64,000 bases of DNA from Micropruina sonneratiae. GTDB lineage: Bacteria > Actinomycetota > Actinomycetes > Propionibacteriales > Propionibacteriaceae. Location of the stretch: the NCBI RefSeq assembly GCF_025972045.1, contig NZ_JAPDHX010000001.1, forward strand, positions 271,181 through 335,180. Direction: 5' to 3'. This document shows, piece after piece, positions 1 through 64,000 of this stretch (within the stretch, counting starts at the first letter, position 1; every line of letters starts with the position of its first letter). The position numbers and the translations under genes are program-made. The notes beneath the pieces are model-generated. The model was given only the letters and a program-made list of their open reading frames with translations, was not told the DNA's origin and ran no database searches.

Positions 1-398
1 GCCAGCAGGTCGATCACGTAGCCCAGACCGGCGGCCAGCCGGCGCGGCGCGTAGTGGGAGATGAACAGGGCGATGCCGATCGACACCGGCACCGCCATCA
101 GCAGCGCCCAGAACGACGCCCACACGGTGCCCCAGGCGAACGGCAGGATCCAGGACAGGAACGGGCCGTAGCCCTGCGCCTGCAGCACCTCGGGTGAGGT
201 GGTCAGCGCTGGGAAGGCCTGCATCAGCAGGAAGCCGGCGACCGCGGCGAGGATGACCAGGATCGCAACGCCCGAGCCGGTCGAGAGCCCGCTGAACACG
301 CGGTCGCCTAGTCGCCGCAGCGGACGGCCGGGACCGCCGGGCCGCTCGGGCGAGGGGCTGGGGGTCACCTCCTGGGTGGACTGCGTCACGGTTGCCAT
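1..398 (-). CDS. pstC: Phosphate ABC transporter permease PstC (N-terminal part, runs off the window)
   Basis: This is the membrane permease of the high-affinity phosphate importer. About 132 residues are visible. A proline-rich cytoplasmic tail comes first, then a membrane segment (VAILVILAVAAGFLL-like, residues about 45-60), a short periplasmic stretch with FLSWILPFAWGTVW, and a helix ending in ISHYAPRRLAAGLGY, which matches the PstC start of the permease fold. The ATG at 398 is preceded by a purine-rich stretch. It lies 84 nt downstream of pstS on the same strand, and the gap carries a perfect GC hairpin. PstA and PstB should follow outside the window. Identity is secure from sequence plus the pstS neighbour; the C-terminal half cannot be checked. 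Confidence 0.93.
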   Translation of the reverse strand, partial: MATVTQSTQEVTPSPSPERPGGPGRPLRRLGDRVFSGLSTGSGVAILVILAAVAGFLLMQAFPALTTSPEVLQAQGYGPFLSWILPFAWGTVWASFWALLMAVPVSIGIALFISHYAPRRLAAGLGYVIDLL

Positions 399-440
399 CT
401 TTCGCTCACTCTTGGTGGGAGGCTAGAGGATCGGGACCAT

Positions 441-476
441 CCAGCGCCCGCCCGGCGGAAACCGGGCGGGCGCTGG
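441..476 (-). terminator. Perfect 15-bp GC hairpin between pstS and pstC
   Basis: The 15-nt arms at 441-455 and 462-476 are exact reverse complements around a 6-nt loop. The hairpin starts 7 nt after the pstS stop codon and has no T-run on the minus strand. It therefore fits a partial terminator or a 3' mRNA-stabilising hairpin better than a full stop. Such elements commonly let the binding protein be made in excess over the permease; that role is inferred here. Confidence 0.75.
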
Positions 477-482
477 CCGGAC

Positions 483-1574
483 TCACTTGATCGACGCGAC
501 CGCCGCTGCGACCTTGGCCTGCATGTCGGCGCTCAGCGGCGCACTGCCGGCGGCTTCGGCGGCCGCCTGCTGGCCCTCGGCGGACGCCACGTAGCCGATG
601 AAGCTCTTCACCAGCTCGGCCGTGGCGGAGTCCTTGTAGGCCTCGCAGACCAGCGCGTACGAGACCAGCACGGCCGGGTAGGCGCCCTCGGCCTTGCGGT
701 TCAGCGTCAGCGCGAGGTCATGCTCGGAGCGGCCGGAGATCGTCTCGGAGGCGTCCACCACCTTGGCCGCCGCCTCCGCGGTCGGCTGCAGCCACTCGTC
801 GCCGACCTGCAGTTGGGCGTGGCTGACCTCCCTGGCTGCGGAGGCGTCCGCGTAGCCGATCGTGTTGGTGCCGGTCGACACGGCGTCCACCACCGCCGAG
901 GTGCCCTTGGCGGCCTCGCCGCCGAACGCGGCCGGGAAGGTGTCGGACGCCTCCTCGCTCCACACCGACGGTGCGGCCTGGTGCAGGTAGTCGGTGAAGT
1001 TGTTGGTGGTGCCCGAGTCGTCGGAGCGGTGCACCGCGGTGATGGCGGCATCGGGCAGCTTCGCGTCGGGGTTGGTGGCAACGATGGCCTCGTCGTTCCA
1101 CTTGGTGATCGTGCCCGCGAAGATGCCGGCCACGGTGTCGGCGTCCAGCTTCAGTTCGTCGACTCCTTCGACGTTGAAGATGACGGCGATCGGGGAGATG
1201 TAGACCGGCAGGTCGAGAGCGTTGGATTCGGCGGTGCAGCCGGCGAACTTGCCCGCGCCCATCTCCTCGTCCTGGAACGGACGATCAGAGCCGGCGTACT
1301 GCACGGCGCCGGACGTGAACGCCTCACGGCCCGCGCCGGAGCCGTCGGGGGAGTAGTTGATGGTGACGCCGGAGTGGGCGGACTGGTAGTCGGCGATCCA
1401 CTTCTGCTGCGCCGCGGACATCGACGAAGCGCCCTTGCCGGCCAGCGTGCTGGACGCGGCGGTGCCGCTGGTCCCAGTGCCCGGGTCGGCGGGTTCGTTG
1501 GCTGCGCAGGCGGACAGAGTCAGCGCAGCCGCGGCAATCAGTGCCACCGGCGCGCCGAGCTTGGAGATCTTCAC
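483..1574 (-). CDS. pstS: Phosphate-binding lipoprotein PstS
   Basis: This is the solute-binding component of the Pst phosphate importer, anchored outside the membrane as a lipoprotein. I start it at the GTG at 1574, because GAAAGGAAA lies just upstream and the protein then opens with MKISKLG, a hydrophobic stretch and the lipobox LSAC. The longer ATG start at 1619 would put 15 unrelated residues before the signal peptide. Motifs of the PstS fold are visible: GKGASSM near the mature N-terminus, SPDGSGAGREAFTSG and YAGSDRPF (phosphate-binding loops), and HRSDDSGTTNNFTDYL. Length is 363 aa, typical for the family. A PHO box sits about 80 nt upstream, so expression is probably controlled by PhoP under phosphate limitation. 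Confidence 0.95.
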   Translation of the reverse strand: MKISKLGAPVALIAAAALTLSACAANEPADPGTGTSGTAASSTLAGKGASSMSAAQQKWIADYQSAHSGVTINYSPDGSGAGREAFTSGAVQYAGSDRPFQDEEMGAGKFAGCTAESNALDLPVYISPIAVIFNVEGVDELKLDADTVAGIFAGTITKWNDEAIVATNPDAKLPDAAITAVHRSDDSGTTNNFTDYLHQAAPSVWSEEASDTFPAAFGGEAAKGTSAVVDAVSTGTNTIGYADASAAREVSHAQLQVGDEWLQPTAEAAAKVVDASETISGRSEHDLALTLNRKAEGAYPAVLVSYALVCEAYKDSATAELVKSFIGYVASAEGQQAAAEAAGSAPLSADMQAKVAAAVASIK

Positions 1575-1650
1575 GGCTTTCCTTTCGCGAACGTTGGAGC
1601 GACTCGCTCCGCGAAGCACGCTAGGCAGCCCAGGAAACCGAATGGGGGCT

Positions 1651-1672
1651 CTTGGGTGAACAGCCGGTGAAC
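1651..1672 (-). promoter_or_regulatory. PHO box (PhoP-type direct repeats) upstream of pstS
   Basis: On the minus strand two 11-nt units each begin with GTTCACC (GTTCACCGGCT then GTTCACCCAAG). This is the spacing and core of the actinobacterial PhoP direct-repeat operator described in Streptomyces. It ends about 77 nt before the pstS GTG. The sequence match is seen directly; binding is inferred. Confidence 0.8.
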
Positions 1673-1697
1673 TCCGTATCGCTGCTTGTCAGCAGGG

Positions 1698-2582
1698 TCA
1701 AACGCGGGGTTTGTGCCACTCGACGCTGACGGTCTCGCCGGTCGGCGACAGGTGCGCGACCAGTACCGCGGCGGTCAGCATCGGCCGGTCGGGAACCCCC
1801 AGCGCGTCCAGCATCAGCGGCAGCACGGGGCGGTGGCCGCAGATGGCTCGGGGCACCCCGGAGGCGGCGGTCTGGCCGATGAGCCGTTTCATCAGCTTGC
1901 GGACGGCCTCGGGATGGTCCTTCGCCTGTTCCTCCGACAGCGTCGACCACCCCTTCACGTCGAGCCGTTGCGCCTTCGCGTACGGGCCCAACGTGCTCAT
2001 GCAGCGCGCCGAGGTGGACGAGTCGAGATCCTGGACGCCGTAGGCGGCCAGCAACGGCGCCAACTGCTTGCTCTGCTTGCGGCCCCGGCTGCTCAGCTGG
2101 CGCAACTGGTCCTTGCCCGACCAGTGCTTGCGCTCCATCGCCTTGCCGTGCCGGACGATCAGCAGCGGCGTGGTCTGCGGCAGGGTCACCGCCTGTTCGA
2201 CCAGCCGCCGCTCGTCGGCGTAGGTCATCCGCCGCAGCGCCGAGTCGATGGTCAGCCAGGCCCGGCGGTCGACCTCGGCGTTGGCCTTGAACCGCCCCTG
2301 TTCGACAACGGTGCCCAGCCAGTAGGCGACCCGCTTGGTGCCGCTGGGGATCGGGTACTGGATGCGGTCCACCGGGTGGGTGAGCCGAATGCGGACCGCC
2401 GACTCCTCGACCACCTCGCGGACGGCGGTCCCGGCCAGATACTCGTCGGGGTCGAGCTTGCCCTTCGGCAGCGACCAGTCGTTGTAGCTGGGCCGGTGCA
2501 CCACGAGCACCTGGAGCTGGCGCCCTTTGGGCCGGCGCAGCACGATCGCACCCGCGGCCTCCACCAGGCGCCCCCGGCTCAT
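1698..2582 (-). CDS. mutT1: Nudix hydrolase fused to a histidine-phosphatase domain (MutT1-like)
   Basis: A two-domain protein of 294 aa. Residues 5-140 form a Nudix domain with the box [21 protein letters not shown] (REVVEE core). Residues about 150-290 form a histidine-phosphatase domain starting with the LLIVRHGKA motif (RHG). This order is that of mycobacterial MutT1, which degrades 8-oxo-GTP/dGTP and dinucleoside polyphosphates. The ATG at 2582 overlaps the ppk stop by 4 nt, so the two are translationally coupled. Co-expression with polyphosphate kinase fits a role in nucleotide sanitation or polyphosphate-linked nucleotide turnover. The long upstream extension of the open frame is antisense to ppk-coding sequence and is not part of the gene. 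Confidence 0.88.
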
Positions 2583-4687
2583 CCGCCGACCCGTTCGCGG
2601 CGCGAGCCCAGCGACGAGATGAGGTGCTCCTGCAGGTCGAGCAGCGGTTCGCCGTCCGGGGCGGCGGTGTGCTGCACCCAGCCGTCCGGCTCGAGCCACC
2701 ACGAGGCGGTGCCGTCGTCGAAGGCCAGGTCGAACAGCCCCTCGATGGTGGCCATGTGCCGCGGGTTGGTGAGCGAGGCGAGCACCTCGACCCGGCGGTC
2801 GAGGTTGCGGTGCATCAGGTCGGTGGAGCCGATGCCGACGCGGGGCTGGCCGCCGTTGGCGAACCAGAACAGCCGGGAGTGTTCGAGGAAGCGGCCGAGG
2901 ATCGAGCGCACCCGGATGTTCTCGCTCAGGCCGGGCACCCCCGCCTTCACGGTGCAGATGCCGCGCACCCACAGCTCGACACTCACCCCGGCCCCGGACG
3001 CCCGGTACAGCGCGTCGATCACGGTCTCGTCGACGATGGAGTTGACCTTGATCCGGATCCCGGCGGGACGCCCGGCGCGGTGGTGCTCGATCTCGTCGTC
3101 GATGAACTCGACCAGCCCGCGACGGATGCCGTGCGGGGCGACCAGAAGCCGCTTGTAGTGGGTCTCCTGACCCATTCCGGACAGGTGGTTGAACAGCCGG
3201 GCCACGTCGTCGGTGATCACCGGGTTGGCGGTGAGCAGGCCGACGTCCTCATACATCCTGGCCGTCTTCGGGTTGTAGTTGCCGGTGCCGATGTGGCAGT
3301 AGCGACGCAGCCCGTCCGGCTCGTCGCGCACCACCAGCGACAGCTTGCAATGCGTCTTGAGGCCGATCAGCCCGTACACCACGTGGCAGCCGGCCCGCTC
3401 GAGCTTGCGCGCCCAGCCGATGTTGGCCTGCTCGTCGAAGCGGGCCTTGATCTCGACCAGTGCGAGCACCTGCTTGCCGGACTGGGCGGCCTCGATCAGG
3501 GCGTCCACGATCGGCGAGTCGCCCGAGGTGCGGTACAGCGTCTGCTTGATCGCCAGCACCGCCGGGTCGGCGGCGGCCTGCTCGATGAACCGCTGCACGC
3601 TGGTCGCGAACGAGTGGTAGGGGTGGTGCAGCAGCACGTCACGGTGCTTGAGCGCGGCGAACATGTCGGCCGGCATGGCCGTCTCGACCTCGGCCAGTTC
3701 GGGATGGGTCTTGGGCAGGAACGCCTTGTACTTCAGCGATTCGCGGTCCAGGTCGGCCAGCGAGAACAGGCCGCGCAGGTCGAGGGGCGCGGGCAGCTTG
3801 AACACCTCCTTCTCGGAGATGTCGAGTTCGCTGACCAGCAGGTCGAGCATCTTGTCGTCGATGTCGTCCTCGACCTCGAGCCGCACCGGCGGACGCCCCA
3901 CCTTGCGCCGCAGCAGCTCCTTCTCCAGCGCGTGCAGCAGATTCTCGGCGTCGTCCTCCTCGACCTCGAGATCCTCGTTGCGGGTGACCCGGAAAGTGGA
4001 GTGCTCCAGCACCTGCATGCCGGAGAACAGCCGGTCGAGGTGCCGGGCGATGACGTCCTCGATCGCGATGAAGCGACCCTCGGCCAGGGGCAGGAAGCGG
4101 CTCAGCACCGCCGGCACCTTGACCCGCGCGAACTGCCGGGCGCCGGTCATCGGGTTCTTCAGCAGCACCGCCAGGTTGTTGCTCAGCCCGGAGATGTAGG
4201 GGAACGGGTGCGAAGGGTCCACCGCCAGCGGGGTCAGCACCGGGAAGATGCGTTCCTCGAACAGGGTGGTGAGCGTGGCCTTCTCGGAGTCGGTCAACTG
4301 ATCCCAGCGCAACACCTCGATGCCCTGCTCGGCCAGTTCGGGGCGGACCTCGTCGGCGAACACCCGGGCTTGCTGGGTCACCAGCTCGCGGGTACGGGTG
4401 AGGATCTTCTCGTGCAGGTCGCGCGGCAGGATGCCGGACGCCGAGGGCACCGCCACGCCTGCGGCGATGCGGCGCTTGAGTCCGGCCACCCGGACCATGA
4501 AGTACTCGTCCAGGTTCGAGGAGAAGATGGCCAGGAACCGTGCCCGCTCCAGCAGCGGGACGCGGGCGGCGTCCCGGGCCAGGTCGAGCACGCGGTTGTT
4601 GAACGCCAGCCAACTCAGCTCGCGCTCGGAGTAGCGGTCGGCGGGCAGCTCGGATCGGTCCTCGTCGAGCACCAGTTCGGCGGTCAT
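2579..4687 (-). CDS. ppk: Polyphosphate kinase 1
   Basis: Reversibly transfers the ATP gamma-phosphate to inorganic polyphosphate. The 702-aa protein has the PPK1 order: N domain ([19 protein letters not shown]), head, then two PLD-like catalytic domains. [12 protein letters not shown] carries the autophosphorylated-histidine region and [19 protein letters not shown] the HxTGNYN-type motif; the C-terminus has [18 protein letters not shown] prefer the ATG at 4687 over the GTG at 4690, because AGGAG is then 5 nt upstream instead of 2. Either start overlaps the mshD stop, so the gene is coupled to mshD upstream and mutT1 downstream. A PHO-box-controlled pst operon follows, tying phosphate uptake to its storage. 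Confidence 0.96.
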
Positions 4688-5520
4688 CACTGCTCCTGAG
4701 AAGGCTGGTCGGGGCCGTAAAGGACATCACTGTGCACCACGGTGAAGCCGGTCCGCTCGTACAGTTGTACCGCCCTGGCATTGGCGGCTTCAACGTACAG
4801 ATGCACGCTGGGACTGCCGGCGGCGGCCAGGTGTTCCAGCCCGGCGGCCAGTAACCGCTTGCCCAGCCCGGTGCCCTGCGCGCGCGGCGCGGTGGCCAGG
4901 ATGTACACCTCGCCCCGGCCGTCCGGGTGGCGTTTGGTCCAATGGAAGCCGGTCAACCCGTCGGCGTCGGAGGTGACCAGCAGGCCGTCGGGGTCGAACC
5001 AGTCCTCGGCGAGCCGGGCGTCCAGGTCGGCGCGAGAGAAGCGACGCTGCTCGGGGTGCCAGTCGAACGCGGCGGCGTTGAGGGCCAACAGCGCGTCGGC
5101 GTCCTGCATCGTGAACGGCCGGACGCCGTCGAACCGCTGCCCGGTGGGCGGGTCCAGGGGCCGCTGCATCACCAGCAGCCGCCGGCGTTCGAGCAGGCCG
5201 TTCGCCGCCGCGAAGCCCTGCGCCGCGGGCAGGTTGCCGAACGCCCACACCCCGACGCCACGCACCTCGGCGAGCAGTTCGCCGCCGATGCCCCGGCGGC
5301 GGTGGGCGGGGTGCACGAACAGCTGGGCGGTGCCGTGGCTGTCGTTGCGCTGCGCGTACCCGATCAGATCCCCGTCCAGTTCGCGAAGGTGGTGGGTGAC
5401 GGACGCCGGTGCGCCGGCGAGCGCCAGGGTGGCGTCCTCGTTGAGGGGGTGTTCGCCGTCATGGTCGGCGACCGTCCCGGCCAGCGCACGCACCCGTTGG
5501 GCGTCCTCGGGGCTCAGCAT
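4687..5520 (-). CDS. mshD: Mycothiol synthase (acetyl-CoA:Cys-GlcN-Ins acetyltransferase)
   Basis: Last step of mycothiol synthesis: acetylates the cysteine amine of Cys-GlcN-Ins. The 277-aa protein has two tandem GNAT domains. The N-terminal one has [11 protein letters not shown] and the acetyl-CoA loop [10 protein letters not shown]; the C-terminal one has [29 protein letters not shown], and [16 protein letters not shown]. This arrangement is specific to MshD and limits the host to Actinomycetota. It lies 22 nt downstream of glnR and overlaps ppk by 1 to 4 nt. The glnR-mshD adjacency is the same as in mycobacteria. Confidence 0.95.
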
Positions 5521-5542
5521 GCGCTCAGGCTAGCCCGATCGG

Positions 5543-6202
5543 CTACGACGAGAAGCGGTAGCCCACGTTGCGCACGGTGCCGATCAGCGACTCGTGCTCG
5601 GGGCCCAGCTTGGCCCGCAGCCGGCGGATGTGGACATCGACGGTGCGGGTGCCGCCGAAGTAGTCGTAGCCCCACACGTCGGCCAGCAGGTGCTCGCGGC
5701 TGAACACCCGACCCGGGTGGGTGACCAGGTACTTCAGCAACTCGAACTCGGTGTAGGTCAGGTCGAGCGGCGCGTCACCGAGCCGGGCCGAGTAGGCTGC
5801 CTCGTCGATCACGATGCCGCCGGACTGGATCAGCCCGTCGGATTCGTTGGAGCTGAGCAGCAGCCGGATGCGGGCGTCGAACTCGGCCGGGCCGGCGCCG
5901 TCCAGGATGAGATCCGAGACGCCCCAGTCGCCGTTGATCGCGGCCAGCCCGCCCTCGGTGACCACCAGCAGGATCGGCAGGGTGATGCCCGAGGAGACGA
6001 AGAGCCGACACACCGTTCGGGCGTTGGCCAGGTTGCTGCGTCCGTCGATGACCACCACGTCGGCCTTGGCCGACTCGGTCAGCGCGTTGGTGTCGGCGGG
6101 GGCGCTACGCAGGTCGTGGGCGAGGAGTCCGATCGCCGGCAGCACCGCCTCGGGGCGCGCACCGGTGTCCAACTGACTGCTGACCACCAGCAGTTGCGCC
6201 AT
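5543..6202 (-). CDS. glnR: GlnR-type OmpR-family regulator of nitrogen metabolism
   Basis: Orphan winged-helix regulator. The first about 115 residues are a receiver-like domain (LLVVSSQLDTG... DVVVIDGRSNLANAR); the C-terminal domain has LDLTYTEFELLKYL, VWGYDYFGGTRTVDVHIRRLRAKLGPE and IGTVRNVGYRF, closely matching actinobacterial GlnR, which controls nitrogen assimilation genes. GlnR is not activated by a partner kinase in the usual way, which fits the lack of a kinase here. I start at the ATG at 6202 (MAQLLVV), after a G-rich stretch; the GTG at 6223 adds seven residues. First gene of a likely glnR-mshD-ppk-mutT1 transcription unit. Confidence 0.92.
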   Translation of the reverse strand: MAQLLVVSSQLDTGARPEAVLPAIGLLAHDLRSAPADTNALTESAKADVVVIDGRSNLANARTVCRLFVSSGITLPILLVVTEGGLAAINGDWGVSDLILDGAGPAEFDARIRLLLSSNESDGLIQSGGIVIDEAAYSARLGDAPLDLTYTEFELLKYLVTHPGRVFSREHLLADVWGYDYFGGTRTVDVHIRRLRAKLGPEHESLIGTVRNVGYRFSS

Positions 6203-6305
6203 ACCCACCCCCGTTCCGGCCACCTCGGGCCGTTACAGGATAGTGACACCTCCCCGGTCGGTGTGGCGACGGCATCCGGTGGGCGGTCGCGGGGGCTGCG
6301 GCGTG

Positions 6306-6731
6306 CTACAGCTCCAGCAGCACCGTGACCGGGCCGTCGTTGACCAGTTCCACCCGCATCGTCGCGCCGAACCGCCCGGTGGCGACCTCGGCGCCGTAGG
6401 CCCGCAGGGCGTCGACGTACCTGGTGACCAGCGGTTGGCTGACCGGTGCCGGTGCGGCCGCGCTCCACGACGGGCGCCGGCCCTTGCGGGTGTCGCCGTA
6501 GAGGGTGAACTGGCTGACCACGAGAATCGGCGCCGACTCCTGGGCGCAGCTGCGTTCCCCGTGCAGGATGCGCAGGTTCCAGGTCTTGTCGGCCAGCGCA
6601 TCCGCGATCGAGGGCGTGTCGGTGTGGGTGACGCCGAGCAGCACCAGCAGGCCGGGGGAGTCGATGCCGCCGATCATCTCGCCGTCGACGCTGACGCCGG
6701 CGCTGGTGACGCGTTGGACGAGGGCTCGCAT
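6306..6731 (-). CDS. dtd: D-aminoacyl-tRNA deacylase
   Basis: Hydrolyses D-amino acids wrongly attached to tRNA. The 141-aa length is standard, it begins [17 protein letters not shown], and the catalytic-site signature [17 protein letters not shown] is intact. Near the C-terminus the usual NxGPVT strand reads NDGPVT. It is followed on the same strand by the glnR operon after a 103-nt gap that holds GlnR promoter space. Upstream lies a decayed methyltransferase. Confidence 0.95.
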
Positions 6732-6743
6732 CGGGCCATCCTG

Positions 6744-6933
6744 TCAGGCTGGTTCCGCTGGGCGGCGCCAGTTCAGGGCGTAGCGCCACAGCAGCAGGCG
6801 GCGGTGCTGCGCGCCGGGGTCGAGGGTGCGTGCACCCGAGGACGCCCGGGTCGGAGTCGATCGCCGTGACGTCGGGCACGCTGCGGTGTAGGTCGCGGGC
6901 CAGCAGTCCATCACCGCAACCCACATCGAGGGT
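6744..6933 (-). pseudogene. Remnant of a SAM-dependent methyltransferase
   Basis: On the minus strand one frame encodes TLDVGCGDGLLARDL followed by VPDVTAIDSDPGVL, the SAM-binding motif I and following strand of a class I methyltransferase. About 30 codons later a different frame encodes HRRLLLWRYALNWRRPA before a stop at 6744; LLWRYxLxW is a usual C-terminal ending of small actinobacterial methyltransferases. The middle of the domain is missing and the frames do not match. The 5' end is cut where an inverted-repeat element begins (6934). I read this as an internally deleted, dead gene. Confidence 0.65.
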
Positions 6934-7020
6934 CCTGAAAACGGTGCACTCGTCGAGCGGCGCCGGCGCGGGTGAGGCGACGTGCCGGCTCGGGTCGGCG
7001 ACGAGTGCACCGTTCTCAGG
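6934..7020. repeat. 87-bp inverted-repeat element (MITE/REP-like)
   Basis: Two 22-nt arms (6934-6955 and 6999-7020) are reverse complements with one mismatch, around a 43-nt GC-rich middle. Each arm begins CCTGA and contains GGTGCACTCGTCG. The element joins the broken end of the methyltransferase remnant. It has no open frame of its own. A non-autonomous mobile or palindromic repeat is inferred; no second exact copy is in the window. Confidence 0.6.
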
Positions 7021-7071
7021 GTGTCCTGCCCGGCCCGCGGGCGGCCGGAGGTGAGCACTAGACTCACGCGA

Positions 7072-7200
7072 GTGATCCCGACGTCGATTCCCTTGCTGAC
7101 CGCGGGGACGGTCGCGCTGATCGTGGCCGCGGCGGCCGTGCTGATCGCCGCGCTGGTCGTCGTCGTGCGGATCTTCACCGAGAAGCGCAGGAGCGATTGA
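7072..7200 (+). CDS. 42-residue single-span membrane protein
   Basis: A very small protein starting at a GTG (7072), with one long hydrophobic helix (TAGTVALIVAAAAVLIAALV) and a basic tail (EKRRSD). Its TGA overlaps the ATG of the nitrobindin-like gene (TGATG), so it is probably translated with it. TAGACT at 7059-7064, about 8 nt upstream, resembles a -10 box and would give a leaderless or nearly leaderless message. Function unknown. The frame could be extended upstream, but that would cross the inverted-repeat element. Confidence 0.6.
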   Translation: MIPTSIPLLTAGTVALIVAAAAVLIAALVVVVRIFTEKRRSD

Positions 7201-7697
7201 TGAGTTTCGAGATCCCCTCCGACCTGAACCCGGCCCTGGTCGGGCTGGCCTGGCTGCGTGGCCGCTGGGAGGGTTCGGGCTACCTGGAGTGGCCCGGGCA
7301 GGAGAAGATCCGGTTCGCGCAGCAGGTCGACTTCAGCGACAACGGCGGCGACTACCTGCACTACCTGGCGCAGGCGTTCGAGGTGGACGCCCACGGCAAG
7401 CCGACCAGCCCGCTGTTCATGGAGACCGGATTCTGGCGTCCGCTGCCCGACGCGACCGTCGACGTGGTGATGTGCTCGCCGGACGGCTTCGCCGAGGTCT
7501 GGTACGGCAAGCTGCAGCCCGGCCGGGTCGACCTGACCACCGACGCCGTAGTCCGCTCGCCGGACGCCAAGGTCGCCTACACGGCCGGCCGAAGGCTCTA
7601 CGGGACGGTCGAGGGCAAGCTGATGTACTCCTTCGACCGGGCCACCGACGACATCGCCTTGCGGCCCTACGTGTGGGCCACGCTGGTGCGGGCGTGA
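7200..7697 (+). CDS. Nitrobindin/FABP-like heme protein (peroxynitrite isomerase family)
   Basis: A 165-aa all-beta protein of the UPF0678/nitrobindin family, which in mycobacteria binds heme and converts peroxynitrite to nitrate. Family features visible are NPALVGLAWLRGRWEGSG at the start, FWRPLPDATVDVVMCSPDG, and VWYGKLQPGRVDL in the middle. Starts at ATG 7200, sharing one nucleotide with the stop of the small membrane protein, and lies 7 nt before ygfZ. Function in this organism is inferred from the family. Confidence 0.8.
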   Translation: MSFEIPSDLNPALVGLAWLRGRWEGSGYLEWPGQEKIRFAQQVDFSDNGGDYLHYLAQAFEVDAHGKPTSPLFMETGFWRPLPDATVDVVMCSPDGFAEVWYGKLQPGRVDLTTDAVVRSPDAKVAYTAGRRLYGTVEGKLMYSFDRATDDIALRPYVWATLVRA

Positions 7698-7704
7698 GGG
7701 TGCG

Positions 7705-8625
7705 ATGAGCGCAATCAGGCACGAGAGCGGCCCGGACGCCGGAGCGGTCTGGCACTACGGCGACCCGCTGCGCGAACAGCGCCGGCTCGCCGCCGGCGAG
7801 GCGAGCGTCGACCTGTCGCACCGCCCGGTGTTCTCGGTCAGCGGGCCGGACCGGCTCAGCTGGCTGAACAACATCGTCTCGCAGAAGCTGGACGACCTGC
7901 CGCCCGGGGTGTGGACGACTGCCTACATCCTCGACCCGCAGGGCCGGATCGGCCACGTGTTCGGCGGGGTCGACGACGGCGAGACGCTGTGGGCGTCCAC
8001 CGAACCGGGGCATCTGGACGCCCTGCTCGCCTGGCTACGCCGGATGCAGTTCGCTGCCCGGGTCGAGATCGACGAGCGCAGCGACACGCATGCGATGGTG
8101 ATCGCCGGCGGCCCGCGGATCGTGCCGCGCGAGCAGTTGGACGAGGTGCTGGGCGAGGTGCGGGCCGGCACCTGGGCGGCGGACGCGCTGCGGATCGAGG
8201 CCGGCCGGCCGCGGATCTTCGTCGACACCGACGACAAGACGATCCCGAACGAGCTCGCCAACCCCGACGGGCTCGCGCTGGGCGCCGGCGTGCACCTGCA
8301 GAAGGGGTGCTACCCGGGCCAGGAGACTGTTGCCCGGGTGTACACGCTGGGGCGCCCGCCGCGCCGGCTGACCAGACTGCAGTTGGACGGCTCGGCCGAG
8401 GCGCTGCCCGCGGTGGGCGCCGACGTGCTGCTCGACGGGCGGGTGGTCGGCCGGGTCGGCTCGTCGGCACGGCACTTCGAGCAGGGGCCGATCGCGCTGG
8501 CGCTGATCAAACGCAACGTCGACTGGTCGCTTCCGGTGCTGGTGGACGGCATCGACGCCGCCCAGGAACTGATCGTCAACCCCGAGGTGGGGTTGCACGT
8601 ACGTCCGAACATGAGGCTGCGATGA
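7705..8625 (+). CDS. ygfZ: Folate-binding YgfZ/GcvT-family protein
   Basis: Tetrahydrofolate-dependent helper for assembly or repair of some iron-sulfur enzymes. The 306-aa protein shows the N-terminal GcvT-like fold (SVDLSHRPVFSVSGPDRLSWLNNI) and the diagnostic YgfZ signature QKGCYPGQETVARV, with the conserved cysteine. Its last codons overlap cobT (ATGA), so the two are co-translated. Fe-S upkeep is consistent with pflA and ispH nearby, but that is context only. Confidence 0.9.
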   Translation: MSAIRHESGPDAGAVWHYGDPLREQRRLAAGEASVDLSHRPVFSVSGPDRLSWLNNIVSQKLDDLPPGVWTTAYILDPQGRIGHVFGGVDDGETLWASTEPGHLDALLAWLRRMQFAARVEIDERSDTHAMVIAGGPRIVPREQLDEVLGEVRAGTWAADALRIEAGRPRIFVDTDDKTIPNELANPDGLALGAGVHLQKGCYPGQETVARVYTLGRPPRRLTRLQLDGSAEALPAVGADVLLDGRVVGRVGSSARHFEQGPIALALIKRNVDWSLPVLVDGIDAAQELIVNPEVGLHVRPNMRLR

Positions 8626-9653
8626 CCCTCGCCACCACGTGTGCCGCCGTCGAACCGGTCTCCGAGACCGCCCGCGCCGCGGCCGACGAACTGCAGGCCG
8701 GCCTGGCGAAGCCACCCGGCGCTCTGGGCCGGCTCGAGACGCTGGGTGCGCAGCTCGCTGCTATCGCCGGCGCGTGCCCGCCCCCGCAGCCCGATCCGGC
8801 GCGGATCGTGGTGGTGGCCGGCGACCACGGCGTGGTCGCTCAGGGCGTGACCCGGTGGCCGTCGGCGTTGTCGGGGATCCTGGCATCCACGCTGATCAGC
8901 GGCGGCGCCGGAGTGAACGTGCTGGCCGGGCTGGCCGGGGCGCAGCTGCGCGTTCTGGACGCCGGGCTGTCGGCCGGGGTAGACGGCGTCGAGGCGCGTC
9001 CGATCCGGCGCGGCACCGGGGATTTCAGCGTCGAACCGGCGCTGACCCGCGACGAGGCCACCGCGGCGCTCGAACTGGGCATCGGCGAGGCGCATGTGGC
9101 CGCTGACGAGGGGATTCGCTGTTTGGCCACCGGTGAGGTGGGGATCGGCAACACCACCACCGCGGCCGCACTGATCGCCGCATTCACCGGCGCGGAGGCG
9201 GCGGTGGTCGCCGGCCGGGGGGCGGACGCGCCGCCCGAGATGGTGGCCCGCAAGGCAGCGGTGATCGGCCGGGCGCTGGCGCTGCACGCACCCGATGCCA
9301 GCGATGGTGTGGGCGTGCTGGCCGCCGTCGGCGGGGTCGAGCAGGCGGTGCTGGCCGGGCTGGTGCTGGGTGCGGCCGAGCGCCGCCTTCCGGTGCTGCT
9401 CGACGGCATCACCGGTGTCGCCGCGGGTCTCGCGGCGGTCGCCTTGGCGCCGGCCGCGTCGGGGTACCTGATCGCGGCGCACTCCGGCGCGGAGCCCGCG
9501 ATCGCGGTGGGCCTTGCTCGACTCGGCCTTGAACCGGTGCTCGACCTGCGGCTCGCGCTGGGCGAGGGCTCGGGTGCCGCGCTGGCGCTGCCTATCCTGC
9601 GCGCCGCGGCGGCCGTCATGACCGACATGGCCACGCTGGAGTCGCTGCTGTAG
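8622..9653 (+). CDS. cobT: Nicotinate-nucleotide--dimethylbenzimidazole phosphoribosyltransferase
   Basis: Makes alpha-ribazole phosphate for the lower ligand of cobalamin. It has KPPGALGRLE near residue 30, VVVAGDHGV (the D-H-G-V loop), then EVGIGNTTTAAAL and the C-terminal ALGEGSGAALALP containing the catalytic glutamate. The 343-aa length is normal. The ATG at 8622 overlaps the ygfZ stop by 4 nt. cobU and cobS are not adjacent here, which is unusual but not rare. Confidence 0.95.
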   Translation: MTLATTCAAVEPVSETARAAADELQAGLAKPPGALGRLETLGAQLAAIAGACPPPQPDPARIVVVAGDHGVVAQGVTRWPSALSGILASTLISGGAGVNVLAGLAGAQLRVLDAGLSAGVDGVEARPIRRGTGDFSVEPALTRDEATAALELGIGEAHVAADEGIRCLATGEVGIGNTTTAAALIAAFTGAEAAVVAGRGADAPPEMVARKAAVIGRALALHAPDASDGVGVLAAVGGVEQAVLAGLVLGAAERRLPVLLDGITGVAAGLAAVALAPAASGYLIAAHSGAEPAIAVGLARLGLEPVLDLRLALGEGSGAALALPILRAAAAVMTDMATLESLL

Positions 9654-9662
9654 CCGGTCCGG

Positions 9663-9818
9663 TCAGCCCACGCCGGCCACGTCGAGGGTGCAGCCGACGA
9701 CGGTCTCGACCGAGCCGTACGCCCGCCCCCCGGGCCAGCCGGCCGGCCGCGCACGCCACGATTCGCCGTCCTCGACCCGGCCGGCGAACTGACCGTCGAT
9801 CAGCAGCCTGCGTCCCAT
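9663..9818 (-). CDS. Possible 51-residue hypothetical protein
   Basis: An open frame with ATG at 9818, reading MGRRLLIDGQFAGRV then EDGESWRARP and ending TLDVAGVG. The composition looks protein-like (no runs of R or P), but there is no recognisable domain and only a weak GGCGG upstream. It could be a shortened remnant. It lies 9 nt from the cobT stop on the opposite strand. The 100 nt between it and the next gene hold nothing I recognise. Confidence 0.3.
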   Translation of the reverse strand: MGRRLLIDGQFAGRVEDGESWRARPAGWPGGRAYGSVETVVGCTLDVAGVG

Positions 9819-9918
9819 CCGCCGACCCTGCCCCGAGAGCCGGTGCCTGTCGAGCGCCCGCGCTGCCCCGTGTCACTCGCCGGTGCTGTCTGCCGGCCCG
9901 TCGGCCGGGGAGGATGGC

Positions 9919-10806
9919 TCAACGGGACTTGGGGGTGGGCAGCTTGGTGCCCACAGCCTGGCGTTGCGCCAACACCTCGCGCCGGAACCGGTACAGCCGC
10001 GCGGGGCGTCCGCCGGTTCGGGTGCGGCCGCCGGTCGGCTCGACCAGGTGCTGCTGCTCGATCAGCCGGCGGAAGTTCTGGGTGTGCACCCCCTGACCGG
10101 CCAGCGCCTCGACACAGCCCTGCAACTGCCCGAGGGTGAACGTCTCCGGGAGCAACTCGAAGACCACCGGCCGGTACTGGATCTTCGCCCGCAGCCTGGC
10201 GATGCCGGTGGCCAGCACCCGGCGATGATCGCCCTCCAGCCGCTCACCCGGCAGCGGTACCGGGACAGGACGCTGCACAGGCGACTCAGGGACGAGCCCC
10301 GCCTCGTACAACAGTTCGTAGCGCTGCAGGGCGAGATCCGGCTGCCACGGGTGGGCGTCCAGGCCGTAGACGACGGCGCAGCGCTGCAGCCGCGCGTCGG
10401 GCTCTGCCAGCGCCCAGCTGCGCAGCGCGGGCTCGATCGTGTCCGCCACCACGGTGGCGCCCGCCCTGTGGTCCTCCCACGGGAACAGTTCGTACCACTG
10501 CCGCCAGCGGCCGTTGCGGGGGGTCGGCCCGCGCACCAGGCCCAGGTACGACACCGAGATGGTCCGGGCCCCGCCGCCGCCGCGGTCGGAGTCGGCGAAC
10601 GTGTACAGCTGCTCCACGAACCCCAGGCTCAACCCGGTCTGTGCCTCCACCCAGGCACGGACGGCGGTCTGCAGCGAGCGGTGGCCCGGCAGCACCGGGC
10701 CGGCCGGCAGGCAGGGTCGGTCCGACAGGGTCAGCACGCACGGCTCGCCGTCGACGAGGGCCACGATCACGGCCAGTACCTCGGCCCTGATCGGTTCGCT
10801 GGTCAC
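9919..10806 (-). CDS. nrtR: NrtR-type Nudix-related transcriptional regulator
   Basis: A 295-aa protein with an N-terminal Nudix-like domain (residues 8-150) and a C-terminal winged helix (residues 200-285; KIQYRPVVFELLPETFTLGQL, then VHTQNFRRLIEQQHLV and RPARLYRF). This architecture is the NrtR family, repressors that sense ADP-ribose or related NAD intermediates. The Nudix box is degenerate: AVRAWVEAQTGL stands where REvxEExG is expected, so it probably senses instead of cutting. I start at GTG 10806 because GGGAGG lies 4 nt upstream. No NAD gene is adjacent, so the targets lie elsewhere or it acts alone. Confidence 0.8.
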   Translation of the reverse strand: MTSEPIRAEVLAVIVALVDGEPCVLTLSDRPCLPAGPVLPGHRSLQTAVRAWVEAQTGLSLGFVEQLYTFADSDRGGGGARTISVSYLGLVRGPTPRNGRWRQWYELFPWEDHRAGATVVADTIEPALRSWALAEPDARLQRCAVVYGLDAHPWQPDLALQRYELLYEAGLVPESPVQRPVPVPLPGERLEGDHRRVLATGIARLRAKIQYRPVVFELLPETFTLGQLQGCVEALAGQGVHTQNFRRLIEQQHLVEPTGGRTRTGGRPARLYRFRREVLAQRQAVGTKLPTPKSR

Positions 10807-10880
10807 CCGGCCTCCCATTCGGTCGCGTTGTCATTCGCCCCTGTCAGGTGCGCATTCGTCGAATCCCAGCAGGATAGCGG

Positions 10881-11762
10881 TCACGACTGGGCGCGGAGTT
10901 GCGCCCAGGTGTGCGCGGCAACCGGGGCCAGCGCCGGGTCGCCCGAGGCGGCGAAGGCGGACGCCAGCGCCAGCGCCCAGGCCCGCGCCCGCGTCCACAC
11001 CGCGGGGTCGTGGTCGCCGACCGCCCTGCACGCCTCGATCAGGCGCGCGCGGTCGGCCGGCCCGAACGACAACCAGAGGGTGGCCAGGTCGCTGGCCGGA
11101 TCGCCCGCGGTCACATCCCCCCAGTCCAGGAGGCCGGCCAGCCGGCCGGCGTCGTCCACCAGCACGTTCAGCGGGTGCGGATCGCCGTGGAGCCACAACG
11201 GCGGTCCCGGGTACGGCGGTGCGGACGCCCACCGCGTCCACAGCTCAACGGCCTCGGTCCCGAACCCGGGCAACTGCCGCAGCCGCTGCCGCACGATCGG
11301 GTCGCGGCCAGCCAGCGGACCCCCGCGGAACGGATTGTCCGGCGCGTTGCCCGGGGCCGGGACGTGCAGGGCGGCGAACGTGGCGGCGAGGCCGTCGACC
11401 GCGGCACCGCGCTCGTCGATCCCGAGTCCGGCGAGCACCCGGCCGGGCAGCCGCGGCACCACCGACCACGGGTGCGGGAACGACGCCGACGGCGCCCCGA
11501 CCCACACCGGCACGGGCGTGCGCACCGGCAGCCTGCCGGCCAGTTCGGGCAGCCAGCGCTGTTCGTGCCGCAGCAGCGCGACGGCGACTCCTCGGCGCGG
11601 CACCCGCACCAGCAGGTCGTCTCCGAGCGCGAACGTCTCGTTGTCCCATCCGTGGGCGAAGGGCGCCAACGGCAGGGCGGACCAGTGCGGGCACTGCTGC
11701 CCGATCAGCGTCGTGACCAGGTCGATCGTGACGCCCAGGTCCGCGTCGGGTGGGGTGGGCAC
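10881..11762 (-). CDS. Aminoglycoside-phosphotransferase-family kinase
   Basis: A protein-kinase-fold small-molecule kinase of about 293 aa (APH/choline-kinase group). HGWDNETFALGDDLLVRVPRR gives the nucleotide loop and the lysine-region strand. LWLHGDPHPLNVLVDDAG is the catalytic loop (HGD...N), and AGLLDWGDVTAGDPASDLATLW carries the metal-binding aspartate. The substrate is unknown; many chromosomal members of this group phosphorylate metabolites rather than drugs. The start is uncertain: the GTG at 11762 gives a normal N-terminus, while the ATG at 11882 would read through noncoding-looking sequence. Confidence 0.82.
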   Translation of the reverse strand: MPTPPDADLGVTIDLVTTLIGQQCPHWSALPLAPFAHGWDNETFALGDDLLVRVPRRGVAVALLRHEQRWLPELAGRLPVRTPVPVWVGAPSASFPHPWSVVPRLPGRVLAGLGIDERGAAVDGLAATFAALHVPAPGNAPDNPFRGGPLAGRDPIVRQRLRQLPGFGTEAVELWTRWASAPPYPGPPLWLHGDPHPLNVLVDDAGRLAGLLDWGDVTAGDPASDLATLWLSFGPADRARLIEACRAVGDHDPAVWTRARAWALALASAFAASGDPALAPVAAHTWAQLRAQS

Positions 11763-11914
11763 GCCACATTCAACCCCGGCACCATCGGCACAAGTCAACA
11801 ACCTCACCCCCAGGGATGTGGTTTTGATCGCGCCGTGCGGCGGTCGCGTCACCCGGGCAGGTGACTTGATGTGGCGCCCCAAATGCGCTTGTCGTCGGCG
11901 AATCCTGTGATTTC

Positions 11915-12066
11915 GCCAAGGCCTCCGCAGAGGCCTTGGCTGGCCGGCTCCCGCCGTCTAGAGTCACAGCCAAGGAGCCCGGGAAGTGACTTTCCAAAGA
12001 GCCGGCAGCAGGGTTGCAGGTCGGCCGCGTCAGACACCGATGCACCCAAATGTCCTTCCCGGGCTC
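11915..12066. other. Structured noncoding segment: short hairpin plus long-range stem
   Basis: Within the 312-nt gap between the aminoglycoside-kinase-type gene and the VanY-type peptidase, 11915-11925 pairs exactly with 11930-11940 (11-bp stem, 4-nt loop). GAGCCCGGGAAG at 11975-11986 pairs exactly with CTTCCCGGGCTC at 12055-12066, enclosing 68 nt. The second stem begins 9 nt after the peptidase stop on the minus strand. It could be the peptidase's 3' end structure, a leader for the kinase gene, or a small RNA. No T-run is present. I could not match it to a known riboswitch. Confidence 0.45.
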
Positions 12067-12074
12067 GCCAACGC

Positions 12075-12893
12075 TCAGGCGAGCCCCAGGTGCTCCTCCA
12101 GGGTGAGGTTGCTCCTGGGTCCGAAAGCCTTCGCCACCGTCTTCCCGACATAGCGGTAGTGCCACGGCTCGAAGGCATACCCGGTGATCGCCTCCTTGCC
12201 GTCGGGATAGCGCAGGATGAACCCGTACTCCCAGGCGTGCCGCCACAGCCATCGGCCCACCTTGGTGTTGCGGACGCCGACCCCCCAGGTGACCCCGTCC
12301 CACAGGTCGACGGCCAGGCCGGTCTGGTGCTCGCTGCGACCCGGCGCGGCGTTGTAGCGACGCGCCATCTCCTCGCTGCCGTATTCGATGATCTTGCGGT
12401 CGAGGATCTGCTTCTGCAAGGCGTAGCTGCGGTAGCCGCTGCGCACCAACATGCGCACCCCGTCGCGGTTGGCCGCCGCGGTCATCGCGGTCAGCGCCGC
12501 CTGGGTCTGCTTGGTGAGCCCGTACGGCTGGGTCACGCTGCTGCGCCGGTAGTCGGCGTTGATCGGGTACTTCTTCGAGATCACCGGGACGCCGTTCACC
12601 GTGAAGGCCTCGTTGCGCTGCGCGCGGGTGCGGGTGTCGGTGGGCCTGGCCGACGAGGTGGCGCTCGGGGCGGCGGTGCTCGCCGGACCGGACGCCGACG
12701 CCGTGGCGCCGGCCGAGCCGGACGCCGTCGGCGAACCGGAGGCCGAACCCGTCACGGTCGCGGTCGGCGACCAAGTGGGGGAGCCCGCCGGAGTGGACCC
12801 CCCGCCCGGCGTGGCGGTGGCCGAGCAGCCGGCCAGCAGGGCCGTGCCGAGCGCCAGCGTGGTGACCAGGGTCGGGCAGGGGGAGCGACGCAC
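12075..12893 (-). CDS. Lipoprotein D-alanyl-D-alanine carboxypeptidase (VanY type)
   Basis: Zinc peptidase that trims the terminal D-Ala of peptidoglycan stem peptides. The 272-aa protein has a lipoprotein signal ending LLAGC, a 60-residue Ser/Thr/Ala/Pro-rich linker that would span part of the wall, and then the M15B domain. Zinc and catalytic motifs are intact: SGYRSYALQ, SEHQTGLAVDL (H and D ligands), and FEPWHYRYVG (E and H). Acts outside the membrane. It is 22 nt downstream of the DUF6498-like gene on the same strand. No van resistance genes are present, so routine wall remodelling is the better reading. Confidence 0.9.
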   Translation of the reverse strand: MRRSPCPTLVTTLALGTALLAGCSATATPGGGSTPAGSPTWSPTATVTGSASGSPTASGSAGATASASGPASTAAPSATSSARPTDTRTRAQRNEAFTVNGVPVISKKYPINADYRRSSVTQPYGLTKQTQAALTAMTAAANRDGVRMLVRSGYRSYALQKQILDRKIIEYGSEEMARRYNAAPGRSEHQTGLAVDLWDGVTWGVGVRNTKVGRWLWRHAWEYGFILRYPDGKEAITGYAFEPWHYRYVGKTVAKAFGPRSNLTLEEHLGLA

Positions 12894-12914
12894 CCGGCAA
12901 CGATAACCGGAGGG

Positions 12915-13640
12915 TCAGGGCCCGCCGGTCGCGACCTCCCGGCGCACGCCGGGGTTGTCGCCGCGGCGTCCGGCCAGCATCAGGGCACCCAGCTCGAAAA
13001 CGGTCTTCAGCAGCATCAGCACCGCCACCAGCACCGCCCCGTCGCTGAGTTCGAAACCGAGGCCGTCGAACGCCGCCCGCAACGGTGCGAGCACCTCGTC
13101 CCACCGCGACCGGCCGCCGCCGAAACTCTGCATCGTGAACAAGAAGCCGATCAGTGTGGCCAGATGCAGCACGATCAGCCGCGGGTACGGCCAGGCGAAC
13201 GCCTGGCCCGGCGAGACCGTGTCGCGCCGGCCGCCGAGGAACCAGACCGTGGCCAGGTCGACGACGTAGCGCAGGGCGACCAGCAGGATCGGAAAGCCCA
13301 GCATCCAGAACCCCCACTCGACGCCCGTGCGCATCGCGACCACGGTCACGAATCCCAGATGCACCAGGGCGAACAGGCCGTAGTGGAAGCTGAAGAAGAG
13401 TGCCTGCCCCCACGGCGGCCAGCGCTCCACCGAGCGGTCGCCGACCGGCTCGGCGGGCACGCCGCGGGCGGTCAGGATGCGGACGACGGTGACCACGCCG
13501 AGAATGACGTTCTCGGCCCAGAACAGCAGGAACACGTTGCCCGGCGGCCACCCCCAGGCGACCACGCCGGCCAGCAGCAGCAGATTCGTCGCCAGTACCC
13601 AGGCGGCGTCGAGCAGGCGGTTGCGGGGCACGCCGATCAC
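12915..13640 (-). CDS. Polytopic membrane protein (DUF6498-like)
   Basis: A 241-aa integral membrane protein with about six hydrophobic segments. The first (WVLATNLLLLAGVVAWGW) leads into NVFLLFWAENVILGVVTVVRIL; the motif FWxENxxxG is a feature of the DUF6498 family. FFSFHYGLFALVHLGFV holds a conserved-looking FHYG. The C-terminus is cytoplasmic and charged. Function unknown. It sits between a HD-domain protein (27 nt upstream) and the VanY peptidase, and all three are minus-strand, so a loose operon is possible. Confidence 0.65.
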   Translation of the reverse strand: MIGVPRNRLLDAAWVLATNLLLLAGVVAWGWPPGNVFLLFWAENVILGVVTVVRILTARGVPAEPVGDRSVERWPPWGQALFFSFHYGLFALVHLGFVTVVAMRTGVEWGFWMLGFPILLVALRYVVDLATVWFLGGRRDTVSPGQAFAWPYPRLIVLHLATLIGFLFTMQSFGGGRSRWDEVLAPLRAAFDGLGFELSDGAVLVAVLMLLKTVFELGALMLAGRRGDNPGVRREVATGGP

Positions 13641-13667
13641 GATAACCAGCCGGGGTGGCGAACCGGC

Positions 13668-14564
13668 TCAGCCCGCCAGTAGCCGGGCCCGTTCCTCGGC
13701 CAGGTTGGCCTGGGCGCGGGCGGCCCACAACCGGCGGCCCGCCTCGGTGCGGAACAACGGACGCCGGGTCGCCAGCCCCTCGACGACGGCCAGCCGGCCG
13801 CGCCGGAAGTCCACGTCGGGATGGTCGGCGTACTCCTCGCGCACGTCGCGCAGGTAAACGTGGTAGCGGCCGCGGTTCTGGCCGAGCACCGACAGGTCGG
13901 CGTCCACCAGCAGGGCGGCGTCGAGGTCGCCGTCGTCGGGGTCGTGGTCGACGGTGACCATGACCAGCCGCGCCACCTCGGCCGCCGGGCCCCGGCCCAG
14001 CAGCGGCTCGAGGTGTCGGCGGGCCAGCTCGGCGGAGGCCTCCTCGTCGGCCCGCGGCACCCCCTCGTGGACGGCGTCGTGAAACCAGGCTGCCAGCCGG
14101 ACCAGTCGCCGCTCGGGGTCGGACGCCGGCGCGCCCAGCTGGTCGAGCGCCGTCAGGCACTGCGCCAGGTGCCGCACGTCGTGGTACCGACGGTGCGGTT
14201 CGGACCAGCGGTCCACGAGCTCCTCACGCAGGTTGGGCGCCTGGGGCAGAAGCAGCTGCCAGTCGGCGCGCGCGCCGGCCAGGGCGGCGGGCCGCTTGGG
14301 CGTACGGTCCCGGGGCCTGACCCGCAGGTCGGCGTCCACCAGCCTGCGCATCAGCTCGCCCGAGGTCACCGGGATCGCGCCGGCGTCGATCAGGGCCGGG
14401 TAGCGGGCCACCGGCACGTCGTAGTGGTCGTGGTCGAACGCGCGGGGATGCAGGCCGGCCGCCCGGGCGAAGGCGTGAAGCTCGTCCAGTGACGTGTCCG
14501 AGACGAGGTGACCGAAGTCGGTGCCGTGGGCCGGCCAGCGCGGCGGGTCGAGCAGGATCGCCAC
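13668..14564 (-). CDS. DUF4031 domain fused to an HD-type phosphohydrolase domain
   Basis: A 298-aa fusion. Residues 1-85 are a DUF4031 domain (MAILLDPPRWPAHGTDFGHLVSD, HARAFDHDHYDVP-like segment). Residues 110-298 form an HD-superfamily metal-dependent hydrolase: RRYHDVRHLAQCL, LAAWFHDAVHEGV (HD), VDHDPDDGDLDAALLVDADLSVLG (final D). DUF4031 often occurs alone, so the fusion links an unknown domain with a predicted phosphohydrolase. Start is GTG 14564, 1 nt after the DinB-type gene stop; the two are surely co-transcribed. Substrate unknown. Confidence 0.75.
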   Translation of the reverse strand: MAILLDPPRWPAHGTDFGHLVSDTSLDELHAFARAAGLHPRAFDHDHYDVPVARYPALIDAGAIPVTSGELMRRLVDADLRVRPRDRTPKRPAALAGARADWQLLLPQAPNLREELVDRWSEPHRRYHDVRHLAQCLTALDQLGAPASDPERRLVRLAAWFHDAVHEGVPRADEEASAELARRHLEPLLGRGPAAEVARLVMVTVDHDPDDGDLDAALLVDADLSVLGQNRGRYHVYLRDVREEYADHPDVDFRRGRLAVVEGLATRRPLFRTEAGRRLWAARAQANLAEERARLLAG

Positions 14565-14565
14565 C

Positions 14566-15105
14566 TCAGCCCGCCACGTCCGCCAGATGGTGTTCGAGGT
14601 CGTGCAGGAGGTAGCTGCCCAGCGTGGCGACGGTGAACTCCGACCCGTTGCTGCGGGTGCCGCGCCGCGGCCACTGCTCGGCCCGGACGCCGGCGAACAG
14701 CCCCGCCGTCCGGCCGGCGGCCACGGCGTACTCGCGGGCCACCGTCGCAGGATCCTGCGCGTGGTAACGGCCGGCCACCGCGGCGGCGTCCTGGTCCCAA
14801 TCGGCGAACGCCGGCGACTCGGCGTCCAGCATCAGTTCCAGCCGCTCGCCGAAGGTGCGGCACACGTCCCGCACGTGGCAGCCGTATTCGAGCGCCGACC
14901 ACACCGCAGGGTGACCACGGCGCGCCACGTCCGGCCGCGCCAGCACCGCCGTCCAGCGCGGCACCGTCGCCAGGGTGCGGGCGGCGACCTCACCGGCCGG
15001 CGTCGGCGTCCAGCCGCATTCGGGACAGGGGCGCTCGATCACCCAGGTCCAGTCCTTGCCGTCGGCCGGCGGGGCGGGCGGTGCCGGGTCGCTGCCGAGT
15101 TGCAT
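14566..15105 (-). CDS. DinB-family protein
   Basis: A 179-aa helical-bundle protein. The N-terminus holds CPECGW, a short Cys pair seen in a group of actinobacterial DinB-like proteins. The bundle shows WSALEYGCHVRDVCRTF and LGSYLLHDLEHHLADV, with histidines placed as the metal triad of DinB/YfiT. Such proteins are putative metal-dependent thiol transferases, and in mycothiol makers several are mycothiol-dependent; that function is inferred here. First gene of a pair with the DUF4031-HD fusion. Confidence 0.75.
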   Translation of the reverse strand: MQLGSDPAPPAPPADGKDWTWVIERPCPECGWTPTPAGEVAARTLATVPRWTAVLARPDVARRGHPAVWSALEYGCHVRDVCRTFGERLELMLDAESPAFADWDQDAAAVAGRYHAQDPATVAREYAVAAGRTAGLFAGVRAEQWPRRGTRSNGSEFTVATLGSYLLHDLEHHLADVAG

Positions 15106-15127
15106 GCGATCACCCTAACCTTGGGGC

Positions 15128-15727
15128 ATGGACCTGGCTCAGGTGCTGGCCGGCGGCCGGACGATCATCGAACTGCCCGAGGCCGACACCGACGACCTCG
15201 TCGCCGCCGGCGAGGTGCTGGTGCAGGAGGGTCTGTCCCTGTGGACGGTGCCGTTCGCCCGTCGCGGAGAACTCCTCCGGCTGCGCGAGGTGTTCGGGCG
15301 CCGGGTCCGGCTGGGGGTCGGCGACCTGCGCAGCCCCGACGAGGTCGGCTACGCCCGCGGCGCAGAGCCGGACGTGCTGCTGTCGCCGTTCGCCTCCGCC
15401 GAGCTGGTCGACGCGGCCGGCCCCGTACCGATCGTCCTCGGCGGGCTCACCCCGACCGAGGTGGCGCGCGCCCTTCTGCTGGGCGCGGCCGCGGTCCAGG
15501 TTGTCCCGTGCGACGCGCTCGGCTCGTTGTACGCCCGCACGCTGACCGCCATGTTCCCCGGGCAACCGCTGATCGCCACCGGACGGCTGGAGCGCTTCCA
15601 GTGCGAGCTGTGGCTGGACGCCGGCGCGCTGGCCGTGTGCCCGCTCGGCGCGGTCAGTTCCGGCGACGTCTCCGATCCGGACCTGACCGACCTGCGGCAT
15701 CGCGCCGGCGGCTACCGCTTCGGCTGA
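15128..15727 (+). CDS. KDPG-aldolase-like TIM-barrel protein lacking the Schiff-base lysine
   Basis: A 199-aa barrel of the Eda (2-keto-3-deoxy-6-phosphogluconate / 4-hydroxy-2-oxoglutarate aldolase) family by overall pattern: IIELPEADTDDLVAAGEVLVQEG at the start, GGLTPTEVARALLLGAAAVQVVP where family members have GxxTPxE...KfFPA. The lysine that forms the Schiff base is replaced by Gln (AVQVVPCDALG) and the usual catalytic Glu strand reads LSLWTVPF. It may be inactive or catalyse something else. Stands alone between divergent and convergent neighbours. Confidence 0.6.
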   Translation: MDLAQVLAGGRTIIELPEADTDDLVAAGEVLVQEGLSLWTVPFARRGELLRLREVFGRRVRLGVGDLRSPDEVGYARGAEPDVLLSPFASAELVDAAGPVPIVLGGLTPTEVARALLLGAAAVQVVPCDALGSLYARTLTAMFPGQPLIATGRLERFQCELWLDAGALAVCPLGAVSSGDVSDPDLTDLRHRAGGYRFG

Positions 15728-15741
15728 TCGCCGCCCCGGGT

Positions 15742-16332
15742 TCAGTGCCGGCGGCGCCGCAGGAAGGCGCCGACCGCGAACAGGGCGAGCATCACTCCGA
15801 GCAGCCCGGCAGCGACCGCGACCAGCTGGTCGATCATCGCGCTGCCGCTGCTGGGCAGCACCGCCGGCTGGTCGCCGAGGTCGGTGCTGGAGGCCGGCTC
15901 GACCCCGGGCTGACCGTCGGTCTCATCGGCGGGTGCCACTATCCGCACCGGGAGCACGAAGGTGGACGCCGCGGCCTGCGCGGACCCGCCGTAGCTCAGG
16001 GTCACGTCGATGGTGCCCGAACCGGGAAGATCCTCCGGCAGCGGGACGAACAGCTCGAAGTCGCCGGCGTTGCCGGTCAGGGCTGCGGGCCGGCCCTCGC
16101 CGCCGGTGACGCTGGCCACCACGGACTGCCCGGACAGCGGCCGGCGCTGCGCGTCCAGCAGGGTGCCCGCCACGGGCACCAACGCGCCCGGAGCGCCCTC
16201 GCCGGACACGGCTCGGGCCTTCAGGGTGGCGGGCAGCGGCTCCTTGGCCGCGACGGTGTCCGCGTGGGCGGTGCCGACGCACAACATCAGTGCTGCGGCG
16301 AGGGACGAGAGGAAGACGATGACCCGGCGCAT
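15742..16332 (-). CDS. Secreted surface protein with C-terminal anchor
   Basis: A 196-aa exported protein: signal peptide (MRRVIVFLSSLAAALMLCVG, cleavage near AHA-DT), a beta-rich region with Ig-like character (VPVAGTLLDAQRRPLSGQSV, GTIDVTLSYGG), then LPSSGS, a hydrophobic helix and RRRRH. The end has sortase-signal geometry, but the motif is LPSSG, not LPxTG. It could be a variant sortase substrate or a simple membrane anchor. Function unknown; convergent with the aldolase-like gene. Confidence 0.65.
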   Translation of the reverse strand: MRRVIVFLSSLAAALMLCVGTAHADTVAAKEPLPATLKARAVSGEGAPGALVPVAGTLLDAQRRPLSGQSVVASVTGGEGRPAALTGNAGDFELFVPLPEDLPGSGTIDVTLSYGGSAQAAASTFVLPVRIVAPADETDGQPGVEPASSTDLGDQPAVLPSSGSAMIDQLVAVAAGLLGVMLALFAVGAFLRRRRH

Positions 16333-16515
16333 CTGTGCCCCCGATCGGGTGAGGTTTCAGTTCCCCACATGGTTGCCGGGCGCACCCGCTGAGCGCGGCA
16401 TGCCACGCCGGGGCGGCCCCGATTCGGATGCGGCGGGCACCGGCCGATTTGGGCCGGGGAGAAACCTTAGAGTAACTTTAGAAACCGACGCAGTTTTCTC
16501 AGGGGGTTTCGCCAG

Positions 16516-17424
16516 ATGTACCAACCGCGACGGGCCGACGGCCCCGCCGCCGAGACCGTGGCTCAGGCACGCCGAGCCTCCCGCACCTGGTACGCGGCGA
16601 CCGCCGATCGGATCGGGGCGATCTTCCTGGGTCTGGCCGTGACCGCCACCGCGGGAGCCCTGGCGATGGCCGGCACCGCGAGCGCCGCCCCGGTGGCCGC
16701 TCCCGCCGCCACCCCGGACGTCTCCGTGCAGCGCGAGCAGGGCGTCTCCCGCAGCGACGCCCGGGCGCAGCTAGCCGCCGAGGACCTGATGACAGCGGCC
16801 GCCGCCACCCGCGACGCCGAGGCCCCCGCCCTGCGGCCGACCCGCACGATGTACGCGAAGGACAAGGTCGCGGTGCTGACCGGGCCCGGGGCGGGCGCCA
16901 AGAAGGTCGCCACCCTGGACGCCGCCGACACGCTGACCGTCACCCCCGACACCGACGGCAAGTACCGCAAGGTGAGCTACAAGGGCGAGCAGGCCTGGGT
17001 GCTCAAGGCCGCGCTGTCCAACAGCAAGCCGACCATCAAGCAGGTGGCCGACGCCAACGCGCCGAAGGCCACCCGCAGCGTCCCCAAGGGTTCGGTGCTC
17101 GGGCTGCAGCCCGAGGCCATGGAGGTTTATCGCGCCGTGATGGCCCGGTGGGCGGTGAAGAACGTGGGCGGCTACCGGGCGACCTCGCTGTCGGTGCACC
17201 AGTTCGGCCGGGCGATCGACTTCATGACCTACACCAATGTCTCCCAGGGCGAGGCGATCGCGGCCTTCGTGATCGCCCACGCCAAGGAGTTCGGCATCGA
17301 CCACGTCATCTACCGGCAGCGGATCTGGACCCCCTACCGGCCGACCTGGCGGCACATGGCCGACCGGGGCAGCATCACGGCGAACCACTACGACCACGTG
17401 CACGTCGCGGTCAAGGACCGCTGA
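16516..17424 (+). CDS. Exported SH3-domain protein with LAS-type (M15-like) peptidase domain
   Basis: A 302-aa protein. A signal/anchor helix (residues 33-58) is followed by a bacterial SH3-like region (residues 110-170, MYAKDKVAVLTGPGAGAKK...WVLKAAL) and a C-terminal domain of the ARB_07466-like family. That domain has SVHQFGRAIDFM and HYDHVHVAV, which supply the His/Asp/His zinc ligands of LAS peptidases. It probably cleaves or binds peptidoglycan at the cell surface. AGGGGG lies just upstream of the ATG, and TTAGAGTAACTTTAGAAA upstream gives an A/T-rich promoter-like stretch. No riboswitch that I can recognise is in the 183-nt leader. Confidence 0.75.
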   Translation: MYQPRRADGPAAETVAQARRASRTWYAATADRIGAIFLGLAVTATAGALAMAGTASAAPVAAPAATPDVSVQREQGVSRSDARAQLAAEDLMTAAAATRDAEAPALRPTRTMYAKDKVAVLTGPGAGAKKVATLDAADTLTVTPDTDGKYRKVSYKGEQAWVLKAALSNSKPTIKQVADANAPKATRSVPKGSVLGLQPEAMEVYRAVMARWAVKNVGGYRATSLSVHQFGRAIDFMTYTNVSQGEAIAAFVIAHAKEFGIDHVIYRQRIWTPYRPTWRHMADRGSITANHYDHVHVAVKDR

Positions 17425-17465
17425 GGGGCTGACCCGCCCCGGGCCGTCTGGCTAGGCTGCTGGCC

Positions 17466-19139
<1,674 letters not shown>

Positions 19140-19235
19140 CGACCCGCCGCCGGCCGGGTGGTCGGACGCCGTGGTCGGGTGTGACTAGACTCTGGCTGTT
19201 TGACCCCCGGCAGGGGCGGAGAGGAACGCGACTTC

Positions 19236-20081
19236 ATGAGTGTGGCTGACTACGCGGCGGCTCAGGGGCTGCACCGCGTGGGCGCCCGACCGCCGCTGTG
19301 GAACTACCTGAAGCAGACCTGGGAGCGCCGCGACTTCACCGTCGCGATGGCGCGGTTCAGGATCCAGGCCGAACAGCAGCGCAACCGGCTGGGCATGCTG
19401 TGGCTGGTGCTGCAGCCGTCGCTGAACGCCCTGGTCTACGGCACGATCTTCGGCCTGCTGCAGGCCGGCAGCAGGCCGGACGGCTGGGCCGCCTACGTGG
19501 TGATCGGTGTCTTCCTGTTCCAGTACTTCTCCTCGTCGCTCAACGACGGCGCCCGTTCCATCACCGGCAACCGGGCGCTGGTGCAGTCGCTGGCCTTCCC
19601 GCGGATCACCCTGCCGATCTCGGTGGTGCTGGAGAACCTGATGGCGCTGCTGCCGATGCTGGCGGTGATGGTCACAGCGGTGCTGGTGATGGGCTACCCG
19701 CCCTCCTGGGAGTGGCTGCTGATGGTGCCGCTGCTCGCCCTGTACACGCTGTTCAACACCGGCATCGCGTTGATCGCGGCCCGGCTCACGGTGCACGTCC
19801 GCGACCTGACGCAGGTCCTGCCGTTCGTGAACCGCATGCTGTTCTACACCTCGGGGGTGCTGTTCGCGGTCGACAAGATCCTGGCCTCCTACCCGTGGCT
19901 GGTCCGGCTCTACGACTTCCACCCGCTCTACCAGGTGCTGCAGATCGCCCGCGGCCTGTTGATGCACCGCGGCGAGTACTCGCTGCACTACTGGCTGTAC
20001 TTCGCGCTGTGGTCCGTGGTCACGTTCGTGGTGGGGCTGCTGTTCTTCTGGGTGGCCGAGGAGCGCTATGGCCGAGAGTGA
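19236..20081 (+). CDS. ABC-2 type polysaccharide/teichoic acid exporter permease (Wzm/TagG)
   Basis: A 281-aa permease with about six membrane helices. The N-terminal amphipathic stretch FRIQAEQQRNRLGMLWLVLQPSLNALVYG is the hallmark of Wzm/TagG proteins. It pairs with the ATPase encoded next, which overlaps it by 14 nt. Start is ATG 19236, with GAGAGGAA upstream; a longer frame from 19200 adds 12 unlikely residues. TAGACT at 19188-19193 resembles a -10 box, so the operon may be transcribed from about 19200. Exports the polymer built by the following genes. Confidence 0.9.
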   Translation: MSVADYAAAQGLHRVGARPPLWNYLKQTWERRDFTVAMARFRIQAEQQRNRLGMLWLVLQPSLNALVYGTIFGLLQAGSRPDGWAAYVVIGVFLFQYFSSSLNDGARSITGNRALVQSLAFPRITLPISVVLENLMALLPMLAVMVTAVLVMGYPPSWEWLLMVPLLALYTLFNTGIALIAARLTVHVRDLTQVLPFVNRMLFYTSGVLFAVDKILASYPWLVRLYDFHPLYQVLQIARGLLMHRGEYSLHYWLYFALWSVVTFVVGLLFFWVAEERYGRE

Positions 20082-20856
20082 GCAGGTGACCGCGGTCGCG
20101 GCCGAGCACGGTCGTCCGGTCGTGATCGTCGACCAACTGCACGTCAAGTACCGCATCTTCGCCGGCGGCCGGCGCGCTCGCGGCAGGGCGAGCCGGTCCG
20201 GCCTGTTCACCTTGGGCGGTCGCGGCGTGCGCACGGTGCACGCGTTGAAGGGGGTCTCCTTCACCGCCTACGCAAACGAGTCGATCGGGGTGATCGGGCA
20301 CAACGGTTCGGGCAAGTCGACGCTGATGCGGGCCATCACCGGGCTCACGCCGCCGGCGGCCGGGGCCGTCTACGCCACCACCCGGCCCAACCTGCTCGGT
20401 GTCGGCGCGGCCCTGCTGCCCGACCTGTCCGGCGAGAACAACATCGTGCTGGGCGGCCTCGCCCTCGGCTTCTCCAAGGGCGAGGTGACCGGGCTGCGCG
20501 ACGAGATCGTCGAGTTCGCCGAACTGCAGGACGCCATCGAGTTGCCGATGCGCACCTATTCCTCGGGCATGCAGGCCCGGCTCAAGTTCGCCATCGCCAC
20601 CGCCAAGCACCACGAGATCCTCATCGTGGACGAGGCCCTGTCGGTGGGCGACCGACAGTTCCGCGAGCGCAGCGAGGCCAGGATCCGCGAGATCCGGGCC
20701 GACGCCGGCACCATCTTCCTGGTCTCCCATTCGATGAAGTCGATCCGCGACACCTGTGACCGGGTGCTGTGGATCCACCGCGGCAAGCTGCGCATGGACG
20801 GTCCCACCGAGAAGGTGGTCCAGGCCTACGAGAAAAGCCGGACGGCGGGGCGCTGA
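20068..20856 (+). CDS. ABC exporter ATPase (Wzt/TagH) without carbohydrate-binding domain
   Basis: ATPase of the polymer exporter, 262 aa. Walker A is GHNGSGKST, the signature YSSGMQARLKFA, Walker B ILIVDEALSVGD, and the switch histidine is in VSHSM. The long N-terminal insert before the Walker A (FAGGRRARGRAS) is typical for Wzt. The protein ends soon after the ATPase fold, with no C-terminal sugar-recognition domain, as in TagH-like exporters that do not check the chain end. Coupled to the permease upstream and directly abutting the glycerophosphotransferase. Confidence 0.92.
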   Translation: MAESEQVTAVAAEHGRPVVIVDQLHVKYRIFAGGRRARGRASRSGLFTLGGRGVRTVHALKGVSFTAYANESIGVIGHNGSGKSTLMRAITGLTPPAAGAVYATTRPNLLGVGAALLPDLSGENNIVLGGLALGFSKGEVTGLRDEIVEFAELQDAIELPMRTYSSGMQARLKFAIATAKHHEILIVDEALSVGDRQFRERSEARIREIRADAGTIFLVSHSMKSIRDTCDRVLWIHRGKLRMDGPTEKVVQAYEKSRTAGR

Positions 20857-22047
20857 ATGCGACTCGGCAGGGTGGATCTGCGCAGCGCGATCGCATCCTG
20901 GCTGCTGCCGGTGCTGTTGGCGCCGGTGCGGCTGCTTACGATCAGGCGCAACCGGGTGGTGTTCCTGTCCGTCGCCGGTGGTTCGGCCAGTGAGTACTCC
21001 TGCAACCCGCGGGCCGTCTACGAGGAGCTGGCCGACGACGCCGACCTGGAGAAGGTGTGGCTGGTCGCCGATCCGGCGCAGTACCCGGCATTGCGCGCGG
21101 CCGGCGTCCGGCTGGCCAGGCACGGCAGCGTGCGCGCCGCCGTACTGCTGGGCACCGCCGGCGTCGTGGTCACCAACGGCGGGTACGTGAACTGGTTCCC
21201 GTTCCGGCACGGGCAGTACGTGATCAACACCTGGCACGGCGGCGGCGCCTACAAGCGCCTGCCGTTCGACCGGTCGGACGCCGGGCGTCGTGAGCGCCGC
21301 AAGCAGCAGCTCGGCTCGGACCACACCTCGCTGTTCGTCTCCAGCAGCCGCAGCTTCACCGAGCTCGTGGTCCGAGGCAGCCTCGGCTACCACGGCCCTG
21401 TGCTCGAGGTGGGGATGCCCCGCAACGACGCGCTGCTCGACCCCCAGCGACGCGCCGAGCTCGCCGATCGGGCTCGCGCGGCGCTCGGCATACCCCACGG
21501 CACCTCGACGGTGCTGGTGGCGCCCACCTTCCGCCGCGACGACGCGGACGGGAACCTCGAACCGCTGGACGCCGAGGGGCTCACCCGGGCGCTCACGCAG
21601 CGCTTCGGTGGCGACTGGCTGGTGCTGTGGCGCGAACACCGGCTGGCGATGCGGGCGTCCGGCCGACCAGGCCTCGACGTCGGCGACTACCCCGACATGC
21701 AGGACCTGCTGTGCCTGGCCGACGTCCTGGTCACCGACTACTCCTCGGCGGTGTGGGACTACTCGCTGCTGGGCCGGCCGTGCTTCCTGTACGTGCCCGA
21801 CCTGGCTCGGTTCACCGACCGCAACGGGTTCTACGTGGCGCTTCCCGACTGGGGCTTCCCGTACGCCACCGGCAACGCCGAGTTGGCGAGTCAGGTCGCC
21901 GGCTTCGACGAGGCTCGGTATAGGCTCGGCGTCACCCGGCACCACGAGGTCCTCGGCAGTGTCGAGAGCGGCAATGCGGCTGAGGCGGTCGCCGACGTGA
22001 TCCGCCGGCACAGCGGACACGACCACCAGGAAGGGACGAATCTGTGA
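20857..22047 (+). CDS. CDP-glycerol/CDP-ribitol phosphotransferase (TagB/TagF family)
   Basis: A 396-aa polyol-phosphate transferase with a GT-B-like fold. Near the middle are YVINTWHGGGAYKRL (TWHG catalytic His) and VTDYSSAVWDYSLLGRPCFLYVPD (DYSS CDP-binding loop), both diagnostic of the TagF/TarL family. It begins with an amphipathic basic segment suited to membrane binding. It would prime or extend an alditol-phosphate chain from a CDP-activated donor. It follows the ATPase without a gap and overlaps the TarI-like gene by 4 nt. A second member of the family closes the operon. Confidence 0.88.
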   Translation: MRLGRVDLRSAIASWLLPVLLAPVRLLTIRRNRVVFLSVAGGSASEYSCNPRAVYEELADDADLEKVWLVADPAQYPALRAAGVRLARHGSVRAAVLLGTAGVVVTNGGYVNWFPFRHGQYVINTWHGGGAYKRLPFDRSDAGRRERRKQQLGSDHTSLFVSSSRSFTELVVRGSLGYHGPVLEVGMPRNDALLDPQRRAELADRARAALGIPHGTSTVLVAPTFRRDDADGNLEPLDAEGLTRALTQRFGGDWLVLWREHRLAMRASGRPGLDVGDYPDMQDLLCLADVLVTDYSSAVWDYSLLGRPCFLYVPDLARFTDRNGFYVALPDWGFPYATGNAELASQVAGFDEARYRLGVTRHHEVLGSVESGNAAEAVADVIRRHSGHDHQEGTNL

Positions 22048-22763
22048 ACGTCGCGATCGTGTTCGCGGGCGGCTCCGGCCAGCGGATGAACAGCGCCGCC
22101 AAGCCGAAGCAGTTTCTGGAGCTGTACGGCAAGCCGATCATCGTGTTCACCCTCGAGGTGTTCCAGCACCATCCGGAGATCGATCAGGTCATCGTGCCCT
22201 GCATCGCTGGCTGGGAGGACTACCTGCAGGAACTGCTGGACAAGTACCGGCTGACCAAGGTGACGAAGGTGCTCACCGGCGGCCGGGACACCCAGGAGTC
22301 GAAGATGATCGCGCTCAAGCACCTGGCGACCTTCTGCGCCCCCGACGACGTCGTCGTCATCCACGACGCCGTGCGTCCGCTGGTCACCGAGAAGATGATC
22401 AGCGACAACCTCGAGGCGGTGCGCCTGCACGGCTCGGCGATCTCGGTGGTGCCGTTCTCCGAGACCGGCATCGTCAGCTCCAACGGGCTGACCACCCGCG
22501 AGTCGATCATCCGCAACACGCTGTACATCGCGAAGGCGCCGCAGAGCTTCTACTTCTCCGACGTCTACGCCGCCCACGCCAAGGGCAACGACATGGACCC
22601 GACCGTCACCATCGACACCTGCTCGCTGATGACGGCCCTCGGCATCGAACTGCACCTGGTGCCCTGCGAGACCACCAACATCAAGATCACCACGCCCGAG
22701 GACTTCTTCGTGTTCAAGGCGCTGATCGACCTGCGGGAGAGCCGGGACATCTTCGGCATGTGA
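22044..22763 (+). CDS. IspD/TarI-family cytidylyltransferase
   Basis: A 239-aa nucleotidyltransferase: AIVFAGGSGQRMNSAAKPKQF (signature loop with K), VVIHDAVRPLVTEKMI and the C-terminal NIKITTPEDFFVFKAL. It is of the IspD superfamily, and its place in a polymer operon points to TarI (D-ribitol-5-phosphate cytidylyltransferase) rather than isoprenoid synthesis. A CDP-alditol is therefore the probable donor for the two phosphotransferases. No TarJ reductase of the usual alcohol-dehydrogenase type is present; the SDR encoded next could fill that need. Confidence 0.85.
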   Translation: MNVAIVFAGGSGQRMNSAAKPKQFLELYGKPIIVFTLEVFQHHPEIDQVIVPCIAGWEDYLQELLDKYRLTKVTKVLTGGRDTQESKMIALKHLATFCAPDDVVVIHDAVRPLVTEKMISDNLEAVRLHGSAISVVPFSETGIVSSNGLTTRESIIRNTLYIAKAPQSFYFSDVYAAHAKGNDMDPTVTIDTCSLMTALGIELHLVPCETTNIKITTPEDFFVFKALIDLRESRDIFGM

Positions 22764-22790
22764 TCCGGCGGCCCTAGGAGACACCCCACC

Positions 22791-23882
22791 ATGTACTTCC
22801 ACCCCATCGTGGCCGGCGACCTGGACGCCATCGTCGACGCAGACCTGTCCTGGGACGCGCTGCGTGGCCGCACCGTGCTGGTCACCGGAGTGAACGGGAT
22901 GATCGCCGGCTACTTGGTGCTCGCCCTGTTGCGGGCCAACGACCGGCTCGGCCTCGGCCTGCGGGTGGTGGCACTGGCCCGCAACGCGGCCAAGGCGCGG
23001 GACCGTTACGCCGACGTCATCGACCGGCCCGACCTGGTGCTGCACGCGCAGGACCTGGCCGACCCGCTCGAGCTCGACGAGCCGGTCCACCTGATCGTGC
23101 ACGCCGCCAGCCAGACCGGCCCGAGCCAGTTCACCGGCGACCCGGTCGGCACCATCGACTCCAACGTGCTGGGCACCCGCAACCTGCTGCAGTGGGCGGT
23201 CGACCACGGCGCGGCGCAGTTCCTGTTCCTGTCCACCCGGGAGATCTACGGCGCGCCGGTCGGCGACGCCCGCTTCGCCGCCGAGGACGACTACGGCCCC
23301 GTCGATCCCACCTCGGTGCGGTCGTGCTACCCGGAGAGCAAGAGGCTGGGCGAGGCGTACTGCGTCGCCTTCCGGCACCAGTTCGGGCTGGACGCCCGGA
23401 TCGCCCGGATCGCGCACACCTACGGCCCGGGCATGGTGGTCGGCGACGGGCGGGTCGTGGGCGACTTCCTGGCCAAGACGGTCGCCGGCGAGAACATCGA
23501 GATGATCAGCGACGGCAGCGGGCAACTGGCGTTGACCTACATCGCCGACGTGATCGCCGGGCTGCTGCGGCTCGTCCTCGACACCGACCTGGTGGTCGCC
23601 AACATCTCCCAGGACGCCGAGTTGGTGAGCGTGCGCGCACTCGCCGAGCAGCTCACCGCGCTGTCGGCGAACCCGGACGCCCGCGCGGTCTTCGCCGAGG
23701 CGTCCGAGCAGGTGAAGGCGGGCTACCTGGCCAGGCCGCCGGCCTTCCTCGATTCGGCCCGGATGCGGGCGGCGGGCTGGTCTGCCACCGTGCCGATGGC
23801 CGCGGGCCTTGCCCGGGTTCTGGCATTCTTGCGTGAGCCCCTAGCGTCCACTGCCGCGGTTGACCCCGCACTCAGGAGGTAG
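22791..23882 (+). CDS. Extended SDR: NAD-dependent epimerase/dehydratase family
   Basis: A 363-aa Rossmann protein with VLVTGVNGMIAGYLVLALL (GxxGxxG NAD loop, residues 28-45), LIVHAASQTGPSQF, STREIYG and the catalytic YPESK. The pattern is closest to UDP-glucuronate decarboxylase and nucleotide-sugar epimerases. Next to a TarI-like enzyme it may instead reduce or remodel the alditol or a sugar of the polymer; in some bacteria an SDR domain is fused to the cytidylyltransferase for this purpose. Separated from the gene upstream by 27 nt and followed by a strong AGGAGG. Confidence 0.78.
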   Translation: MYFHPIVAGDLDAIVDADLSWDALRGRTVLVTGVNGMIAGYLVLALLRANDRLGLGLRVVALARNAAKARDRYADVIDRPDLVLHAQDLADPLELDEPVHLIVHAASQTGPSQFTGDPVGTIDSNVLGTRNLLQWAVDHGAAQFLFLSTREIYGAPVGDARFAAEDDYGPVDPTSVRSCYPESKRLGEAYCVAFRHQFGLDARIARIAHTYGPGMVVGDGRVVGDFLAKTVAGENIEMISDGSGQLALTYIADVIAGLLRLVLDTDLVVANISQDAELVSVRALAEQLTALSANPDARAVFAEASEQVKAGYLARPPAFLDSARMRAAGWSATVPMAAGLARVLAFLREPLASTAAVDPALRR

Positions 23883-23886
23883 CGAC

Positions 23887-25023
23887 GTGACAAACGTCGG
23901 AATCATCAGCATCAACAGGTACTCCAAGCATCTCAACTACGGCGCGGCACTGCACACCTTCGCCTTTCAGCGGTACCTCGACAAGCACGGCGTCGAGAAC
24001 ACGATCATCGACTTCATGCCGCGGTTCATGAAGGGCTACAGCATGAAGTACCCGTTCCTCACCCCGCCGCCCAAGCGACGGGTCGCCCGGACGGCGTTCT
24101 GGCTGGTGAATGCGGCGCCCAACCTGGTCAAGTACCAGAAGTTCATGAAGTTCTTCGACCTGCACTACCGCTCGACGGCGACCAAGTACGACGAGGAGAG
24201 CCTGCGCAACGCGATCCTGCCGTTCGACACGGTGATCTTCGAGGCCGACGTGATCTGGAGCCCGCACACCACCGTCGGATTCGAGAACGCCTACTTCGGC
24301 AACCTGCCCTCGATGCAGGGGATGAACAAGATCTCCTACGCCGCCTCGATCGGCTACACCCGGTTCAGCGAGGAGCGGCAGGAGCAGTTCCGCGAACTGC
24401 TCAAGGGCGTCGACCACATCTCGTTGCGCGAGGTGCCGGGCGCCGAGTTCGCCCAGGAGTTCACCGACAAGCCGGTCACCGCCGTCCTCGACCCGACCCT
24501 GCTGCTGGACGCCGAGGATTACGCCGATGTCTGCGTGAAGCCCCCGGAGAAGGGCTACGTGCTGGTCTACAACTGCCTGAAGAACAACATGAAGATGGTG
24601 CGCGACGCGCAGAAGATCGCCGCCGCGCGAGGCCTGGACGTCGTCGAGATCAGCGTCTACATCCACAACAAGCGCGACCACACCACGCACGTGTCGCCGG
24701 GCATCGAGCAGTTCCTCGGCTACTTCGCCAACGCCGACTACGTGCTCACCAACGCCTTCCACGGGTTGTGCTTCTCGACGGTGTTCAAGAAGGACTTCCT
24801 CGCCTATGCGCGCGGCACCAAGGACTCCCGGGTGACGAGCCTGCTGGGTCTGCTCGGCCTCGACGAGCACTTCATGCCGCCGAAGACGCACGCGCCCGAT
24901 CTGCCGCCGATCGATTGGGACGAGGTGTACGTCAAGCTTGAGGAGCAGCGGCAGATCTCCCGCGACTTCCTGTTCAACGCCATCAACGCCGGTCCCCGCT
25001 TCGACACCGAGGCCGTGGCATGA
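23887..25023 (+). CDS. Polysaccharide pyruvyl transferase family protein
   Basis: A 378-aa transferase that adds pyruvate ketals to exported glycans. It opens NVGIISINRYSKHLNYGAALHTFA, typical for the family. Later it shows YAASIG, DHISLREVPGAEFAQ and VLDPTLLLDAEDY, then ANADYVLTNAFHGLCFSTVF, a strong family motif. Start is GTG 23887, since AGGAGG lies 7 nt upstream; this Shine-Dalgarno overlaps the SDR stop. It ends with an ATGA overlap with the second phosphotransferase. It predicts that the polymer or a linked sugar carries acidic pyruvyl groups. Confidence 0.85.
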   Translation: MTNVGIISINRYSKHLNYGAALHTFAFQRYLDKHGVENTIIDFMPRFMKGYSMKYPFLTPPPKRRVARTAFWLVNAAPNLVKYQKFMKFFDLHYRSTATKYDEESLRNAILPFDTVIFEADVIWSPHTTVGFENAYFGNLPSMQGMNKISYAASIGYTRFSEERQEQFRELLKGVDHISLREVPGAEFAQEFTDKPVTAVLDPTLLLDAEDYADVCVKPPEKGYVLVYNCLKNNMKMVRDAQKIAAARGLDVVEISVYIHNKRDHTTHVSPGIEQFLGYFANADYVLTNAFHGLCFSTVFKKDFLAYARGTKDSRVTSLLGLLGLDEHFMPPKTHAPDLPPIDWDEVYVKLEEQRQISRDFLFNAINAGPRFDTEAVA

Positions 25024-26351
25024 AGAAGCCGCTGCGCAAGGCCAAGCGCATCCTGAAGAGGGTGGTGAACGCCAACCGGTACGAGCGCCGCCTGCGCAAG
25101 GCCGAGCGGTACCGCGTCCTGGCCGAGCGCCACGAGCAGCGCTTCCAGGAGGTGGCCAAGCACCGCAAGGACGCCGCGCGGGTGGGCGTTTGGCGCAAGT
25201 TCGTCGACGCCCAGGTGTCCCGCGCCGCCCTCGCCCCGATGCAGGCGCTGCCGATGCAGGACAACAAGATCCTGGCCATGGCGTACCAGTCCAAGCAGTT
25301 CGCCTGCAATCCGAAGTACATCACCGAATATCTGCGCACGCAGTTCCCCGGCGAGTTCGACATCACCTGGGCGTTCCGCGACTCGCACCGCTTCGAGTGG
25401 CTCAAGGAGTGGGGCTACAACGTCGTCGAGATGTACTCGCGCGAGTACCTGTACACGGCCGCCACCTCGCGCACCGTCATCTACAACATGCGGATGCCGG
25501 TGGCGTTGAAGTTCCGGCCCGAGCAGTTGACCATCGGCACCGGGCACGGCGGAGGAGCCTACAAGAAGCTGTTGCTGGACAATCCGCAGCTGCGCCGGGT
25601 GGAGCGCTGGGAGATCACCCAGGCGGCCACTAACACGCGGCTGTACCTGTCCAGCTGCACCGCCTACACCGAGCACGTCATCAGGGGGGCCTTCGGCCAC
25701 ACCGGTGAGGTGCTCGAGAGCGGCATGGCCCGCAACGACATGCTGGTCAACGGCACCTACGACGAGGCCGTCCAGCGGGTGCGGCGGCACTACCGCATCC
25801 CCGACGGCGCCCGGATCCTGTTGTACGCGCCGACCTACCGCAAGGGCACCCGGGTGCCCTCCGACTACGGCATCAACATGACCTCGGTGCTGCAGGCGGC
25901 CAAGCAGCGCTTCGGTGGCGACTGGGTGGCGATGATCCGGATGCACTACTTCATCCAGACCCCGCTGGATACGCCCAGCGGTTACCACTACATCGACGCC
26001 AGCGACTACTGGGACATGCAGGAGTTGCTGGCCGCCGCCGACGTGCTGATCACCGACTACTCCTCGAGCGTGTGGGACTACTCGCTGCTGCGCCGGCCCG
26101 GTTTCCTGCTCGCCACCGACCTGGAGAAGTACCAGGACGACCAGGGTTTCTACACCCCGATCGAGGAGTGGCCGTTCCGGCTGTCGCAGTCGAACGACGA
26201 GCTGCTGGCCGCCATCGAAGCCTTCGACGAAGATGACAACGCCGCCCGCTGCAAGGGCCACCACGAGGCGTTGGGCTCGAAGGAGGACGGGCACGCCACC
26301 GAGCGGATCGTGGAACGCATCCGCCAGGAGGTGCGGACGTCGGCCACGTGA
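25020..26351 (+). CDS. CDP-glycerol/ribitol poly(alditol-phosphate) polymerase (TagF/TarL family)
   Basis: Second polyol-phosphate transferase of the cluster, 443 aa, with a highly basic and coiled-coil-prone N-terminus (residues 1-60, KKPLRKAKRILKRVVN...). The catalytic core has TIGTGHGGGAYKKLLLD where the first enzyme has TWHG, and ITDYSSSVWDYSLLRRPGFLLATD. The change of TWHG to GTGHGG keeps the His. Two enzymes of one family suggest a primase/polymerase division of labour. Its end overlaps moeA by 4 nt, although moeA is functionally unrelated. Confidence 0.87.
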   Translation: MKKPLRKAKRILKRVVNANRYERRLRKAERYRVLAERHEQRFQEVAKHRKDAARVGVWRKFVDAQVSRAALAPMQALPMQDNKILAMAYQSKQFACNPKYITEYLRTQFPGEFDITWAFRDSHRFEWLKEWGYNVVEMYSREYLYTAATSRTVIYNMRMPVALKFRPEQLTIGTGHGGGAYKKLLLDNPQLRRVERWEITQAATNTRLYLSSCTAYTEHVIRGAFGHTGEVLESGMARNDMLVNGTYDEAVQRVRRHYRIPDGARILLYAPTYRKGTRVPSDYGINMTSVLQAAKQRFGGDWVAMIRMHYFIQTPLDTPSGYHYIDASDYWDMQELLAAADVLITDYSSSVWDYSLLRRPGFLLATDLEKYQDDQGFYTPIEEWPFRLSQSNDELLAAIEAFDEDDNAARCKGHHEALGSKEDGHATERIVERIRQEVRTSAT

Positions 26352-27556
26352 CCCGGGTGCCGATGATCGGGGTCGAGGAGTACGCGCAGCGGGTGCTCGC
26401 GCTCGCCGCGGCCCGCAGCCTCTCGGTCGAACGGGTGCCGCTGGGCCGGGCAGTCGGGCGGGTGCTGGCCGAGCCGGTGGCCGCGCGGTTCGCCGTGCCG
26501 CCCTTCGACAACTCGGCGATGGACGGCTTCGCCGTCCGTGCGGCCGATGTGGGCTCGGTGCCGGTGTGGCTCGACGTGGTGGGCGAGAGCGCGGCGGCGT
26601 CCGGTTCGATCCCGGCGGTGACGCCGGGAACGGCGGTGCGGGTGATGACGGGAGGCCGCATCCCGCCCGGTGCGGACGCCGTGGTGCCGGTGGAACTGAC
26701 CGACTCGCGCCCCGGCCCGGTGCCGCTGCCGCCGCGGGTCCGGATCGACGAGGCGGTTGGCACCGGGCTGCACGTCCGCCGGGCCGCGGACGACCTTGCC
26801 GCCGGAGATCCGGTGCTGCCGGCCGGAGCGGTCCTCACCGCCGCGGCCGTCGCGGCGCTGGCCAGTGTCGGCCACGGTGAGGCGCCGGTGGTGGCCCGGC
26901 CGCGGGTGGCGGTGATCTCCACCGGCACCGAACTGGTCGAGCCCGGCCGGGCGCTGATGCCGGGACAGATCCCCGACTCGAACTCGGTGCTGCTGGCCGC
27001 CCTCGCGTTGGGCGCGGGCGCCGAGGTGGTGGCGGCCAGGCGCTGCGGTGACGAGCCCGGCGCCCTGGCAAGGGCGCTGGCCGAGCTCGGCGGGGTGGAC
27101 GTGGTGTTCACCTCGGGCGGGGTGTCGGCCGGCGCCTACGAGCCGGTGCGGCAACTCGGCGGCTCGGTGGAGTTCAGCGCGGTGGCGATGCAGCCGGGGA
27201 AACCGCAGGGCTGCGGGCTGGTCGACGGCGTCCCGCTGGTCGCCTTCCCGGGCAACCCGGTGAGCGCGTTCGTGTCGTTCCACGTGTTCGGCGTCCCGCT
27301 GCTGGACGCCCTGACCGGTGCGGCGCGGCGGCGTCGTGAGTGGGTGGCGCCGGCGCTGCAGGGCTGGCGTTCCCCGGCGGGCCGGCGGCAGTACGTGCCG
27401 GTCGTGGTCGAGGCCGACGGCATCCGGCCCAGCCATCGGCGCGGCTCGGGCTCACACCTGATCGGCTCGCTGCACCTGGCCGAGGCGCTGGCGGTGGTGC
27501 CCGCCGACTCCGACGAGGTGGGCGTTGGCGACCGGCTGCGGATCATGGGAATCTGA
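26348..27556 (+). CDS. moeA: Molybdopterin molybdenumtransferase MoeA
   Basis: Inserts molybdate into adenylylated molybdopterin. 402 aa with the MoeA order: PPFDNSAMDGFAVRAAD, RVMTGGRIPPGADAVVPVE, then the MogA-like domain with STGTELV, PGQIPDSNSVLL, FTSGGVSAGAYE, and MQPGKPQGCG...AFPGNPVSAF. Starts at GTG 26348, overlapping the polymer operon's last gene (GTGA); it may be transcribed from that operon or from an internal promoter. moaC follows 4 nt later. Confidence 0.95.
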   Translation: MTRVPMIGVEEYAQRVLALAAARSLSVERVPLGRAVGRVLAEPVAARFAVPPFDNSAMDGFAVRAADVGSVPVWLDVVGESAAASGSIPAVTPGTAVRVMTGGRIPPGADAVVPVELTDSRPGPVPLPPRVRIDEAVGTGLHVRRAADDLAAGDPVLPAGAVLTAAAVAALASVGHGEAPVVARPRVAVISTGTELVEPGRALMPGQIPDSNSVLLAALALGAGAEVVAARRCGDEPGALARALAELGGVDVVFTSGGVSAGAYEPVRQLGGSVEFSAVAMQPGKPQGCGLVDGVPLVAFPGNPVSAFVSFHVFGVPLLDALTGAARRRREWVAPALQGWRSPAGRRQYVPVVVEADGIRPSHRRGSGSHLIGSLHLAEALAVVPADSDEVGVGDRLRIMGI

Positions 27557-27560
27557 GCCG

Positions 27561-28025
27561 ATGGAGTTCACCCACCTCGACGAGGGCGGCGCGGCCCGGA
27601 TGGTCGACGTGACCGGCAAGCAGCCCAGCGTGCGGGAGGCCACGGCGTTGGGCCTGGTGCGCTGCTCGGCCGAGGTGGTGACCGCGCTGCGCGACGGCAC
27701 GGTGCCGAAGGGCGACGTGCTGGCGGTGGCGCGGGTGGCCGGGATCGCCGCGGCGAAGAAGGTGCCCGACCTGCTGCCGCTGGCCCACGTCATCGGGGTG
27801 CACGGGGTGGTCCTCGACCTGGCCGTCCTCAATGAGGGGGTGGCGATCACCGCGACGGTGCGGACCGCCGACCGGACCGGGGTCGAGATGGAGGCGCTCA
27901 CCGCGGTCACCGTGGCGGCACTGGCCATCGTCGACATGGTCAAGGGCGTCGACCGGTCGGCCGAGATCGTGCACTGCCGGATCGTCGCCAAGTCCGGCGG
28001 ACGCAGCGGCGACTGGACGCGCTGA
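27561..28025 (+). CDS. moaC: Cyclic pyranopterin monophosphate synthase MoaC
   Basis: Second enzyme of molybdopterin synthesis, converting the MoaA product to cPMP. 154 aa, with ARMVDVTGKQPSVREATA at the start, KGDVLAVARVAGIAAAKKVPDLLPLAHV (substrate pocket), and VEMEALTAVTVAALAIVDMVKGVDR (catalytic lysine). Normal length. Starts at ATG 27561, 4 nt after moeA. moaA is not in the window. Confidence 0.96.
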   Translation: MEFTHLDEGGAARMVDVTGKQPSVREATALGLVRCSAEVVTALRDGTVPKGDVLAVARVAGIAAAKKVPDLLPLAHVIGVHGVVLDLAVLNEGVAITATVRTADRTGVEMEALTAVTVAALAIVDMVKGVDRSAEIVHCRIVAKSGGRSGDWTR

Positions 28026-28083
28026 CCAGGCTCGCGCCGCGGGTCGGGAACACATGCCCCGTCTCCCGGGCTTCCCGTCCTCC

Positions 28084-28140
28084 GCTCGCGCCCGTCATCC
28101 CGCCCGCTCGCGCCCGTCATCCCGGGCTTGCCCCGGGATC
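28084..28140. repeat. Tandem 22-nt units plus CCCGGG palindrome in the moaC-mogA gap
   Basis: In the 143-nt convergent gap between moaC and mogA, a 22-nt unit containing GCGCCCGTCATCCCG occurs twice in tandem (28084 and 28106), ending in CCCGGGCTTGCCCCGGG (28121-28137, 6-bp arms, 5-nt loop). The block is related in sequence to those near 35.4 and 53.5 kb. It could act as a bidirectional terminator for the two convergent genes. Confidence 0.6.
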
Positions 28141-28168
28141 TCTGGTCGGGCGCACCCGCTGCGTGCCC

Positions 28169-28663
28169 CTAGCGCGCGTGATCGCCGCCCTCGAGCTGGT
28201 CGAGCAGGTGCGCGATCAGCGGGCCCACCACGGCCACGGTGTCGGTGACACCACCGGTCGAGCCGGGCGCGTTCACCACGAAGGCGGGCGGCCACTTCTT
28301 CAGTTGGACGATGCCCGCCTCGGCCCGCGACAGCACCGCGGTCGGAACGGACGCCGCCCCGCGGCGGCGGATCTCGTCGGCTATCCCGGGCAGCCGTCGG
28401 CTGAACAGTTCCGCGGTCACCTCGGGGGTGACGTCGCGCGGCGCGATACCGGTCCCGCCGGTGGTCAGCACGACCCGGGCGCCGGCCTTGATGGCGGCCC
28501 GGATGCCGCGGCGAATCTCCGCCGGGTCGTCGGGCACCACGGTGACCGGGGCATCCACCCCGTAGCCGGCCAGCAGTTCGGCCGCCAGCGGGCCCGAGGT
28601 GTCGGTGTACTCGCCGGCGCTGGCCCGGTCGGACACGGTCAGCACGGCTCCGGTGATGGTCAT
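28169..28663 (-). CDS. mogA: Molybdopterin adenylyltransferase MogA/MoaB
   Basis: Adenylylates molybdopterin before MoeA inserts molybdenum. 164 aa with ITGAVLTVSDRASAGEYTD, VVLTTGGTGIAPRDVTPE (MoCF signature) and FVVNAPGSTGGV in place of the more common NLPGSPKG. Convergent to moeA-moaC, so the molybdenum-cofactor genes are clustered though not in one operon. Its ATG overlaps the stop of the methyltransferase-like gene upstream by 4 nt. Confidence 0.92.
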   Translation of the reverse strand: MTITGAVLTVSDRASAGEYTDTSGPLAAELLAGYGVDAPVTVVPDDPAEIRRGIRAAIKAGARVVLTTGGTGIAPRDVTPEVTAELFSRRLPGIADEIRRRGAASVPTAVLSRAEAGIVQLKKWPPAFVVNAPGSTGGVTDTVAVVGPLIAHLLDQLEGGDHAR

Positions 28664-29316
28664 GGTTCTCCTGTCGAGTCTCGCCGCAGCAGGTACAGCA
28701 TGTAGTCGAAACGACGTCCGGCGCGCCGGACGTCGATCGGTTGCTCGGTGAGGCGACCCAGGCCGCCCAAGGTGCCGGCCAGCGTGGGCGCCGGTGCCTC
28801 GGACCAGACGGCCAGCAATCCGCCCGGCCGAAGCCGCCCGGACGCCACCCGCAGCCAGTCTGCGGCATAGACCCGGACGTTGTGGTCGTGGATCAGGAAG
28901 CCGGGTCCGTTGTCGACGTCGAGCAGGACAGCGTCGAAGGCGTCGTCGCGTCGCGGCAGCCAGTCGGCGATGTCGCCGTGGTGCAGGGTGACGCGCGGGT
29001 CGTGGGCCACCGACTCCAGTTGCTCGGTGACGCCCTGCCTCGCCCAGTCGATCAACGGTTCCGCCAGCTCGACCACGTGCACGTGGGTGGCGCCGTTGGC
29101 GAGCAGCCGGGCGGCGGTGTAGCCCAGGCCGAGGCCGCCGACCACGACCACGCCGGGATCGGCGCCCGCGGCGTCCGCCAGGGCGAGCTCGCTGGTCACC
29201 TCGGCGGAGTCCATCGCGAACACTCCGTTGACGATGAGTTCGACAACGTCGCCGCGGCGACGCAGGGCGATCTCCCCGAACGGTGTCACGGCGCGGGCCA
29301 CGGTGCTGAGGTCCAT
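28660..29316 (-). CDS. Spermidine-synthase-like methyltransferase-fold protein
   Basis: A 218-aa Rossmann protein: DPGVVVVGGLGLGYTAARLL is the nucleotide-binding motif I, VHVVELAEPLIDWAR carries the acidic residue after strand 2, then ADWLPRRDDAFDAVLLDVDNGPGF. The pattern matches small spermidine-synthase-like proteins in actinobacteria whose substrates are unknown. The typical aminopropyltransferase gatekeeper loop is not obvious, so polyamine synthesis is not claimed. Starts at ATG 29316. Overlaps mogA by 4 nt, so the pair is co-translated, which is odd for a cofactor gene. Confidence 0.75.
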   Translation of the reverse strand: MDLSTVARAVTPFGEIALRRRGDVVELIVNGVFAMDSAEVTSELALADAAGADPGVVVVGGLGLGYTAARLLANGATHVHVVELAEPLIDWARQGVTEQLESVAHDPRVTLHHGDIADWLPRRDDAFDAVLLDVDNGPGFLIHDHNVRVYAADWLRVASGRLRPGGLLAVWSEAPAPTLAGTLGGLGRLTEQPIDVRRAGRRFDYMLYLLRRDSTGEP

Positions 29317-29334
29317 CCCGATTATCGTGGCCGA

Positions 29335-29895
29335 GTGAGCGGCGATCGGCAACGAGTCTCGGTGGCGTCCTGGCTGCGGACGTTCGGGGCGATCGCTGCC
29401 GTCGTGGCGGTGATCGGCGCGCTCGGCGGCTTCAATGCGGCCGCCTCGGCCCGGCGCAGCGCCGCGCCCGGCACGGTCATCGACGCGGGCCGTCTGCACT
29501 GGACCGTGCACGACGTCGCCCTGACCGATCGCTCGCTGGCCGACTACGAGATCGAGCCCTCGCTGCGGGTGCGGGTCACCGTACTGAACACCGCCGACGA
29601 CACCGTCCTGTGGCTGGATCAGGGCACCGTCGAGCTGGTGCTGCCCGACGGCAGCGTGCTCGATGACCTGAACTGGCGCTCCGCCACCCGCTCGCTGGCC
29701 TTCCAACCCGGCATCCCCGCAGACGCCTACACCGAGGTCGAGGTGGACCCGGCCCGCCTCGCCGGCGGGGTGGTCGTCGTCCGCGTGCACGACGAGATCC
29801 CGTACCAGGGTGGGATCACGACCGAGAGCTGGCAGGTGGACGCCGACGCCACCGACGTCAGCGTCGAGGTCCGCGACGATCGGGCGGCCCGGTGA
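29335..29895 (+). CDS. Exported protein of unknown function, first of three
   Basis: A 186-aa protein starting at GTG 29335. It has one N-terminal hydrophobic helix (TFGAIAAVVAVIGALGGF), then a beta-rich outer domain (RLHWTVHDVALTDRSLADYEIEP, LRVRVTVLNTADDTVLWLDQGTVEL). The pattern is reminiscent of DUF4352-type Ig-like folds. Overlaps the next gene by 4 nt. No membrane return helix, lipobox or catalytic motif. Function unknown. Confidence 0.7.
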   Translation: MSGDRQRVSVASWLRTFGAIAAVVAVIGALGGFNAAASARRSAAPGTVIDAGRLHWTVHDVALTDRSLADYEIEPSLRVRVTVLNTADDTVLWLDQGTVELVLPDGSVLDDLNWRSATRSLAFQPGIPADAYTEVEVDPARLAGGVVVVRVHDEIPYQGGITTESWQVDADATDVSVEVRDDRAAR

Positions 29896-30446
29896 GCAGG
29901 CTGCGCGCGATCGGGGCGCTGCTCGCCTGCCTGCTGGTGGTGGCGGTGCTGAACGGCTTTCGCGGCGACGGGACCGCCGAGTCGCGTGACTACTACGCCG
30001 GGGCGGACGGGTGGGCGCACGCGCCGTCGATGTCGGGCCGGGTGGTCGGCGCTCGGCTGGCCCGGTCGCTGGTCAGGCCGGAGGTCGCCGACCCGCTCAC
30101 GACGCCGGCGGTGTTCGTGGTGATCGAGTTGGAGGTGCGGGTGCGCGACCGGGTGCAGCCGTTGCAGAGCCTCACCCTGCTCACCGCGGACGGTCACAGC
30201 TACCGCCAGTTGGACGATTCCGGCCTGAGCGAACTGTCGCTCACCCAGGCCGGGTGGACCAGTTACGGCAACGCCGTCTTCGAGATGCCCGCCGAACGGG
30301 TGCCCGGCGCGACCCTGGTGGTCGGCGCACAGACCGACATGCTCGTCATCTACCGCGCCCGGCTCGCCTTCCGTGACGTGGTGGGCGACCTTGCCGTCCT
30401 GGACCGGATCGAACTGGCCGAGGCACGCAGCGAGGTGACCCGGTGA
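29892..30446 (+). CDS. Exported protein of unknown function, second of three
   Basis: A 184-aa protein from GTG 29892, with a signal anchor (AIGALLACLLVVAVLNGF) and an outer domain: FVVIELEVRVRDRVQPLQSLTLLTADGHSYRQLD. It shares with its neighbours the plan of short cytoplasmic end, one helix and a beta domain that ends in hydrophobic strands, so the three may be distant paralogues or subunits of one surface complex. Overlaps both neighbours by 4 nt. Confidence 0.7.
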   Translation: MSRLRAIGALLACLLVVAVLNGFRGDGTAESRDYYAGADGWAHAPSMSGRVVGARLARSLVRPEVADPLTTPAVFVVIELEVRVRDRVQPLQSLTLLTADGHSYRQLDDSGLSELSLTQAGWTSYGNAVFEMPAERVPGATLVVGAQTDMLVIYRARLAFRDVVGDLAVLDRIELAEARSEVTR

Positions 30447-30967
30447 GGCGCTGGTGGCCGTTGCTGGCGGTGCTGGTGGCCCTGCTGGTCACCGCGGGGA
30501 TCGGCTGGAGCCGCTACACGAACCTGCGACCGCTGAGTTCCGGGGTCGCCACCAGGACCGAACCGCTGATGGTGAACGGGGCGTCGTTCCGCGTCCTCGA
30601 CCTGCAGCGGCTGCAGCGGATCACGTTCACCGATCATGATCCGCTGGTCGCGCCCGACGGCGCGGTCTGGGTGCGGTTGGACGCCGAGGTGACCCTGGTC
30701 GACGCGAGCGTCGACCCCGCCACGCTCAACTGCTACGGCGTCCTGGTCTCGGCCGGCAACGAGTGGACCGACGACTACGACCCGGCCAGCTACTCCGGGG
30801 ACTACGCCCAGAAGTTGTGCAACAAGGCTGCCGATGAGCAGCCGCTGCAGCCCGGCGTTCCGAAGCGGTTGGTGCTGCACTGGCTGGTGCCCACCTGGGC
30901 GGCGGACGACGCCCGCTACTACCTGCGGCTGGCCACCCCGCCGACCGCGCTGGAGCTGCTGCCCTGA
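30443..30967 (+). CDS. Exported protein of unknown function, third of three
   Basis: A 174-aa protein starting at the GTG at 30443. A hydrophobic anchor (WWPLLAVLVALLVTAGIGW) precedes a beta domain with WVRLDAEVTLVDASVD. Two cysteines (NCYGVLVSAG and KLCNKAADE) could form a disulfide outside the cell. It ends within 49 nt of convergent overlap with the next membrane protein gene. Function unknown. Confidence 0.7.
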   Translation: MRRWWPLLAVLVALLVTAGIGWSRYTNLRPLSSGVATRTEPLMVNGASFRVLDLQRLQRITFTDHDPLVAPDGAVWVRLDAEVTLVDASVDPATLNCYGVLVSAGNEWTDDYDPASYSGDYAQKLCNKAADEQPLQPGVPKRLVLHWLVPTWAADDARYYLRLATPPTALELLP

Positions 30968-32142
30968 GCCTCGGCGGCGCACAGGTAGGCGGTGGTGTAG
31001 CAGGCCAGCAGGGCCGGGGTGCTGACCAGCGTGACCAGGAAGTTCGACGTGCCCATGTACAGCAGGGTGTCGGCCAGCGGACGCGGCCCGACCAGGAACA
31101 GGATCGCCCGGTCGAGCAGGGTCCCGGCCAACTGCACGGCGGCCACCAGCACCAGGAAGGCGCCGATCAGGCGGACCCCCGTGGCGCGCAGCAGCCCCAG
31201 GGTGGACAGCATGGGCAGGTACTTCTCCCGGGCCTCCGAGGTGGCCAGGTTCATGATCCGGCGCAGCGGACGGTGCCGGGTGCGGTGCAGCAGGTCGGCG
31301 GCTCGCTCGGCGCGGGTGCCCCGGACCAGGTCGGCGGCGCTGAAGTCGCGGTGCCCGAACACGGTGCCGACCAGCGCCACCCACATCAGCGGCAGCAGCA
31401 CCGCATTGGCCAAGCCGGGAACGATGAAGCCCCAGAACCGGTCCGCCACCAACTGGACGCCTTCGGGCAGCGTGGTGCGGTACCAGATCGGCACGTCGGG
31501 CAGCACCCCGACGAAGGCGTCCCAGCCGGTCTGCCACCAGCGCCAAAGCTCCCGCGAGGTGAGCCAGTCGAAGCCGCGGCCGACCCATTCGCGCAGCACG
31601 AAGAACGATGCGAACACCCAGGCGCCATCGGCGACCAGTCCGACGAAGACCAGCCACCGGGCGGCGAAGCGGGTGCCGACCAGCCGCACCAACAGCCGGA
31701 TCAGCACCGCGACGACGGCGAAACCCAGGAACAGCCCCCAGTCTGAGGCGTCGACGCTGAACAGGTTGGCGTCGATGCCGTGGGTCATCAGGTTGGCCTG
31801 GATGAGCTTGTCGAACTGCTCCTGCGCCAGCCCCCAGGCGCCGTAGACCGCCATGAACGGCCCCATCGACGCGGCCAGTGTCTCCAGCGGCGGGTCCTGC
31901 CCGTCGGGCGCCTCGAGACTACGGACGGCCAGCACCAGGCACGCCACCCAGGCCACGATGCCGAGGATGATGATGGTCGTGCCCAGGATGCGCTGCTCGA
32001 CCGGCAGCAGGGTGGACGCGTGGCCGGTCAGCTCGTTGACGGCGTAGCCGACACTGAACCAGCCCAGCAGCGGCGGCAGGTGCCGCCACCACAGCGTGCC
32101 GGCGTCGCGGGCCAGGCCCAGCAGTTCCCGCAACGTGCGCAT
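30919..32142 (-). CDS. Large polytopic membrane protein of unknown function
   Basis: A 407-aa protein with about seven hydrophobic segments, including LGTTIIILGIVAWVACLVLAV and LFLGFAVVAVLIRLLVRLVG. The loop between the last helices has LVRGTRAERAADLLHRTRHRPLRRI, a strongly basic cytoplasmic stretch. Its 3' end overlaps the convergent exported-protein gene by 49 nt, so the two transcripts would be antisense at their ends. No transporter or enzyme motif is recognised. The PAP2 gene ends 7 nt upstream. Confidence 0.7.
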   Translation of the reverse strand: MRTLRELLGLARDAGTLWWRHLPPLLGWFSVGYAVNELTGHASTLLPVEQRILGTTIIILGIVAWVACLVLAVRSLEAPDGQDPPLETLAASMGPFMAVYGAWGLAQEQFDKLIQANLMTHGIDANLFSVDASDWGLFLGFAVVAVLIRLLVRLVGTRFAARWLVFVGLVADGAWVFASFFVLREWVGRGFDWLTSRELWRWWQTGWDAFVGVLPDVPIWYRTTLPEGVQLVADRFWGFIVPGLANAVLLPLMWVALVGTVFGHRDFSAADLVRGTRAERAADLLHRTRHRPLRRIMNLATSEAREKYLPMLSTLGLLRATGVRLIGAFLVLVAAVQLAGTLLDRAILFLVGPRPLADTLLYMGTSNFLVTLVSTPALLACYTTAYLCAAEAQGSSSSAVGGVASRR

Positions 32143-32149
32143 GGGGACC

Positions 32150-32767
32150 CTAGCGACCGTCGCCCGCCAGGGCCCGCCGGGCGAGACGGCCGCAGGCGAG
32201 GCCGTTGGCGAAGCCGGCCAGCACGTCGCTGGCGTAGTGCTGGCCGTTGAACAGCCGCGACCAGCCGAGTAGGGCGAGGTAGCCGGCCAGTCCGGCGCGG
32301 ACGGTCACCCGGGCCGGGCCCGGCAGCGGTGCCGCGGCGGCGTCCAGGGTGACGGCGAGCGCGGTCATCGCGCCGACATGACCGCTGGGGAAGCTCGAGG
32401 TGGGTTGCCGGGTGCCGAGGTGCTCGACGCCGGGGCGGGGGCGTCCGACCAGCGCCGAGCTGGTGACGTGGGTGGCCGACGCCAGCGCCATCGCCAGGCC
32501 GGGGACGGCGGCCGACCGGCGCCGTCCGCGGACCAGCATCGCCGCAGTGAGCGCGAACCCGAGGCCGATCGCGACCGAGGTGTCGGAACTGCGGGAGACC
32601 ACCGCGGCCAGCCGTGTCGTCCGCGCGCCGCCGGAGTTCCGCAGGTCGTGGTTGAGGCGGTGCTCGGCGGGCAGGTCATGCAGCGGGCCGGTGATCAGGC
32701 GTCCGACGGCGACGTTCGTGGCGACCAGCGCGACCACGGACAGGGCGGTGCGGAGCGCGGCTGGCAT
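32150..32767 (-). CDS. PAP2-superfamily membrane phosphatase
   Basis: A 205-aa lipid phosphatase-like membrane protein. The second motif is FPSGHVGA (PSGH) and the third SRLFNGQHYASDVLAG (SR...H...D), both intact. The first motif is reduced to LVGRPRP, lacking the leading lysine. Such enzymes dephosphorylate lipid pyrophosphates such as undecaprenyl pyrophosphate or phosphatidic acid. Start taken at ATG 32767 (MPAALRTAL); the frame opens 13 codons earlier. Divergent from the DUF4245 gene over 32 nt. Confidence 0.85.
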   Translation of the reverse strand: MPAALRTALSVVALVATNVAVGRLITGPLHDLPAEHRLNHDLRNSGGARTTRLAAVVSRSSDTSVAIGLGFALTAAMLVRGRRRSAAVPGLAMALASATHVTSSALVGRPRPGVEHLGTRQPTSSFPSGHVGAMTALAVTLDAAAAPLPGPARVTVRAGLAGYLALLGWSRLFNGQHYASDVLAGFANGLACGRLARRALAGDGR

Positions 32768-32799
32768 GGCGACGAGCGTAGTTGGTGAACAATGGACCA

Positions 32800-33342
32800 A
32801 TGGCATCCCGACGTCCGAACGCGACCGTCTCGCAGGTGCTGATCGCCTGTGCGGTGCTGCTGGTGCCGGTGGTGCTGATCTACCTGTGGTTCAGCCGGGT
32901 CCCCGACCCGACCCCGCGGCCGGTCGACTGGCAGCCCGTGGTGACGCTGGCGAAGACGGAGGCGCCGTACCCGGTCGCCGTCCCGGAGAACCTGCCTGAG
33001 GGCTGGACGGTGGTGCGGGCCCGCTGGACGCCGGCGGGGGAGCCGGGGCTCAACCAGCAGCCCGCCGTCGGCGACACGCTGCAACTGGGGTACCTGACGC
33101 CCGACCAGGTCTATCTGGGGCTCGACCAGCGCAACACCGACCCCAAGGGGTTGATCGCCGCCGCCAGTCGCGCCACCACCGCCGATGGCGAGTCCGAGCT
33201 GGCCGGGGTGTCCTGGCAGCGCTACGTGAGCGACGACCGCCGCAGCCGCGCGCTCGTCCGCAGCGACGAGCAGAGCACCCTGGTGATCAGCGGCGACCTG
33301 CCCTACGAGGCCCTGGAGGCGTTTGCGGGCACTTTGGCCTGA
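32800..33342 (+). CDS. DUF4245 membrane-anchored protein
   Basis: A 180-aa protein with an N-terminal helix (QVLIACAVLLVPVVLIYLWF) and an outer domain with YPVAVPENLPEGWTVVRARW, VYLGLDQRNTD and WQRYVSDDRRSRALVR; these are the hallmarks of the actinobacterial DUF4245 family, whose function is unknown. Start is ATG 32800; an upstream ATG at 32782 lacks a ribosome-binding site. Confidence 0.85.
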   Translation: MASRRPNATVSQVLIACAVLLVPVVLIYLWFSRVPDPTPRPVDWQPVVTLAKTEAPYPVAVPENLPEGWTVVRARWTPAGEPGLNQQPAVGDTLQLGYLTPDQVYLGLDQRNTDPKGLIAAASRATTADGESELAGVSWQRYVSDDRRSRALVRSDEQSTLVISGDLPYEALEAFAGTLA

Positions 33343-33437
33343 CCGACAGGGACTCGCGGCCGGCGACTCGACCAGTGCGAGGGCACCCGGTTAGTCTCAC
33401 TCCATCCCGACGGACTCCAATGGAGGAGATCAACGCA

Positions 33438-35327
33438 ATGGCAGAGCTCGAAGGCGACGTCGTCTACCCCGACCCCTCGATCGCAGCTGATTCCCACGTC
33501 CCCGACGCCGACAAGCTGCGCGCCGAGGCACTCGCGGACCCGGAGGGGTTCTGGGCCGACCGGGCCAATGAGCTCGAATGGTTCAAGCCGTGGGACAAGG
33601 TGCTCGACGACTCCGAGGCACCGTTCTACAAGTGGTTCACCGGCGCGCGGGTGAACATCGTCCACAACTGCCTGGACCGGCACCTGAGCGGACCGAACAA
33701 GAACAAGCTGGCGCTGATCTGGCAGTCCGAGGACGGCAAGGAACGACGCACCTTCAGCTACTTCTCGCTGAATCGCCGGGTCAACGAGATGGCGAACATC
33801 CTCAAGGCGATGGGTGTCGCCAAGGGCGACCGGGTGACGATCTACCTGCCCCGCATCCCGGAGGTGTTCTTCGCGATGCTGGCCTGCGCCAAGATCGGCG
33901 CGGTGCATTCGGTGATCTTCGCCGGCTTCTCCGCCGACGCGCTGACAGACCGGATCGACGACTCCCAGTCGAAGCTGGTGATCACCGCCGACGGGTCGTG
34001 GGTGAACGGCAGCGTGTTCCCGCTGAAGCAGATCGTCGACGACGCGGTGAAGTTCTCGCCGACCGTCGAGAACGTGATCGTGGTGAAGCGCACCGGCACG
34101 GAGGTCACCATGGATCCGCTGCGCGACCACTGGTACCACGACCTCCAGCTGCTGCCGATCGCGAAGGGCAAGTGCGCCACCGAGCAGTTGGACGCCGAGC
34201 ATCCGCTGTACATCCTGTACACCTCCGGTTCGACCGGGAAGCCGAAGGCGATCCTGCACACCCACGGCGGCTACATGGTCGGGACCTACACGACGCTGCA
34301 GTACAGCTTCGACATGCGTCCCGAGGATCGCTGGTGGTGCACGGCCGATCCGGGCTGGGTGACCGGGCACTCGTACCTGGTGTACGGGCCGTTGCTGACC
34401 GGGGCCACCACGTTCCTGTTCGAGGGCGGGCCGACCTACCCCAATCCCAGCCGCTGGTGGCAGCTGATCGAGTACTACGGCATCACGCAGTTCTACACGG
34501 CGCCGACCGCGATCCGGTCGTTGATGCGCTTCGGTGAGGCGTGGCCGAACCGACACGACCTGAGTTCGCTGCGGCTGCTGGGCACGGTGGGCGAGCCGAT
34601 CAATCCCGAGGCGTGGAAGTGGTTCCACAAGGTCATCGGCAAGGAGGTCTGCCCGGTCATCGACACCTGGTGGCAGACCGAGACCGGCATGTTCCAGATC
34701 ACCCAGGTGCCGGGCGAGCCGCAGAAGCCCGGCTCGGCGGGCAAGCCGTTCTTCGGGCAGGACGCGGCGATCTTCGACGAGGCGGGCGACGAGGTGCCGG
34801 ACGGCGACGAGGGTTTCCTGGTGCTGAAGAACCCGTGGCCGGCGATGTTCCGGACGCTCTACGGCGACGACGAGCGATTCGTCAACACGTACTGGTCGAA
34901 GTACCCCGGCGTCTACCTGGCCGGCGACGCGGCCCGCAAGGACGCCGACGGCTACCTGTGGATCATCGGCCGCACCGACGATGTGATCAACGTGTCCGGG
35001 CACCGGCTGGGCACCGCCGAGGTCGAGTCGGCGCTGGTGTCGCACCCCGATGTCACCGAGGCCGCCGTTGTCGGCCTGCCGCACGAGGTCAAGGGCCAGG
35101 CGATCCACGCGTTCGTCACCCTGCGCGTGGGGGCGTCCGGCTCGAAGGAACTCGCCGAGGAGTTGCGCAAGCACGTGTCGGCGCACCTGTCGCCGATCGC
35201 CAAGCCGGACGCGATCGACTTCCCCGACAAGCTGCCCAAGACCCGTTCGGGCAAGATCATGCGCCGGGTGCTGAAGGCGCGCGCGCTGGGCCAGGACGAG
35301 GGCGACCTCACCACGTTGGAGGACTGA
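33438..35327 (+). CDS. acs: Acetyl-CoA synthetase
   Basis: Activates acetate to acetyl-CoA through acetyl-AMP. 629 aa with YTSGSTGKPKAI (AMP-binding P-loop), WWCTADPGWVTGHSYLVYGPL, DTWWQTETG, YLWIIGRTDDVINVSGHRLGTAEVE and the C-terminal PKTRSGKIMRR, whose lysine is the usual acetylation-controlled residue. Start is ATG 33438, because GGAGGAG lies 10 nt upstream; the frame opens earlier. Along with pflB and citrate synthase in the same window it completes acetate/formate/acetyl-CoA handling. Confidence 0.97.
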   Translation: MAELEGDVVYPDPSIAADSHVPDADKLRAEALADPEGFWADRANELEWFKPWDKVLDDSEAPFYKWFTGARVNIVHNCLDRHLSGPNKNKLALIWQSEDGKERRTFSYFSLNRRVNEMANILKAMGVAKGDRVTIYLPRIPEVFFAMLACAKIGAVHSVIFAGFSADALTDRIDDSQSKLVITADGSWVNGSVFPLKQIVDDAVKFSPTVENVIVVKRTGTEVTMDPLRDHWYHDLQLLPIAKGKCATEQLDAEHPLYILYTSGSTGKPKAILHTHGGYMVGTYTTLQYSFDMRPEDRWWCTADPGWVTGHSYLVYGPLLTGATTFLFEGGPTYPNPSRWWQLIEYYGITQFYTAPTAIRSLMRFGEAWPNRHDLSSLRLLGTVGEPINPEAWKWFHKVIGKEVCPVIDTWWQTETGMFQITQVPGEPQKPGSAGKPFFGQDAAIFDEAGDEVPDGDEGFLVLKNPWPAMFRTLYGDDERFVNTYWSKYPGVYLAGDAARKDADGYLWIIGRTDDVINVSGHRLGTAEVESALVSHPDVTEAAVVGLPHEVKGQAIHAFVTLRVGASGSKELAEELRKHVSAHLSPIAKPDAIDFPDKLPKTRSGKIMRRVLKARALGQDEGDLTTLED

Positions 35328-35352
35328 CCCTCGGGCCGACCCCGGCTCGTCC

Positions 35353-35420
35353 ATCCGGGCCTGCCCCGGGGTGTCGTGTGGTCGTGGTGAGATCCCGGCG
35401 TGCGCCGAGGTGACGGTGGC
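35353..35420. repeat. GC-rich palindromic repeat block downstream of acs
   Basis: The 216-nt convergent gap between acs and the MFS gene holds CCGGGCCTGCCCCGGGG and then a 26-nt stretch at 35391-35416 that differs at only two positions from 53515-53540 (core CCCGGCGTGCGCC). The rest of the gap, to 35543, holds no gene I can support. The repeat may serve as a bidirectional terminator. Confidence 0.6.
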
Positions 35421-35543
35421 GTCACGCTTCGGGTGTGGGACGGGGCATCACGACGCTCACACCGTCGTCACGCAGGTCGAGCGCCACCGGTCGGCGGAGG
35501 GGAGTAACGGTGAGGCAGGCTCGATCGACGTATGCGGGCCGGC

Positions 35544-36779
35544 TCAGCGACGTCCCAGCGGCACCAGCAGCACCACCACAACCAGCACGGGCAGGGTGAA
35601 CAGCGCCAGGCCGCTGAACCCGACCCACCCCAGCACCCCGCCGGCGCCGATGGCGCCCAGGGCGCCGAGCAGGCTCATCAGGGCGTCGTTGCGGCCCTGC
35701 CGCCTGGTCCGCAACCACTCTGCGGACGCCTCGGTCAGCAGCGCAGCGCCGGCGACCGTCGCCCCGCTCCAGCCCAGCCCCAGCAGCACCAGGGCGGCCG
35801 TCACGATCGTGGAGTCGTCCGAACCGACGCCGATCAGCGCGGCGCTCGCGGCGAGCAGGGCGTACCCGAGAACGATCGTCGGCAGCCGTCCCCAGCGGTC
35901 GGTGAGCAGGCCGAAGACCGGGGAAAGCGCGTACATGCCGGCGATGTGCAGGCTGATCGTGAGCCCGACGACGGTCAGGGTGGCGCCGTGGTGCATCAGG
36001 TGGATCGGGGTCATCGCCATCACCGACACCATCACGGCGTGCGCGCCGACCACCGCGAGCATCGCGTAGCGCGCCGCGACGGGCCGGTCCGCCCGGGCGA
36101 TGCCGGACGCCGCCGCGGTCCGGGCGTCCAGCGCGCGTTGGGCGAGCAGCAGCGGATCGGGCCGCAATGCCGCCAGGTACAGCACGATGCCGGCGGCCTG
36201 GCCGAGCACGGTGAACAGGTACGGACCCGTCATCGGTGGCATGCCCACCCATTCGCCGAGCATCTCGCCGGGGCCGACCAGGTTGGGACCGAGCACGGCG
36301 CCGACGGTGGTGGCCCAGACCACGATCGACAGGTCGCGGCCGCGTGAGGCGTCCGTGGCCAGGTCGCTGGCGGCGAACCGGGACTGCAGGTTGGCCGCCT
36401 GGCCGGCACCGATCAGCGCGAACCCGGTCAGCAGCAGCGCGAACGACACGATCGCCACCGCCGCGATGACGAGGCCGACCCCCGCCAGCGCGACGGCCAT
36501 GCCGGTGGCCAACGCCGGACGCCGGCCGCGCCGGGCCGCGAGGGTGGCCAGCGGCACCGAGGTGATCGCCGTGCCCAAGGTAATGGCGGCCGTCGCCAGA
36601 CCGGACAGCGAGTCGTCCCCGGACACCGCCGCGGCCAGCACCGCACCGAGGGACACGGTGGCGCCGAAGCTGATCCCGCTCAGCACCTGGCCGGTGGACA
36701 GCACCCACAGGGCCCGACGCCGTGCGGTCGTCAGTTCGTCGGCGAGGGCGGCGTCGATGAGCGGGGCATCTGAGGGCAC
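35544..36779 (-). CDS. Major facilitator superfamily transporter
   Basis: A 411-aa transporter with 12 predicted helices. The helix 2-3 loop LATLAARRGRRPALATG matches the MFS signature, and the second half repeats it as LSPVFGLLTDRWGRLPTIVLG. The long central loop (LRPDPLLLAQRALDART...) lies between helices 6 and 7. Substrate unknown; sugar- or drug-efflux-type are both possible. Start GTG 36779 has no strong Shine-Dalgarno. Neighbours give no hint. Confidence 0.85.
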   Translation of the reverse strand: MPSDAPLIDAALADELTTARRRALWVLSTGQVLSGISFGATVSLGAVLAAAVSGDDSLSGLATAAITLGTAITSVPLATLAARRGRRPALATGMAVALAGVGLVIAAVAIVSFALLLTGFALIGAGQAANLQSRFAASDLATDASRGRDLSIVVWATTVGAVLGPNLVGPGEMLGEWVGMPPMTGPYLFTVLGQAAGIVLYLAALRPDPLLLAQRALDARTAAASGIARADRPVAARYAMLAVVGAHAVMVSVMAMTPIHLMHHGATLTVVGLTISLHIAGMYALSPVFGLLTDRWGRLPTIVLGYALLAASAALIGVGSDDSTIVTAALVLLGLGWSGATVAGAALLTEASAEWLRTRRQGRNDALMSLLGALGAIGAGGVLGWVGFSGLALFTLPVLVVVVLLVPLGRR

Positions 36780-36809
36780 CGGGTCACCCTAGTGGGGCGG
36801 CGAGCGGGC

Positions 36810-37093
36810 TCAGCCGGTGAACCGCAGGTCGGCGTAGCCGGCGCCCCGCGACGCGGTCACCGTGCGCACCCATCCGGACGGCCAGTAGTCGACCGGCTCG
36901 TCGACCCTGACCCGCAGCCCGTCGGGCCAGCGGTACGTCTCGGAGTAGCGCAGGCGGACCGTCCCGGTGGGCGAGGCCAGCCGGACGCGGGGCTTGCCTA
37001 TCCGCCCGGTACGGGGGTGTCCGTCGCCGGTATCGACCCCGCCGTCGGCGTCCTCGAACACGCGGTGACCAGCAGCACCGCGACCGCCGCCAC
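36810..37093 (-). pseudogene. Lipoprotein-like gene with a frameshift
   Basis: From GTG 37093 one frame encodes a lipoprotein signal (VAVLLVTAC, lipobox cysteine) and SRTPTAGSIPATDTP, then stops at 36998 (TAG). A second frame, open from 37061, continues as KPRVRLASPTGTVRLRY, then WPDGLRVRVDEPVDYWPSGW and ends at 36810. The two halves together make a sensible small exported protein. AGGAAGGA lies upstream of the GTG. Either a real frameshift or a sequencing error near 37000-37020 explains it. Confidence 0.55.
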
Positions 37094-37146
37094 GACGGCC
37101 GTCAGTTCCTTCCTCGCACGGCGCGAGTCTAGGCAGGAACGACGAA

Positions 37147-37174
37147 CGCCCTTCGTCCTGGCGGACGAAGGGCG
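37147..37174 (-). terminator. Perfect 12-bp hairpin after the 26-residue peptide gene
   Basis: CGCCCTTCGTCC at 37147-37158 pairs exactly with 37163-37174 around TGGC. It starts 23 nt after the stop of the small peptide gene on the minus strand and lies before the frameshifted lipoprotein gene. The strong stem and position suggest a terminator, without a T-run. Confidence 0.7.
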
Positions 37175-37196
37175 CGTAGTAGCTCTGGGTACTGCC

Positions 37197-37277
37197 TCAG
37201 CGAAGGTCGCGCTTCACGGTCATCTCCTGCAGCGAGATCATCTTGAGGGAGGCCAGCCAGCGGTCGATCGTGCTCAT
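37197..37277 (-). CDS. 26-residue peptide gene
   Basis: A short frame with ATG 37277 and TGA, preceded by GGGGGTGAT as a ribosome-binding site. It encodes MSTIDRWLASLKMIS followed by LQEMTVKRDLR: an amphipathic helix-like N-half with a basic end. It stands alone: a 7-bp inverted repeat with AT-rich flanks lies 44 nt upstream and a perfect hairpin follows 23 nt downstream. These signals make it more than a chance frame. No family is recognised; it could be a small regulatory or signalling peptide. Confidence 0.5.
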   Translation of the reverse strand: MSTIDRWLASLKMISLQEMTVKRDLR

Positions 37278-37320
37278 TGGTTCATCACCCCCATGACCCT
37301 ACGTAGTCGGTTTGACTAAT

Positions 37321-37344
37321 ATAACACAACTTTGGTCGTGTTAT
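37321..37344 (-). promoter_or_regulatory. Operator-like inverted repeat in front of the peptide gene
   Basis: ATAACAC (37321-37327) and GTGTTAT (37338-37344) are perfect 7-bp arms separated by 10 nt, in a locally AT-rich stretch. On the minus strand TATATT just after the palindrome could be a -10 box, so a repressor bound here would block transcription of the peptide gene. The regulator is unknown. Confidence 0.55.
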
Positions 37345-37411
37345 TCCGAGTCTAGGTTCAGATTGAAGGCCTCTGGGTCAGATCGCAGACAATCTGGTCA
37401 ACAACCTGGAT

Positions 37412-37630
37412 TCAGGCAGGAGAATCTTCTGCACCGGGTTGCCTGGCTGCATCGATGGTCGCCTTGGCGCCGTCCAGCCACTGCGTACAGCGTGCGGCCA
37501 GCGCCTCACCCTCCTGCCACAGCTCCATCGCCTTCGACAGCGGCACGGCCCCCGACTCCAGGGCCTGCACCACCTCGACCAGTCGCTGCCGGGCCTGCTC
37601 GTAGCTGAGCTGTTCGGTCTGTTCAGCCAT
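37412..37630 (-). CDS. xseB: Exodeoxyribonuclease VII small subunit
   Basis: Small subunit of ExoVII, which degrades single-stranded DNA to oligonucleotides. 72 aa, with LSYEQARQRLVEVVQALESGAVPLSKAMELW and CTQWLDGAKATID, the usual helical pattern. Its ATG at 37630 overlaps xseA by 8 nt. The 134 nt after it contain the promoter/operator region of the peptide gene. Confidence 0.95.
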   Translation of the reverse strand: MAEQTEQLSYEQARQRLVEVVQALESGAVPLSKAMELWQEGEALAARCTQWLDGAKATIDAARQPGAEDSPA

Positions 37631-38855
37631 CGCCGTCCTTTCTCGGATGCACCTCGGTGACCTGGGCGTGCACGGTGCCGTCGGCCAGCATCGCCACGAT
37701 CTCATCGCCGGACGCCGCCTCGGCCGCGCGCACCGGCTCGCCGCCGTCAGTGCTGAGGATGGCATAGCCGCGCAGTAGCGTCGCCCGCGGCGAAAGGGCG
37801 CGGACACGGCCCACCGCGTGCTCGACCCAGGACGCCTCCTGGCGCAGCAGGCCCCGCACCGCTCGCTCGCATCGGTCGCGCAACTCGCCCACCTGAGTGA
37901 CCTGCACCGTCACCGGTCCCAGCGGGTCGGCCAGCACCGGACGCGAACGCAGCGACGCCACGTGCTGACGTTCGCGTTCGAGCAGGCGCAGGGTCGCGGC
38001 CCGGACCCGGTCGCGGGCCTGGTTAACCCGGTCCCGCTCGTCCGCGACGTCGGGCACCACGCGTTTCGCGGCATCGGTCGGCGTGGCCGCCCGAAGGTCA
38101 GCGACCAGATCGATGATCGGCGTGTCCGGCTCGTGCCCGATGGCGCTCACCACCGGCGTGTGGCAGGCGAAGACGGCGCGGACCAGGGATTCGTCCGAGA
38201 ACGGCAGCAGATCCTGCAACGACCCACCGCCCCGGGCGACGATGATGACGTCGACCGACGGGTCGCGATCCAGAGCGGTCAGGGCGTCGCGGATCTGCTC
38301 GACGCAGCCCTGCCCCTGCATCAGCGCGTGCCGGACGACGAAGCGCACCCCGCTCCAACGCCGGCGCGCGACCTCCAGCACGTCGCGCTCGGCCGCGCTG
38401 CCCTCGGCGGTGATCAGCCCCACCCCGCGGGGCAGGAACGGCAGCCGCCGTTTGCGGGCCGGGTCGAACAGGCCCTCGGCCTGCAGCATCCGCTTGCGCT
38501 GCTCGATCTGGGCGAGCAGCCGGCCCTCGCCCGAGGGCCGCAGGTCGGTGCACTCGAAGGTCAGCGACCCCCGCGCCGCCCACACGGTGGGCCGGACGAA
38601 CGCCACCACCTCCATCCCGTCGCCGATCGGGCCGGCGGCGTCTAGCACCGAGGTGGACGCGGTGACGGTCACCGTCACGTCGGCGAGCGGGTCGCGCAGG
38701 CTGATGAAGTGGGTGACGGCGCCGGAGCGGCGGCGCAGCTCGACGAGCTGACCGGCCACCCACACGCTGCCGAGCCGCTCCACCCACGACTTGGTCAGCC
38801 CGACCACTGCCCGCAGCGGTTGTGGCTGCTCGGGGCTGGAGGACACCTTGGCCAT
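37623..38855 (-). CDS. xseA: Exodeoxyribonuclease VII large subunit
   Basis: Catalytic subunit of ExoVII, 410 aa. An OB-fold at the N-terminus (VWVAGQLVELRRRSGAVTHFISLRD) is followed by the catalytic domain with PRGVGLITAEGSAAERDV, DVIIVARGGGSLQDLLPFSDE and VVSAIGHEPDTPIIDLVADLRAATPTDAA, and a C-terminal coiled coil (residues 290-380). Start ATG 38855 with GGAG just upstream; an open frame runs further upstream but lacks protein character. Operon with xseB. Confidence 0.95.
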   Translation of the reverse strand: MAKVSSSPEQPQPLRAVVGLTKSWVERLGSVWVAGQLVELRRRSGAVTHFISLRDPLADVTVTVTASTSVLDAAGPIGDGMEVVAFVRPTVWAARGSLTFECTDLRPSGEGRLLAQIEQRKRMLQAEGLFDPARKRRLPFLPRGVGLITAEGSAAERDVLEVARRRWSGVRFVVRHALMQGQGCVEQIRDALTALDRDPSVDVIIVARGGGSLQDLLPFSDESLVRAVFACHTPVVSAIGHEPDTPIIDLVADLRAATPTDAAKRVVPDVADERDRVNQARDRVRAATLRLLERERQHVASLRSRPVLADPLGPVTVQVTQVGELRDRCERAVRGLLRQEASWVEHAVGRVRALSPRATLLRGYAILSTDGGEPVRAAEAASGDEIVAMLADGTVHAQVTEVHPRKDGDG

Positions 38856-39163
38856 CGCTCCACCGTAGAGGGCGAGGCGCCGATCCGCGCCCGCACCAGG
38901 CCGCGTGCGCGGTCGCCGGCCACCGGACGCGAACCTCACGGGCATCGTGAGCACTTCTTGTGGATTCCTTGACATTGCCTGGACGGGCTCTGGAGGTCGG
39001 TCGACAAGAATCAATCGTGCACGCGGAACTGAGGTTCCCGGACCTGGATGCGACACGTGAGGGAGACAACTGACATGGGGGTGGCAGTGTCTCCGATCGG
39101 TGACTGGGGGGAACCGATTCACGTGCTCGCGACGCTCCGGTCGAAGCCCTTCCCGGGTGCGTC
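38856..39163. other. 308-nt intergenic region between divergent xseA and the Hpt-like gene
   Basis: It should hold both promoters. TTGACA at 38970-38975 is a good -35 match on the plus strand, though no clear -10 box stands 17 nt after it. ATCGGTGACTGGGGGGAACCGAT near 39096-39118 is an imperfect palindrome. I see no gene here. Confidence 0.4.
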
Positions 39164-39589
39164 GTGAGTCGCCTGTCGGCGCCGCAAGGCGCCGGCAGGG
39201 GACGCGACCATCGTCCCGGGTGTCACCCGGACGACAACCTGCGCGAACTCTGCGATGAACTCGGTGTCGAGGCCGTCGACCGACTCGTGGCGAGCTACCT
39301 GGCACTGCTGGACGGGCGCGTCGATGACGTCGGCCAGTGCCTGCGGAGCAAGCAGTACGAGGCGGGTTCGATCCTGTTGCTCACGCTCGAGACGTCCAGC
39401 CACCTGGTCGGTGCGGACGACTTGAGTCGCGTGGCCGTCGACCTGCGGCTGGCGATCGAGCAGGACCGTGGCGATTCGACGGACGAGCTCTACTGCGCGT
39501 TGCGCCGCAGCGCGTCGGTGGCGCGCACAGCGCTGTCGTCGTGGCTGGCGGCCTCGCCGTCCCAACCGGGGGGCAGCACCAACTCCTGA
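39164..39589 (+). CDS. Hpt-like protein lacking the phospho-acceptor histidine
   Basis: A 141-aa protein starting at GTG 39164. The helical core DNLRELCDELGVEAVDRLVASYLALLDGRVDDV is followed by LLTLETSSHLVGADDLSRVAVDL, which aligns with the Hpt helix AHxLKGSSxxLGA except that the histidine position is Leu. It could be a pseudo-Hpt that binds a regulator without carrying phosphate. Its last 100 nt overlap the convergent true Hpt gene, an unusual antisense arrangement. A standard annotation might call it hypothetical. Confidence 0.5.
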   Translation: MSRLSAPQGAGRGRDHRPGCHPDDNLRELCDELGVEAVDRLVASYLALLDGRVDDVGQCLRSKQYEAGSILLLTLETSSHLVGADDLSRVAVDLRLAIEQDRGDSTDELYCALRRSASVARTALSSWLAASPSQPGGSTNS

Positions 39590-39891
39590 TTGAGGCGCCG
39601 GACGAGCTCCACCGCACGGTCGGGCACCGGGCCGGCGGCGTCGGCGTCGATCAGGTCCGACTCGAGTTGTGCGGCGACCGCCGCGCCGCGCGGGTGACCC
39701 AGAGTGCCCGCCGACCCCACCACCGTGTGGGCGACCGCACGGGCCTGGTCGCGGGTCTCGGGGTTGACGCCACCGGACCGCTGCCACTCCTCGACGATCG
39801 CCGCCAGGGTGGCGGCGCGCTCGCGGTTGCGGTTCCAGGCCCGGTCGACGAGGCGCCGGAACGCGTCGCCCGCGAACTCCTCGGCGCTCAC
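39490..39891 (-). CDS. Histidine phosphotransfer (Hpt) domain protein
   Basis: A 133-aa single-domain phosphotransfer protein. ARAVAHTVVGSAGTLGHPRGAAVAAQLES contains the phospho-acceptor histidine in the AHTVVGSAGTLG motif. It starts at GTG 39891, overlapping the CheY-like gene by 4 nt (GTGA), so the two are co-translated. It would relay phosphate between the histidine kinase on the other strand and a receiver. It has a C-terminal tail of 35 residues outside the domain. Confidence 0.75.
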   Translation of the reverse strand: MSAEEFAGDAFRRLVDRAWNRNRERAATLAAIVEEWQRSGGVNPETRDQARAVAHTVVGSAGTLGHPRGAAVAAQLESDLIDADAAGPVPDRAVELVRRLNQELVLPPGWDGEAASHDDSAVRATDALRRNAQ

Positions 39892-40274
39892 GACGGCCAG
39901 CCGAGAATGCTGCGGACCTGGCCGGCCAGGTTCATCGGGTCGAACGGCTTCGCGATCACACCGACGGCGACGTCGGCCGCGGGGTCTCCACCCACTCGCG
40001 CCGTCAGCAGGATGACGGGCACCGCTGCGGTCGCCGGGTCGGCCTTGAGGCGGCGCGCCGTCTCGTAGCCGTCCACTCCCGGCATCATCACGTCGAGCAG
40101 GACAGCGTCCGGTGGGCTCTCGCGCGCGATGTTCAGGGCCTCGATTCCGCTGGTTGCCGTCGTCACCGTGAATCCACCGATCAATTCGAGGGAGGCGACA
40201 GCGACCTCACGGATATCGTCGTCGTCGTCCACCACCAATACCACCTTGCCGGACAAGGCGGGTGATTGCGGCAT
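39888..40274 (-). CDS. CheY-like single-domain response regulator
   Basis: A 128-aa receiver. VVLVVDDDDDIREVAVASL has the acidic pocket, DAVLLDVMMPGVDGYETARRL the phospho-acceptor Asp, VILLTARVGGD the Thr, and GVIAKPFDPMNL the Lys. No output domain is attached, so it acts by protein contact or as a phosphate sink. Paired with the Hpt gene and divergent from the histidine kinase over 77 nt, where both promoters must lie. Confidence 0.9.
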   Translation of the reverse strand: MPQSPALSGKVVLVVDDDDDIREVAVASLELIGGFTVTTATSGIEALNIARESPPDAVLLDVMMPGVDGYETARRLKADPATAAVPVILLTARVGGDPAADVAVGVIAKPFDPMNLAGQVRSILGWPS

Positions 40275-40351
40275 GACGGCTCCTCTCCGGTACGAATCCT
40301 AACGATCCCTCCCGCGACACGGCGGTTCGGCTACACCGTGAGGATGCCCCT

Positions 40352-42541
40352 GTGGCCGCCGGAACTGCAATACGATCAACACACCCCCACGTAAGTGAAC
40401 TTCCTGTGATCAGAGTCGACCCGAGATTTCCGCCGAGCCGCGGATTCGCTGTGGCGTGCCTGGCCGGGCTCGTCGCCGGAATCGTGTTCGCGGTCCTCAT
40501 GGCGTCGATCCCGTCGGCGGAGACCCGTGCGATGGTCACCACGCTGTTCCTGCTCGGCTTCGGCGTCCTGGCCGCTGTGCTGGCCATTCGGCGCACGGGT
40601 CTGAGCGTCGGCCGGATCAAGCGTGCCTGGCTCATCCTTTCCATCGGGCTGTGCCTGGGGATCTCGTCGAACCTGATCAGCCTGGGCCTGCTCCCGGGCG
40701 AGGCGTTGATTCTGGTCGACCCGCTGTTGATGGTGGCACTGCTGTGCAGCCTTGTCGCGCTGATGCTCTTCCCGACCGCACGGCGGCGGCGCGCCGACCT
40801 GATCCGGTTGGTGATGGACGGCCTGGTGGTGGGCGGCTCGGTGCTCTTCATGGGTAGCGCCACGATCTTTCCGACCCTCCTGGCCAAGCAGGACGGTTCG
40901 CTGGGCAGCCAGGTGCAGATCCTCGCGCTGCCCGTGCTCGACCTGGTCATCGCCACGGCCGCGATCCTGCTCATCGCCCGGAGTGCCGCGCAGAGCCGGA
41001 CCCCGCTGATCCTCGTCGGCGTGGCGTTCCTGCTGTACTCGGTCTCCGACATGGCCTACGCCGTGAACGTCTCGGTCGGCGCCGCGGGTCTGGGCAGTTG
41101 GTGGGATCTCGGTTGGATGGGCGGCTACTTCTTCCTGAGCCTCGCAGCGCTGCACCCGGACACCGCCGAACCGGTCGCCGACCGCTCCGCCGAGCCGTCG
41201 GCGGTGCGCAGCACGTTCGTGTTCTTCGGCATCTTCCTGGCGGCTGCCGCGACGAACATGCTCGCCGAGGCGCGCGGAGAGCTCGCCATCGAAGCCTGGA
41301 TCGTCTGGGGCTTCCTGCTGCTCGTCGTCGTGACGCGCCAGATCGTCCTGGTGATGGACAACGAGTACCTGAGGCGGTCGCTCGAGGTGCGGGTGCAGGC
41401 CCGCACGCGCGAACTCCGGGCAATCACCCATCAGCGCGAGATGCTGCTCAGTTCGGTCGCCGACGGCATCTACGGCGTCGACCGCGCCGGGACGATCACG
41501 ATGGTGAACGGGGCCACCGTGAGCCTCCTGGGCAGGTCGGAGCGGTCACTCATCGGTGCCAACGCCCATGACCTGTTCCATGCGCCGCAGGAGGACGGCG
41601 TGCCGTACCCCTACGACAACTGCTACATCGCCGAAGCCACCCGATCGGGCGTGACCGTCACCGGTGAAGAGGACGTCTACGTGCGTGGGGACGGGCGAAC
41701 CATGGTGGTGGAGGTGACCGCGAGTCCGCTGCGTGCCGACGACGAAGTCAGGGGAGCGGTCGTGGTGTTCCGCGACGTCAGCCAGCGCCGCGAGATGGAC
41801 CGGATGAAGCAGGAGTTCGTCTCCGTGGTCAGCCACGAACTGCGGACCCCCCTCACCTCGATCCGCGGGGCGCTCGGCCTGCTTTCCGGTGGAGCGTACG
41901 GGGCACTGCCCCCGGCCGCGACACGGATGCTCGCGATCGCCACCTCGGGCAGCGTCCGACTCGAGAAGCTGGTCAACGACATCCTCGAGATCGAGCGACT
42001 GGACACGGGCATGCTGCCGTTGGTCATCAAGAGCCAGGCAGTGGAGGCGGCCTGCCAGGAGACGATCGTCACCATGTCGGGCATGGCGCAGTCCTCGCAG
42101 ATCAGCCTGTCGGCGCCGGACGTCTCCGGCTGGGTGCTGGCGGACAAGGATCGACTGGTTCAGGTGCTGATCAACCTGGTCGGGAACGCCATCCGCTTCA
42201 GCGACCCCGGCGACGCCGTGCGGATCTGCGCCCAACCTCGTGGCGACGTGGTCGAGATCTCTGTCGCCGACACCGGGCGGGGAATCCCGGCGGAGAAACT
42301 CGACAGCGTCTTCGACCGGTTCAGCCAGGTGGATTCCACCGACGCCCGCGAACGGGGGGGCACGGGGCTCGGCCTGGCGATCTGCCGGGGCCTCGTCGAA
42401 CGCATGGGCGGCCGGATCTGGGTCGAGAGCGAGTTGGGAGTGGGTTCGACCTTCCGCCTCGAGTTGCCGGCGGGAGCCCAGCCCGAAGCGACGACAACCG
42501 AGCCGGCGCTCGCGAACGACGCGCAGCCACAGGCGACCTGA
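40352..42541 (+). CDS. Membrane-bound PAS sensor histidine kinase
   Basis: A 729-aa kinase. Residues 30-330 have about nine hydrophobic helices (MASE-like sensor). A coiled segment (YLRRSLEVRVQARTRELRAITHQREML) leads to a PAS domain (residues about 370-480, IYGVDRAGTITMVNGATVSLLGR). Then come HisKA (FVSVVSHELRTPLTSIRGALG, phospho-His) and HATPase (NLVGNAIRFSDPG, VADTGRGIPAEKLDSVFDRFSQ, GGTGLGLAI). Start GTG 40352 has GAGG 8 nt upstream. It is followed by an arginine decarboxylase gene 18 nt later, so signal input and enzyme are probably one transcript. Confidence 0.9.
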   Translation: MAAGTAIRSTHPHVSELPVIRVDPRFPPSRGFAVACLAGLVAGIVFAVLMASIPSAETRAMVTTLFLLGFGVLAAVLAIRRTGLSVGRIKRAWLILSIGLCLGISSNLISLGLLPGEALILVDPLLMVALLCSLVALMLFPTARRRRADLIRLVMDGLVVGGSVLFMGSATIFPTLLAKQDGSLGSQVQILALPVLDLVIATAAILLIARSAAQSRTPLILVGVAFLLYSVSDMAYAVNVSVGAAGLGSWWDLGWMGGYFFLSLAALHPDTAEPVADRSAEPSAVRSTFVFFGIFLAAAATNMLAEARGELAIEAWIVWGFLLLVVVTRQIVLVMDNEYLRRSLEVRVQARTRELRAITHQREMLLSSVADGIYGVDRAGTITMVNGATVSLLGRSERSLIGANAHDLFHAPQEDGVPYPYDNCYIAEATRSGVTVTGEEDVYVRGDGRTMVVEVTASPLRADDEVRGAVVVFRDVSQRREMDRMKQEFVSVVSHELRTPLTSIRGALGLLSGGAYGALPPAATRMLAIATSGSVRLEKLVNDILEIERLDTGMLPLVIKSQAVEAACQETIVTMSGMAQSSQISLSAPDVSGWVLADKDRLVQVLINLVGNAIRFSDPGDAVRICAQPRGDVVEISVADTGRGIPAEKLDSVFDRFSQVDSTDARERGGTGLGLAICRGLVERMGGRIWVESELGVGSTFRLELPAGAQPEATTTEPALANDAQPQAT

Positions 42542-42559
42542 CCACAAGGAGGACAAGAA

Positions 42560-43087
42560 ATGGCGACGAGGGACTCCCGGCCGCCGGGCGGTTCGAGCGA
42601 CGAACGACCGCTGGTGATCCGGGTGACGGCCGGCAGTGGGAAGGGCCGAACCGCCCTGGCCGCCTTCGACAGCGCGCTGCGGGCAGCCGGAGTGGCCGAC
42701 CACAACCTGGTGCGGCTGAGTTCGGTCATTCCCGCGAAGGCGTCGATCGAGGTGTGCGAGCCCGAGGAGCAGCTCCGCGGCTCCTTCGGAGACGTCCTCT
42801 ACTGCGTCTACGCGGCCGCCTACGCCACCGAGCGTGGCGACGACGCCGTCGCCGGGGTCGGTTGGTCGCTGGCCGCCGACGGGTCGGGTCGCGGGTTGTT
42901 CGTCGAGCACGTCGGCCACGCCGAGGACCAGGTCCAGACGATGATCAAGACCACCCTCACCGACATGAGCGGTGGTCGCGAAGAGGCCTTCACCTACGCC
43001 GATCGCGTGGTCATCTCGGCGCACTGCTCGGGTCAGCCGGCCTGCGCCGTGGTCGTGGCGACGTATCGGACGGCGGGGTGGGAGTAG
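42560..43087 (+). CDS. pdaD: Pyruvoyl-dependent arginine decarboxylase
   Basis: Forms agmatine and CO2 from arginine using a pyruvoyl group made by self-cleavage. 175 aa, close to the family length. DHNLVRLSSVIPAKASIEV holds the Ser-Ser cleavage site (residues 53-54) in the setting seen in archaeal and chlamydial enzymes. VLYCVYAAAYATERGDDAVAGVGWSLA and RGLFVEHVGHAEDQVQTMI follow the fold. AAGGAGGA lies before the ATG. The gene is wedged between a histidine kinase and a GNAT gene, which is the interesting feature: it suggests regulated agmatine or polyamine formation. Confidence 0.85.
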   Translation: MATRDSRPPGGSSDERPLVIRVTAGSGKGRTALAAFDSALRAAGVADHNLVRLSSVIPAKASIEVCEPEEQLRGSFGDVLYCVYAAAYATERGDDAVAGVGWSLAADGSGRGLFVEHVGHAEDQVQTMIKTTLTDMSGGREEAFTYADRVVISAHCSGQPACAVVVATYRTAGWE

Positions 43088-43089
43088 CC

Positions 43090-43719
43090 ATGAGTGATCC
43101 AGATCCGGTGCTGGACGGGCCCTGGGACTACGGCGCGTTCACGCTGGCCTGCAGCACCGATCCCCGCTCCGACCTCACCGATCAGCTCTGGCCCCTCTAC
43201 CTGGAGACGTTCGGACCGCTGGCGACCAGGGCCGCTGCCCGCCATGTCCTCACCCGGGAGGAGTTCGCTGCCGAACTCGAAGACGAGCGGGTGTGGCGGT
43301 ACCTGGCTGTGGACGCCGACGGCGCGCCGGCCGGCTTGACCACGTTGACCAACGACCTCGCCACGATGCCGTGGATCAGCCCGGACTTCTTCGCCTTCCA
43401 TTTCCCCGACGAATGGAGCCGCGGCGCCGTCTTCTACGCGGGGATTTCACTGGTCCGTCCGGACTTTCGACGTCACGGCGTGTATCCGGCGATGATGAAG
43501 GGCCTGGGCGAGCGGGTGGCCGCGGCGCGAGGAGTGGTCGCCTTCGACGTGTGCGAATTCAACGACGAGGGCCACGGCCTGCCCCGGGCCACCGACAGAC
43601 TGTTGAACCGGGTTGCACCGTTCCAGGTGCGAGCCGTGGACGTCCAGAGGTACTACGTGGCGCAACACCTCGGCGAGGCCGCCGGACGGGTCGGGCACGG
43701 AGAGGAGCGGGGAGCGTGA
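43090..43719 (+). CDS. GNAT-family acetyltransferase in the arginine decarboxylase operon
   Basis: A 209-aa protein. Near residue 118 it has AVFYAGISLVRPDFRRHGVYPAMMKGLGERVAAAR, a GNAT core strand and the RxxG pyrophosphate loop. The N-terminus DLTDQLWPLYLETFGPLATRAAARHVLTREEF is not typical for known polyamine acetyltransferases. It starts 2 nt after the decarboxylase stop and overlaps the response regulator gene by 4 nt. Agmatine or another amine is a plausible but unproved substrate. Confidence 0.7.
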   Translation: MSDPDPVLDGPWDYGAFTLACSTDPRSDLTDQLWPLYLETFGPLATRAAARHVLTREEFAAELEDERVWRYLAVDADGAPAGLTTLTNDLATMPWISPDFFAFHFPDEWSRGAVFYAGISLVRPDFRRHGVYPAMMKGLGERVAAARGVVAFDVCEFNDEGHGLPRATDRLLNRVAPFQVRAVDVQRYYVAQHLGEAAGRVGHGEERGA

Positions 43720-44459
43720 ACGCGGCGTCCGAGCGTCGAGCGGTGATCATCGAGGATGATCCCGAGATTGCCGACCTGCTTGCCCTGGTGCTGTCCCAGG
43801 CCGGTTTTCAGACCCTGGTCGCCGGTGACGGCCCCACGGGACTGGCCATGATCAGGCAATCCGAACCGATGCTGACCACGCTGGACATCAACCTTCCCGG
43901 AATGGACGGCTTCGAAGTGGTGCGGCTGATCCGGAGCTTCTCATCGACCTACGTGATCATGCTGTCGGCCAGGCGGGACGAGATCGACACCCTGACCGGG
44001 CTGAACGCCGGAGCCGACGATTACATGGCGAAGCCGTTCCGTCCACGGGAGCTCAGAGCACGGGTCGATGCGATGATCCGTCGACTCGCCCTCACCGGCC
44101 CTGCGGAGCCGCACAGGGAGGAGCCTGTCAGCGAGCCCTGGCTGGCCCACGGCGGACTGCGCCTGAATCCTTCGATGCGGCTGGTCGAACTGGACTCGCA
44201 CCCGGTCAACCTGACCCGGACCGAGTTCGACATGTTGTGCGCCCTGATGTCGGCACGCCGTCGGGTCGTCAGCAAGGACGAGCTGAGCTCGTTCGTGCGC
44301 GGCGAGTCGGACCACTTCGTCCTCGACGCGGACCGGCGATCCATTGAGACTCACATGGCCAACCTGAGACGAAAACTCGGCGATTCCGCATCGCGGCCCC
44401 GGTTCATCGAAACGGTTCGAGGCATCGGCTATCGGCTCACCGTCGACAAGCATTCCTAA
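43716..44459 (+). CDS. OmpR/PhoB-family response regulator
   Basis: A 247-aa regulator. The receiver has AVIIEDDPEIADLLALVL (acidic pocket), TTLDINLPGMDGFEVVRLI (phospho-Asp), MLSARRDEIDTLTGLNAGADDYMAKPFRPRELRAR. The winged helix has LTRTEFDMLCALMSARRRVVSKDEL, ETHMANLRRKLGD and FIETVRGIGYRL. GTG 43716 overlaps the GNAT gene (GTGA), with GGGGAG upstream. Last gene of the kinase-decarboxylase operon; the likely partner of the kinase, with the CheY/Hpt pair as a possible second branch. Confidence 0.92.
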   Translation: MNAASERRAVIIEDDPEIADLLALVLSQAGFQTLVAGDGPTGLAMIRQSEPMLTTLDINLPGMDGFEVVRLIRSFSSTYVIMLSARRDEIDTLTGLNAGADDYMAKPFRPRELRARVDAMIRRLALTGPAEPHREEPVSEPWLAHGGLRLNPSMRLVELDSHPVNLTRTEFDMLCALMSARRRVVSKDELSSFVRGESDHFVLDADRRSIETHMANLRRKLGDSASRPRFIETVRGIGYRLTVDKHS

Positions 44460-44650
44460 TACAACTACAAACAAGCCATTCCATGGGCACTAACACCTGT
44501 GGTATCTTTTTCTCACCAACACCCCCACAATTCATCACGGACCGCCATACAACAGTTTTTCACTAGGCTTCCCTCTGGGAAGACGGCTGCTGAGAGGTGT
44601 TTCACCGCCCGGACTCTCACCCCCCAAAATGAGTTTCTCCGGAGGCAGTC
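44460..44650. other. AT-richer noncoding stretch after the signalling operon
   Basis: This run has clearly more A/T than the surroundings (for example TGGTATCTTTTTCTCACC and CATACAACAGTTTTTCACT). No frame of more than a few dozen codons looks like protein. It may mark an old insertion boundary or carry an untranslated RNA. I cannot say more. Confidence 0.4.
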
Positions 44651-44705
44651 GTTTGGGGCAGGAGCGCGGAACCCCCCCAAGATGACGCGCTCCTGCCCCC
44701 CAAAC
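44651..44705. terminator. Strong 17-bp hairpin between the signalling operon and ispH
   Basis: GTTTGGGG-CAGGAGCGC at 44651-44667 pairs with 44687-44705, perfect apart from two extra C on the 3' arm, around a 19-nt loop. It sits between the regulator stop (44459) and the ispH promoter region. It probably ends the upstream transcript. A -10 like TAGACT downstream of it (44736-44741) argues against a role as an ispH leader. Confidence 0.6.
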
Positions 44706-44748
44706 TCTCTTGCGGCGGGCGGCGGAGCCGCTCGATAGACTGGCGGCC

Positions 44749-45708
44749 ATGAGCGATTCCAAACGTGTCGTCGTCGCGGCCCCGCGCGGGTACTGCGCGG
44801 GCGTCGACCGGGCCGTGATTACGGTCGAGCGGGCGCTCGACCTGTACGGGCCACCCGTGTACGTGCGGAAGCAGATCGTCCACAACCGGCACGTCGTCGA
44901 GGATCTCGAGGCGCGCGGCGCCATCTTCGTGGAGGAGCTCACCGAAGTTCCTGAAGGTGCCACCGTGGTGTTCTCGGCCCACGGCGTGTCGCCGGCGGTG
45001 CACGCCGAGGCCGCCGAACGGGGCCTGAAGACCATCGACGCCACCTGCCCGCTGGTCACCAAAGTGCACAACGAGGCCCGCCGGTTCGCGGGCCAGGGCC
45101 TGCAGATCCTGCTGATCGGGCACGCCGGCCACGAAGAGGTCGAGGGCACCAGCGGCGAAGCGCCCGAGCACATCACGCTCGTCGAGCACCCCCAGGATGT
45201 CGACGCCCTCGAGGTGGGCGACCCCGGGCGGGTGGCCTGGCTCTCCCAGACCACCCTCAGCGTCGACGAGACCTGGGAGACGGTGTCGAAGTTGCGGGAG
45301 AAGTACCCCGACCTGATCGACCCGCCCAGCGATGACATCTGCTACGCCACCCAGAACCGGCAGTCAGCGGTCAAGCAGATCGCCGCCACCGCCGACCTGG
45401 TGATCGTGGTGGGCTCGCGCAACTCGTCCAATTCGGTGCGGCTGGTCGAGGTGGCGCTCGAGGCCGGAGCCAAGGCGTCCTATCGGGTCGACAACGCCGG
45501 CGAGATCGACGACGCGTGGCTCGAGGGCGTCGAGTCGGTCGGCGTCACCTCGGGCGCCTCGGTGCCCGACGAGCTCGTCCAGGGTGTGCTCGACCACCTG
45601 CAGCAGCGCGGCTACCCGGCCGCGGTCGAGGAGCGCCTCACCGAGGAGAACCTGGTGTTCGCGCTGCCCCCCGAACTGCGCAAGGACCTCAAGCGCGCAA
45701 GCGCCTGA
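44749..45708 (+). CDS. ispH: 4-hydroxy-3-methylbut-2-enyl diphosphate reductase
   Basis: Last step of the MEP isoprenoid pathway; a [4Fe-4S] enzyme. 319 aa with [13 protein letters not shown] (first cluster Cys), [19 protein letters not shown] (second Cys), [15 protein letters not shown] (third Cys), [17 protein letters not shown]. Start ATG 44749 is chosen over an in-frame ATG at 44710. TAGACT lies 8 nt before it, so transcription may begin at or next to the start codon (leaderless). Confidence 0.97.
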
Positions 45709-45729
45709 GCGTCGTTGCGCCCGTTGGGC

Positions 45730-47007
45730 TCAGACCGCGAACCGGTAGAAGGGGCTGTCGGGAGGAATGCGCTCGACGCCGATCCGGCTGTTCAGCATGC
45801 GGTCGAGCAGCCCGTGCAGGTCGGCGGGGTCGCCCAGTTCGATGCCGACCAGGGCCGGCCCGGTCTCGCGGTTGGAGCGCTTGACGTACTCGAACAGCGT
45901 GATGTCGTCGTCGGGCCCGAGCACCTCGTCGAGGAAGCGGCGCAAGGCCCCCGGCTCCTGTGGGAAGTCGACCAGGAAGTAGTGCTTGCGGCCCTCGTAG
46001 ACCAGGGCACGTTCGGTGATCTCGGCGTAGCGGGACAGGTCGTTGTTGCCGCCGGAGATGATCGCCACCACCACCCGTCCGGCGTTGGGCCGGTAGATGC
46101 CCAGCGCGGCGCTGGCCAGTGCGCCGGCCGGCTCGGCGATCACCCCGTCGGTCTGGTAGAGCTCGAGCATCTCCGAACAGATCCGGCCCTCGGGCACCGA
46201 CACCATGTGCGGCTTGAGCCGCTGCGCGATGCTGAACGGCAGGTCGCCGACCCGGCGCACGGCCGCACCGTCGACGAAGGTATCGAGCCGAGGCAGGTCA
46301 CGTGGCCGGCCCGCCTCGAGCGCGATCGCCATGGACGCCGCGCCCGACGGCTCGGCGCCCACCACCTTCGTCTCCGGATGGCGCTCGGCCAGCCAGGTCA
46401 GGCACCCGGCCAGCATGCCGCCGCCGCCGACCGGCACGATCAGCCGCTCGGGCGCCCGGCCCAGTTGCCGGACGATCTCGGCCACCACGGTGCCCTGGCC
46501 GGCGATGGTGCGCGGATCGTCGAAGGCGGGCACCATCGTCAGGCCGTCCTCGTCGACGATGCCCTGGGCGAGCGCAGCCGCCTCGTCGTAGCTGTCGCCA
46601 TGGACGATCAGTTCGACCGAACCCTCACCCAGTTGCCGCATCCGCTGGCGCTTCTGCCTCGGGGTGGTGGAGGGCACCACGATGCGGCCGTGGATGCCGA
46701 GCCTGGCGCAGGCGAAGGCGACCCCCTGGCCGTGGTTGCCGGCACTCGCGCACACGACGCCGGCCGCGCGTTCGCCGGCGTCGAGTTGGGCGATCAGGTT
46801 GTAGGCGCCGCGCAGCTTGTACGAGCGGACCGGCTGCAGATCCTCGCGCTTGAGCCATACCTGCGCACCGGTGGCGTCCGAGAGCCGCTTGTTGAACTGG
46901 AGCGGACTCTCGATGACCACCCCGGCGAGCCGCTCGGCGGCCTGCTCGATGGACTCCGCGGTGACGCTCGCCGCTCTGTTGCCATGCGAGGTGACGGTCA
47001 TGGCCAC
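45730..47007 (-). CDS. ilvA: Threonine dehydratase (biosynthetic type, with C-terminal ACT-like domain)
   Basis: PLP enzyme making 2-oxobutanoate from threonine for isoleucine. 425 aa. REDLQPVRSYKLRGAYN holds the PLP lysine, SAGNHGQGVAFACARLG the phosphate-contact loop, and VPVGGGGMLAGC the glycine loop. The C-terminal 85 residues (VDFPQEPGALRRFLDEVLGPDDDITLFEYV) form a regulatory ACT-like domain. Starts at GTG 47007 or ATG 47001; neither has a good ribosome-binding site. Convergent with ispH across 21 nt. Confidence 0.94.
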   Translation of the reverse strand: MAMTVTSHGNRAASVTAESIEQAAERLAGVVIESPLQFNKRLSDATGAQVWLKREDLQPVRSYKLRGAYNLIAQLDAGERAAGVVCASAGNHGQGVAFACARLGIHGRIVVPSTTPRQKRQRMRQLGEGSVELIVHGDSYDEAAALAQGIVDEDGLTMVPAFDDPRTIAGQGTVVAEIVRQLGRAPERLIVPVGGGGMLAGCLTWLAERHPETKVVGAEPSGAASMAIALEAGRPRDLPRLDTFVDGAAVRRVGDLPFSIAQRLKPHMVSVPEGRICSEMLELYQTDGVIAEPAGALASAALGIYRPNAGRVVVAIISGGNNDLSRYAEITERALVYEGRKHYFLVDFPQEPGALRRFLDEVLGPDDDITLFEYVKRSNRETGPALVGIELGDPADLHGLLDRMLNSRIGVERIPPDSPFYRFAV

Positions 47008-47029
47008 ATTGTCGTCGCTCGCTGCCGCC

Positions 47030-48577
47030 TCAGCCAGCGGTGCGCCGCCGGTGGGACGCCGGTGCCGCCTCGGGCGCCAGCAGTTCGCCTAGCTCGGGCT
47101 GGGGGCGGGTGAGTTGCGCGGCCTCGTCGGCGTCGCGTGCGCCGATCATCGGGGTGACCTGGACGGCGTCCTCGACGAGCTCGGGGGCGGTGAGCGGGCG
47201 GACCGCGGCCTCGGACGACGTCAGCTGTGTGAGCTCCCTGTCGGTGACGTGCAGGTCGCGCAGCCGGCGCGCGGTGGCGAACACCCGCGACTCGAGCGAT
47301 CCGACGGCGGAGTTGTAGGCGCTCACCGACCCGGTCAGCTGCCGGCCGAGCCGATCGAGGTGGCCGCCCATCGTTCCGAGCCGGTCGTACAGTTCACGGG
47401 CCAGCTCGAACACCTGGGCGGCCGAGTCGGCCAGCGCGGCGTGCTTCCAGCCGTAGGCGACGGCCCGCAGCAGGCCGATCAGGGTGGTGGGGGTGGCCAG
47501 CACGATGTCGCTGCGGGCGGCGTACTCGTGCAGGTCGGGCATCCGGCGGTACGCCTCGGCCGCCAGGGCCTCGCTGGGGATGAACATCACCACGAACTCG
47601 GGACTGCCGAGGTCGGACTTGAAGTACTGCTTGCCGGAGAGCTGGTCGACGTGGGTGCGGACGTTCTTGGCGAACAGCGCCAGGCAGCGTTCCCGTTCGG
47701 TGTCGTCGTCGGTCTCGTGGGCGTCCAGGAAGGCGCTCAGCGGCACCTTGGAGTCGACCCACACGAATCGGTCGCCCTCGAGCTGCACCTTCAGGTCGGG
47801 GCGGATGCGCTGGTCGGCCGAGGTCGTCGTGGTCTGCTGGGTGTAGAAGTCGCAGTGCTCGACCATACCGGCCAGCTCGACGACCCTCTTCAGCTGCTGC
47901 TCGCCCCAGTTGCCGCGCACCTGCGGCTTGCGCAGCGCGGTGACCAGGGCACGGGTCTCGCGCTGCAACTGCTCACCCGTGGCCTGCACGCTGCGCACCT
48001 GATGGTTCAACTCGGCGGCCAGCACGGCGCGCTGCTTCTCGGCCTCGACGAGCCTCTCGCGGAAGTTCTCGAGCACCTCCTTCACCGGCTGCAGCAACAG
48101 TTCGGTGGCCTGCAGCCGCTGCTCGGCGGTGCTGTCGGCGAGCTTGCCCTGGCGTTCGAGGGCGTCGGTGGACAGGGTGCGGAACTGGTTGACCAGCGAC
48201 TCACGGTCGGCGGCCAGCTCGGCGGCGCGCTGCTTGGCGGCGTCACGCTCGGCCAGTGCGCCGGTCAACATGGCCGTCACCTCGGCCGCCTCGGCGGCGG
48301 CGGACGCCGCGGCACTGCGCGCCTCGGCCACCTCGGCGCGGGCCCGCTGCACGTCGGTGTCGGCGCGGGCGAGCGTCTCGCGGGCGGCGGCCGCTTCGGC
48401 GCGGGCCTCGGACGCCTCACGACGCGCCTCGGCCACGTCGGCCCTGCCGGCGCTGATCGCCGCCGCGTCGGCGGCCCCGGACGCCGTGCCCTGGGCGCGC
48501 AGCACCAGGCGGACGACCAGCGCGCCCAGCAACGCACCCAGCGCGGCGGCGGTCAGAACCCATGCTGCGAACTCCAT
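47030..48577 (-). CDS. rmuC: DNA recombination protein RmuC
   Basis: RmuC limits DNA inversions and has a nuclease-like core. 515 aa: an N-terminal helix (AAWVLTAAALGALLGALVVRL), a 150-residue alanine-rich coiled coil (residues 40-190), then the RmuC domain with VRGNWGEQQLKRVVELAGMVEHCDFYTQ, RPDLKVQLEGDRFVWVDSKVPLSAF, and FVVMFIPSEA. Start taken at ATG 48577 (MEFAAW). Stands 23 nt after the ilvA start on the same strand. Confidence 0.92.
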   Translation of the reverse strand: MEFAAWVLTAAALGALLGALVVRLVLRAQGTASGAADAAAISAGRADVAEARREASEARAEAAAARETLARADTDVQRARAEVAEARSAAASAAAEAAEVTAMLTGALAERDAAKQRAAELAADRESLVNQFRTLSTDALERQGKLADSTAEQRLQATELLLQPVKEVLENFRERLVEAEKQRAVLAAELNHQVRSVQATGEQLQRETRALVTALRKPQVRGNWGEQQLKRVVELAGMVEHCDFYTQQTTTTSADQRIRPDLKVQLEGDRFVWVDSKVPLSAFLDAHETDDDTERERCLALFAKNVRTHVDQLSGKQYFKSDLGSPEFVVMFIPSEALAAEAYRRMPDLHEYAARSDIVLATPTTLIGLLRAVAYGWKHAALADSAAQVFELARELYDRLGTMGGHLDRLGRQLTGSVSAYNSAVGSLESRVFATARRLRDLHVTDRELTQLTSSEAAVRPLTAPELVEDAVQVTPMIGARDADEAAQLTRPQPELGELLAPEAAPASHRRRTAG

Positions 48578-48758
48578 GCCGTCGATCTTGCCGGGCGGTG
48601 CCGACAAAACCCGTGACCGACTCGGTGCACAGCGGCAGAAGCGCTGGTGAGCGGCCGGATCGCCGGGCTAAGCTCCTGATCAGAAGCGCAATGGGGCGCC
48701 CGCCCCAATGCCAGGCACACTGCGGCGGGCAGTACCGCATCGAGATGAAGGAGCTGTG

Positions 48759-48953
48759 ATGACCAGCACCCCGGAAAGCCCCACCGAGAAGGATCCCGAC
48801 ACCTACGAGGTCGCCCCCGAGCATTCGGGCACCAAGCAGGGCTACGACGTCAGCGAGCCCAACCAGGCCGACGAGGGATACACCGCCGAAGGTGTACTGA
48901 AGCACCACGGCCAGCAGTCGAAGTGGGGTCGTCCCGAGCACGAACAGCAGTAG
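48759..48953 (+). CDS. 64-residue hydrophilic acidic protein
   Basis: A small, low-complexity, probably disordered protein (TSTPESPTEKDPDTYEV; the C-terminus has GVLKHHGQQSKWGRPEHEQQ). AAGGAG lies just before the ATG at 48759. GGGGCGCCCGCCCC upstream (48692-48705) forms a short palindrome. Similar small proteins with a KWGRPEH-like end occur in actinobacteria; role unknown. Confidence 0.6.
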   Translation: MTSTPESPTEKDPDTYEVAPEHSGTKQGYDVSEPNQADEGYTAEGVLKHHGQQSKWGRPEHEQQ

Positions 48954-48969
48954 CGCGTAGGGTCGCGAC

Positions 48970-50226
48970 ATGCCGATGTCGCACCTCGATGGGCTGGCGG
49001 CGTACATCACCGCCAGCCCATCGTCATTCCATGCCGCCGCCGAAGCTGCTCGGCTGCTCGCCGCGGCCGGCTTCGTGTCGGTCGCCGAGACCGACCGGTT
49101 CCCGGCCGAGCCGGGCGGCTACGTGCTGGTCCGCGACGGCTCCGTGCTGGCCTGGCGCATCCCCGATCGGCTCGCCGAACCGTCCTTCCGGATCGTCGGC
49201 GCGCACACCGACTCACCCGGCTTCACGCTGAAGCCCCGGCCGACGTCGTCGCGGCTGGGCTGGCAGCAGGCCGGCATGGAGGTCTACGGCGGTCCGCTGC
49301 CGAACGCCTGGCTGGACCGCGAGTTCGGACTGGCCGGACGCCTGGTTGACGGCGCCGGTGACGCGACGCTGGTGCAGACGGGGCCGTTACTGCGCATCCC
49401 GCAGGTCGCGCCGCACCTCGACCGCAGCGTCCACGAACGGTTGGTGCTCGACCGACAGCAGCACCTGCACCCGGTGTTCGCGGTCGGACGCCCCGAGGCC
49501 GACCTGGTCGACGTCGTCGCGTCCCTGGCCGGGCTGAGCGCCGACGAGGTGTTCGGCCACGACCTGGTCGCCTTCGTCACCGAACCGCCCGCCACCTTCG
49601 GCCTCGACGGCGAACTGTTCGCCTCGCCGAGGCTCGACAACCTGGCCAGCGTGCACGCCGGAGTCACCGCCATCTCCGCGGCCACCGACCCCGGTGCGGT
49701 GACCGTGCTGGCCTGCTTCGACCACGAGGAGGTCGGCTCGGCGAGCGCGACCGGGGCGTCCGGCCCGCTGTTGGAGTCGGTGCTGGCCCGGGTGGGGGAG
49801 GCGCTGGGCTGGAGCCTGCAGGAGGCTGCCGCGGCCCGGGCGAGATCGCTGCTGGTGTCGGCCGACGCCGGCCACGTCGTCCACCCGAACTATCCGCAGC
49901 TGCACGATCCCGACCACCTGCCGCTGCCCAATGCGGGTCCGTTGATCAAGTTCAACGCCAACCAGCGCTACGCCACCGACGCCCTTGGCGAGGCGGCCTG
50001 GCGTCGTGCCTGCGGTGCGGCCGGCGTCCCCACCCAGGACTTCGTGTCGAACAACGCCGTGCCGTGCGGCTCGACGATCGGTCCACTGTCGGCGACCCGG
50101 CTCGGCATCCGCACCGTCGATGTGGGCATCGGCCTGCTCAGCATGCACTCGGCGCGCGAGTTGTGCGGCGTGCGTGACCCTGGCTGGCTGGCCCAGGCCA
50201 TGCGCGCCTTCTACGCCTCGTCCTGA
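48970..50226 (+). CDS. M18-family aminopeptidase
   Basis: A zinc-dependent aminopeptidase of 418 aa (ApeB/aspartyl-aminopeptidase family). FRIVGAHTDSPGFTLKP (zinc His, Asp), FASPRLDNLASVHAGV (bridging Asp), LACFDHEEVGS (catalytic Glu pair), LVSADAGHVVHPNYPQ, VPCGSTIGPL and IGLLSMHSARE (zinc His) are all present. It should be an active cytosolic peptidase. Starts 16 nt after the small acidic protein; overlaps the convergent membrane protein gene by 16 nt. Confidence 0.95.
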   Translation: MPMSHLDGLAAYITASPSSFHAAAEAARLLAAAGFVSVAETDRFPAEPGGYVLVRDGSVLAWRIPDRLAEPSFRIVGAHTDSPGFTLKPRPTSSRLGWQQAGMEVYGGPLPNAWLDREFGLAGRLVDGAGDATLVQTGPLLRIPQVAPHLDRSVHERLVLDRQQHLHPVFAVGRPEADLVDVVASLAGLSADEVFGHDLVAFVTEPPATFGLDGELFASPRLDNLASVHAGVTAISAATDPGAVTVLACFDHEEVGSASATGASGPLLESVLARVGEALGWSLQEAAAARARSLLVSADAGHVVHPNYPQLHDPDHLPLPNAGPLIKFNANQRYATDALGEAAWRRACGAAGVPTQDFVSNNAVPCGSTIGPLSATRLGIRTVDVGIGLLSMHSARELCGVRDPGWLAQAMRAFYASS

Positions 50227-50960
50227 GCACGCCCGCCGCGCGTCAGCAATCCGGCCCGGCGCCGACCCCTGCGGCGTCGCCGTTCGGCGCGGTGCTCGCC
50301 GCGCTGGATCTGCTCCTGGGCGCGGATGTACTGGGTGTAGCCGGTCGAGACCAGGATCAGGAACGCGCCGAGCGAGATCAGCGAGTACACCAGGTCGGGG
50401 ATCACGTAGGGCGTGCCGCGCAGCTCGTGGGTGATCCTCTCGATCAGGGAGAGCACGGCGATGCTGCTCCAGCCCCAGAAGATGGTCCGGGCGGTCTCGG
50501 TTGCCTCGACGAAGTCGGCGCGGTTCGCCATCCGGCTGTTGTGTGCCCAGCCCCAGGCCAGGCTCGAGGCGATCAGGCCGGGCACCAGGCCGGCGGTGTT
50601 CGCGAACCCCGCGTCGCGGTCGGCGCCCAGCACGGCGACCATGGCGACCCCCGCCAGCGGCGAGAGCAGCAGATAGTAGGTGTGGTTGCGCGGATCGGCC
50701 TTGCGGGCGTCCCAGCCGCGGTACCGGACGAAGATGGCGGCCAGGCCGGTCAGGTAGGCGGCGATGGCGAGCCGATTGGCGATCACCACCTCGACGTAGC
50801 CCGTGCCCGACATGCGCAGCGCGATAGCGCCCAGTTGAAGGATCAACGCCAGAGCGAACAGGCTCAACTCCAACCGCCGGCGACGGGTGTCGGCGCCCCG
50901 CGCCTCTACGGTCTCATCGAACGCCGGACCGAGATCGGTCTCGTCGTCGTCGGCTGGCAT
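50211..50960 (-). CDS. Membrane protein of unknown function
   Basis: A 249-aa protein with an acidic N-terminus (DDDETDLGPAFDET), about six helices (for example LSLFALALILQLGAIALRM and LSPLAGVAMVAVLGADR) and a very basic C-tail (RGEHRAERRRRRGRRR). Its 3' end overlaps the aminopeptidase gene by 16 nt in antisense. No domain recognised. Confidence 0.7.
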   Translation of the reverse strand: MPADDDETDLGPAFDETVEARGADTRRRRLELSLFALALILQLGAIALRMSGTGYVEVVIANRLAIAAYLTGLAAIFVRYRGWDARKADPRNHTYYLLLSPLAGVAMVAVLGADRDAGFANTAGLVPGLIASSLAWGWAHNSRMANRADFVEATETARTIFWGWSSIAVLSLIERITHELRGTPYVIPDLVYSLISLGAFLILVSTGYTQYIRAQEQIQRGEHRAERRRRRGRRRAGLLTRGGRAQDEA

Positions 50961-51156
50961 GGGAGCAGCCTAGACACCCGTGGTGGCCGTCCTCGCCAGG
51001 CGGCGTCCGGTTTGGGCCGGGCGACTACTACACGATATAGTACTAGTTAAGAGCACCAATAAGCGCGCAGTGTGTCGAGCCGAAGTCGACCTGGGAGCGT
51101 GACGTGGCGCTCGAGCGCGACACCCTCGCCGCGCGCCCACTTCCGAGGAGACACTC
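50961..51156 (+). promoter_or_regulatory. Promoter and leader region of pflBA
   Basis: A 196-nt gap. TACTA (51026-51030) and TAGTA (51038-51042) form a short palindrome within the only A/T-rich stretch (ACACGATATAGTACTAGTTAA), a candidate promoter and operator site. Downstream, GTGTCG and CGACAC with GCGCTCGAGCGC could fold the leader. Anaerobic or redox control is expected for pfl, but no Rex or FNR-type consensus is seen. Confidence 0.4.
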
Positions 51157-53421
51157 GTGACCGCCGTGGCCACCACCCCCGTCATTCGCACCGACGCCTG
51201 GGAATCGTTCACTCCCGGCGCGTGGACGCAGCACATCGACGTCCGTGACTTCATCCTGCGCAACTTCACGCCCTACACCGGCGACGCGTCCTTCCTGGCC
51301 GGGCCGACGGCCAGGACGCTGACCGTCTGGCAGACCCTGCAGCGCGACTTCCTCTCGGTCGAGCGGGCGCAGCGGGTCTACGACGTCGACACCCACACCC
51401 CGGCCGACGTGGACGCCTTCCCGGCCGGCTACATCTGCGCCGAGGACGACGTGATCGTCGGCTTGCAGACCGACACCCCGCTGAAGCGTCCGATGATGCC
51501 GGCCGGCGGCTGGCGAATGGTCGAGACGGCGATCGCCGAGGCCGGTCTCGAGATCGATCCGCGGGTCAAGGAGATCTTCACCAAGTACCGCAAGACGCAC
51601 AACGAGGCCGTCTTCGACATCTACACCCCGCGGGTCCGGGCCGCCCGCAGTTCGCACCTGGTCACCGGATTGCCGGACGCCTACGGCCGCGGCCGGATCA
51701 TCGGGGACTACCGCCGGGTCGCGCTGTACGGCGTCGACGCCCTGATCGCCGCCAAGCAGGCCGACAAGGACGCCGTCGCCGACCAGCCGTTCAGCGAGAG
51801 CTGGGCACGCTACCGCGAGGAGCACGCCGAGCAGATCAAGGCGCTGAAGAAGCTGAAGAACCTCGGCGCGAGCTACGGCTTCGACCTGGCCCGCCCCGCG
51901 GCGTCCTTCGTCGAGGCGGTGCAGTGGACCTACCTGGCCTACCTGGCCAGCGTGAAGAGCCAGGACGGCGCCGCGATGAGCATCGGCCGGCTGTCCGGCT
52001 TCTTCGACGTCTACGCCGAGCGTGACCTGGCCGCCGGCCTCATCGACGAGTCGGGCGTGCAGGAGGTGATCGACGCTCTGGTCACCAAGCTGCGGATCGT
52101 CCGCTTCCTGCGCACCGTCGAGTACGACCAGATCTTCTCCGGCGACCCCTACTGGGCGACCTGGTCCGACGGCGGCTTCGCCGACGACGGCCGCACCCTG
52201 GTGACGAAGACGTCGTTCCGGCTGCTGCAGACGCTGCGCAACCTCGGTCCGGCGCCCGAGCCCAACATCACCATCTACTGGGACGACCAGCTGCCCCAGG
52301 GCTACAAGGACTTCTGCGCGCTGATCTCGATCGCGACCTCGGCCATCCAGTACGAGTCCGACGCCGAGATCCGCAGCCACTGGGGCGACGACACCGGCAT
52401 CGCGTGCTGCGTCTCGCCGATGGCGATCGGCAAGCAGATGCAGTTCTTCGGTGCTCGGCTGAACGCCGCCAAGACCCTGCTCTACGCCGTGAACGGCGGC
52501 CGGGACGAGATGACCGGCAAGCAGATCGTGACCGGTTTCACCGGCATCGCCGGTGACGAGCCGCTGGACTTCGACACCGTCTGGGCCAAGTACGACCAGA
52601 TGCTGACCTGGGCGGTCGAGACCTACGTCGAGGCGCTCAACATCATTCACTACAGTCACGACAAGTACGCCTACGAGGCGATCGAGATGGCGCTGCACGA
52701 CGACGAGATCGTCCGCACCATGGGCTGCGGCATCGCCGGGCTGTCGATCGTGGCCGACTCGCTGGCGGCCATCAAGTACGCCACGGTCACCCCGATCCGT
52801 GACGACTCGGGCCTCGTCGTCGACTACATCACCGAGGGCGAGTTCCCGCGCTACGGCAACGACGACGACCGCGCCGACGAGCTGGCCGCTCTCGTGGTGA
52901 AGACCGTGATGGACAAGATCCGGTCGCTGAAGCTGTACCGGGACGCCGTGCCGACACAGTCGGTGCTCACCATCACCTCGAACGTGGTCTACGGCAAGGC
53001 GACCGGGTCGTTCCCGTGCGGTCACCGGGCGGGCACGCCGTTCGCGCCGGGCGCCAACCCCGAGAACGGCGCCGACAGCCACGGCATGATCGCGTCGATG
53101 ATGAGTGTCGGCAAGCTGAGCTACGACGACGCGCTGGACGGCATCTCGCTGACCAACACGATCACCCCGCCGGCGCTGGGCCGCACCGAGGCCGAGCGGG
53201 TCGCCAACCTGGTCGGGATCCTGGACGCGGGGATGGGCGAGGGCCTCTACCACGCCAACATCAACGTGCTGAACAAGGAGACCCTGCTCGACGCGATGGC
53301 ACACCCGGAGGACTACCCGCAGTTGACCATCCGGGTCTCCGGCTACGCGGTGAACTTCACCAAGCTGACCCGCGAGCAGCAGCTCGACGTCCTCTCCCGC
53401 ACCTTCCACGAGTCGGTCTGA
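51157..53421 (+). CDS. pflB: Formate C-acetyltransferase (pyruvate formate-lyase)
   Basis: Splits pyruvate with CoA into acetyl-CoA and formate under anaerobic conditions. 754 aa. The catalytic cysteine pair is in [12 protein letters not shown], and the glycyl-radical site is [12 protein letters not shown] at the C-terminus. [18 protein letters not shown] is another family motif. Full-length and intact. Oxygen-sensitive, so the host is at least facultatively anaerobic. The activase gene follows on the same strand. Confidence 0.97.
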
Positions 53422-53499
53422 CCCGTGACGGCAGCACTGCCGGAGGTCGTCGGGGGAGCCTTCGCGGGCTCGCCCGCCGACTCGGGCGTCCCCGTCGTG

Positions 53500-53576
53500 G
53501 CGGGCCTGCCCCGAGATCCCGGCGTGCGCCGGGATGACGGTGCGTGCCGGGATGACGGTGCGTGCCGGGACGACAG
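53500..53576. repeat. Palindromic repeat block between pflB and pflA
   Basis: ATCCCGGC-GTGC-GCCGGGAT (53516-53535) is a perfect 8-bp palindrome, followed by repeats of GTGCGTGCCGGGATGACG. The block is closely related to that at 35.4 kb. The open frame of pflA runs through it in phase, giving DPGVRRDDGACRDDGACRDD, a sequence with no protein character. It is better read as an intergenic repeat. Confidence 0.7.
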
Positions 53577-53616
53577 GCGGTCGAGCCTTCGCCCGGCTCC
53601 GCCCGTCCGCGCCACC

Positions 53617-54411
53617 ATGCTGGGCGGCATCCCGGTGGCCGACCACCTGTCCCGCAGCGAACTGCTGATGGCTCAGCGTTGTGGCGAGGTCGGGTCGGTG
53701 CACTCCTGGGAGCTGGTCACCGCCGTCGACGGCCCGGGCACCCGGATGACCACCTTCCTGGCCGGCTGCCCGCTGCGCTGCCTGTACTGCCACAACCCCG
53801 ACACGATGGCCGCCAATCGCGGCGTGCCGGTGCTGGCGTCCGACCTGCTGGCGCGGATCGAGCGCTACCGGGGCGTGTTCAGGGCGACCGGGGGCGGCAT
53901 CACCCTGTCCGGCGGCGAGGTGCTGCAACAGCCCGCCTTCGCCCGGCGGATCCTGGCCACCGCCAAGCAGCTGGGCATCCACACCGCGATCGACACCTCG
54001 GGCTTCCTGGGCCGCAACGCCGACGACGCCATGCTGGCCGATGTCGATCTGGTGCTGCTCGACGTCAAAGCGGGCGACGAGCCCACCTATCACCGGGTGA
54101 CCGGACGACGGCTGCAGCCCACCCTCGACTTCGGCCGCCGCCTGGACGCGGCGGGCATCGAGACCTGGATCCGGTTCGTCCTGGTGCCGGGGCTGACCGA
54201 CAACCCGGCGACCATCGAGCCGATCGCCGACTACGCCGCCTCCCTGCGGTGCGTGAGCCGGGTGGAGGTGCTGCCGTTCCACCAGATGGGGCGCGGCAAG
54301 TGGGCCGAACTCGGGCTGAGCTACGAACTGGCCGAGACGGCGCCGCCGTCGGCCGAACTGGTCGCGTCGACGCGGGCGATCTTCTCGAGTCGTGGGCTGA
54401 CCTGCTTCTGA
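53617..54411 (+). CDS. pflA: Pyruvate formate-lyase activating enzyme
   Basis: Radical-SAM enzyme that installs the glycyl radical on PflB. HSWELVTAVDGPGTRMTTFLAGCPLRCLYCHNPDTM carries the CxxxCxxC cluster motif; ATGGGITLSGGEVLQQ and VLPFHQMGRGKW also fit. I start at ATG 53617 (MLGGIPV), giving 264 aa; MAQRCGEVGS at 53668 is the other choice. The GTG at 53425 adds 64 residues that are encoded by the repeat block and should not be part of the protein. No clear ribosome-binding site is seen for any of the three, so translation may be linked to pflB. Confidence 0.9.
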   Translation: MLGGIPVADHLSRSELLMAQRCGEVGSVHSWELVTAVDGPGTRMTTFLAGCPLRCLYCHNPDTMAANRGVPVLASDLLARIERYRGVFRATGGGITLSGGEVLQQPAFARRILATAKQLGIHTAIDTSGFLGRNADDAMLADVDLVLLDVKAGDEPTYHRVTGRRLQPTLDFGRRLDAAGIETWIRFVLVPGLTDNPATIEPIADYAASLRCVSRVEVLPFHQMGRGKWAELGLSYELAETAPPSAELVASTRAIFSSRGLTCF

Positions 54412-54421
54412 GGTTGCGCCG

Positions 54422-54823
54422 GTGACCGCTGCGGCACCCGGTATCGCCGCTGTCGGGATGGCAGTGGTCAGCGAAGCCCTCGAGGGCGAGCCGGGTCCGC
54501 TGCTTGATCTGGTGCCTGGTCGGGACCCGCTACCTCCTGGTGAGGGTGGTGACCGTCGGCCTGGACAGCCTGCACCGCCGTCCGTTCCCGCCGACCAGGG
54601 TGCCAACGTCGTGGTGCGCTGGACGGCGCTGAGCGCGTCCCTGATCGCGGCGGCCGTGGGCCTCGTGGCGGCGTTCATGATCCTGATCGGCACCACCTTC
54701 GCGACCACCGACGTGACGGTGACCGGTCGCCGCGACCGTTGGCCGGTGATGATGCACTCGGTGCTCACCTTCTTCTTCAACAGCTCCATCCTGGTGCTAG
54801 CCGTCAGCAGCCTGACGGGCTGA
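54422..54823 (+). pseudogene. Fragmentary DUF1345-like membrane protein
   Basis: The last 70 codons encode ALSASLIAAAVGLVAAFMILIGTTFATTDVTVTGRRDRW and MMHSVLTFFFNSSILVLAV, matching the C-terminal two helices of DUF1345 proteins. Upstream the frame is rich in P and G and looks noncoding. A second frame over about 54497-54560 gives LIWCLVGTRYLLVRVVTVG, which resembles an earlier DUF1345 helix. A truncated and frameshifted remnant explains both. It follows pflA by 10 nt. Confidence 0.45.
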
Positions 54824-54920
54824 GCGGACTGGGGAGGCCCGATACGGGGACAGCGCCGTCCGGGCTGGGGTACGGTGCCCGGAAGCGGCCCACCCCCGCG
54901 GCCCAACCGAGGAGGAGCGC

Positions 54921-56420
54921 ATGTCCGAGCAGACCTACCAGATGCTGGCCATCGTCCTGTACTTCGCGGCCATGCTCGGCATCGGCTACTACGCCTATCG
55001 CAAGACTGCGAACCTGAGCGGCTACATGCTGGCCGAGCGCGGCCTGCGGCCCTCGGTCGCGGCCCTGTCGGCCAACGCGTCCGACATGTCGGGCTGGCTG
55101 CTGATGGGCCTGCCCGGCGCCATCTATTCGGCCGGCCTGGTCGAGGCCTGGATCGCGATCGGTCTCACCGTCGGGGCGTGGCTGAACTGGAAGTTCGTGG
55201 CGCCCCGGCTGCGCGCCTACACCGAGATCGCCGACGACGCGATCACCATTCCGAGTTTCTTCGCCAAGCGGCTGAAGGGCAATGCGCGGCCACTGCGCAT
55301 CGCCGCGGCGGTGGTGATCCTGGTCTTCTTCACCTTCTACGTGTCCTCGGGCATGGTCGCCGCCGGCAAGTTCTTCGTCAGCTCGTTCGGCTGGGACTAC
55401 GTGCTCGGCATGGTGCTGGTGGCCGGGATCACCCTGGTCTACACGCTCTTCGGCGGCTTCTTGGGCGCCACCCTCACCGACGTGGCGCAGGGGCTGCTGA
55501 TGGTGGCCGCGCTGGTGATCGTGCCGATCATCGCGATCGTCGAACTCGGCGGCTGGGGAGCGGCGCTGGGATCGGCCACCTCGGTCAACCCGGACGCCTT
55601 CAACCTGTTCGCCGGCTTCGGTGAGAAGGGCGCGTTCTGGTGGACGCTGGGCATCGTCTCCACGGCGGCCTGGGGGCTGGGCTACTTCGGCCAGCCGCAC
55701 ATCATCGTCCGCTTCATGGCGTTGCGCAGCGCCAAGGAGGCCGTGGTGGCCCGCCGGGTCAGCCTGATCTGGATGATCCTCACCGCGGTCGGCGCCATCC
55801 TGACCGCACTGATCGGCATCGCCTACTTCGCCGGCGACCCCGCGCTGCCGCTGGACGATCCCGAGACGGTGTTCCTGCTGCTCAGCCGCATCTTCTTCCA
55901 TCCGTTCGTCGCGGGCCTGGTGCTGGCCGCCGTGCTCGCCGCGATCATGTCGACGATGTCGAGCCAGCTGGTGGTGTGTTCCTCGGCGCTGGTGGAGGAC
56001 CTCTACAACATGGTCGGCCGGAAGTCGACCGCCAAGCAGCAGCTCGTGCTGGGTCGACTCGGGGTGCTGGTCGTGGCGATCATCGCCGGGCTGATGGCGC
56101 TGGACCAGAACTCGGCCATCCTCGAACTGGTCGCCTTCGCCTGGGCCGGATTCGGCGCTGCGTTCGGCCCGCTGGTGATCCTGTCGCTGTACTGGCGCAA
56201 GCTCACCGCCACCGGCGCCCTGGCCGGCATGGTGGCCGGCGCGGTCACCGTGTTCGTCTGGGGCAGCATCGACGCGCTGCACTCGGTGATGTACGAGATC
56301 GTGCCCGGCTTCCTGCTCAACCTGGCGGTGGCGATCGTGGTCAGCAACGCCACCTTCACGCAGGACGCCGAGGTGCAGCAGGAGTTCACCGCGATGGAGG
56401 AGGAGCTCGCGGCGTCCTGA
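54921..56420 (+). CDS. putP: Sodium/proline symporter PutP
   Basis: A 499-aa SSS-family transporter with about 13 helices. RGLRPSVAALSANASDMSGWLLMGLPGAIY (helix 2 sodium-site region), WIAIGLTVGAWLNW, GYFGQPHIIVRFMA and IMSTMSSQLVVCSSAL are the PutP landmarks. GAGGAGGAGC precedes the ATG. Imports proline with sodium, for nutrition or osmotic balance. The C-terminal tail is short and acidic. No proline dehydrogenase is adjacent. Confidence 0.94.
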   Translation: MSEQTYQMLAIVLYFAAMLGIGYYAYRKTANLSGYMLAERGLRPSVAALSANASDMSGWLLMGLPGAIYSAGLVEAWIAIGLTVGAWLNWKFVAPRLRAYTEIADDAITIPSFFAKRLKGNARPLRIAAAVVILVFFTFYVSSGMVAAGKFFVSSFGWDYVLGMVLVAGITLVYTLFGGFLGATLTDVAQGLLMVAALVIVPIIAIVELGGWGAALGSATSVNPDAFNLFAGFGEKGAFWWTLGIVSTAAWGLGYFGQPHIIVRFMALRSAKEAVVARRVSLIWMILTAVGAILTALIGIAYFAGDPALPLDDPETVFLLLSRIFFHPFVAGLVLAAVLAAIMSTMSSQLVVCSSALVEDLYNMVGRKSTAKQQLVLGRLGVLVVAIIAGLMALDQNSAILELVAFAWAGFGAAFGPLVILSLYWRKLTATGALAGMVAGAVTVFVWGSIDALHSVMYEIVPGFLLNLAVAIVVSNATFTQDAEVQQEFTAMEEELAAS

Positions 56421-56529
56421 CCCGCCCGGCCACACCCCGAGCGGCCGTACTTGGGGGTCGAGACGGAGCCGCCGCGGCGGGGGCGCTGCACGCTGCACGA
56501 CTGTCAGTCCAGCCGGCTAGCCTCCCGCC

Positions 56530-56868
56530 ATGACCCAGCACCCCGCGGACGACGTCCTCGAGTTCGCCGACGTCGCCGGCCTGTGGGCCTGGCTGGCGGC
56601 CCACCACGACTCACACCCGGGCGGCTGGGTCCGGCTGTCGAAGGCGCGCAGCACCCGTCCCTCGGTCAGCTTCCACGAACTACTCGAGGCGGGCCTGGCG
56701 TACGGGTGGAGCGAAAGCACCCGACGCGGCTACGACGCCGACTCCTACCTGCAGCGCTTCACCCCTCGCCGCGGCCGCGGCACGCTGTCGCAACGCAACC
56801 GGCTGATCGCCGAGCAACTCGAACGCGAGGGCCGGATGACGCCGGCCGGACACCGGGCGCTCGGCTGA
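56530..56868 (+). CDS. Short YdeI/OmpD-associated-like protein
   Basis: A 112-aa protein: FADVAGLWAWLAAHHDSHPGGWVRLSKA, then SFHELLEAGLAYGWSESTRRGYDADSYLQRFTPRR and LSQRNRLIAEQLEREGRMTPAG. This is the core of the YdeI family, where members are usually about 190 aa; here the C-terminal region is absent. Family members are tied to peptide or bacteriocin tolerance, with unclear mechanism. Confidence 0.7.
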   Translation: MTQHPADDVLEFADVAGLWAWLAAHHDSHPGGWVRLSKARSTRPSVSFHELLEAGLAYGWSESTRRGYDADSYLQRFTPRRGRGTLSQRNRLIAEQLEREGRMTPAGHRALG

Positions 56869-56898
56869 CGCGGTCGAGGGAGTGGGCGTCGGCGTCCG

Positions 56899-57447
56899 CT
56901 AGGCCCAGGGGGCGCCGTGACGGACGACGAACACGATCGCGGAAGCCGCGGCGAACAGCAGCAGGCTGAGCCCCATCACGGGACCGACGAGACGGCTGGA
57001 CGTCGCCTGGCCGGCCCTGAGCCGGGGCACCAGTACGAACAGCGCCACGGCCTGCAGCACGCCCAATGCGGCGACGGCCGGATCGCGCAGCATCACCGCC
57101 AGGCCCAGGAAGTGCACCGCGACCACCGACGCCACCCACCACGCCATCCACCGGGACGCTCCCCGGCGCCACAGCACCACGCAGCCGATCGCCGCGGCGA
57201 GCACCTCGAGACCGACGAGCACCCCGAACCAGGCGTACTGGCCGGTCAGGGCGCTGTCGGTGCGCCAGTGCGTCACCACTGGGTACACGAAGAGCCCGGT
57301 GAGCACCAGGCCGAGCCCCGAACCGACGCCCAACGGCAGCCGCAACCGTTCGGGCGGATCCTCCTGCGCCCAGCCGAGCCAGACCATGGTCATCAGGCCG
57401 AACCAGGCGATGGTGAAGGCGTGATCGCGCACGAAGTCGGTCAGCAT
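56899..57447 (-). CDS. Small polytopic membrane protein of unknown function
   Basis: A 182-aa protein with five to six hydrophobic helices (for example FTIAWFGLMTMVWLGWAQED and GPVMGLSLLLFAAASAIVFVV). The early motif GLMTMVWLGWAQEDPP resembles other uncharacterised actinobacterial membrane proteins. Stands alone, 31 nt from the YdeI gene in convergent orientation. Confidence 0.7.
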   Translation of the reverse strand: MLTDFVRDHAFTIAWFGLMTMVWLGWAQEDPPERLRLPLGVGSGLGLVLTGLFVYPVVTHWRTDSALTGQYAWFGVLVGLEVLAAAIGCVVLWRRGASRWMAWWVASVVAVHFLGLAVMLRDPAVAALGVLQAVALFVLVPRLRAGQATSSRLVGPVMGLSLLLFAAASAIVFVVRHGAPWA

Positions 57448-57978
57448 GCGTACCTTCCTACCAGTCGGGGCGGCCGGCGCCCGATGGGGGCGTGTGCGCG
57501 CTCACCCGCGTCGGCGGTCGGGGCTCATGCATCCGGGCTGCAGCGCCGCTGCAATGCGACGTCCGCATGCTGTCGCTACACCGAAGTTCCCCGGCAACCC
57601 GACCCGCTCGTTCCGAGCCGTCGCACCGATGATCGTCGTGGAGGAGATCCACGACTGGACGCCGTTGACGCCCGAGGTGCGCGAGACCTGGCGGCGGCAA
57701 CTGGCGACCCTGCTCGAGAACGACGCCGAGATCATCAACCGATCGCCCCTCGCTGATCGAACCGGGCGCCAATGCGCTCAAGCGTGCCGTGGTCTCCCGT
57801 GATCGGGCCCAACACCGATGGCTGTTCCGCGTCCGGCCACGGTCGATCAGGGCGGTGCCGGCGTGGGAAGGCCCTTGGTGTCGCGCGGACGGCGCATTTG
57901 GGCTCGACAGCTGGTCACGACGTGTCCGGCGGCGTGACCGCAACGATCCGATGCCCGGCGCGGTACAGCGGACGGTAG
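57448..57978. other. 531-nt region of degraded or noncoding sequence next to the ychF insertion
   Basis: The clearest frame (ATG 57629 to 57802, plus) reads VVEEIHDWTPLTPEVRETWR then LLENDAEIINRSPLADRTG before losing protein character. Another plus frame (57789-58037) reads RAQHRWLFRVRPRSIRAVP. These may be pieces of one decayed gene, but I recognise no family and do not call a gene. It lies outside the left boundary repeat of the insertion. Confidence 0.3.
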
Positions 57979-58010
57979 CGCTATACGGTGAACCTGAACT
58001 CCACCGAGTT
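57979..58010 (-). repeat. Displaced copy of the ychF 3' terminus (left boundary of insertion)
   Basis: These 32 nt match the end of ychF at 59163-59194 at 24 positions, including the stop codon and the shared core CGCTATACG. The codons read VEFRFTV-stop, against VEFRFNV-stop in ychF, and most differences are synonymous. This is the pattern left when an element integrates at a gene's 3' end and brings a replacement terminus. Confidence 0.65.
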
Positions 58011-58547
58011 CCGGCACGAAGAAACCATCAGCGGTGACGTCGGCTCAGCTCTTGCTGACCGGGGGATCAGTAGCAGCGCGACCTCGTCGGTAGTCCGTCC
58101 CGCGGTGTCGAACTCAAGAACCTCATCGGACCACGCGGCGTACTCGGTGCGACGGCGCTGCACGTCCGCCCACGTGGGTTCGCCGACGTGGACGAGGCCA
58201 CGATCCCTGCCGTTGAGCCGCCGCTCATGCTCCTGCCCATCGGAGACCACGAGGTGCACGAACTCGAGCTGTGCACCTGTTCGCGAGGCCGCACTACGCC
58301 AGGTCTGCCGAGCCGGTTCGCTGTCGTTGACCGCATCGACGACGACATCGTGGCCGAGCCGCAGATTCTGCTCCGCCATCGCACGCGCAGCCTCGTACGC
58401 AGCGACGCCGACCTGCCACCCCGAGGGCAGGCCGCAGGCAAGGATCGACTCCTCGACCGCATCGATGGACAGGTGGACCGACCCAGTGCGCGCAGCGATG
58501 ATCTCGGCGATGCTCGTCTTGCCGACCCCGGGCAGACCGGAGACCAC
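57981..58547 (-). CDS. AAA-type P-loop kinase, possibly zeta-toxin-like
   Basis: A 188-aa ATP-binding protein: VVSGLPGVGKTSIAEIIA (Walker A), HLSIDAVEESI (strand-2 Asp), DVVVDAVNDSEPARQTW, and ERRLNGRDRGLVHVGEPTW. The fold is that of small metabolite kinases and zeta toxins. The true start is unclear: GTG 58547 has no ribosome-binding site, and the frame is open upstream into higA. The final residues SVEFRFTV are not its own; they are the displaced end of ychF. Operon with higA, 14 nt downstream. Confidence 0.7.
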   Translation of the reverse strand: MVSGLPGVGKTSIAEIIAARTGSVHLSIDAVEESILACGLPSGWQVGVAAYEAARAMAEQNLRLGHDVVVDAVNDSEPARQTWRSAASRTGAQLEFVHLVVSDGQEHERRLNGRDRGLVHVGEPTWADVQRRRTEYAAWSDEVLEFDTAGRTTDEVALLLIPRSARAEPTSPLMVSSCRNSVEFRFTV

Positions 58548-58561
58548 GATGAGATGCCCGG

Positions 58562-58864
58562 TCAGGCGACGCTGAACGGGGTGATCGACGCGATCTGCTT
58601 GCCCGCGAGATCCTCCGCGCGGGCCAGCTCGTAGTGGCTCTGCAGGTTGATCCAGAACTCCGCCGACGTCCCGAAGTACTTCGCAAGGCGCAGCGCGGTG
58701 TCCGCCGTGATGCCTCGCTTGCCGTGCACGATTTCGTTGATCCGCCGCGGCGGCACCCCGATCGACACCGCCAGCTTGTTCTGCGTGATGCCGAATCCCT
58801 CGATGAAGTCCTCCATGAGGACCTCGCCCGGGTGGATCGGTTCGATCCTGTCAGCGGTAGTCAA
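58562..58864 (-). CDS. higA: HigA-family antitoxin
   Basis: A 100-aa XRE-type antitoxin: [84 protein letters not shown]. It is a close match to VapI/HigA proteins. I start at TTG 58864, because GGAGGAGG lies about 9 nt upstream and the N-terminus then fits the family; this places the start inside the higB frame, as is usual. It should bind its own operator upstream of higB. It is intact though its toxin is not. Confidence 0.9.
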
Positions 58865-59131
58865 CGATCTGCACCTCCTCCGGTCCGGCGTCGGTCCACA
58901 TGAAGCAGATCCGCCACTGGTCGTTGATCCTGATGCTGTGCTGTCCGGCCCGATCACCCTTGAGAGCCTCGAGCCGGTTGCCGGGCGGGGCACGGAGGTC
59001 CTCCAGGACCTCCGCCGATCCCACCTGACGAGGCTTGCGTAGTGCGACGCGATGGATCCTGGATCAATGGACCGCACGCGCTCGCGACGCCACAGCCGTT
59101 CGGTCTTCTTGTCGCCGAACGACCTGATCAG
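58851..59131 (-). pseudogene. higB: HigB-family toxin gene with frameshift and lost start codon
   Basis: From 59131 one frame gives [22 protein letters not shown]. From about 59060 a different frame continues [35 protein letters not shown], then [19 protein letters not shown] and ends VDYR. Together they make a complete RelE/HigB mRNA interferase. A one-base loss near 59055-59065 separates the two, and the initiating codon is CTG. Two defects make inactivation likely, though a sequencing error could explain the shift. Confidence 0.75.
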
Positions 59132-59140
59132 GGGGCCAGG

Positions 59141-59170
59141 ATATAACGAGATTCGTCAATAACGCTATAC
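59141..59170 (-). promoter_or_regulatory. Operator-like palindrome in front of higB
   Basis: TATAACG (59142-59148) and CGCTATA (59163-59169) are inverted repeats with one mismatch, spaced by 14 nt, in A/T-rich sequence. TTGACG lies between on the minus strand as a -35 candidate. HigA commonly binds such sites. The right arm overlaps the ychF stop codon and the core of the boundary repeat. Confidence 0.45.
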
Positions 59171-59194
59171 GTTAAATCGGAACTCGACCACGTC
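59163..59194 (-). repeat. ychF 3' terminus as right boundary of the insertion
   Basis: Last codons and stop of ychF (VEFRFNV-stop) plus the shared core CGCTATACG. Pairs with 57979-58010 as the two ends of a 1.18-kb segment holding the kinase and higBA genes. Confidence 0.6.
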
Positions 59195-60238
59195 GCCGTC
59201 AGCCATCACGTAGTCCTTGCCCTCCAGGCGCACCTTGCCGGCCGCCTTGGCCTGCTGCATGCCGCCCAGCCGGACCAGGTCGTCGAAGCTGACGATCTCG
59301 GCCTTGATGAAGCCCTTCTGGAAGTCGGTGTGGATCACCCCGGCCGCCTCGGGAGCGGTGGCGCCCTTGCGGATCGTCCAGGCGCGCGACTCCTTGGGGC
59401 CTGCGGTGAGGTAGCTCTGCAGGCCCAAGGTTTCGTAGCCGACCCGAGCCAGGACGTCCAGACCGGGCTCGGCGATGCCCATCTCCTCGAGAAACTCGCG
59501 GGCCTCGTCCGGCTCCATCTCGACGAGTTCGGACTCGATCTTGGCGTCCAGGAAGATCGCCTCCGCCGGCGCGACCAGGGCGCGCATCTTCTCCAGCAGC
59601 GCGGTGTCGGTGAGCTCGTCGGAGTCGCAGTTGAACACGTAGATGTAGGGCTTGGCGGTGAGCAGGAACAGTTCCTTGAGCGGTTCGCGGTCGAGACCGG
59701 CGGCGAAGACGCCGCGTCCGGAGTCGAGGACGTCGCGGGCCTCGGTGACCGCGTCGAGCACCGCCTTGCGGTCCTTGTTGAGCCGGGCCTCCTTCTCGAG
59801 CCGGGGGAGCGCCTTCTCGAGCGTCTGCAGGTCGGCCAGGATCAGCTCGGTGCTGATCGTGTCGATGTCGTTGCCGGGGTTGACCGCGCCGTCCACGTGG
59901 GTGACGTCGGGGTCGCGGAACACCCGGGTGACCTGGCAGATGGCGTCCGCCTCGCGGATGTTGGCCAGGAACGCGTTGCCCATGCCCTCGCCCTGGGAAG
60001 CGCCCTTGACGATGCCGGCGATGTCGACGAACGACACGGTGGCGGGAATGATCGCCTGCGAGCCGAAGATCTTCGCCAGCTGCGGCAGCCTTTCGTCCGG
60101 CACCCCGACCACCCCCACGTTGGGTTCGATGGTCGCGAACGGGTAGTTCGCCGCCAGCACCTCGTTGCGGGTGAGCGCGTTGAACAGGGTGGACTTGCCC
60201 GCATTGGGCAGCCCGACGATGCCGATTGTCAATGCCAC
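59165..60238 (-). CDS. ychF: Redox-regulated ATPase YchF
   Basis: Obg-family P-loop protein that binds ATP and ribosomes and is linked to stress responses. 357 aa: IGIVGLPNAGKSTLFNAL (G1), PFATIEPNVGVVGVPDERL, FVDIAGIVKGASQGEGMGN (G3), VFNCDSDE (altered G4, giving ATP preference) and a C-terminal TGS domain ending LEGKDYVMADGDVVEFRFNV. The ORF is intact. Its final codons recur 1.2 kb away, so its 3' end has probably been replaced by an inserted element. Confidence 0.96.
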   Translation of the reverse strand: MALTIGIVGLPNAGKSTLFNALTRNEVLAANYPFATIEPNVGVVGVPDERLPQLAKIFGSQAIIPATVSFVDIAGIVKGASQGEGMGNAFLANIREADAICQVTRVFRDPDVTHVDGAVNPGNDIDTISTELILADLQTLEKALPRLEKEARLNKDRKAVLDAVTEARDVLDSGRGVFAAGLDREPLKELFLLTAKPYIYVFNCDSDELTDTALLEKMRALVAPAEAIFLDAKIESELVEMEPDEAREFLEEMGIAEPGLDVLARVGYETLGLQSYLTAGPKESRAWTIRKGATAPEAAGVIHTDFQKGFIKAEIVSFDDLVRLGGMQQAKAAGKVRLEGKDYVMADGDVVEFRFNV

Positions 60239-60310
60239 GCGTCGATCCTAGGGCTGCGGCAACGCCGCGCCGAACCGGACGCCGGGGCCGGGACGCCCCG
60301 ACCCGCGTCC

Positions 60311-60385
60311 CCTGAAATGTGGACCCGCAACGGCCGGGTCGACGCTCAGCCCGCCGTGACCCTGCGTTCGTGGGCCAGATTTCAG
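60311..60385. repeat. 75-bp imperfect inverted repeat between ychF and a GNAT gene
   Basis: CTGAAAT (60312-60318) and its complement ATTTCAG (60379-60385) lie at the outer ends. The next 14 positions match at 9. The left end CCTGAAA is the same as that of the 6934-7020 element, and length and layout are alike. The rest of the gap (60239-60419) has no gene. Confidence 0.45.
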
Positions 60386-60419
60386 AAACCTCCGCGGCGC
60401 GAGGCAGTGCCCGGGCCGG

Positions 60420-61030
60420 TCACTGCTGGAAGTCGGGAAGGTCGCGGGGGCGTCCGATCCGCTCGGTCAGCCGCTCCCGGGCCGGCGGCCACTCGTCGGC
60501 CAGCATGCTGTAGAACACCGAGTTCCGGACGCTGCCGTCACGCCGCAGCATGTGGTGCCGCAGTTCGCCGTCCCACTTCGCACCGAGCCGCTCGATCGCC
60601 CGCCGGCTGGCCAGGTTCTCGTGGTCGGTGCGCCAGCCGACGACCGCGGCGTCCAGCACCTCGAACGCGTGGGTGAGCAACATCAGCTTGCAGGCGGTGT
60701 TCACGTGGCTACGCTGGGCGCTGCGCCCGTACCACGTGTAACCGATCTCAACACGTTTGATGGCGGGGACGATGTCGTAGTAGCTGGTGCTGCCCAGCAC
60801 CAGGCCGCTGGCGGCGTCCGTCACCACGAACGGCACCCGGGCCGGGTCCTCCAGCGCGGTGGCGATGTACGCGCCCTCGGTGCCCGGCTCGGGCACGCTG
60901 GTGATCCGCAGCTTCCACAGCTCACCGTCGGACGCCGCCGCGGCCAGAGCGGCGGCGTGCTCGGGCTTCAACGGCTTGAGGGTCACCCCCCAGCCGGTCA
61001 GTGTGACCGGCCCCACCCAGGACTGCCGGC

Positions 61031-61034
<4 letters not shown>
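60420..61034 (-). CDS. GNAT-family N-acetyltransferase (RimJ/RimL-like)
   Basis: A 204-aa acetyltransferase of the ribosomal-protein acetyltransferase type. TLTGWGVTLKPLKPEHAAAL begins the fold; VLGSTSYYDIVPAIKRVEIGYTWYGRSAQRSHVNTACK has the acetyl-CoA strand and loop, and NLASRRAIERLGAKWDGELRHHMLRRDG the C-terminal helix-strand. Starts at GTG 61034, overlapping the citrate synthase stop (GTGA), so it is coupled to gltA. Substrate unknown. Confidence 0.85.
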
Positions 61035-62299
<1,265 letters not shown>

Positions 62300-62430
62300 G
62301 GTCGCACCCTAGACAGGCTTGGTTTACAGCCGCATGACAGCCGCAGGCTGAGACCACGGCTCGAAACGTGGACGAGGCTGCTGGGTGACCGGACGCGGCC
62401 GGTGACCGCTCCGCGCCATACGATGAGGCA

Positions 62431-62823
62431 ATGCTGATCGTCACCACCAACGACATTCCCGGTTACCGGATCGAAGCCGTTTTCGGCGAGGTCATGGGCA
62501 TGACCGTCCGCTCCGCCAACATCGGCGCCAACTTCGTGGCCAGCTTCCGGGCGATCGGCGGCGGAGAGGTGAACGAATACACCCAACTCGTCTACGACTC
62601 GCGCCAGCAGGTGATGGCGCGGATGTGGGAGCAGGCCACCCAGCGGGGCGCGAACGCGATCGTCGCCTGCCGCTTCGACACCGGCGAGATCGCGGCCCAG
62701 TTCTCCGAGGTCTGCTGCTACGGCACCGCCGTCGCGGTGGTGCCGATCGCCGAGGGCGAGGCGGGCGCCACCCCGCAGTCGATCGCGGACGCCCGGGCTC
62801 GCAACCAGCAGCAGCTGCGCTGA
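62431..62823 (+). CDS. YbjQ-family (UPF0145) protein
   Basis: A 130-aa protein: MLIVTTNDIPGYRIEAVFGEVMG, then RSANIGANFVASFRAIGGGEVNEYTQLVYDSRQQVMARM, GANAIVACRFDT. The family folds as a pentameric heavy-metal-binding-like domain; role unknown. An ATG at 62431 opposite gltA (131-nt divergent gap). The family's usual length is about 105, so the last 20 residues (TPQSIADARARNQQQLR) are an extension. Confidence 0.88.
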   Translation: MLIVTTNDIPGYRIEAVFGEVMGMTVRSANIGANFVASFRAIGGGEVNEYTQLVYDSRQQVMARMWEQATQRGANAIVACRFDTGEIAAQFSEVCCYGTAVAVVPIAEGEAGATPQSIADARARNQQQLR

Positions 62824-62906
62824 CGGCCCCGGGGCAGGATTCTCGTCGGTCGTGGACCAATCGGGACGGCGTCCGGGGCGCGGGTCGCTGACCACTCGCC
62901 GGCCTA

Positions 62907-63011
62907 CCGGTCTCGACATCGGCGCCGAGTCGAGGGTTGGGCGTCCGGCTTTCGGCTTGTAACGCCCCATCGGCACGGTTTCCCTCCAGCGGACGCCGAT
63001 GTCGAGACCGG
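62907..63011. repeat. 105-bp inverted-repeat element with 18-bp perfect arms
   Basis: CCGGTCTCGACATCGGCG (62907-62924) is the exact reverse complement of 62994-63011. The 69-nt interior has no protein-like frame. It occupies most of the 293-nt gap between the YbjQ gene and the pullulanase gene. It differs in arm sequence from the 6.9 and 60.3 kb elements. A non-autonomous mobile element or a large hairpin terminator are both possible. Confidence 0.6.
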
Positions 63012-63116
63012 CGGCCCGGAGGCGTCCCCCAATGCCCGAACCCCGCGGCGAGGGGTACACGGCCCCACACCCGACCGGGGCAGGATGGGCGGGACCGCTA
63101 CACGACGAGGTGACGC

Positions 63117-64000
63117 ATGCACAGGCTGCAGGGCCGGCCCGACCTGACGCTGGCGGCAGGTCACTGGGTTCGGCGTGACCTGATCGCGTGGCCCACCGAG
63201 GGCCTGCCTCCCGGTACCGATCCGGCCGCCCTCGACTGGCGGTTGCACGCCAGCGCCGACGGCCGCATCGAGGTCGAGGCCCGCGAGCCGGTCAGCTGGC
63301 ACACCGCCGACCTCACCCTCGATCCCGACGGGCTTCCCGATCAGGTACTGGCCGATCGCCCCCACCTGCGCGGCTACCTGGCGCTGTGGATCGACGGCGC
63401 CACGGCGTCCCGGGCCGAAGAACTGCTGCGTGGCCAGGTTGCGCTGAGCGCCCACCAGCCGTCCGGACGCCTGGTCAACTCCGGCTCGCTGCAACTGCCC
63501 GGCGTCCTCGATGACGTGTACGCCGACGCCACCCGCGCCCGGCTGGGCCTGACCTGGCACGACGGCGTCCCCACCCTGCGGCTGTGGGCGCCGACCGCGC
63601 GCGGCGTCACCCTGCAGCTGTGGGCGCCGGACGCCGACCTGCACGACCGCCCCGACACCCTCCCCACCACCCGCGAACCCGACGGCTGCTGGTCGGTGAC
63701 CGGCGAGGAGTCGTGGCGGGGGGCCCGCTACCGCTGGGCGGTCACCGTGTTCGCGCCCGCCGGCCAGCGGGTCGTCACCAACCCGGTCACCGACCCGTAC
63801 TCGCTGGCGCTGACCGTGAACTCGACCCATTCGGTCGTGGTCGACCTCGACGACCCCACCCTGCAACCTGAGCAGTGGCGCAGCACCCCTGCGCCGCCAC
63901 TGCGGCACGCCGTCGACCAGGTGATCTACGAGTTGCACGTGCGCGATTTTTCGATCAGTGACAAGTCGGTGCCCGAGGACGAACGCGGGAGCTTCCTCGC
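63117..64000 (+). CDS. pulA: Pullulanase-type alpha-1,6-glucosidase (N-terminal part, runs off the window)
   Basis: Debranching enzyme acting on alpha-1,6 bonds of pullulan or glycogen. About 294 residues are visible. The N-terminal carbohydrate-binding-like region has AAGHWVRRDLIAWP and then GYLALWIDGATASRAEELLRGQVAL. A glycogen-branching-type N2 domain follows (LGLTWHDGVPTLRLWAPTARGVTLQLW). VDQVIYELHVRDFSISDKSV is the start of the GH13 barrel, cut before the catalytic residues. Start ATG 63117 with GAGG upstream. No signal peptide is seen, so it is probably cytosolic. Confidence 0.88.
   Translation, partial: MHRLQGRPDLTLAAGHWVRRDLIAWPTEGLPPGTDPAALDWRLHASADGRIEVEAREPVSWHTADLTLDPDGLPDQVLADRPHLRGYLALWIDGATASRAEELLRGQVALSAHQPSGRLVNSGSLQLPGVLDDVYADATRARLGLTWHDGVPTLRLWAPTARGVTLQLWAPDADLHDRPDTLPTTREPDGCWSVTGEESWRGARYRWAVTVFAPAGQRVVTNPVTDPYSLALTVNSTHSVVVDLDDPTLQPEQWRSTPAPPLRHAVDQVIYELHVRDFSISDKSVPEDERGSFL

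Follow-up and report, generated by a model that had tools for sequence, protein, structure and literature searches.

A conserved actinobacterial cassette of decarboxylase, GNAT-fold enzyme and membrane sensor as a possible chemical signalling system

Analysis of a 64,000-nucleotide stretch of Micropruina sonneratiae DNA (referred to as the window) directed us to a gene set of soil and sludge actinobacteria that may represent an undescribed chemical signalling system, since its presumed amine-making enzyme and its sensor have each given way to unrelated proteins without the set being broken up. The best explanation, to which we assign roughly an even chance, is that the encoded enzymes make an N-acylated amine read by the linked sensor. 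Gene content, order and conservation, retained catalytic and phosphorylation residues, and the swaps of decarboxylase and sensor were observed directly. More tentatively, we propose a widespread, undescribed family of Actinomycetota signalling cassettes, in which a decarboxylase and a dedicated GNAT would make an acylated-amine signal read by a co-encoded membrane receptor. Around a constant GNAT, three parts would be exchangeable: the decarboxylase, of the pyruvoyl or PLP type; the receptor, with a ten-helix or a 7TM domain; and the output, via a phosphorelay or via cyclic-di-GMP. A full-text search of the open-licence literature, judged by the titles and beginnings of abstracts listed, returned no description of this linkage.

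The seven genes were confirmed at the positions assigned to them in an earlier note on this DNA, with kinase, decarboxylase (PvlADC), GNAT and OmpR-type regulator following each other on the forward strand, accompanied by a divergent CheY-like/Hpt pair and a pseudo-Hpt gene:

39164..39589, + strand: His-less Hpt-like protein (pseudo-Hpt), 141 aa; alignment members match PF01627, Leu at the His position
39490..39891, - strand: histidine phosphotransfer (Hpt) protein, 133 aa; PF01627, E=7e-9
39888..40274, - strand: CheY-like single-domain response regulator, 128 aa; PF00072, E=3.4e-21
40275..40405 (40275-40351 with the kinase start at 40352), no strand: predicted divergent promoter region; boxes read by eye
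40352..42541, + strand: membrane PAS histidine kinase, 729 aa, or 711 aa with GTG 40406 as start; PAS, HisKA, HATPase_c
40409..41386, + strand: membrane sensor domain, 10 predicted helices; AlphaFold2, without Pfam match
42560..43087, + strand: pyruvoyl-dependent arginine decarboxylase family protein (PvlADC), 175 aa; PF01862, E=1e-29
43090..43719, + strand: predicted GNAT-fold acyltransferase, 209 aa; AlphaFold2 model and fold search
43716..44459, + strand: OmpR-type response regulator, 247 aa; PF00072 (Response_reg), E=1.9e-25, and PF00486 (Trans_reg_C), E=1.9e-21
44655..44699, no strand: terminator-like hairpin; two arms of 14 nt each with 100% complementarity, fold z-score only -1.15

Kinase and PvlADC genes are spaced by 18 nt, PvlADC and GNAT genes by 2 nt, and the GNAT and regulator genes share a GTGA overlap. 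The CheY-like and Hpt genes overlap by 4 nt, and the 3' end of the latter shares 100 nt with the pseudo-Hpt gene. The kinase gene previously placed at 40352 is present, but when aligned by eye with its counterparts in three same-genus relatives, it seems to start at GTG 40406 instead; in that case, the divergent region would widen to about 40275-40405. TTGTGACA-like and TATACT-like boxes in this region are common to three same-genus relatives (by eye), the window match being weak. No structured RNA was found above gathering score within 38500-45500, and the G+C content (0.64-0.71 at 39000-45000 vs 0.67-0.75 in the surroundings) did not point to foreign DNA.

Lack of conservation of the gene order in any relative had been named beforehand as a refuting outcome, and the opposite was clearly observed. 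The order recurs in many genomes, thus ruling out a one-off neighbourhood and showing the arrangement to be more than chance. Cassette carriers include Micropruina, Microlunatus, Nocardioides, Nocardia, and Geodermatophilus as well as deeper lineages. Among 197 family genomes, PvlADC was found in 18, the GNAT in 19, and both in 17, while the ten-helix membrane domain was present in all 19 GNAT genomes (Fisher 5e-20 and 2e-21 for the co-occurrences, kinship not being corrected for). Within a set of 63 GNAT loci, PvlADC lay within 3 kb in 62 and the membrane sensor in 59. In a separate set of 55 GNAT loci scanned over 3.5 kb, 53 had a sensor or kinase nearby and 40 a decarboxylase (27 PvlADC, 13 PLP-type); the lasting logic is decarboxylase, GNAT and membrane sensor, despite the 15/55 loci without a decarboxylase nearby. 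At the 3.5-kb limit, L033-L035 score as other kinase, their sensor domain lying further off, and the L231 kinase was detected only in a scan with a laxer threshold. A genome scan with a single protein query matched nothing, whereas the alignment query did. Seven genomes of the class without linked PvlADC contained no PF01862 gene anywhere, two of them being only 78-82% complete. G604 carries a PLP-type enzyme in place of PvlADC, and neither G604 nor Millisia (L185) showed a linked sensor in the stretches read. Matches to a galactokinase-like gene adjoining PvlADC were confined to G431 and Nocardia loci; as the G431 cassette resembles that of Nocardia, this distribution points to shared descent, and the gene was set aside.

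PvlADC, a single copy in the window genome, matches PF01862 with 103.9 bits (cut-off 22.7, E=1e-29) and scores 68.9 against the TIGR00286 equivalog, under its cut-off of 106.95. Judged by its sequence, it appears to belong to the same family as TIGR00286, with the exact function not assured; relatives in the PDB are 1n2m and 2qqd. The earlier note had made its proposal dependent on self-processing of this enzyme, and both the predicted Ser-Ser cleavage site and the putative catalytic Glu are kept. Residues S54-S55, N49, D37, and E116 are conserved, with the pyruvoyl Ser found in 90/91 (1 gap) and the Glu in 91/91 rows of an alignment that includes the window and contains near-copies. According to the accessible text of PMC2720952, Ser53 and Glu109 have described roles in pyruvoyl-dependent arginine decarboxylase. 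Family profile, Ser-Ser cleavage site, and Glu and Asn residues are common to the window PvlADC, M. jannaschii 1n2m and chlamydial AaxB. The AaxB gene, as far as the available excerpts describe it, adjoins a porin and an arginine:agmatine antiporter, whereas the window PvlADC adjoins GNAT and sensor. While such a linked antiporter belongs to the AaxABC acid-resistance system, none is encoded among the seven cassette genes, and nothing was found for the acid or wall-stress response suggested in the earlier note. SpeD-derived pyruvoyl ADC/ODC likewise lead to agmatine in Actinomycetota and other bacteria, but stem from AdoMetDC, not PF01862, and are described as polyamine biosynthesis in the accessible part of PMC10407285.

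The notion that few bacteria have pyruvoyl decarboxylases is in line with the presence of these enzymes in 20/396 phylum genomes (19 over cut-off), although they are recurrent in these lineages as part of the cassette. Agmatinase-family PF00491 and agmatine deiminase PF04371 had 0 matches in the window genome, with control genomes being positive; across the 26 genomes searched, they were present in 13 and 1, respectively. If true, the proposed function would give pyruvoyl arginine decarboxylases a role in genomes without an evident polyamine route from agmatine.

The window GNAT (P0004) has no Pfam or NCBIfam match (E<=0.1 in Pfam) and forms a family of its own. Its alignment has 12 members, none of which matched a GNAT model in Pfam at E<=0.1, while two matched DUF6904 weakly (best 0.0064). 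The predicted GNAT fold is based on an AlphaFold2 model (pLDDT 83; best PDB match SpNatD 4ua3_A, Z 15.1, rmsd 2.9, 160 aligned) and on the PF00583 match of the distant relative L218 (3e-7). R/QxxGxG/A is the CoA loop of the GNAT superfamily; the corresponding position reads RRHGVY in the window GNAT, and its glycine is absent from most relatives in the alignment. A LuxI-family Pfam match was obtained neither for the window GNAT nor for the other 11 alignment members at E<=0.1, and solved LuxI-type synthases were not among the fold matches listed for the window protein. SpeG, Dpa, and Drosophila AgmNAT, described in the accessible sources as acting on amines, have the fold predicted for the window GNAT, with an identity of 11-13% to 7ciw and SpeG in fold alignments.

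Parts are also exchanged outside the class, where the decarboxylase of 12/18 GNAT loci is an unrelated PLP-type enzyme beside another kinase. All five PLP-type decarboxylases tested remained under the lysA cut-off, and 3/5 scanned kinases contained a 7TM domain. In four loci (L226, L228, L229, L232), the PLP-type decarboxylase is even fused to the GNAT, tying the latter to a small amine. These fusions speak against a GNAT whose substrate is one of the signalling proteins while PvlADC serves something else, a scenario that we deem highly improbable even with N-terminal protein acetyltransferases as the best fold matches. Alternatively, the GNAT could disarm a polyamine such as agmatine, much like Dpa acting on 1,3-diaminopropane, with the gene set maintaining a level of free amine watched by the sensor. 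The agmatine N-acetyltransferase 7ciw is among the fold neighbours (Z 13.2, tied with many), and polyamine acetylation controls Acinetobacter motility and biofilm according to the accessible part of PMC10267138. However, a decarboxylase that adjoins the GNAT or is fused to it points to synthesis rather than clearance, and we consider this alternative unlikely.

The ten-helix sensor domain of the kinase has no Pfam match at E<=0.1 and was modelled by AlphaFold2 as ten long helices (pLDDT 87). No known fold could be assigned, the PDB yielding no significant match: the best Foldseek E was 0.046 (a rhodopsin), and the best VIA Z of 11.4 (GPCR-like) is lower than the level at which the tool urges caution with helical bundles. 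The domain is rare, with 35 copies in 15 cassette genomes chosen after their cassettes were seen, and one in the window genome; in each of the 15, one copy adjoins GNAT or PvlADC. Cassette-linked sensors did not form a single clade on a quick tree, and a cassette-specific binding signature was rejected because 15 unlinked paralogues keep the invariant Asp residues too, with few exceptions. In other lineages, the domain is also found on GGDEF/EAL proteins adjoining the GNAT. Depending on the lineage, the output of the linked sensor is a histidine kinase or a GGDEF/GGDEF-EAL protein. A quick GNAT tree, restricted to rows longer than 120 residues and without near-copies (>65% identity), with the sensor labels of L033, L034, L035, L167, and L231 set by hand, placed four changes between both outputs.

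This variation bears on a further scenario, in which the sensor reads an outside condition, the two-component system induces the enzymes, and these make the acylated amine as an end product that serves protection or polyamine balance instead of acting as a ligand. Sensor, enzymes, and regulator of the window do look like one operon. Elsewhere, however, the linked sensor is a GGDEF/GGDEF-EAL protein or is encoded by a convergent gene unable to share the transcript of the enzymes, and an OmpR-type regulator lies within 3 kb in only 8/63 GNAT loci (profile from the window protein alone). We therefore regard this scenario as conceivable but doubtful.

HisKA/HATPase, receivers, and an Hpt with its His are all present at the window locus, and the Hpt phospho-acceptor His is kept in 9/9 alignment rows. 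The pseudo-Hpt protein itself has no Pfam or NCBIfam match, while 7/12 members of its alignment match the Hpt domain PF01627 (best 9.2e-7). As Leu replaces the Hpt His in all 12 rows (aligned by eye), the name given to it earlier is fair; the motif LLxLE[TS][TS]S occurs in 10/12. Its gene adjoins many family cassettes, either upstream or downstream. Kinship with the cassette's own Hpt family was rejected, since profile comparison shows no similarity.

Returning to the preferred reading of an acylated amine sensed by its own cassette, we infer what the reactions yield, that their product is the sensor ligand, and which way the signal flows. The decarboxylase would make an amine, namely agmatine in the case of arginine as substrate, which the GNAT would acylate or acetylate, and the co-encoded membrane sensor would read this product or the size of its pool. 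The window sensor, a kinase, would signal via the phosphorelay (Hpt, CheY-like protein, and the His-less Hpt-like protein as putative modulator) to the OmpR-type regulator, probably also acting on the divergent promoter. The earlier interpretation is partly supported, with agmatine formation, its acetylation, decarboxylase self-processing and regulator binding as putative steps. Its idea of an amine used as signal is strengthened circumstantially by the replacement of both decarboxylase and sensor by unrelated proteins at a preserved GNAT linkage; the acid or wall-stress idea gained no support. A diffusible signal is possible, with no exporter among the seven cassette genes. A siderophore route was discarded, as these genes comprise no monooxygenase or synthetase. 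If the product is the receptor ligand, it would constitute a new amine-based signal class in a broad actinobacterial set, feeding phosphorelays and cyclic-di-GMP.

CqsA/CqsS and the LuxI-type GNAT-fold synthases are examples of synthase-receptor quorum sensing. In CqsA/CqsS-type pairs, a small-molecule synthase adjoins a membrane kinase with a phosphorelay, a linkage resembled by that of the cassette with its presumed synthase genes. The cassette enzymes differ from both CqsA/CqsS and LuxI, and the proposed two-enzyme synthesis would begin with a decarboxylase. MbaA is a membrane GGDEF-EAL protein; in the NspS-MbaA system, as far as the accessible sources describe it, polyamine sensing feeds cyclic-di-GMP, as proposed for the GGDEF-type cassettes. 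NspS-MbaA uses a periplasmic binding protein, whereas the cassette sensor is a ten-helix membrane domain adjoining its own presumed synthase genes.

Re-reading of the window combined with a domain scan confirmed seven genes at 39164-44459 (window position G000:C1:271181-335180, genome 3.5 Mb), arranged as follows.

+ strand, in this order: membrane PAS histidine kinase, PF01862 pyruvoyl decarboxylase, GNAT, OmpR-type regulator
minus strand: CheY-like protein and Hpt protein, the two genes overlapping by 4 nt
+ strand: His-less Hpt-like gene, convergent to the Hpt gene

The operon anatomy claimed in the earlier note, namely short gaps, a GTGA overlap, a divergent CheY-like/Hpt pair and a pseudo-Hpt gene, was thereby borne out, the spacing from kinase to OmpR-type regulator being an 18-nt gap, a 2-nt gap and one GTGA overlap. 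The kinase probably starts at GTG 40406. The PF01862 gene is the only one found by a search of the window genome. Promoter-like boxes in same-genus relatives fall where a longer kinase reading puts codons (40352-40408), and a perfect, terminator-like 14-nt inverted repeat lies 3' of the OmpR-type gene (44655-44699).

A search of relatives, proposed earlier as a check on conservation, revealed that the cassette recurs with its gene order kept, and that linkage extends beyond the family. Among 197 family genomes, the decarboxylase was found in 18, the GNAT in 19 and the sensor domain, i.e., the N-terminal membrane part of the kinase, in 28. Decarboxylase and GNAT occur together in 17 genomes, all 19 GNAT genomes carry the sensor domain, and the distant G039 is the sole family genome having the decarboxylase without the rest of the set. 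Fisher tests for co-occurrence gave 2e-21 and 5e-20, counting related genomes as independent. GNAT, decarboxylase and sensor are all absent from G017 and G040 (the latter 80% complete) of the window's own genus. Loci L031 and L033 encode a hybrid kinase bearing additional receivers. One genome (G159, contig C278, L195) hosts a second cassette consisting of pseudo-Hpt, OmpR-type regulator, GNAT, sensor kinase and Hpt, without the pyruvoyl decarboxylase.

The GNAT profile matched 19/394 class and 19/396 phylum genomes, the window genome included in both. From named records it also gave 63 loci, covering Micropruina, Microlunatus, Friedmanniella, Desertihabitans, Nocardioides, Nocardia, Millisia, Antrihabitans, Geodermatophilus and unclassified bins; about half are Nocardia, so that the loci are not independent. 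Of these, two Micropruina sp. bins (L126 and L127) have the GNAT closest to that of the window. Within 3 kb of the GNAT, the pyruvoyl decarboxylase was present in 62/63 loci and the sensor in 59/63; contig ends truncate three of the four loci lacking a sensor (L136, L142, L180), and the Millisia locus L185 represents a real absence. The 59 linked sensors carry a kinase (25), GGDEF (32) or GGDEF-EAL (2) output. In a second set of 55 loci, overlapping the first in species so that counts are not to be summed, a sensor or kinase lies within 3.5 kb of the GNAT in 53 (family 20/20, class 16/17, phylum 17/18) and a decarboxylase in 40 (17, 11 and 12, respectively). In L089, L091-L094, L228, L229 and L232, the GNAT (or decarboxylase-GNAT) and sensor genes are convergent with 3' overlaps of ~10-50 nt.

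Outside the class (18 loci, 17 genomes), a PLP-type decarboxylase adjoins the GNAT in 12 loci, fused to it in L226, L228, L229 and L232, and a convergent histidine kinase lies alongside in these 12; the remaining six encode a ten-helix GGDEF-EAL protein and no decarboxylase. All four PLP-type enzymes scanned out of the 12 matched PF02784, and none of five tested reached the lysA equivalog cut-off. Of five kinases scanned from these loci, three matched PF16927 above its cut-off, one scored below it and one gave no match. Within the class, G604 has a PLP decarboxylase immediately upstream of the GNAT and no linked sensor. A quick GNAT tree implies seven or more changes of decarboxylase state and four of output; its deep joins are unsure, as only 10 of its 49 inner branches bear a star and the PLP clade is a meeting point of long branches. 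In the sensor tree, the linked kinases group apart from the linked cyclases, and unlinked relatives fall in between. Constant linkage with exchanged parts is expected if one molecule is common to the enzymes and the sensor.

Among module rows, window and near-copies included, the pyruvoyl Ser and the Asn are each kept in 90/91 (one gap), the Glu in 91/91 and the Asp in 85/91 (five His, one gap). For AaxB, chain cleavage at Ser53 aided by the Glu is described (PMC2720952). Because the window decarboxylase scores below the TIGR00286 cut-off, arginine is a likely, not an assured, substrate.

Judged by profile searches, the GNAT, with its predicted GNAT fold, is a separate family of its own. None of 12 aligned members matched a Pfam GNAT model, two (the window GNAT not among them) gave weak DUF6904 matches (best E 0.0064), the fused GNAT of L033 had no Pfam match, and four members (P0004, the window enzyme; L033; L020; L028) had none in NCBIfam. 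Among scanned PLP-linked relatives, PF00583 was matched by L218 (3e-7) and fusion L228 (2.3e-4), and not by fusion L232. As the CoA loop is degenerate in the alignment, acetyl and longer acyl donors both remain candidates. GNATs of L033 (5520-6998), L034 (6438-7910) and L035 (6490-7962) bear a second C-terminal region of ~250 aa that by eye looks like another GNAT domain.

Structure prediction gave ten long helices for the kinase N-terminal part, with no Pfam match and no significant fold match for this domain. Fifteen genomes chosen for their cassettes contain 35 copies (window genome, one), and three Asp residues are near-invariant, unlinked copies included. The Hpt phospho-acceptor His is kept in 9/9 rows; in the Hpt-like family, Leu takes its place in 12/12 rows (read by eye), 7/12 members match the Hpt domain, and the family profile did not match that of the cassette's own Hpt. 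A partner without the His is reminiscent of plant pseudo-Hpt inhibitors, and from this resemblance a modulating role may be suggested for it.

Most likely, the cassette works in the order decarboxylase, GNAT, sensor, output. In this scheme, whose reactions, ligand and direction of flow we infer from the observed genes, linkage, residues and swaps, the decarboxylase would produce an amine, the GNAT would acylate it, the sensor would detect the acylated amine, and the output would pass to the phosphorelay or to cyclic-di-GMP. Each half has precedent: polyamine sensing is known to feed cyclic-di-GMP signaling, and polyamine acetylation is reported to alter motility and biofilm (PMC10267138). Both halves joined in one cassette were not found in the open-licence literature searched.

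The window genome has no PF00491 or PF04371 match; these were found in 9 and 5 of 14 control genomes, respectively. Across 26 genomes searched, PF04371 occurred in one and PF00491 in 13, and thus a polyamine route is no constant companion of the cassette. Genes named by eye as xseA-like (37623-38858) and ispH-like (44749-45708) flank the cassette; neither turned up at the loci searched in relatives, a number of which break off near the cassette. An ilvA-like gene of the window flank also occurs near the L085 cassette. The site is mostly not common to relatives, although many of the flanks searched are short. A galactokinase-like gene (by eye) divergent from the pyruvoyl decarboxylase appears only in Nocardia loci (e.g., L139) and G431 (L056). 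Elsewhere in the window, frames resemble, by eye, pyruvate formate-lyase and its activating enzyme (51157-54411) and polyphosphate kinase (2579-4690).
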